Shown piece after piece: positions 1-23,363 of a DNA stretch of 23,363 nt. The stretch spans positions 1 to 23,363 of the IMG/VR virus record IMGVR_UViG_3300046028_001204, one strand, 5' to 3'. The stretch comes from a virus. The notes below the pieces were generated by a model. The model was not told where the DNA came from and made no database searches. It saw only the letters and a program-made list of their open reading frames with translations. How positions within the stretch are numbered: the first letter of the stretch is position 1; each line of letters starts with the position of its first letter. The position numbers and the translations under genes are program-made.

Positions 1-8017: not shown

Positions 8018-8199
8018 GCCTTTTCCTCAATGTATTTGGCGTAAGCATCTTCTAGTTTGGCTTTGCGGTCACCTTTTGAGTATTCACGCTCAGTATTTAG
8101 GGCGATGGCTACGGCCTGTTTCTTTGGCTTGCCAGCCTTCATTTCGGTTTTGATGTTCTTGCCGATTGCTTCTGCGCTGCCTGATTTGTCTAATGGCAT
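8014..8199 (-). CDS. Small basic protein (DUF6496-like), 61 residues
   Basis: Begins MPLDKSGSAEAIGKNIKTEM and continues KAGKPKKQAVAIALNTERE. The pattern S-x-E-A-x-x-K-N-I-x-x-E-M-x-A-G-K-P-x-K-Q-A-V-A-I-A is typical of a common short phage family of unknown function. It lies 2 nt after the ferritin-like gene and overlaps the next start through GTGA. Basic and soluble. The family assignment is from memory and moderately sure. Confidence 0.7.
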   Translation of the reverse strand: MPLDKSGSAEAIGKNIKTEMKAGKPKKQAVAIALNTEREYSKGDRKAKLEDAYAKYIEEKA

Positions 8200-8201
8200 G
8201 A

Positions 8202-8561
8202 TTAGGCCTTAAATTTAAGTAAATAAATGGTTGTGTCAATCTCTTGGGCGATATTGTCAATAAGTTGCACAATCTCGGAATCCATTGGTAGGTCTGCCCG
8301 TGCATCTTTGACAAACGCTTTTAATGATTGTAGGTATGCCAGCGGCTCTTTAGGCATATGGTAAGTGGCGGGGAACTCAGTAATTTGACCGTAGCAACCG
8401 AAATAGGCTTCAGCCAGTTCATCGGTTAATTCAATAATCCGCTCGTAAAAGCCGCCTAAAGCCTTGTGCTTGGCATAAGATTTAGTGGCCCAATGGAAAA
8501 AATGGGTGTTTGTGCCTGAATGTAGCATGGTTGCAAGAAACAACGCCATTGACTTTTCCAT
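8202..8561 (-). CDS. Ferritin/Dps-like helical protein (DUF5856-like)
   Basis: 119 residues, almost all helical by eye. The region HFFHWATKSYAKHKALGGFY (20-39), then ERIIELTDELAEAYFGCYG, recalls Dps and ferritin-like four-helix proteins, in which His and Glu/Asp on helices bind metal. Related short phage proteins are often named DUF5856. The start at 8561 has AAGGA five bases upstream. It lies between RusA and the tiny basic genes. Whether it stores iron, protects DNA or acts in something else is not shown; the full Dps ferroxidase pattern is not evident. Confidence 0.55.
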   Translation of the reverse strand: MEKSMALFLATMLHSGTNTHFFHWATKSYAKHKALGGFYERIIELTDELAEAYFGCYGQITEFPATYHMPKEPLAYLQSLKAFVKDARADLPMDSEIVQLIDNIAQEIDTTIYLLKFKA

Positions 8562-8569
8562 ATGAATCC

Positions 8570-8947
8570 TTATTTTATGGGTGCATTTTCATCTATTTTA
8601 TCAAGAATATCAATAAGTACCAAGCATCCACCGCCTTTTTTTATTTCGCCCCGTTCAACAATCAAAACATCAATTTGTTCATCGTCTTCAAATACGCCAG
8701 CATCGCCTAAAGCATCCCATAGGGCCTTGATGCGGTTGTCAATATCTTGCTTCCTGCGGTCACGGGGGTATAAAACTACCTTCATTTCAAGCCTAGCTTT
8801 ACCTAGCTTTGGCACTTTGTATTCCACAACATAATCGCTGACCTGCGCTTTGAACTCTTTGCCAGCCTTGCTAATGCCCATTCTGTTACGGAATATGGTG
8901 CGGTAGCTGTTTACGCTAGGCGGCAGGGGTAAGTTTAGGACTAGCAT
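8570..8947 (-). CDS. rusA: RusA-like Holliday junction resolvase
   Basis: 125 residues. The N-terminus LPLPPSVNSYRTIFRN (6-21) and the catalytic stretch RRKQDIDNRIKALWDALGDA (64-83, acidic residues D68 and D70) followed by GVFEDDEQID (84-93) match RusA, a homodimeric endonuclease that resolves four-way junctions before packaging. Length equals the family norm (about 120). It overlaps the Ref-like gene by 7 nt. Catalytic acids appear complete, so it is probably active. Confidence 0.92.
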   Translation of the reverse strand: MLVLNLPLPPSVNSYRTIFRNRMGISKAGKEFKAQVSDYVVEYKVPKLGKARLEMKVVLYPRDRRKQDIDNRIKALWDALGDAGVFEDDEQIDVLIVERGEIKKGGGCLVLIDILDKIDENAPIK

Positions 8948-9213
8948 ATCAGCGCCAATGTTTGTTCGAGTAATTGTTCTTCTGTAACGGCATACTCTGC
9001 TTCAAAGCGTTTTCTACCCATTCCGTGAATACTGGTATTTGAGCCTCTATGGTGATAGGGGCAGAGCGGGATAACAGGAGAGCTGCTTCGTACGCCACTT
9101 CTTCTAATGTGATGGAGTTCCGCTGGCGTTCCCTCAGTGCCGAGATACCTACATAATGAGCATCCCAGTTCAGCAATTTTTCGGTAGGTTTCTTTTTCGG
9201 CTTTTGTGGGCAT
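8941..9213 (-). CDS. Ref-like / HNH zinc-binding nuclease
   Basis: 90 residues. A Cys/His pattern is clear: C18-x2-C21, HH at 34-35 (ELHHIRRSG), C51-x2-HH at 54-55 (PLCPYHHRGSN), then IHGMGRKRFEAEY (62-74). This order matches the C-terminal nuclease domain of phage P1 Ref and related DUF968-like proteins, which aid recombination by cutting at RecA-made structures. It is short, so it would be the nuclease core alone. The ATG directly follows the previous TAA. Pairing with RusA suggests a DNA recombination and processing module. Confidence 0.8.
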   Translation of the reverse strand: MPTKAEKETYRKIAELGCSLCRYLGTEGTPAELHHIRRSGVRSSSPVIPLCPYHHRGSNTSIHGMGRKRFEAEYAVTEEQLLEQTLALIC

Positions 9214-9378
9214 TTAAGTGTTGGCATTATCCACGCTGAGTTGTTCTAGTTTTTCTGCCGATTCAGCAATATCAACGGCAATCTGCATAGTAAGCACTTT
9301 GTCATTGCTAGCAAGTGCAATTTCGTACATTTTTACCAGCGATTTAAGTATTAACAGTTCTTCGGCTAGATTAATCAT
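9214..9378 (-). CDS. Small helical protein, 54 residues, unknown
   Basis: Begins MINLAEELLILKSLVKMYEI and continues with an Ala/Glu/Asp-rich helix to the end. ATG overlaps the previous stop as ATGA, and its TAA abuts the ATG of the Ref-like gene, so it belongs to the same translated run. Acidic, with no membrane segment and no recognised domain. Confidence 0.55.
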   Translation of the reverse strand: MINLAEELLILKSLVKMYEIALASNDKVLTMQIAVDIAESAEKLEQLSVDNANT

Positions 9379-9704
9379 CGTGTCATTTTCTCTAAATTTC
9401 GGTTGCTAGCTTGTTCTGTGCGCCAAGCATCAAAGCGCATTGTAGCCGCAGTTATTTGCCATTTGAGTGTTTCTGCGTTTTCTGTGGCTTTGCCTATTGC
9501 AACGCACAAGTCTTGATACTCTTGGCTTGAATAGGCTTCACGCTCCTGCCCGCCTAAACTTTGCTCACTAGACTTTTTCATCATAATGGCTTTCAGGCTT
9601 GATTTATAAGCCTCTAGCTGGGCCAATTGACCTTTGGCCTCTGCATATTTCGGGGCGTGTGTGTATATGTAGTTGATTGCTTCGTGTGGGTCGTATTCAG
9701 TCAT
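9375..9704 (-). CDS. Helical phage protein of unknown function, 109 residues
   Basis: Predicted mostly coiled coil, with KYAEAKGQLAQLEAYKSSLK (about 19-38), a central AYSSQEYQDLCVAIGKAT, and a conserved-looking end AATMRFDAWRTEQASNRN. The ending resembles unannotated proteins seen in replication and recombination clusters of phages. Both ends overlap neighbours by ATGA. No catalytic motif is seen; a structural or adaptor role in DNA metabolism is possible. Confidence 0.65.
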   Translation of the reverse strand: MTEYDPHEAINYIYTHAPKYAEAKGQLAQLEAYKSSLKAIMMKKSSEQSLGGQEREAYSSQEYQDLCVAIGKATENAETLKWQITAATMRFDAWRTEQASNRNLEKMTR

Positions 9705-9859
9705 TTTCCAAGTATTTCCTTTATTCGTTTTTTAACATCGGCTTCTGTTTCTTTGTTGCGTTCAATCAATTCTTTGACCCTATTCCAATCGTTGTAACGC
9801 CTTGCTCTTGCTATGTAGGATTGGGCCAAATATTCAATGCGCTGTTTATAGCTGTTCAT
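9701..9859 (-). CDS. Small basic helical protein, 52 residues, unknown
   Basis: Starts MNSYKQRIEYLAQSYIARAR and ends ADVKKRIKEILGK. Rich in Arg, Lys and Glu, likely two helices. It overlaps the replication-type gene upstream by 14 nt and the next gene by ATGA. Charge suggests DNA or protein contact; nothing more specific can be said. Confidence 0.55.
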   Translation of the reverse strand: MNSYKQRIEYLAQSYIARARRYNDWNRVKELIERNKETEADVKKRIKEILGK

Positions 9860-10229
9860 CTAACTGCTTAATCTTTTGACTAATTCTTGCCCGCCATTGT
9901 TGCCAGCCTTCACCAGCGTAAGCAGGGCAGCCAACTTCTTGGGCTTTGGCTTTCGTTAAATCTTCGCTGGAATACCAAGGTAATTCAGGCTTTTTGGCTT
10001 TTTTGATTTCCATATCAAGTTCATCTTCCCAGCGGCCCTGATTCAACCAAGTTGCTGGGTGCGGTATGAAGTCTTTTTCAGTCTGCTTTAACTTCCAATA
10101 TTCCAAATGGTTAGGAAGGGCTAGGAACGCATCTTCTTGCTCTTGACGGGTTAGCCTGTCCCATGACTTCTCGGCAGCCCTGCGGCCTTGTTTGCGAGGA
10201 TAAAGCGCATAAAAATCAGCAAAGTTCAT
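9846..10229 (-). CDS. Replication-type protein C-terminal-like domain
   Basis: 127 residues. It begins FADFYALYPRKQGRRAAEKS (3-22), followed by LTRQEQEDAFLALPNH and FIPHPATWLNQGRWEDEL. This FxxxYPRKxGxxxAxxxW ... HPATWLNxxRWxDE signature ends many phage helicase-loader or primosomal proteins. Here the segment is nearly alone, without the usual N-terminal winged-helix DNA-binding part, so it may act with another protein. It overlaps the previous stop by ATGA. Role in helicase loading is inferred from the family. Confidence 0.7.
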   Translation of the reverse strand: MNFADFYALYPRKQGRRAAEKSWDRLTRQEQEDAFLALPNHLEYWKLKQTEKDFIPHPATWLNQGRWEDELDMEIKKAKKPELPWYSSEDLTKAKAQEVGCPAYAGEGWQQWRARISQKIKQLDEQL

Positions 10230-10432
10230 TTTTCGGCTGCCCTTCTCAATATTTCCCTAGCAAAAGTAAAAATATTGCAGTCTTTAGGCACTAAAAATTT
10301 GCTACATATTTCCCTGATTTCATCGTCTGTTAAGTCTTTGTTTACAAGCGTGACTTCGCCAGCGTTTACATTAACGGTCAATGAACCGTCTTTTTCGGCA
10401 ATGATTCGGTCTTCAGTAGTGAAAGTTGTCAT
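10226..10432 (-). CDS. Small protein, 68 residues, unknown
   Basis: Acidic N-terminal half with beta-like segments (SLTVNVNAGEVTLVNKDLTD) and a helical C-terminus (FTFAREILRRAAEK). No family recognised. Overlaps both neighbours by ATGA: the zinc-ribbon gene upstream and the replication-type gene downstream. Confidence 0.6.
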   Translation of the reverse strand: MTTFTTEDRIIAEKDGSLTVNVNAGEVTLVNKDLTDDEIREICSKFLVPKDCNIFTFAREILRRAAEK

Positions 10433-10575
10433 TTTTTCTTTGCGTACCTTGGTTCGTTAATCTTTAAAGTGCAGGCGGTGCATTTCCAACGGTTAATTTT
10501 GCCAGCTTTAATCATCTTGCCGTAATCTGCTGGGCGCATCACCTGACAGCTGGTGCAGTAGCGTTTTTCAGTCAT
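10429..10575 (-). CDS. Zinc-ribbon mini-protein, 48 residues
   Basis: Reads MTEKRYCTSCQVMRPADY, later INRWKCTACTLKINEPRY, ending AKKK. The two C-x2-C pairs (C7/C10 and C33/C36) 22 residues apart make a small zinc ribbon, with a basic tail. Such proteins bind nucleic acid or RNA polymerase in many phages (general knowledge). The ATG lies inside the end of the membrane mini-gene (8-nt overlap), and its stop overlaps the next start by ATGA. Confidence 0.7.
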   Translation of the reverse strand: MTEKRYCTSCQVMRPADYGKMIKAGKINRWKCTACTLKINEPRYAKKK

Positions 10576-10672
10576 GGTTCACCCAAAAATATAAGATTCC
10601 AGCAAATACCATCAGAGTTGCGAATATCGCAAATACCCCGATGGCAAAGACAATCATTATCGTTTCAATCAT
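10568..10672 (-). CDS. 34-residue single-span membrane mini-protein
   Basis: Reads MIETIMIVFAIGVFAIFATL, then MVFAGILYFWVNHD. One long hydrophobic helix fills almost the whole protein, with acidic residues at the start and HD at the end. It overlaps the signal-peptide gene by ATGA and the zinc-ribbon gene by 8 nt, an arrangement hard to explain without translation. Function unknown; a membrane-acting early protein or accessory holin-like peptide is possible. Confidence 0.5.
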   Translation of the reverse strand: MIETIMIVFAIGVFAIFATLMVFAGILYFWVNHD

Positions 10673-10968
10673 TGCATAACTCTTACGCTGGGCGGGCTTG
10701 GGGGCGTCATAGGCACGGTATACCTAGGAATTCCGATAGCTGCCCCTGACGGTGTTACGATTTGGTTGGGGTAAACCGTCAATGGTTGGCCTACGGTATT
10801 GCCTTGCGGGGTTAATACATTGACCGTATTGCCGTTTTGCTGGATATAGCCAGTAACTTGGCCCTGTGGGTTTGTAATTACATAGGTTTGAGCGTGTGCA
10901 GGAACGCCATAAGCAAACATTGCACCGATAATCGCACCTAATAAAGCAGCGCCTAATAAATCTTTCAT
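10669..10968 (-). CDS. Exported small protein with signal peptide
   Basis: 99 residues. The first 26 form a signal peptide: MKDLLGAALLGAIIGAMFAY, then GVPAHA with a likely cut before QTYV (A-H-A motif). The mature part is Thr/Val/Pro/Gln-rich with the phrases VITNPQGQVTGYIQQNGNTV and TPSGAAIGIPRYTVPM, and a proline-rich tail. It would act in the periplasm or outer envelope. Family unknown to me; roles such as superinfection exclusion are conceivable but not shown. It starts 1 nt after the upstream stop. Confidence 0.65.
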   Translation of the reverse strand: MKDLLGAALLGAIIGAMFAYGVPAHAQTYVITNPQGQVTGYIQQNGNTVNVLTPQGNTVGQPLTVYPNQIVTPSGAAIGIPRYTVPMTPPSPPSVRVMQ

Positions 10969-10969
10969 G

Positions 10970-11239
10970 TTAATACTCCAATCCAGCGTAATCCATCATA
11001 TTGCATTGGTTTGCAATAAACAGGGTTCTAAGGGCCTGCAACGCTTTGCGTAGCTGGTATTTGTTTGGTTCGGTGCTTTCCGCTTCTTTGATGATTAGGT
11101 AAAGCAAGCCGAATACTTCGTCTTGGTCGTTATAGGCTTGGTAAAGAGCCGATTCCAAGATGCAAACTTTGCGCTCTAGTTCCTGAACCTTAGTCAGCGG
11201 TTTTGGTTTTGTGGTTTTTGTGGTTTTTTTGGTTGTCAT
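10970..11239 (-). CDS. Small helical protein, 89 residues, unknown
   Basis: The start chosen is MTTKKTTKTTKPKPLTKVQE at 11239, 2 nt after the upstream stop; a longer reading from 11287 would lie wholly inside the previous gene and is unlikely. A Lys/Thr-rich N-terminal tail is followed by helices (ELERKVCILESALYQAYNDQ) and RKALQALRTLFIANQCN. No family recognised. The ribosome binding site is weak (GGCGG), suggesting coupling to the gene before it. Confidence 0.6.
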   Translation of the reverse strand: MTTKKTTKTTKPKPLTKVQELERKVCILESALYQAYNDQDEVFGLLYLIIKEAESTEPNKYQLRKALQALRTLFIANQCNMMDYAGLEY

Positions 11240-11241
11240 GA

Positions 11242-11595
11242 TTAGGCCGCCATTTTCAAGGTTGTGTTGATATAAGGTTTGTTCCACTCGCCTACACGCA
11301 TATTGATGTAAAACGCAATGTGGAAATAGTCTGTCATTGAGTCTGATTCGTCAAACCATTTGCGGTCAGAGCCGTTTTTGATAATGTCTAATACCTGCTT
11401 CCAAAACTCAGGATGGCTTGTATCGTCTAGGTAATACTGGTTGATTTGACCGTCTACTAGGTCTAAGTTGCCTTTAAGCACAGCAACATGAAGGGCCATG
11501 CTGTCTTGTTTGCGGACTGAAAATTTGATTGTTGGGAAAGCAGCTTTGAGAGCGTTGCGGATTTGCGCTGTTTCTTGTGCATTGATGTAAGCCAT
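11242..11595 (-). CDS. First gene of leftward unit, LPD29-like domain protein
   Basis: 117 residues. The opening INAQETAQIRNALKAAFPTI (4-23) followed by KFSVRKQDSMALHV resembles the small domain called LPD29 in large polyvalent mobile-element proteins, also found alone in phages; function unknown. The end reads FYINMRVGEWNKPYINTTLK. It has the strong AAAAGGAATAG ribosome binding site shared with the gene at 14639 and lies right behind the operator-bearing leftward promoter, so it is the first product of the leftward train. Confidence 0.65.
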   Translation of the reverse strand: MAYINAQETAQIRNALKAAFPTIKFSVRKQDSMALHVAVLKGNLDLVDGQINQYYLDDTSHPEFWKQVLDIIKNGSDRKWFDESDSMTDYFHIAFYINMRVGEWNKPYINTTLKMAA

Positions 11596-11614
11596 TTTCT
11601 ATTCCTTTTCTTTT

Positions 11615-11632
11615 TCACTCGACATTGAGTAA
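11615..11632 (-). promoter_or_regulatory. 5'-leader hairpin of leftward unit
   Basis: On the minus strand TTACTC-AATGTC-GAGTGA forms a six-pair stem (one G-U) between the -10 box and the ribosome binding site. The leader of the gene at 14639 holds an equivalent hairpin with changed bases that keep pairing, which supports an RNA role such as mRNA protection or translation control. Confidence 0.5.
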
Positions 11633-11636
11633 CGCT

Positions 11637-11665
11637 ATTATGTTAAGTTTTCTTAACTTTGTAAA
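11637..11665 (-). promoter_or_regulatory. Leftward promoter of the 11,595-to-1 unit
   Basis: On the minus strand -35 TTTACA (11665-11660), 17-nt spacer, -10 CATAAT (11642-11637). The operator fills the spacer. It precedes the whole leftward gene train, which has hardly any gaps, so this may be its main promoter. Confidence 0.65.
11642..11657. promoter_or_regulatory. Operator, perfect copy
   Basis: GTTAAG-TTTT-CTTAAC, a perfect 6+6 inverted repeat lying between -35 and -10 of the leftward promoter. The same motif with one or two changes lies at three other promoters of this switch region. The probable binder is the repressor at 12082-12303. Confidence 0.7.
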
Positions 11666-11708
11666 GTTTTATTTTATGCGGAAAACCCTGATGCGTTGTT
11701 TTTTTACA

Positions 11709-12060
11709 TAGCTAGCCCAAAGGTGATAAGCCTTCATCCATTCAAGAAGTTGTACTTGAACTAATGCTCCCAAAGGTAATGTTCAATCGTTATAGGGCTT
11801 GTCTCACCATTGTTCCTATAACTTGTGCTGTACCCATTTAAGTCAGCGAGGCTTGCCATCAGGTGTAAATGAGCCTATCTTTTCTTTCCAGCGGGCGATT
11901 TAACCCCATTGCTATCGTGAGAAGTACGACTGGGGAATAGACAATAAAAAAGGACATTAGGGGTGGCTTTATGCTAGAACGGCTTGGAAAATGCCTCTTT
12001 ATCTCATTTCCCAAACCCACAAAGTCACCTCTAATGCCCTAATCTGAGTGTTCTAGTCCT
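11709..12060. other. Non-coding segment with dense RNA folding potential
   Basis: No convincing gene. Pairings seen: 11952-11970 with 12021-12039 (19 positions: 16 Watson-Crick, 2 G-U, 1 mismatch as plus-strand RNA), an inner helix 11984-11993 with 12005-12014, and 11974-11980 with 12050-12056 (7 bp, pseudoknotted). Further left: 11722-11732 with 11796-11808 (11 pairs, small bulge), crossed by 11790-11796 with 11815-11821; 11741-11746 with 11755-11760; 11835-11840 with 11866-11871 crossed by 11849-11854 with 11871-11876; 11904-11908 with 11931-11935. A direct repeat CCCAAAGGTRAT stands at 11716 and 11769. The short pairs could be chance; the long helices are unlikely to be. It may be a phage structured RNA; strand not settled, with G-U pairs slightly favouring plus. 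Confidence 0.4.
11946..12039 (-). terminator. Possible terminator behind the repressor gene
   Basis: On the minus strand the 19-position stem (12039-12021 with 11970-11952), enclosing a second stem, is followed at once by six T (11951-11946). That resembles a rho-independent terminator 42 nt beyond the repressor stop, although the enclosed 50-nt segment is unusually long. Confidence 0.35.
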
Positions 12061-12081
12061 CAATACCTCAATTATGCACCA

Positions 12082-12303
12082 TTATTCCAATTCAGGCCAA
12101 ATTAATTTGTAGGTATTTGGAAATAACGATTTGCGGGTAACGAGGCCGTGTGATTCTTTTTCTAAGGTAGCTGCTAAAAAAATCAATTTATCGTGCGGAA
12201 TGTTGCTTTTTTGCCACATGGATACGGCAGCTACGGAAGTACCTACCATTTTTGATATTCGGGTAGGGCCACCAAGAAGTTTAATGATTGCTGTTGGATT
12301 CAT
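12082..12303 (-). CDS. Cro/YdaS-like HTH repressor
   Basis: 73 residues. An N-terminal helix-turn-helix region runs from LLGGPTRISKMVGTSVAAVS (9-28) into MWQKSNIPHDKLIFLAATLE. The end TRKSLFPNTYKLIWPELE carries the familiar R-x-x-L-F-P-x-x-x-x-x-I-W-P-E-L of short Cro/YdaS-type phage regulators, which bind as dimers. It has no peptidase or oligomerisation domain, unlike lambda CI. It is transcribed away from the rightward early genes across a shared region with two operators, so it probably represses both directions and itself. No good ribosome binding site precedes the ATG; the predicted transcript starts just before it. Confidence 0.85.
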   Translation of the reverse strand: MNPTAIIKLLGGPTRISKMVGTSVAAVSMWQKSNIPHDKLIFLAATLEKESHGLVTRKSLFPNTYKLIWPELE

Positions 12304-12304
12304 A

Positions 12305-12320
12305 CTTTAGTTATCTTAAC
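12305..12320. promoter_or_regulatory. Operator at repressor promoter
   Basis: CTTTAG-TTAT-CTTAAC matches 10 of 12 fixed positions of the operator motif. It covers the -10 box and the start point of the repressor promoter, fitting self-repression. Confidence 0.5.
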
Positions 12321-12341
12321 ATTTTTACAACATATTTACAA
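12313..12341 (-). promoter_or_regulatory. Repressor promoter, possibly leaderless transcript
   Basis: Minus-strand -35 TTGTAA (12341-12336), 17-nt spacer, -10 TAAGAT (12318-12313). A start about 7 nt later would fall at or near 12306, only a few bases before the ATG at 12303, and no ribosome binding site is visible. Confidence 0.45.
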
Positions 12342-12348
12342 ATAAAAC

Positions 12349-12377
12349 TTGCTTTTTTGTTTAAGATGGCTTAACAT
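12349..12377 (+). promoter_or_regulatory. Rightward early promoter
   Basis: -35 TTGCTT (12349-12354), 17-nt spacer, -10 TAACAT (12372-12377). Both boxes are imperfect. The operator at 12360 sits inside it, as in the other promoters of this system. Confidence 0.4.
12360..12375. promoter_or_regulatory. Operator at rightward early promoter
   Basis: TTTAAG-ATGG-CTTAAC, 11 of 12 fixed positions. It lies between the proposed -35 and -10 boxes, so bound repressor would block RNA polymerase. Confidence 0.6.
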
Positions 12378-12383
12378 TGTCGT

Positions 12384-12417
12384 ACGGTATGTGCCGTGAT
12401 AACTACCCAGTCGGGTG
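12384..12417 (+). promoter_or_regulatory. Leader hairpins of the rightward unit
   Basis: Two short hairpins follow the promoter: ACGG-TATGTG-CCGT (12384-12397) and TACCC-AGTC-GGGTG (12404-12417, last pair G-U). The second stands just before the purine-rich ribosome binding region GAGAAAGAG, as the leader hairpins at 11615 and 14600 do. Confidence 0.4.
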
Positions 12418-12431
12418 AGAAAGAGTAAAAA

Positions 12432-12644
12432 ATGAGTGATTATGACCAGCAGTTAGCCGACCAAGTCCAAATGGAATTTGAGTTGGATGAAGTTTTCAAA
12501 GACCTCGAAGATGGAGTTTTACTTACCGAGCGTCAAATCGACCTACTACGCCATTGCTGTGGCTTTCCCGTGAAACACAAACCTAACCAAGTTCTCAAAG
12601 CTGTATTTGATGACTTCGGCACAATTTTTGGAGCAAACAAATGA
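12432..12644 (+). CDS. First rightward early gene, 70-residue acidic protein
   Basis: Begins MSDYDQQLADQVQMEFELDE, continues with LLTERQIDLLRHCCGFPV (about 30-47), and ends VFDDFGTIFGANK. Acidic, soluble, with no helix-turn-helix that I recognise, although it holds the position where lambdoid phages place cro. It could be an anti-repressor, an inhibitor of a host protein or a replication accessory; none is shown. Its stop overlaps the next start as ATGA. Confidence 0.65.
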   Translation: MSDYDQQLADQVQMEFELDEVFKDLEDGVLLTERQIDLLRHCCGFPVKHKPNQVLKAVFDDFGTIFGANK

Positions 12645-13009
12645 ATAACCTTGAACGGGCTTCATTGCCCAAGATAATTTCTATGCTTAACGCTTGTAAG
12701 GTGCAATTTGCCATTGTTGATAGTAGCGGCACTAAGCACGGAAACCTCAATGTAGTAGAGCGCAAGAGCCGTAGGGCGTTGAAGTATCCAATGGGTACAT
12801 TGACTAACTTTTTTGTGCCATTGATTGAGCATTTAAAAGCCGATGAATCCGCAGAAGTGCGATGCAAAGATTACGACATTGAATCTATGCGTAGCAGTAT
12901 TGCCGCTTGGACTAGCAAACGCTGGGGTAACGGGGCTTGCTCAACAATCGTTGATAAAGCTACCAATACTATTTTTGTATTTCGCACCAACAACGAATTG
13001 CCATTTTAA
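12641..13009 (+). CDS. Unknown protein, 122 residues
   Basis: Begins MNNLERASLPKIISMLNACK, with a mixed alpha/beta pattern, a basic patch NVVERKSRRALKYPMGTLTN (about 37-56) and a Trp-containing region IAAWTSKRWGNG (about 87-98). It ends TNNELPF, whose last residues resemble the acidic, Pro-Phe-ending tail of SSB proteins. It lies between the first early gene (ATGA overlap) and the SSB-like gene (10-nt gap). A role in DNA replication or recombination is inferred from context only. Confidence 0.65.
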   Translation: MNNLERASLPKIISMLNACKVQFAIVDSSGTKHGNLNVVERKSRRALKYPMGTLTNFFVPLIEHLKADESAEVRCKDYDIESMRSSIAAWTSKRWGNGACSTIVDKATNTIFVFRTNNELPF

Positions 13010-13019
13010 GGATAAAAAA

Positions 13020-13637
13020 ATGATTATTACTGATACCCAAAAAGATTTTAAGATTGCCCCTGCTGGCAACCACATTGCCCGTTTGTATTCCATTATTGAC
13101 TTGGGCCACCAAGCTACGGAATGGAAGGGCGAAACCAAAATTATGCACAAGGTCGTATTTACTTGGGAATTGCATGGCGATGACGATGCTGGTGAACCAC
13201 TCAAGACCGATGACGGCAAGCCGCTAATCGTTTCTAAACGCTATACGGTGTCATTGGGTGACCAAGCTAGATTGCGCCAAGATTTAGAAGCATGGTCAGG
13301 TAAAAAAATGACTGCCGAGGACCGCAAAAACTTTGACCTTAAAGGCTTGCTGGGTAAGTTCTGCATGGTTAATATCACGCATAGTGAAGATGGCAAGTAC
13401 GCCAACATTAGCGGCATTAGCCCAGTTCCTAGCGCATTGCGTAGCGCACAGCCCGAAGGAATCAACCCGATTAAAATGTTTTGGTTGCAAGAGTTTAGGC
13501 AAGATGAATACGATGCGCTGCCTAAGTATTACAAAGAAAAGATTGCGGAATCGTCTGAATGGCGAGGTCAGAAACAGCGTGAAGCTGCAAAGCCTGCTGT
13601 AAATGACAATCCAATGCCTGACGATATTCCATTCTGA
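13020..13637 (+). CDS. SSB-like phage replication protein (NGO0469-type)
   Basis: 205 residues from the ATG at 13020, which has AAGGA eight bases upstream; a longer frame from 12843 overlaps the previous gene and is rejected. The opening DFKIAPAGNHIARLYSIIDL (8-27) followed by W-K-G-E-T-K, and KRYTVSLGDQARLRQDLEAW, match a phage family often named NGO0469-like replication initiation protein. The C-terminus ends NPMPDDIPF, nearly identical to the E. coli SSB tail that recruits partner proteins. It therefore probably coats single-stranded DNA and recruits host or phage replication factors. The exonuclease gene follows after 7 nt. Confidence 0.75.
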   Translation: MIITDTQKDFKIAPAGNHIARLYSIIDLGHQATEWKGETKIMHKVVFTWELHGDDDAGEPLKTDDGKPLIVSKRYTVSLGDQARLRQDLEAWSGKKMTAEDRKNFDLKGLLGKFCMVNITHSEDGKYANISGISPVPSALRSAQPEGINPIKMFWLQEFRQDEYDALPKYYKEKIAESSEWRGQKQREAAKPAVNDNPMPDDIPF

Positions 13638-13644
13638 GGCCGAT

Positions 13645-14388
13645 ATGATAGTTAAAGAAAAGGTTACAGAAAATGGTCACTGGTATACGAAAGACGGAAC
13701 TCCAGCCTATACAACCATCGGCAAAACTGGCGAAAGAGCGACCACGCTACGGGATGCAAGAAAACTTGGACTTTTGCCAAGCGTTACGACAATTAACGGA
13801 ATGCTATCAAAAGCAGGCCTTGATACATGGAAACAGCAACAAGTCCTCTTAGCCGCTTTAACGCTGCCTAGACTTCCTGACGAACCTGAAAGTGAGTGGC
13901 TTTCACGGGTAATGCAGGATTCCAAGGCTACGGGCCGTGAAGCTGCGGAACGGGGTACTGCTATTCATGCAATTATTGAAGGGTATTTTGACCAAGTCTA
14001 TATGCCTGAAAAGCCAGCGTATTTGGATGCGATTGATAAAGCCTTGGCAAATGCGTTTGGAGAGCAGCTGTGGCTTTCTGAGAAGTCTTTCGGGCATCCG
14101 CTAGGCTTTGGCGGTAAATGCGACCTAATGGCTAAAAACGGCTTTGTTGTAGATTTCAAGACCAAAGACACCGACCTAGATAAAGTTGATGTTTACTTTG
14201 AGCATGAGATGCAACTGGCGGCCTACCGTGAGGGCCTTGGCGTTCCGACTGCAAGGTGCGCTATTGTCTTTGTGAACGGCACGACTAATCAGGTAAAACT
14301 CATTGAGATTGAGGAGCAAAAGCTACAAAATGGCTGGGAATGTTTCCAACACTTATTGCGGGTTTATCAGATTAAAAACGGAATATAA
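13645..14388 (+). CDS. PD-(D/E)XK exonuclease (RecB/Cas4-like)
   Basis: 247 residues, starting at 13645 where GAGG precedes the ATG; an upstream ATG at 13603 lies in the previous gene. RecB-nuclease motifs are complete: RGTAIHAIIEGYF (103-115, H108), GFGGKCDLM (154-162, D160), VVDFKTK (168-174, D170 and K172), and HEMQLAAYREGL (187-198, Q190). Such enzymes process DNA ends for recombination or replication. Pairing with the SSB-like protein makes a recombination module. Catalytic residues are intact. A structured non-coding gap follows. Confidence 0.88.
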   Translation: MIVKEKVTENGHWYTKDGTPAYTTIGKTGERATTLRDARKLGLLPSVTTINGMLSKAGLDTWKQQQVLLAALTLPRLPDEPESEWLSRVMQDSKATGREAAERGTAIHAIIEGYFDQVYMPEKPAYLDAIDKALANAFGEQLWLSEKSFGHPLGFGGKCDLMAKNGFVVDFKTKDTDLDKVDVYFEHEMQLAAYREGLGVPTARCAIVFVNGTTNQVKLIEIEEQKLQNGWECFQHLLRVYQIKNGI

Positions 14389-14390
14389 TT

Positions 14391-14528
14391 GAGTCGGGCG
14401 GCAGGTAGACAAAATCTATGCTCCTTCACGGGACTGCTGACCCACTCTATTCTTAGGGCGTTAAGCCGCCATAGTAGGATGCAGTAAGTTAGGGTTTTTG
14501 CGGCTTTCCACCTAACAGTTTGCAACTG
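14391..14528 (+). other. Structured non-coding gap after the exonuclease gene
   Basis: No gene is seen between 14389 and 14638. Pairings on plus-strand RNA: GAGT 14391 with ACTC 14444, GGG 14396 with CCC 14441, GCAG 14401 with CTGC 14434, enclosing TAGA/TCTA 14406-14418; alternatively GGCGGC 14397 with GCCGCC 14465. Then AAGCCGC 14463-14469 with GCGGCTT 14500-14506, crossed by GTTAGG 14488-14493 with CCTAAC 14511-14516, and a tight hairpin CAGTT-TGC-AACTG 14516-14528. The competing pairs suggest a switchable or pseudoknotted RNA. Part of it repeats a coding sequence at 7774-7795. Confidence 0.4.
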
Positions 14529-14565
14529 CCAAATACTGCCCTGTTGTTTTTATGCAAAATAACGC

Positions 14566-14595
14566 TTTACAAGTTAAGTAATCTTAATATATAAT
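14566..14595 (+). promoter_or_regulatory. Second rightward promoter
   Basis: -35 TTTACA (14566-14571), 18-nt spacer, -10 TATAAT (14590-14595, perfect). The operator occupies the spacer. It drives the three genes to 15506 and closely resembles the leftward promoter at 11637-11665. Confidence 0.7.
14573..14588. promoter_or_regulatory. Operator at second rightward promoter
   Basis: GTTAAG-TAAT-CTTAAT, 11 of 12 fixed positions, between the -35 and -10 boxes. Confidence 0.65.
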
Positions 14596-14599
14596 TACC

Positions 14600-14618
14600 T
14601 TACTCCATTGGGGAGTGA
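14600..14618 (+). promoter_or_regulatory. 5'-leader hairpin of second rightward unit
   Basis: TTACTCC-ATTGG-GGAGTGA forms a seven-pair stem (one G-U). It stands between the -10 box and the ribosome binding site AAAAGGAATAG, exactly as in the leftward leader at 11615-11632. Confidence 0.5.
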
Positions 14619-14638
14619 TATAGAAAAGGAATAGAAAA

Positions 14639-14875
14639 ATGGCTAAGTTAAATAATTATGTAGTTTCTTTGTATTGTGGCGATACCTACCTTGATGTTTA
14701 CGGGTATGTTGATGAAGATGAACCCGATGTAGGCTATATTGGGGGCGTTGATATTGAGGATGTTTGCATAGCAAATACCGAAACCAGCGTATTAGAAATG
14801 ATTCACGGATTAGGCGGCTGGGCCAAGTTTGAGGAAAGCGTTCAAGAAGCCTACGCAGGAAGGAATGACGCATGA
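14639..14875 (+). CDS. Small acidic protein, 78 residues, unknown
   Basis: Begins MAKLNNYVVSLYCGDTYLDV, beta-like, followed by the very acidic YVDEDEPDVGYIGGVDIEDV, and a helical end with GWAKFEESVQEAYAGRNDA. Strong ribosome binding site AAAAGGAATAG. It is the first gene behind a strong, repressor-controlled promoter, so it is likely made early and in quantity. Acidity and DNA-mimic-like charge make an inhibitor of a host DNA-binding protein possible, but that is speculation. Confidence 0.65.
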   Translation: MAKLNNYVVSLYCGDTYLDVYGYVDEDEPDVGYIGGVDIEDVCIANTETSVLEMIHGLGGWAKFEESVQEAYAGRNDA

Positions 14876-15072
14876 ACATACCATATAACACGGGCAAAGT
14901 TCAAATCGGCAAATATTACCAAAAGCCGTTACGCATTGAACAAGACGATGACATGATTGCGCTACAAGGCTATTTGCTTGGAACAAGCAGGGCTGCCCGC
15001 ATAGAGCGCATAGCCAAACGAATTTATTTTGCACTGGTTGTTTTTGGTGTTGTAGTCATGATTTTTATATGA
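14872..15072 (+). CDS. Small membrane-anchored protein, 66 residues
   Basis: A soluble N-terminal part with IEQDDDMIALQGYLLGTSRA is followed by basic residues (ARIERIAKR) and a C-terminal membrane helix IYFALVVFGVVVMIFI. By the positive-inside rule the N-terminus lies in the cytoplasm. Both ends overlap neighbours as ATGA. Function unknown; tail-anchored early phage proteins often act in exclusion or membrane tethering (general knowledge). Confidence 0.6.
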   Translation: MNIPYNTGKVQIGKYYQKPLRIEQDDDMIALQGYLLGTSRAARIERIAKRIYFALVVFGVVVMIFI

Positions 15073-15506
15073 AATACAAAGCATTTAATCAAGCCTTGCA
15101 TGATGCGTGCGACCCCCCAGCCCGCAATGCAGTAGCGGGTTGGCTTAAAACGGTTCACCATGTTGATGCTGTGCCGAACCCTGATAAGTACGCAGTAGAC
15201 CTAATTTTCAGCAAGAATGGGCAGGAAATCGGGTTCGGTGAAGTTGAAGTTCGGGATTGGGGTATGGATTACTGCCCTTACGCAACGATTCATATTGCGC
15301 AGCGTAAAGAAAAGTTGTTCACAAACCCCCGAACTACCATGTATGTAGTCACCCGCAACCTGACCCACGCTTACTGGATTAGGGCCAGCAAAATCAAAGA
15401 ATGCCCGTTAATTGAAGTACCAAACAAAGCAGTAGCTAACGAGGAGTATTTCTACGATGTACCCACGCATATGTGGAAATTTGTAGATTTGAGGGAAATC
15501 TTTTAA
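15069..15506 (+). CDS. Possible PD-(D/E)XK-like protein, 145 residues
   Basis: A central segment AVDLIFSKNGQEIGFGEVEV (about 42-61) has D ... E-x-E spacing in two beta strands, reminiscent of PD-(D/E)XK nuclease cores, followed by RKEKLFTNPRTTMYVVTRNL, where a positively charged helix meets a strand. No clear catalytic Lys is placed as usual, so activity is uncertain. It could be a small endonuclease or an inactive relative. Its stop codon shares bases with the stop of the convergent endolysin gene. Confidence 0.5.
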   Translation: MKYKAFNQALHDACDPPARNAVAGWLKTVHHVDAVPNPDKYAVDLIFSKNGQEIGFGEVEVRDWGMDYCPYATIHIAQRKEKLFTNPRTTMYVVTRNLTHAYWIRASKIKECPLIEVPNKAVANEEYFYDVPTHMWKFVDLREIF

Positions 15507-16090
15507 GCCAGTATGTCTAGGGCTTTGTTGATTTTAGCGATACGGTCATCAATTCCAATTTTGCCGCCATTGATTCTTACGGTCAGAGTTGTAATGTCCA
15601 TATCATCAGCCAAAGCGTTTAGACCCCGTTTATTCCAAAACCAGCCCGCAGAAAGGGCCGCATAGCGGGGCTGTTCTACGAGTTGAGGGTTAGCTACCAA
15701 GTCCTCACCAATCGCCTCGCCAAAGGCTTTGTAGTTATCTTTGCCCGTCAATTGAATGAGTCCACGCCCGATAAACTTAGCACCGTCACCATCTTCGGTG
15801 TTACCCATACGGCCCGAATACACTTTATTGGCTATTTTTTCAGGCTGCCGTTCGTATTTTTCAGCAATATCCATATCAGGGAAGCGGCTGGGCCATGTAG
15901 CCATCAACGCTTTAGCCGAATAGTTTAGGTTCTCACGCAGGAATTTAAAACCGCCTGATTCGTGCATACATTGACCGATAAAACAGGCTTGACGCTTGGG
16001 GGTGTTTATTTGGTACTTTTCAAAGGTTTCTTGCAACGGTTCAAGCCACTTGCCTTCAATGCCTAAAGCTAATAACTGGGCTTCAAGCAT
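15503..16090 (-). CDS. Endolysin, GH19 chitinase-like muramidase
   Basis: 195 residues. GH19 motifs: FIGQCMHESGGFKFLRENLN (37-56) with catalytic E44 and probable E53, then VYSGRMGNTEDGDGAKFIGR (91-110) and GLIQLTGKDNY. It cleaves peptidoglycan at the end of infection. No signal peptide or anchor, so it needs a holin for release. The start overlaps the 3TM holin gene by 8 nt, placing it at the end of the lysis cassette. Length is typical of phage GH19 enzymes. Confidence 0.92.
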   Translation of the reverse strand: MLEAQLLALGIEGKWLEPLQETFEKYQINTPKRQACFIGQCMHESGGFKFLRENLNYSAKALMATWPSRFPDMDIAEKYERQPEKIANKVYSGRMGNTEDGDGAKFIGRGLIQLTGKDNYKAFGEAIGEDLVANPQLVEQPRYAALSAGWFWNKRGLNALADDMDITTLTVRINGGKIGIDDRIAKINKALDILA

Positions 16091-16487
16091 CTTTTTTGGC
16101 CTTCATATCCATAATCTTTTCAAGGGTTCTGCCGCCAAAGTAAAACGACATAACCAGCATCCCCCATTGGCCTAGCAATTCTACATACTTCTCGTTAGCG
16201 TTGTTGCCAAAAGCCGACATCATGGCAAATACAAAATAACCACCAAGAATAAAAATTAGGGTCATTGGGCGAATGTTCTTAGAAAGCCAGCTATCGCTTG
16301 CCATATCCGCTTGCGCCCGCTTGGTTACTTCTTGGGATTCTGCGGTATCAGCCTGTATTTCAGCTAGTTTGCCTTCTTGGGCAAGTTTGGCTAGCTCTAA
16401 CTGGGCTTGTGCTTTAGCTTGGGGGTCAGGAATTAGCTTGTCAATCAGCTTCATTCCTACCCCAACAATGGCATCTAATCCAAGCAT
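16083..16487 (-). CDS. Holin, GTA-holin-3TM-like
   Basis: 134 residues starting at MLGLDAIVGVGMKLIDKLIP (16487), preceded by GGGAG; a longer reading to 16541 lies in the upstream gene. A helical charged middle (AKLAQEGKLAEIQADTAESQ) is followed by SKNIRPMTLIFILGGYFVFA and a second membrane stretch GQWGMLVMSFYFGGRTLEKI. This order, including N-x-R-P before the first membrane helix, matches the 3TM gene-transfer-agent-type holin family. It overlaps the endolysin by 8 nt. It would form the lethal membrane lesion. Confidence 0.75.
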   Translation of the reverse strand: MLGLDAIVGVGMKLIDKLIPDPQAKAQAQLELAKLAQEGKLAEIQADTAESQEVTKRAQADMASDSWLSKNIRPMTLIFILGGYFVFAMMSAFGNNANEKYVELLGQWGMLVMSFYFGGRTLEKIMDMKAKKDA

Positions 16488-16488
16488 A

Positions 16489-16842
16489 TTATCTCCCGAT
16501 GGCGGTTTCGTTTTCACCCTTGCGGACCAAGACCTTATCACCGTCTACGGCTACGCTCATTGGGTCACGGTCAGCCATCTTGTCTAGGCGCTCAATCAAT
16601 TGCTTCATAATCTCAAACTCAGGCTTTTCTTGCTTTGGAGTAGCCCCAGCAACGCCATTAAGCATGGAAATTAGCGCAGTTAGGGAAGCACCAAGCAAAC
16701 CCATGACCGCAGCCATTTTGCCTTCTTCTAGCACGATTGAAGCACCTACACCAATCACCACAATAAAGGTGATGTAGAAAAGGCCCTGTTTGCCGATGGA
16801 TTTACCAGCGACTTCTTTTGCGGATTCAATTTGTTCGTTCAT
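16489..16842 (-). CDS. Two-span membrane protein of lysis cassette
   Basis: 117 residues. Two hydrophobic helices (GLFYITFIVVIGVGASIVLE, about 20-39, and AAVMGLLGASLTALISMLNG, about 44-63) joined by a short turn, then a charged cytosolic-like tail. The hairpin topology fits class II holins, so this could be a second holin or a holin regulator. Its start overlaps the gene before it as ATGA. Confidence 0.65.
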   Translation of the reverse strand: MNEQIESAKEVAGKSIGKQGLFYITFIVVIGVGASIVLEEGKMAAVMGLLGASLTALISMLNGVAGATPKQEKPEFEIMKQLIERLDKMADRDPMSVAVDGDKVLVRKGENETAIGR

Positions 16843-17078
16843 TTTTTAATAAAGAAAAAGTCAGTAAGAATTGAAATAGCGCCACCAAATACGGAAGCAA
16901 CCCCCATTAAGGCCCAAAGGCTGCCTTTTGACCGTTCAGCCATAAGCACTAGCTTTTTAAGGTCAGATTCCATGTCATCAATCTTTTTTTCCATTGATGA
17001 AAATTTGTTTTCGTAGTTCTCAATCTTGTTCCACAAGACACCGTAACGAACTAAGTCAATAGGCCCTTTATCTTCCAT
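16839..17078 (-). CDS. XhlA-like single-span lysis accessory protein
   Basis: 79 residues. An N-terminal amphipathic coiled coil (ENKFSSMEKKIDDMESDLKK, about 23-42) is followed by one membrane helix (WALMGVASVFGGAISILTDF) and a KK end. This coiled-coil plus C-terminal helix layout resembles the XhlA/hemolysin-like proteins that accompany holins. Overlaps the next start as ATGA. Confidence 0.6.
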   Translation of the reverse strand: MEDKGPIDLVRYGVLWNKIENYENKFSSMEKKIDDMESDLKKLVLMAERSKGSLWALMGVASVFGGAISILTDFFFIKK

Positions 17079-17080
17079 GA

Positions 17081-17251
17081 TTAAACCTTTAATGCGTCAA
17101 TTTGTTCTTGCAGTTTAGCAATTTTTTCTTCTTTAGTTGGTTGTGCTGCAAGCCATTCTGCGTATTGAGTTTGTGCTTTCGCCACTTCTTCGGCAGTCAA
17201 TTCAACCACTTTACGCTCACCAGTAATTACATCAATTTCTATTCTATCCAT
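17081..17251 (-). CDS. Small tail-associated helical protein, 56 residues
   Basis: Begins MDRIEIDVITGERKVVELTA, continues EEVAKAQTQYAEWLAAQPTK, and ends in a coiled coil KIAKLQEQIDALKV. The pattern of a beta hairpin, a helix and a short leucine-type coil is typical of small tail or fibre-associated phage proteins. It starts 3 nt after the appendage gene and precedes the lysis cassette by 2 nt. Confidence 0.6.
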   Translation of the reverse strand: MDRIEIDVITGERKVVELTAEEVAKAQTQYAEWLAAQPTKEEKIAKLQEQIDALKV

Positions 17252-17254
17252 GAT

Positions 17255-17770
17255 TTACTCGTATAGAATGTTAATTGAGCCAGCATCAAAAGTATCTGTG
17301 CCGTTTACTGTGGTTATGCGTACTCTATCCAAAACACCTGACAACGCTGGCGAGTTACCATTACAAGAAGCCCCCCCTGCGCCATTGGCAGTTGTATATC
17401 CGCTTGCTACATAGGTATTTGAACCCAATAAAGTTATTACAAGCAAACCTGATTGGGTTGAAGCCCCAGTACCAATACCAAAAATAAAGCCGCTAGTTGC
17501 TGATATATTTTGATATCCGTTATCAACATAAAAATTTTGTGAGCTACACAAATATCCTGATGTTGTTACTGAGCCGCTTCCAATTTGAACTTGCACAAAA
17601 CTTGAACCGTTTGTGCTTACTCCCCTAAACATTATTGTAATTCGCTTTACCCAGCTAGGAATGCTAGTAAAGTCAATGCTTGTTCCGCTTGTAGAAGCTA
17701 CGGCAGTGCCAGAAACCAAAGCCCCTGAGTTATCTTGTACGCCTGTAGTACCGTTGAGAACTAATGGCAT
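17255..17770 (-). CDS. Tail appendage / fibre-tip protein
   Basis: 171 residues, Ser/Gly/Thr/Asn-rich. The opening MPLVLNGTTGVQDNSGAL (1-18) and SGTSIDFTSIPSWVKRITIM (28-47) with FRGVSTNGSS is a module common at the ends of phage tail fibres. No membrane segment. The variable middle with YVDNGYQNISATSGFIFGIG would be the likely receptor-facing part (inference). The preceding gene is the fibre assembly-like protein, ending 1 nt before this start. Confidence 0.7.
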   Translation of the reverse strand: MPLVLNGTTGVQDNSGALVSGTAVASTSGTSIDFTSIPSWVKRITIMFRGVSTNGSSFVQVQIGSGSVTTSGYLCSSQNFYVDNGYQNISATSGFIFGIGTGASTQSGLLVITLLGSNTYVASGYTTANGAGGASCNGNSPALSGVLDRVRITTVNGTDTFDAGSINILYE

Positions 17771-17771
17771 A

Positions 17772-18173
17772 TTACACCCCTGCTTTCAAAGCCCGTAATT
17801 CGTCTAAAGTTGTAGCAGTAATGTTAGTAATATCACGCAATCTTTGTTTTTCAGCAACGATAGCAGCAGTATCTTTACTTTCTTCTAAGGCTCGTTGAAA
17901 CGCTACATCTTGTGCGGCTAAAAGTGGTGTACGCTCTGCTCGTAAACGCTTTTTAGTAATCTCAACGGCTTTGGCAAAATTAACTTCTACCTTGCCGTCA
18001 ATAAGTTCCCATGCGTCATAAAAGTCATTAGCGGCTGGAAGGGCAGAAGATTCCACAATTATTGCACCTGCTGGGCAATCTTTAGCTAATACAGCTTCAA
18101 TGCTAATTTCGCCCGTAGGAATGCAGGTAGATACGCCACCGTTATCGTTTGTAAAAATAATTGCTTGTGTCAT
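17772..18173 (-). CDS. Tail fibre assembly-like protein
   Basis: 133 residues. A beta-rich N-terminal half (MTQAIIFTNDNGGVSTCIPT) is followed by a helix with KKRLRAERTPLLAAQDVAFQ (about 74-93), the R-x-x-R-x-x-L-L-x-x-x-D pattern seen in fibre assembly or chaperone proteins encoded beside fibres. The C-terminal helix has LRDITNITATTLDELRALKA. Placement among appendage genes supports a chaperone or capping role. Confidence 0.6.
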   Translation of the reverse strand: MTQAIIFTNDNGGVSTCIPTGEISIEAVLAKDCPAGAIIVESSALPAANDFYDAWELIDGKVEVNFAKAVEITKKRLRAERTPLLAAQDVAFQRALEESKDTAAIVAEKQRLRDITNITATTLDELRALKAGV

Positions 18174-18183
18174 TTAAATCTCC

Positions 18184-18564
18184 TTATGAACTAAAAACAA
18201 CAATACTGTTATATGCTCTATATGTATTGCCTGCGGCTGCGGCCTTAACAACCACATTAAGTTGTGATGCAGTTGATGCTGTTGATTCACTATATTGCAT
18301 TGCAAAATTTTGTGTATCTGCATTTCCTGCGCTACTTACGCCTGCAATTGCATAATTTGCATTTGGCATAGCGTTTGTAAAATTTATAGCAAAAAGTCCA
18401 GTTGCCGAGGATGTAATGCTTGAAACATTGTACGAACCATTTACTGTTGGCGTACTGCCACCGTTAAAAGAAATCCACGCTTTAGCTGAACCAAAAATAG
18501 GGTTAGTTGTGGAAGTGCTGTTCGTTCCGTCAGATAAAGTAGATATTGTTAGTGTGCCTGCCAT
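18184..18564 (-). CDS. Beta-rich tail-associated protein, tandem paralogue A
   Basis: 126 residues. Begins MAGTLTISTLSDGTNSTSTT, then AKAWISFNGGSTPTVNGSYN, VSSITSSATG and TNAMPNANYA, ending NSIVVFSS. It aligns by eye over its length with the next gene (MAG-L-TISTL, AKAW-N--, G-S-NVSSIT, AMPNA-Y, V--SS). Probably a trimeric or fibre-tip component; similar short proteins occur beside phage fibres. A good ribosome binding site AGGA precedes it. Confidence 0.65.
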   Translation of the reverse strand: MAGTLTISTLSDGTNSTSTTNPIFGSAKAWISFNGGSTPTVNGSYNVSSITSSATGLFAINFTNAMPNANYAIAGVSSAGNADTQNFAMQYSESTASTASQLNVVVKAAAAGNTYRAYNSIVVFSS

Positions 18565-18573
18565 GATTTATCC

Positions 18574-18939
18574 TTATGAACTTATAACTATTACATTAGC
18601 TATTGAAGTATTTTGACCGCCACCAGCATTATTCATGCTAGTTATTCTTACAGCAGAAGTTGATTGGCTGCTTACACCACTAAATCCGTAAGAACCACCA
18701 AAAGCAGCTTGTTGTGCATAAACTGCTGAATAAGTTGCATTTGGCATTGCAGTTGTAAAATTTACAGAATAATCTCCTGTAGTATTTACAGTAATACTGG
18801 AAACATTAAAAGAACCTAATATTGTGTTTGTATTTCCATTGTAATTTACCCATGCCTTAGCAATACCAGTCATTCCATTCTGTGTTGCAAGAACGCCTGT
18901 ATCGTTGTTTAAAGTGCTAATTGTTAATTGACCTGCCAT
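18574..18939 (-). CDS. Beta-rich tail-associated protein, tandem paralogue B
   Basis: 121 residues from MAGQLTISTLNNDTGVLATQ at 18939, chosen because AAAGGA lies upstream and the paralogue starts the same way; a longer frame from 18966 overlaps the previous gene. It holds AKAWVNYNGNTNTILGSFNV, SSITVNTTG and TTAMPNATYS, and ends ANVIVISS. Divergence from paralogue A is greatest in the C-terminal half (QQAAFGGSYGFSGVSSQSTS), where a receptor-contact surface may lie. Confidence 0.65.
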   Translation of the reverse strand: MAGQLTISTLNNDTGVLATQNGMTGIAKAWVNYNGNTNTILGSFNVSSITVNTTGDYSVNFTTAMPNATYSAVYAQQAAFGGSYGFSGVSSQSTSAVRITSMNNAGGGQNTSIANVIVISS

Positions 18940-18950
18940 AATATTTTCCT

Positions 18951-19670
18951 TTAAACAATCGTCCAAACGCTACCAGTTGGCACGGTTACAGTTACACCTG
19001 TATTAACAGTAATTGGGCCTGCGCTCATTGCATTTTTTCCAGCGGTAATAGTGTAGTTTGCAGTTACATTTTGGTCGTTTTCAAAAAATATTTGATTGCC
19101 GCTACCACCAGTTGCACCACCACCCAATGAACCCCAAGCACTAGCACCATAACCTTCATATTGGTTATTAGAAGTGTTGTAACGGATTTGACCAGTTACG
19201 GGTGTTGGTTGCTGTGCAGTTGTTCCCACAGGAATCTTAAGTGCGCCAGTACCGTTAAATGAGCCTAAACCAGTAAAAGTAGAAGTTCCTGTAACAGCTA
19301 AATTACCGCCTACTGTTGTGTTTCCAGTAGATTCTAAAGTTGTAAAACGACCACTTGCAGGAGTTGTTGCCCCAATAGTTGCACCGTTAATAGTGCCACC
19401 AGTAATAGTTACAACACTTGTTGCAGCTACTAATTGACTGTACTCTACTGCTTCGCCAGCAAAAGCGGCTGGGGTTAAATTAACAATTTTATTAGAATTA
19501 AGGTCTAAATTGCCTGTCATTGGGGTTTGACCGTCTGCGGCAACCGAATCAGTCATAGCAGCAGCTAAGTCATTTAGGGTATTGTTAGCCCATGTGGTTG
19601 ATATGGTTGTGCCAGTTACTACTGGATTCCCAGCAGGTAGGGAATATGTACCCGAGCCGTTTCTACTCAT
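18951..19670 (-). CDS. Tail collar / fibre-base protein
   Basis: 239 residues. The opening SRNGSGTYSLPAGNPVVTGT (2-21) continues TISTTWANNTLNDLAAAMTD and QTPMTGNLDLNSNKIVNL, a very common N-terminal module of phage tail appendage proteins. Next come GGTINGATIGATTPASGRFT and a T-S-T-F-T repeat, then RYNTSNNQYEGYGASAWGSL, and the C-terminus GVTVTVPTGSVWTIV, a typical distal end. Its ATG overlaps the ejection-type gene by 8 nt. It likely links fibres to the tail. Confidence 0.8.
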   Translation of the reverse strand: MSRNGSGTYSLPAGNPVVTGTTISTTWANNTLNDLAAAMTDSVAADGQTPMTGNLDLNSNKIVNLTPAAFAGEAVEYSQLVAATSVVTITGGTINGATIGATTPASGRFTTLESTGNTTVGGNLAVTGTSTFTGLGSFNGTGALKIPVGTTAQQPTPVTGQIRYNTSNNQYEGYGASAWGSLGGGATGGSGNQIFFENDQNVTANYTITAGKNAMSAGPITVNTGVTVTVPTGSVWTIV

Positions 19671-21315
19671 TATCTGTTCCTCTTTCTGCGCCCTTCATGA
19701 GCAATAGTTTAACAAGCCTTCTTTGTTCGGGAGTACCACTATTTGCTAAATCAATAACAGGTCTAGCCGCACGGCCTACGCCATAAGTAGCTTCACCAAC
19801 AAGCCTTGGGCTTTGTAATGGTAATGTTGCTAATGGAATCAAAGCCGCTGGCCCAGCACCCACAGCAGCAGCACCAACACCGCTACCTGCTGTTAGGCTT
19901 GGCACTAGCTTTTGTACGCCTCTTGGCGTAAAGGATTGCATTGATTGACCTGCCAATGCTGGCATTAAATCTGTGCCTGTTTCTTGGCGCAAAATGTCTG
20001 CCAATTGCTGACGATAAGCGTAGCTAGTATTGGCGTTGTTACGCATCAAAGACTGTAATTTACGAATAGCAGTATCAGCCGAGGCTTTATCGCCTAAAGA
20101 CAATGCTCGTTCTAGTTCACGCTCTAAATCCAAGCCTTGCTCATAATCCTTCATTGTTTTGGCGTAATTCTTGTCTTGCTTAACAATGGTTTGTTTAACT
20201 GCGCCCCGTGTTTGGGTCAAAATGCTTTTGGCTTCGTTGCTCATGTCTTGACGGTAAACATCGTCAATTCTGCGCTTTAAAGCGTCTAAACCTTCTGCGG
20301 TGTGCAATTCAGGCTTGGTTTTCCATTCATCAACAACGGCTTTGATTTCAGCCACATCGTCTAGTGTCTTTTGCCCTACTTTTGAGGCACTTACACCACC
20401 AACGCCTTTGATTGTAAGGTTTTGAATGGCGTTATCAAACTTAGATTCAATTGGCTTAAAGTCTAGGAATGTTTGGTTTTGCTTGGTAGATTCAAACCCT
20501 TTTTGAAACGCATCTCTGCGATTCTGTTTGAGAGTTTGCATTGCGCCTTGTGCTTGTTCCAAAATATCGGTAACAGGCACATTTCCACGCATATTTTCTA
20601 TAAACTGACGGTCACCAGTAGCACCTGACTTAAAGGCTTGTTTTACGGCATCTGAACCCGTGCCAGTAGACAGCCCTAAAGCCTCTGACATTAGCTTGCC
20701 AGTAGATTGTGCAATAGGCCTTACAAACTCGCCAGCAGCCCCGCCAGCAGCCCCAAAAAGGGCAGATTCGCCCCTTCCAGCGGCATCAGGCGTCAATGCG
20801 TAGCCAGTACCAGCACCAATGGCTGATTGCTGACCAACATTGCGTGCAAAACTAGGAATCATGTTTGTTGCTCTTGCTACTTGTGGAATGCTTCCTACTG
20901 CGGTTGCCGCTTTTTGCGCTGCACCAAACGGTACTAAATATGAGCCAATCTGACCTACCGTTGCCGATACAGGGGAAACGCTTTTAGCACCTTGAGTCAT
21001 GGCTTCGCCTACTTCTGCGATGCGTGTACCAGCTTCAGGGAAAGCAAATTGAGTAAGTGCGCCTACTCCACGAACTAATTCACCTGCACCGCCTACCAAT
21101 GCTGGGCCAACAATGCCACCACGCCCGCCAGTTTGAGGATTGCGTAAGCTAGTTAAAAAACGGTCATATGCTGTTTCAGGTTTAGCAGGAGCGGCCTGCG
21201 GTGCGTTTTGTTGTGCTTGCGGTAGCTTTTGCAATGCAGCAGCCATCGCTTCCTTTGACATTCCATCAGGAAATTCAACAGGGCCAACGCCTACAATTTC
21301 AACAATTTGCGCCAT
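19663..21315 (-). CDS. DNA ejection / internal virion protein candidate
   Basis: 550 residues. It opens EIVGVGPVEFPDGMSKEAMA (6-25), the short V-E-F-P-D-G-M-S-x-E-x-M motif often found at the start of phage internal virion and ejection proteins. Next come Ala/Gly-rich segments that could insert in membranes (GIVGPALVGGAGELVRGVGA; SAIGAGTGYALTP), then a long charged helical centre (NRRDAFQKGFESTKQNQTFL, RELERALSLGDK), and a second Ala/Gly-rich part near the end. These features fit podovirus ejection proteins that form a channel through the envelope. No lytic domain is seen. Confidence 0.6.
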   Translation of the reverse strand: MAQIVEIVGVGPVEFPDGMSKEAMAAALQKLPQAQQNAPQAAPAKPETAYDRFLTSLRNPQTGGRGGIVGPALVGGAGELVRGVGALTQFAFPEAGTRIAEVGEAMTQGAKSVSPVSATVGQIGSYLVPFGAAQKAATAVGSIPQVARATNMIPSFARNVGQQSAIGAGTGYALTPDAAGRGESALFGAAGGAAGEFVRPIAQSTGKLMSEALGLSTGTGSDAVKQAFKSGATGDRQFIENMRGNVPVTDILEQAQGAMQTLKQNRRDAFQKGFESTKQNQTFLDFKPIESKFDNAIQNLTIKGVGGVSASKVGQKTLDDVAEIKAVVDEWKTKPELHTAEGLDALKRRIDDVYRQDMSNEAKSILTQTRGAVKQTIVKQDKNYAKTMKDYEQGLDLERELERALSLGDKASADTAIRKLQSLMRNNANTSYAYRQQLADILRQETGTDLMPALAGQSMQSFTPRGVQKLVPSLTAGSGVGAAAVGAGPAALIPLATLPLQSPRLVGEATYGVGRAARPVIDLANSGTPEQRRLVKLLLMKGAERGTDNE

Positions 21316-21318
21316 TAT

Positions 21319-22659
21319 TTATTCCCAGCTGTTAGTGTTAGGATTCCAGCGCAATTTAGCTGTCCCGCCTGTAGGCAATCCTGCCTTTTTCTTAGCCATA
21401 TCCATACCAGTACGCAAGTTTTGCTCAAACTCACGAGCAGCCTTAATAAATTCAATTTCAGACTGTGCGGCACTCATGCGGTTTAATGCAGAAGTTGCTT
21501 TTTCGCCTTCTTTTTCGGTAATTTGACCTGAACCTTTAAGGGTTTCAAACGCTTGCAAGAAGGTTCTATCCTTGATTTGGTCAAGGCGTACTTTAAAGTC
21601 TGACGCACTTGAACCAGCTGGCGTCAAATAACTAGGCAATCCAAAACCAACGGCTGTTTCAAAGCCAGCAGCAGGCTTACGGCCTTGCACCTGTTTACCG
21701 TCTTGGGTAACGGTGTAATCAATCTTTTCCTTGCCCCTTGCATCTTTAATAACACGGGCATCACCAATCAAATCTTCAACATTTCGCAAAGTATCGGTAA
21801 TGGTTGCAATTACTTGTGGTGACTTTTCAAGGTTTTCTCGTCTACGCTTTTCAACATCAACGAATACTTGTTTATTGGCTTCGTTCATTGCGGCAGGTGA
21901 CATATTCATACCACCGCCAGCAGGGGCTTGGTTTGGCATAGAACCTGAAGGCATACCGCTTGTAGGCATACCAGCTTGAACTGGCATTCCACCCGTAAGC
22001 ATATTTCCAGCAGGCATAGCGCCACCAGCAGGCGCACCAGTAGGCAATCTCATGCCTGTGTCGTATTGGAATCTAGCGGCCTCTAATGAAGTAAATGCAG
22101 GTTTTGTACCGCCTTCAACGAATGTAGCCAACGGGTTAGATGCGTTGTAATCAACCCAACCTTTTCTAATAGAGCCATCAGGATTTGGCAATTCTGCTTT
22201 TTCCCATTTTGGTCCTTGCGTTAAGTTTTTCATGCCAACCGCTTGCAATGCTGGGTTATACGCAGTTGCGGCAAAAAGGTTAGCTGCTTGGCGGTCAGGA
22301 ACATTCTGTGTCATCAATGGTGCGCCTGTGGGGGTAGGCCCTGCCAATTCAGTTTGTTTAGGATTTATTAAGTTTTGATATTGGCTTAACTCATCAGCAT
22401 AACGGGTACGCAATGCCGCAGCTAAATCTAATGCTTTTTTATCGCCCTTTTCAGCCAATCTTGAACCCATGTAAGTTTGAACTAATGGGGTGATGTTTTG
22501 AAAAAATGAGGTTGGTACAAAACGACCACTAACCATTTGGCCTTGTGGCTGTTGTTGCCCTTGTTGCATAAGCAACTGAGCCATTTGTTGTTGGCGGTTT
22601 AATTGCTGTTGCTCTGCAAATAGTTCGGGCGGCAATGTTCCAGCGGGGTTAATAGCCAT
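21319..22659 (-). CDS. Virion-associated protein with Gly-Met-Pro repeats
   Basis: 446 residues from MAINPAGTLPPELFAEQQQL at 22659, chosen because GGAG precedes it; the earlier ATG at 22686 lies inside the upstream gene. The N-terminal part is Gln-rich (NRQQQMAQLLMQQGQQQPQG). A central low-complexity stretch (about 21,900-22,030) repeats G-M-P with spacing 4-9. The C-terminal third is helical, with FETLKGSGQITEKEGEKATS, and ends KLRWNPNTNSWE, an ending seen in phage virion proteins of unknown role. Together with its neighbours it probably belongs to the ejected or tail-interior set (inference from order). Confidence 0.6.
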   Translation of the reverse strand: MAINPAGTLPPELFAEQQQLNRQQQMAQLLMQQGQQQPQGQMVSGRFVPTSFFQNITPLVQTYMGSRLAEKGDKKALDLAAALRTRYADELSQYQNLINPKQTELAGPTPTGAPLMTQNVPDRQAANLFAATAYNPALQAVGMKNLTQGPKWEKAELPNPDGSIRKGWVDYNASNPLATFVEGGTKPAFTSLEAARFQYDTGMRLPTGAPAGGAMPAGNMLTGGMPVQAGMPTSGMPSGSMPNQAPAGGGMNMSPAAMNEANKQVFVDVEKRRRENLEKSPQVIATITDTLRNVEDLIGDARVIKDARGKEKIDYTVTQDGKQVQGRKPAAGFETAVGFGLPSYLTPAGSSASDFKVRLDQIKDRTFLQAFETLKGSGQITEKEGEKATSALNRMSAAQSEIEFIKAAREFEQNLRTGMDMAKKKAGLPTGGTAKLRWNPNTNSWE

Positions 22660-22660
22660 A

Positions 22661-23047
22661 TTATTCTCCGTAATTTCCCCAGCCATTCGTACCCAAGTTG
22701 TAATTGCTAAATGGGTTAGAAGTGCTGCTGCCTAATTGCGATACTTGGTCTTGCAAATAAGGTGATGCTTGTGAATTAAGAGCCATATCTGCTCTTGCCA
22801 TAACATTTGCGCCCATATCTTTACCTTTGCGTAGCATTTCAGCCATCGCTTTTGGGTCCATACCTACGCCAGCTTGTTTGCCTTGACCAGTCATTCCAGC
22901 TTGATTGGTAAGGTTCATGCCTTGCTGCATAGCCATATTTTGATTGGCTTGTTGCTGTGCAATGTTTTGGAATACAGGGCTTAAACCGCCAATGTCTTGC
23001 TGTTGGCCTTGTTGAATATAAGGGTTCATAGCGTATGGATTCATCAT
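22661..23047 (-). CDS. Q/M/N-rich small virion protein candidate
   Basis: 128 residues, starting MMNPYAMNPYIQQGQQQDIG, then NIAQQQANQNMAMQQGMNLT, and a helix PKAMAEMLRKGKDMGANVMA. The composition (Gln, Met, Asn, Gly) resembles small podovirus tail or ejection proteins. Overlaps the S74-tailed gene by ATGA; two ATG codons in a row make the exact start uncertain by one residue. Confidence 0.55.
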   Translation of the reverse strand: MMNPYAMNPYIQQGQQQDIGGLSPVFQNIAQQQANQNMAMQQGMNLTNQAGMTGQGKQAGVGMDPKAMAEMLRKGKDMGANVMARADMALNSQASPYLQDQVSQLGSSTSNPFSNYNLGTNGWGNYGE

Positions 23048-23363
23048 GGTAATAGTCCGTAATTAACTGCTTTATAACCGTCATTAAGGGTTGTAACAGC
23101 GTATGGATAAACTTGCTCAACTTCTTGCGCCATAACGCCAACTTGTAAACCCTCGCCTGCAAGCGGATGGTCTTTAAACTCATTTTTGTATTCAAAGCTG
23201 TATAAAGTCAATCCGTTATCTAATACGCCAATTGGCACAATATTTTCTTTGGTGCGAATATCAGACATCATTGCCGCACCGCCAAGGCTCATTAAACCTT
23301 GATTAAAGTTCTGCTGGGCAGCTTGTTTAGCATTGAAGTCACCCATTTGGGCGTTGTATTGCC
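23044..23363 (-). CDS. Virion protein with short S74-type C-terminal domain, 5' end missing
   Basis: The frame is open to the right edge (upstream residues QYNAQ), so the gene begins outside the window and the Met at 23346 is not necessarily the start. A helical Gln/Ala/Asn-rich part (GDFNAKQAAQQNFNQGLMSL) leads to MSDIRTKENIVPIGVLDNGL, then YSFEYKNEF, LQVGVMAQEVEQVYPYAV and YKAVNYGLLP. S-D-x-R-x-K is the Ser-Lys dyad region of the peptidase S74 intramolecular chaperone, which trims itself after helping a fibre or spike trimerise. This is the short version that stops after V-N-Y-G. Confidence 0.8.
   Translation of the reverse strand, partial: QYNAQMGDFNAKQAAQQNFNQGLMSLGGAAMMSDIRTKENIVPIGVLDNGLTLYSFEYKNEFKDHPLAGEGLQVGVMAQEVEQVYPYAVTTLNDGYKAVNYGLLP

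Follow-up and report, generated by a model that had tools for sequence, protein, structure and literature searches.

Organisation of the locus

The window, that is, the whole 23,363-base stretch analysed (positions 1 to 23,363 of IMG/VR record IMGVR_UViG_3300046028_001204), carries a leftward-oriented gene for a small putative repressor, a leftward unit (L), a first rightward unit (R1) and a second rightward unit (R2), accompanied by two covarying RNAs and by 5' hairpins (Table 1). The repressor gene sits in the position of cI/C2 and is not the first gene of the rightward unit. No Pfam family matched the acidic protein in the cro seat at an E-value below 0.15, and no YdaT-like neighbour was seen. 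The exonuclease that precedes R2 scores barely over the PF12705 cut-off (22.8 vs 22 bits).

Table 1. Genes, RNA elements and candidate operators of the control region, numbered from the first base of the window
Feature	Position	Strand	Details	Basis
L unit, first gene	11242-11595	-	117 residues; LPD29 domain above cut-off; slot swapped among relatives	
L transcript 5' hairpin	11617-11630	-	ACTC-loop-GAGT	
Operator L	11642-11657	-	perfect (0 mismatches), in leftward promoter; -35 TTTACA 11665-11660, -10 CATAAT 11642-11637	
Second conserved structured RNA	11740-11920	-	between repressor gene and L	alignment
Repressor gene	12082-12303	-	73 residues, P22-Cro/YdaS-like, pI 9.8	Pfam, hhalign, AlphaFold, Foldseek
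Operator REP	12305-12320	-	2 mismatches; repressor -35 TTGTAA 12341-12336, -10 TAAGAT 12318-12313	
Operator R1	12360-12375	+	1 mismatch, first rightward promoter; -35 TTGCTT 12349-12354, -10 TAACAT 12372-12377	
R1 transcript 5' hairpins	12384-12416	+	two: 12384-12397 and 12405-12416	
R1 unit, first gene	12432-12644	+	acidic 70-residue protein, pI 4.5; in cro seat	
PD-(D/E)XK / Cas4-like exonuclease	13645-14388	+	last gene before R2	PF12705, PHROG 298
Conserved RNA	14456-14551	+	proposed pseudoknot, then T-run; directly before R2	alignment
Operator R2	14573-14588	+	1 mismatch, second rightward promoter; -35 TTTACA 14566-14571, -10 TATAAT 14590-14595	
R2 transcript 5' hairpin	14602-14616	+	ACTCC-loop-GGAGT	
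R2 unit, first gene	14639-14875	+	78 residues; slot swapped among relatives	

The RNA alignments comprised the window with 33 of 37 (A3) and 23 of 24 (A4) retrieved sequences. The R2-side RNA has no Rfam family, and plain folding of it was no better than for shuffled sequence (z -0.22), its structure being visible from the alignment alone. For the RNA between the repressor gene and L, Rfam returned just a chance-level miRNA match on the opposite strand.

A preliminary description of this DNA had called the 73-residue protein Cro/YdaS-like. Distant sequence and fold resemblance are consistent with this, with scores that fall below the gathering cut-offs of both Pfam families (PF14549, P22_Cro, E 2.1e-5, 24.6 bits against 30.2; PF15943, YdaS, E 1.4e-4, 22.1 bits against 30), and with a gene in the seat of cI, not of cro. 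By hhalign, P22 Cro matched the repressor family profile at probability 96, with 35% identity across 49 columns. Searching with the AlphaFold model (pLDDT 93.6), Foldseek listed YdaS and Cro chains at the top, led by YdaS of CP-933P (PDB 8co2 and 8c7k, E 0.03, probability 0.99), with no row at E 0.001 or better. P22 Cro (1rzs) aligned to the model at Z 5.1 (rmsd 4.2, 55 aligned), and 8co2 reached just Z 4.1 by VIA-align. The C-terminal stretch, which ends in IWPE, matches YdaS sequence weakly (E 0.18-0.25).

Operator sites and promoter geometry

We scored the window against GTTAAG-N4-CTTAAC (12 scored bases) and recovered all four sites listed in the preliminary description, at the same positions and with the same mismatches (0, 1, 1 and 2). 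Three sites match at 11 or more of the 12 bases, compared with a mean of 0.07 in 100 dinucleotide shuffles, none of which gave three (the maximum was two sites at up to one mismatch). Base composition alone predicts 0.071 such sites per window, and the earlier expectation of 0.05 under equal base use was close to both values. The exact inner core, TTAAG-N4-CTTAA, occurs three times in 23,363 bases vs a shuffle mean of 0.02, and all three copies are symmetric and lie within promoters. With up to two mismatches, about 1.2 sites are expected from composition, so the REP site at 12305 is unremarkable by itself; we count it as real because it is conserved in relatives (below). Two other sites in the window, at 5453 and 7511, also have two mismatches.

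Promoter boxes were assigned by consensus match, and start sites are predicted. With these boxes, all four sites overlap promoter elements. Three of them had been thought to lie between -35 and -10: the R2 site does so entirely, while the L site occupies the spacer and one base of the -10, and the R1 site shares four bases with its -10. The REP site, said earlier to cover the -10 and the start of the repressor gene, spans the -10 and the probable start point and stops two bases short of the ATG (12303). From its putative promoter, the repressor mRNA is predicted to be almost leaderless. In a promoter scan no late leftward promoter stood out, with 18 promoter-like sites in positions 1-12000 vs 20.9 expected.

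Conservation among relatives

We analysed the best 80 of 176 relatives. L001, which shares 406 of 407 sampled 30-mers with the window and represents the same phage, was left out of the counts. Site conservation was assessed in the window and 58 relatives; these loci are mutually related and the counts are not independent. The REP site was present in 58 of 58 covering loci, the R1 site in 57 of 57 and the R2 site in 37 of 37 with the window counted. The L site was found in 50 of 59 loci and is absent from five that cover the region (L023-L026 and L028, one group in a quick exonuclease tree); in one of these, L024, the leftward genes come straight after the repressor. The operators persist where the first gene of the unit differs, both at L (93 first genes in 32 families) and at R2 (62 first genes in 16 families), and they are kept in L041 despite an inverted repressor block. 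Among 90 letter permutations of the half-site, GTTAAG ranks first, with 97 sites vs 38 for the runner-up. The expectation that relatives carry the motif at the same promoters thus held for those sharing the recognition helix, and the four units proposed to be controlled (the leftward train, the early rightward genes, the second rightward unit and the repressor itself) agree with the anatomy of the locus.

Operator sequence changes with the recognition helix

A harder check is whether the motif shifts when the DNA-reading helix shifts, and in two more helix classes it did. Relatives were grouped by the recognition helix of the repressor, L337 and L369 (incomplete repressor) being kept outside the class tables, and palindromes were scanned without a preset half-site. 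Sites and leaders were counted once per distinct context, and the expectation, taken from first-order Markov shuffles at gap 4, was applied to every gap. In class 1 the top palindrome was half-site TTAAG at gap 4, with 92 distinct sites vs 0.5 expected. In class 3 it was TTTAG at gap 4 (19 vs 0.8). Class 2 gave TAAAG at gap 4 (20 vs 0.2), tied at the top with a leader-hairpin word, ACGGC at gap 6, that scored equal to the operator word. The three operator types were unmixed across the helix classes, bar one type-1 site, at R2 of a class 3 locus (L150).

Class 3 showed no REP site at up to one mismatch, and in class 2 the motif lay within 600 bases past the exonuclease in just 9 of 28 covered loci. 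The palindrome scan yielded no clear operator in six other helix class rows: TPNAVS[QM]WR, EPAAVSQW, DQATVSTWR, APPAVTQWR and SVQAVHKWK had few loci and no clear palindrome, and the top word of TTQAVHRWQ was TTAGG at gap 6 (12 sites vs 0.3 on the gap-4 expectation). Near-matches with one core mismatch stood beside the repressor in several phages of these classes (L065, L067, L068, L070, L071, L074 and L078).

The same association was seen when loci were anchored on the conserved RNA, by a pattern free of operator and repressor sequence. This count was restricted to rows of the RNA scan, loci found with the cassette pattern being excluded since that pattern contains the operator, and it covers 80 rows, among the matches listed, of at least 120 stretches. 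Among these listed matches, the core lay after the RNA in all 24 that had helix SV[PA]AVSMW, in 1 of 20 whose parsed helix was different, 0 of 7 with an unparsed helix and 14 of 23 without a repressor on the available piece; six rows were too short. Among the listed loci first found by the RNA scan (L212-L287), the core was present in 13 of 14 with SV[PA]AVSMW, and the TTAAG core in 0 of 28 whose parsed helix was different.

On the exonuclease tree, types 1 and 3 are interleaved: seven changes are needed, at least four of them forced by well-supported branches. The co-change of helix and operator in relatives makes it very probable that the 73-residue protein recognises these operator sites. 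That the DNA-reading part of the repressor and its switches changed together is strong evidence, at the level of sequence, for a single functional control circuit made up of both. The loci form a naturally occurring series of phages, close in their other early genes, whose DNA-reading helix and dispersed operators switch jointly, and this series can serve as a test bed for protein-DNA specificity.

Comparison with known systems

The nearest parallels come from phage P22, whose annotated OL and OR each contain exact TTAAG-N4-CTTAA once; the operator in PDB 2R1J also includes it. P22 and the window are alike in this core, in the OL-repressor-OR layout and in a Cro that aligns to the repressor family. 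They differ in that P22 is temperate, has two proteins (C2 and Cro) and has three annotated operators per side, whereas the window has a single Cro-like protein in the C2 seat and four sites, of which three lie singly at the outward promoters and the fourth covers the promoter of the repressor itself. As in lambdoid (lambda/P22) immunity regions, operators flank the repressor gene over divergent promoters, here consensus promoters. A cleavable-domain repressor of CI/C2 type (S24, PF00717) was found in 0 of 18 records of relatives and an integrase (PF00589) in 0 of 18 and 0 of 12 (30 in total), some records being possible fragments; one of the 18 had HTH_3 above cut-off.

YdaS of E. coli prophage CP-933P is described in PMC8630535 as a Cro analogue that binds over its own and a divergent promoter, and the passages on that system give palindromes with the 18-bp consensus GTTTAGTAA. 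As described there, YdaS acts opposite PaaR2 and beside YdaT, whereas neither partner type was recognised in the window. In cluster A mycobacteriophages, as outlined in PMC6550527, dispersed stoperators vary between related phages along with the repressor. Those phages are temperate, and their stoperators are mostly in one orientation, mostly outside promoters and up to 30 per genome; the sites in the window, in contrast, are symmetric, few and in promoters. For telomere phage PY54, the relevant part of PMC4488713 likens a small Cro to the all-helical class, reports leaderless cI and cro messages and assigns phage specificity to two peripheral operator base pairs. Unlike what is proposed for the window repressor, that Cro has a single binding site and is partnered by a CI. 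Among open-licence PMC papers we found none describing the present circuit; the portions available of a pelagiphage transcriptome paper (PMC12753301) and a 933W repressor paper (PMC3317979) had no bearing on it.

A proposed control circuit and alternative readings

From the presence of the sites and their placement in promoters, and from their conservation and co-change with the helix, we infer binding, dimer form, repression, feedback and a role in infection as follows. It is highly likely that a lone small helix-turn-helix repressor acts through TTAAG-N4-CTTAA operators in the L, R1 and R2 promoters, with feedback at its own promoter. Made from an almost leaderless message, the repressor would bind TTAAG-N4-CTTAA as a symmetric dimer and, when bound in the -35/-10 spacer or on the boxes themselves, would exclude RNA polymerase from the leftward, early rightward and second rightward promoters. 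Negative feedback through the weaker site that covers the repressor's -10 would set the repressor level. During infection, the circuit may act as a brake that lowers early transcription as repressor accumulates, and the repressor would also hold down the equivalent promoters of another phage of its type.

With the same binding, the protein might do another job, that of a CI-type immunity repressor which either maintains a non-integrated state, dormant or carrier, or excludes phages of the same type, the operator types being heteroimmunity groups; we regard this as possible and rather doubtful. The OL-repressor-OR layout, the gene in the cI seat and the predicted almost leaderless message are consistent with it, and the sections of PMC8630535 on this point report leaderless cI and paaR2. 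Repressor type and dispersed operators have switched repeatedly between close relatives, specificity groups are expected if a repressor guards against other phages, and subclusters of cluster A mycobacteriophages with distinct stoperators are heteroimmune, as PMC6550527 recounts. Against this job stand the absence of integrase and S24 repressor from the 30 and 18 records noted above and of a resolvase or ParA-type ATPase from 21, some being fragments, and the lack of a relative among 39 pattern matches in a collection of 84,980 genomes, a scan that reaches close relatives only.

What is unexpected here is that phages in which no lysogeny genes were recognised differ in operator specificity. 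We put forward, tentatively, that such phages may be split into immunity-like groups, with a lone Cro-like repressor in the CI seat, and that repressor type and operators spread over about 3 kb have been exchanged repeatedly. If so, selection by repressor-based exclusion, or a repressor-held carrier state, would operate in phages called strictly lytic by gene content; if the repressor confers immunity, gene-content rules for 'strictly lytic' would overlook a layer of immunity in a phage group that is widespread.

Conserved promoter palindromes can in general be sites of host factors, and the sites could belong to a regulator of the host or of another phage, with the 73-residue gene nearby by coincidence. 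This is very unlikely, given that site sequence tracks the repressor helix even in loci whose remaining early genes are close. The name of PF15943, 'Bacterial toxin YdaS', points to a YdaS-type toxin whose unit the sites control. PMC8630535, where it treats CP-933P YdaS, argues for a Cro analogue outside any toxin-antitoxin pair, and the lack of a YdaT-like neighbour, the next gene having no Pfam match below E 0.15, also speaks against a toxin, which we consider extremely unlikely. That AT-rich palindromes arose by chance, as the two mismatches at 12305 and the roughly one such site expected might suggest, is refuted by conservation, and also by the shuffles, the helix-class palindromes and the RNA-anchored counts, and its probability is negligible.

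Matches outside the four promoters

We set aside several other matches as operators. Far-left one-mismatch sites in L018 and L034 have no hairpin leader and are taken as chance, and extra matches in L033 and L054 (GTTATGGCGGCTTAAC) are positioned within the conserved RNA. The two-mismatch site at 7511 showed no clear promoter or hairpin in the seven copies examined (the window and six loci). A site corresponding to 7511 also precedes a ParB-like gene in seven other loci.

A single operator type at four promoters

The preliminary description had proposed that one small repressor controls four promoters through the operator GTTAAG-N4-CTTAAC, whose core is TTAAG-N4-CTTAA. All four sites were confirmed at the positions it had named; we call them L, for the leftward promoter, REP, for the repressor promoter, and R1 and R2, for the two rightward promoters. 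Three of these sites carry no more than one mismatch, as had also been reported, and shuffled windows contain 0.07 such sites on average, with none of 100 reaching three. With promoter boxes read from the sequence, the L site occupies the whole 17-base spacer of TTTACA/CATAAT, the R2 site falls within the 18-base spacer of TTTACA/TATAAT, and the R1 site lies in the TTGCTT/TAACAT spacer and overlaps its -10. From these positions, a dimer on L, R1 or R2 would keep polymerase from the promoter concerned. At REP the site lies over TAAGAT, with TTGTAA 17 bases away and the repressor ATG nine bases downstream. The degenerate right half of the REP site suggests that its affinity may be lower and that self-repression would come late. 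In some relatives the operator includes the repressor ATG, as in GTTAAGATAGCTTATG of L014 (one of the numbered loci of related phages), from which we predict that the repressor message is leaderless or nearly so. A weak site with two mismatches at 7511-7526 precedes a ParB-like gene and recurs in seven more loci; none of the copies listed has a hairpin leader.

Features of the repressor region, with positions in the window unless another locus is named
Feature	Position	Strand	Remarks
Operator L	11642-11657		leftward promoter
Operator REP	12305-12320		repressor promoter
Operator R1	12360-12375		rightward promoter
Operator R2	14573-14588		rightward promoter
Repressor gene	12303-12082	leftward	73 residues; between leftward promoter 11665-11637 and rightward promoter 12349-12377
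Leader hairpin, L	11617-11630
Leader hairpins, R1	12384-12416		two in tandem
Leader hairpin, R2	14602-14616
Structured RNA before R2	14456-14551	+	also, e.g., L028:3505-3620; proposed pseudoknot, terminal T-run
Second structured RNA	11920-11740	-	between repressor gene and leftward promoter; also in MW202674

Conservation of the sites among relatives

Searched with the repressor, viral contigs yielded 176 relatives, 80 of which were kept as loci; the counts leave out L001, which is the same phage as the window. Sites were counted in the window and L002-L059, with two mismatches or fewer scored as a match. Checked for the motif at the same promoters, these relatives have the REP site in all 58 covering loci and the R1 site in all 57. 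For the L site the count is 50 of 59; of the nine loci that lack it, four extend less than 600 bases to that side, and the other five (L023-L026 and L028) cover the leftward region. In L024, from the latter group, the leftward genes come directly after the repressor and would be driven from the repressor's own promoter. For R2 we selected, by gene context, loci with a complete PD-(D/E)XK/Cas4-like exonuclease gene, the last gene before R2, and at least 450 bases beyond it. The exact core lies 110-324 bases after this gene in 37 of 37 loci, the window included, and follows it in 39 of 39 loci of the enlarged class. The operator arms are conserved and the four spacer bases more variable; GTTAAG ranks first of 90 permuted half-sites, with 97 sites versus 38 for the next. 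Among relatives, different genes have been swapped in behind the L and R2 promoters (93 first genes in 32 families at L and 62 in 16 at R2, over three classes of phages described below), which argues that the sites belong to the promoters and not to the genes behind them. Locus L041 (repressor at 4418-4633) has its repressor block turned round with respect to the early genes, and both units are still preceded by sites. Two Manatee Spring records, MW202674 and MW202520, with repressor identities of 49-51%, have cores, exact or with one mismatch, both close to the repressor and behind an exonuclease-like gene.

Operators change with the recognition helix

If the 73-residue protein reads these sites, a change in its recognition helix should go with a change in the site. 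Within 4 kb of the repressor, the exact TTAAG core is present in 62 of 62 loci with the helix SV[PA]AVSMWQ versus none of 21 changed-helix relatives (L060-L080), some of which retain a near-match with one core mismatch. A further sample was picked by a pattern of the conserved RNA upstream of R2, a pattern free of operator and repressor sequence, with 80 of at least 120 stretches listed. Among the matches listed, all 24 with the helix SV[PA]AVSMW have the core after the RNA. It also follows in one of the 20 whose parsed helix is different (L150), in none of the seven with an unparsed helix and in 14 of the 23 that include no repressor; six rows were too short.

With two changed helix classes enlarged, we scanned the sequence within 4 kb of the repressor for exact palindromes, allowing any five-base arm and any gap from 3 to 8. 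The top palindrome, with gap 4 each time, was TTAAG for SV[PA]AVSMWQ (class 1; 92 distinct sites versus 0.5 expected), TAAAG for [TS]VQAVCQWR (class 2; 20 versus 0.2, tied with a leader-hairpin word) and TTTAG for [ST]QAAVTHWR (class 3; 19 versus 0.8). TAAAG and TTTAG are each one base per half-site away from TTAAG. Distinct TTAAG/TAAAG/TTTAG sites number 92/0/0 in class 1 (in 62 of 62 loci), 0/20/0 in class 2 (32 of 39), 1/0/19 in class 3 (TTTAG in 19 of 19) and 0/0/0 in the other 43 loci. The class 2 and class 3 sites occupy the same promoter slots, mostly before the same kind of hairpin. After the exonuclease gene, 14 of 15 class 3 loci have the type 3 site (TTTAG) and one the type 1 site (TTAAG), and only nine of 28 class 2 loci have a site of their own type. 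The observation is real, and support for the one-repressor reading goes well beyond what the preliminary description had to go on. In a further class, TTQAVHRWQ (18 loci, L247 and L352-L368), the top palindrome is TTAGG with gap 6, at 12 distinct sites versus 0.3 expected.

Class 3 phages are close to class 1 in other proteins, with identities to those of the window of 66-85% for exonuclease, 86-92% for RusA (two loci with RusA) and 83% for terminase (one locus); their repressors are only 49-62% identical to that of the window. On an exonuclease tree of 77 rows, class 2 is one clade and classes 1 and 3 interleave, requiring seven label changes, at least four of them forced by well-supported branches. 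This interleaving indicates that repressor type and operators switched jointly on more than one occasion, barring movement of the exonuclease gene itself. Seven label changes are likewise required on a quick tree built for the neighbouring gene, where supported branches force none beyond the minimum. Locus L150 (repressor 3561-3797) has a class 3 repressor and class 3 R1 and L sites but a class 1 R2 site, and is likely a recombinant.

Relation to P22 and the role of the repressor

The repressor scores below both Pfam cut-offs, for P22_Cro (24.6 bits, cut-off 30.2) and YdaS_toxin (22.1, cut-off 30), and has no NCBIfam match above cut-off. Its family profile can be aligned to P22 Cro with a probability of 96. 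For the predicted structure (pLDDT 93.6), the first Foldseek rows include YdaS, Xylella prophage Cro, P22 Cro, N15 Cro and P22 C2, none reaching E 0.001. The annotated OL and OR regions of P22 contain TTTAAGACTTCTTAAT and GTTAAGTCATCTTAAA, and the operator of PDB 2R1J is given in PMC9976882 as CATTTAAGATATCTTAAATA. With a P22-like operator core and a P22 Cro/YdaS-like protein, operator type and protein type both agree with P22. The OL-repressor-OR layout of the window is also that of P22, and of lambda as well. Unlike either, the window has its Cro-like protein where CI would be, and Cro's place is taken by an acidic protein of 70 residues. As read from sequence, this is a known kind of circuit in variant form, in which a lone Cro/YdaS-like repressor occupies CI's seat and the operator is of the P22 type. 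The acidic protein (12432-12644, plus strand; charge about -7 versus +4 for the repressor) is present in 57 of the 62 class 1 loci and may either partner or antagonise the repressor.

We found no integrase in 18 and 12 records, no S24 repressor in 18 records, no ParA-type ATPase or resolvase in 21 records, and no relatives in a bacterial and archaeal genome collection. Because neither lysogeny genes nor genome-collection relatives were found, the simplest role for the repressor is a brake on early transcription. A serious rival is that it would serve exclusion or a carrier state: groups that repeatedly switch specificity are the expectation for immunity, as in the cluster A mycobacteriophages (PMC6550527). 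It is surprising that several operator specificities occur in phages for which the searches turned up no lysogeny genes. One relative's genome (L084; G009:C1:31491-31586) has a second HTH_3 protein above cut-off, in a 152-residue frame, in one record.

Leader hairpins and structured RNAs

Transcripts from L, R1 and R2 start with a short hairpin of the form AC-stem-loop-stem-GT-G. It is present in 29 of 40 distinct L leaders, 33 of 35 R1 leaders and 31 of 34 R2 leaders, versus ~1% of shuffled leaders, with 15 different 5' arms. Ten of the 11 L leaders without a hairpin come from L043-L056, where most L leaders lead straight into ATG, and two of the three such R2 leaders (L033 and L054) are matches within the structured RNA before R2, not promoters. 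Because the stems differ yet remain paired, they point to hairpins that would act as RNA; our guess is that they protect the 5' end of the message.

The structured RNA between the exonuclease gene and R2 was found by blastn in 51 loci, some from the same records, and it occurs also in phages with other repressor classes. Over 34 sequences, 99.8% of cells are paired and 11 of 25 pairs changed on both sides, with both-side changes in four of five helices; no shuffle reached the covariation score. The pseudoknot helix was drawn by eye on the same alignment, its support being one changed pair in three sequences. Rfam returned no family match for this or the second structured RNA beyond a chance-level miRNA match. 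In the second RNA, 96% of cells are paired and 20 of 30 pairs changed on both sides, in a structure derived from the same alignment.

Genomic context

The virus record behind the window has 23,363 bases; since its near relatives are records of 34-37 kb, the window is probably a fragment of a longer genome. Among the matches listed from a phage collection, those most like its large terminase come from Methylophilales phage Venkman and from pelagiphages such as HTVC010P (~40-44% identity). Rightward genes at 12432-15506 are flanked on both sides by stretches of leftward genes. Shortly after the repressor gene, a long two-part hairpin followed by six T (~11945-12040, minus strand; fold z -4.4) is probably the repressor's terminator.
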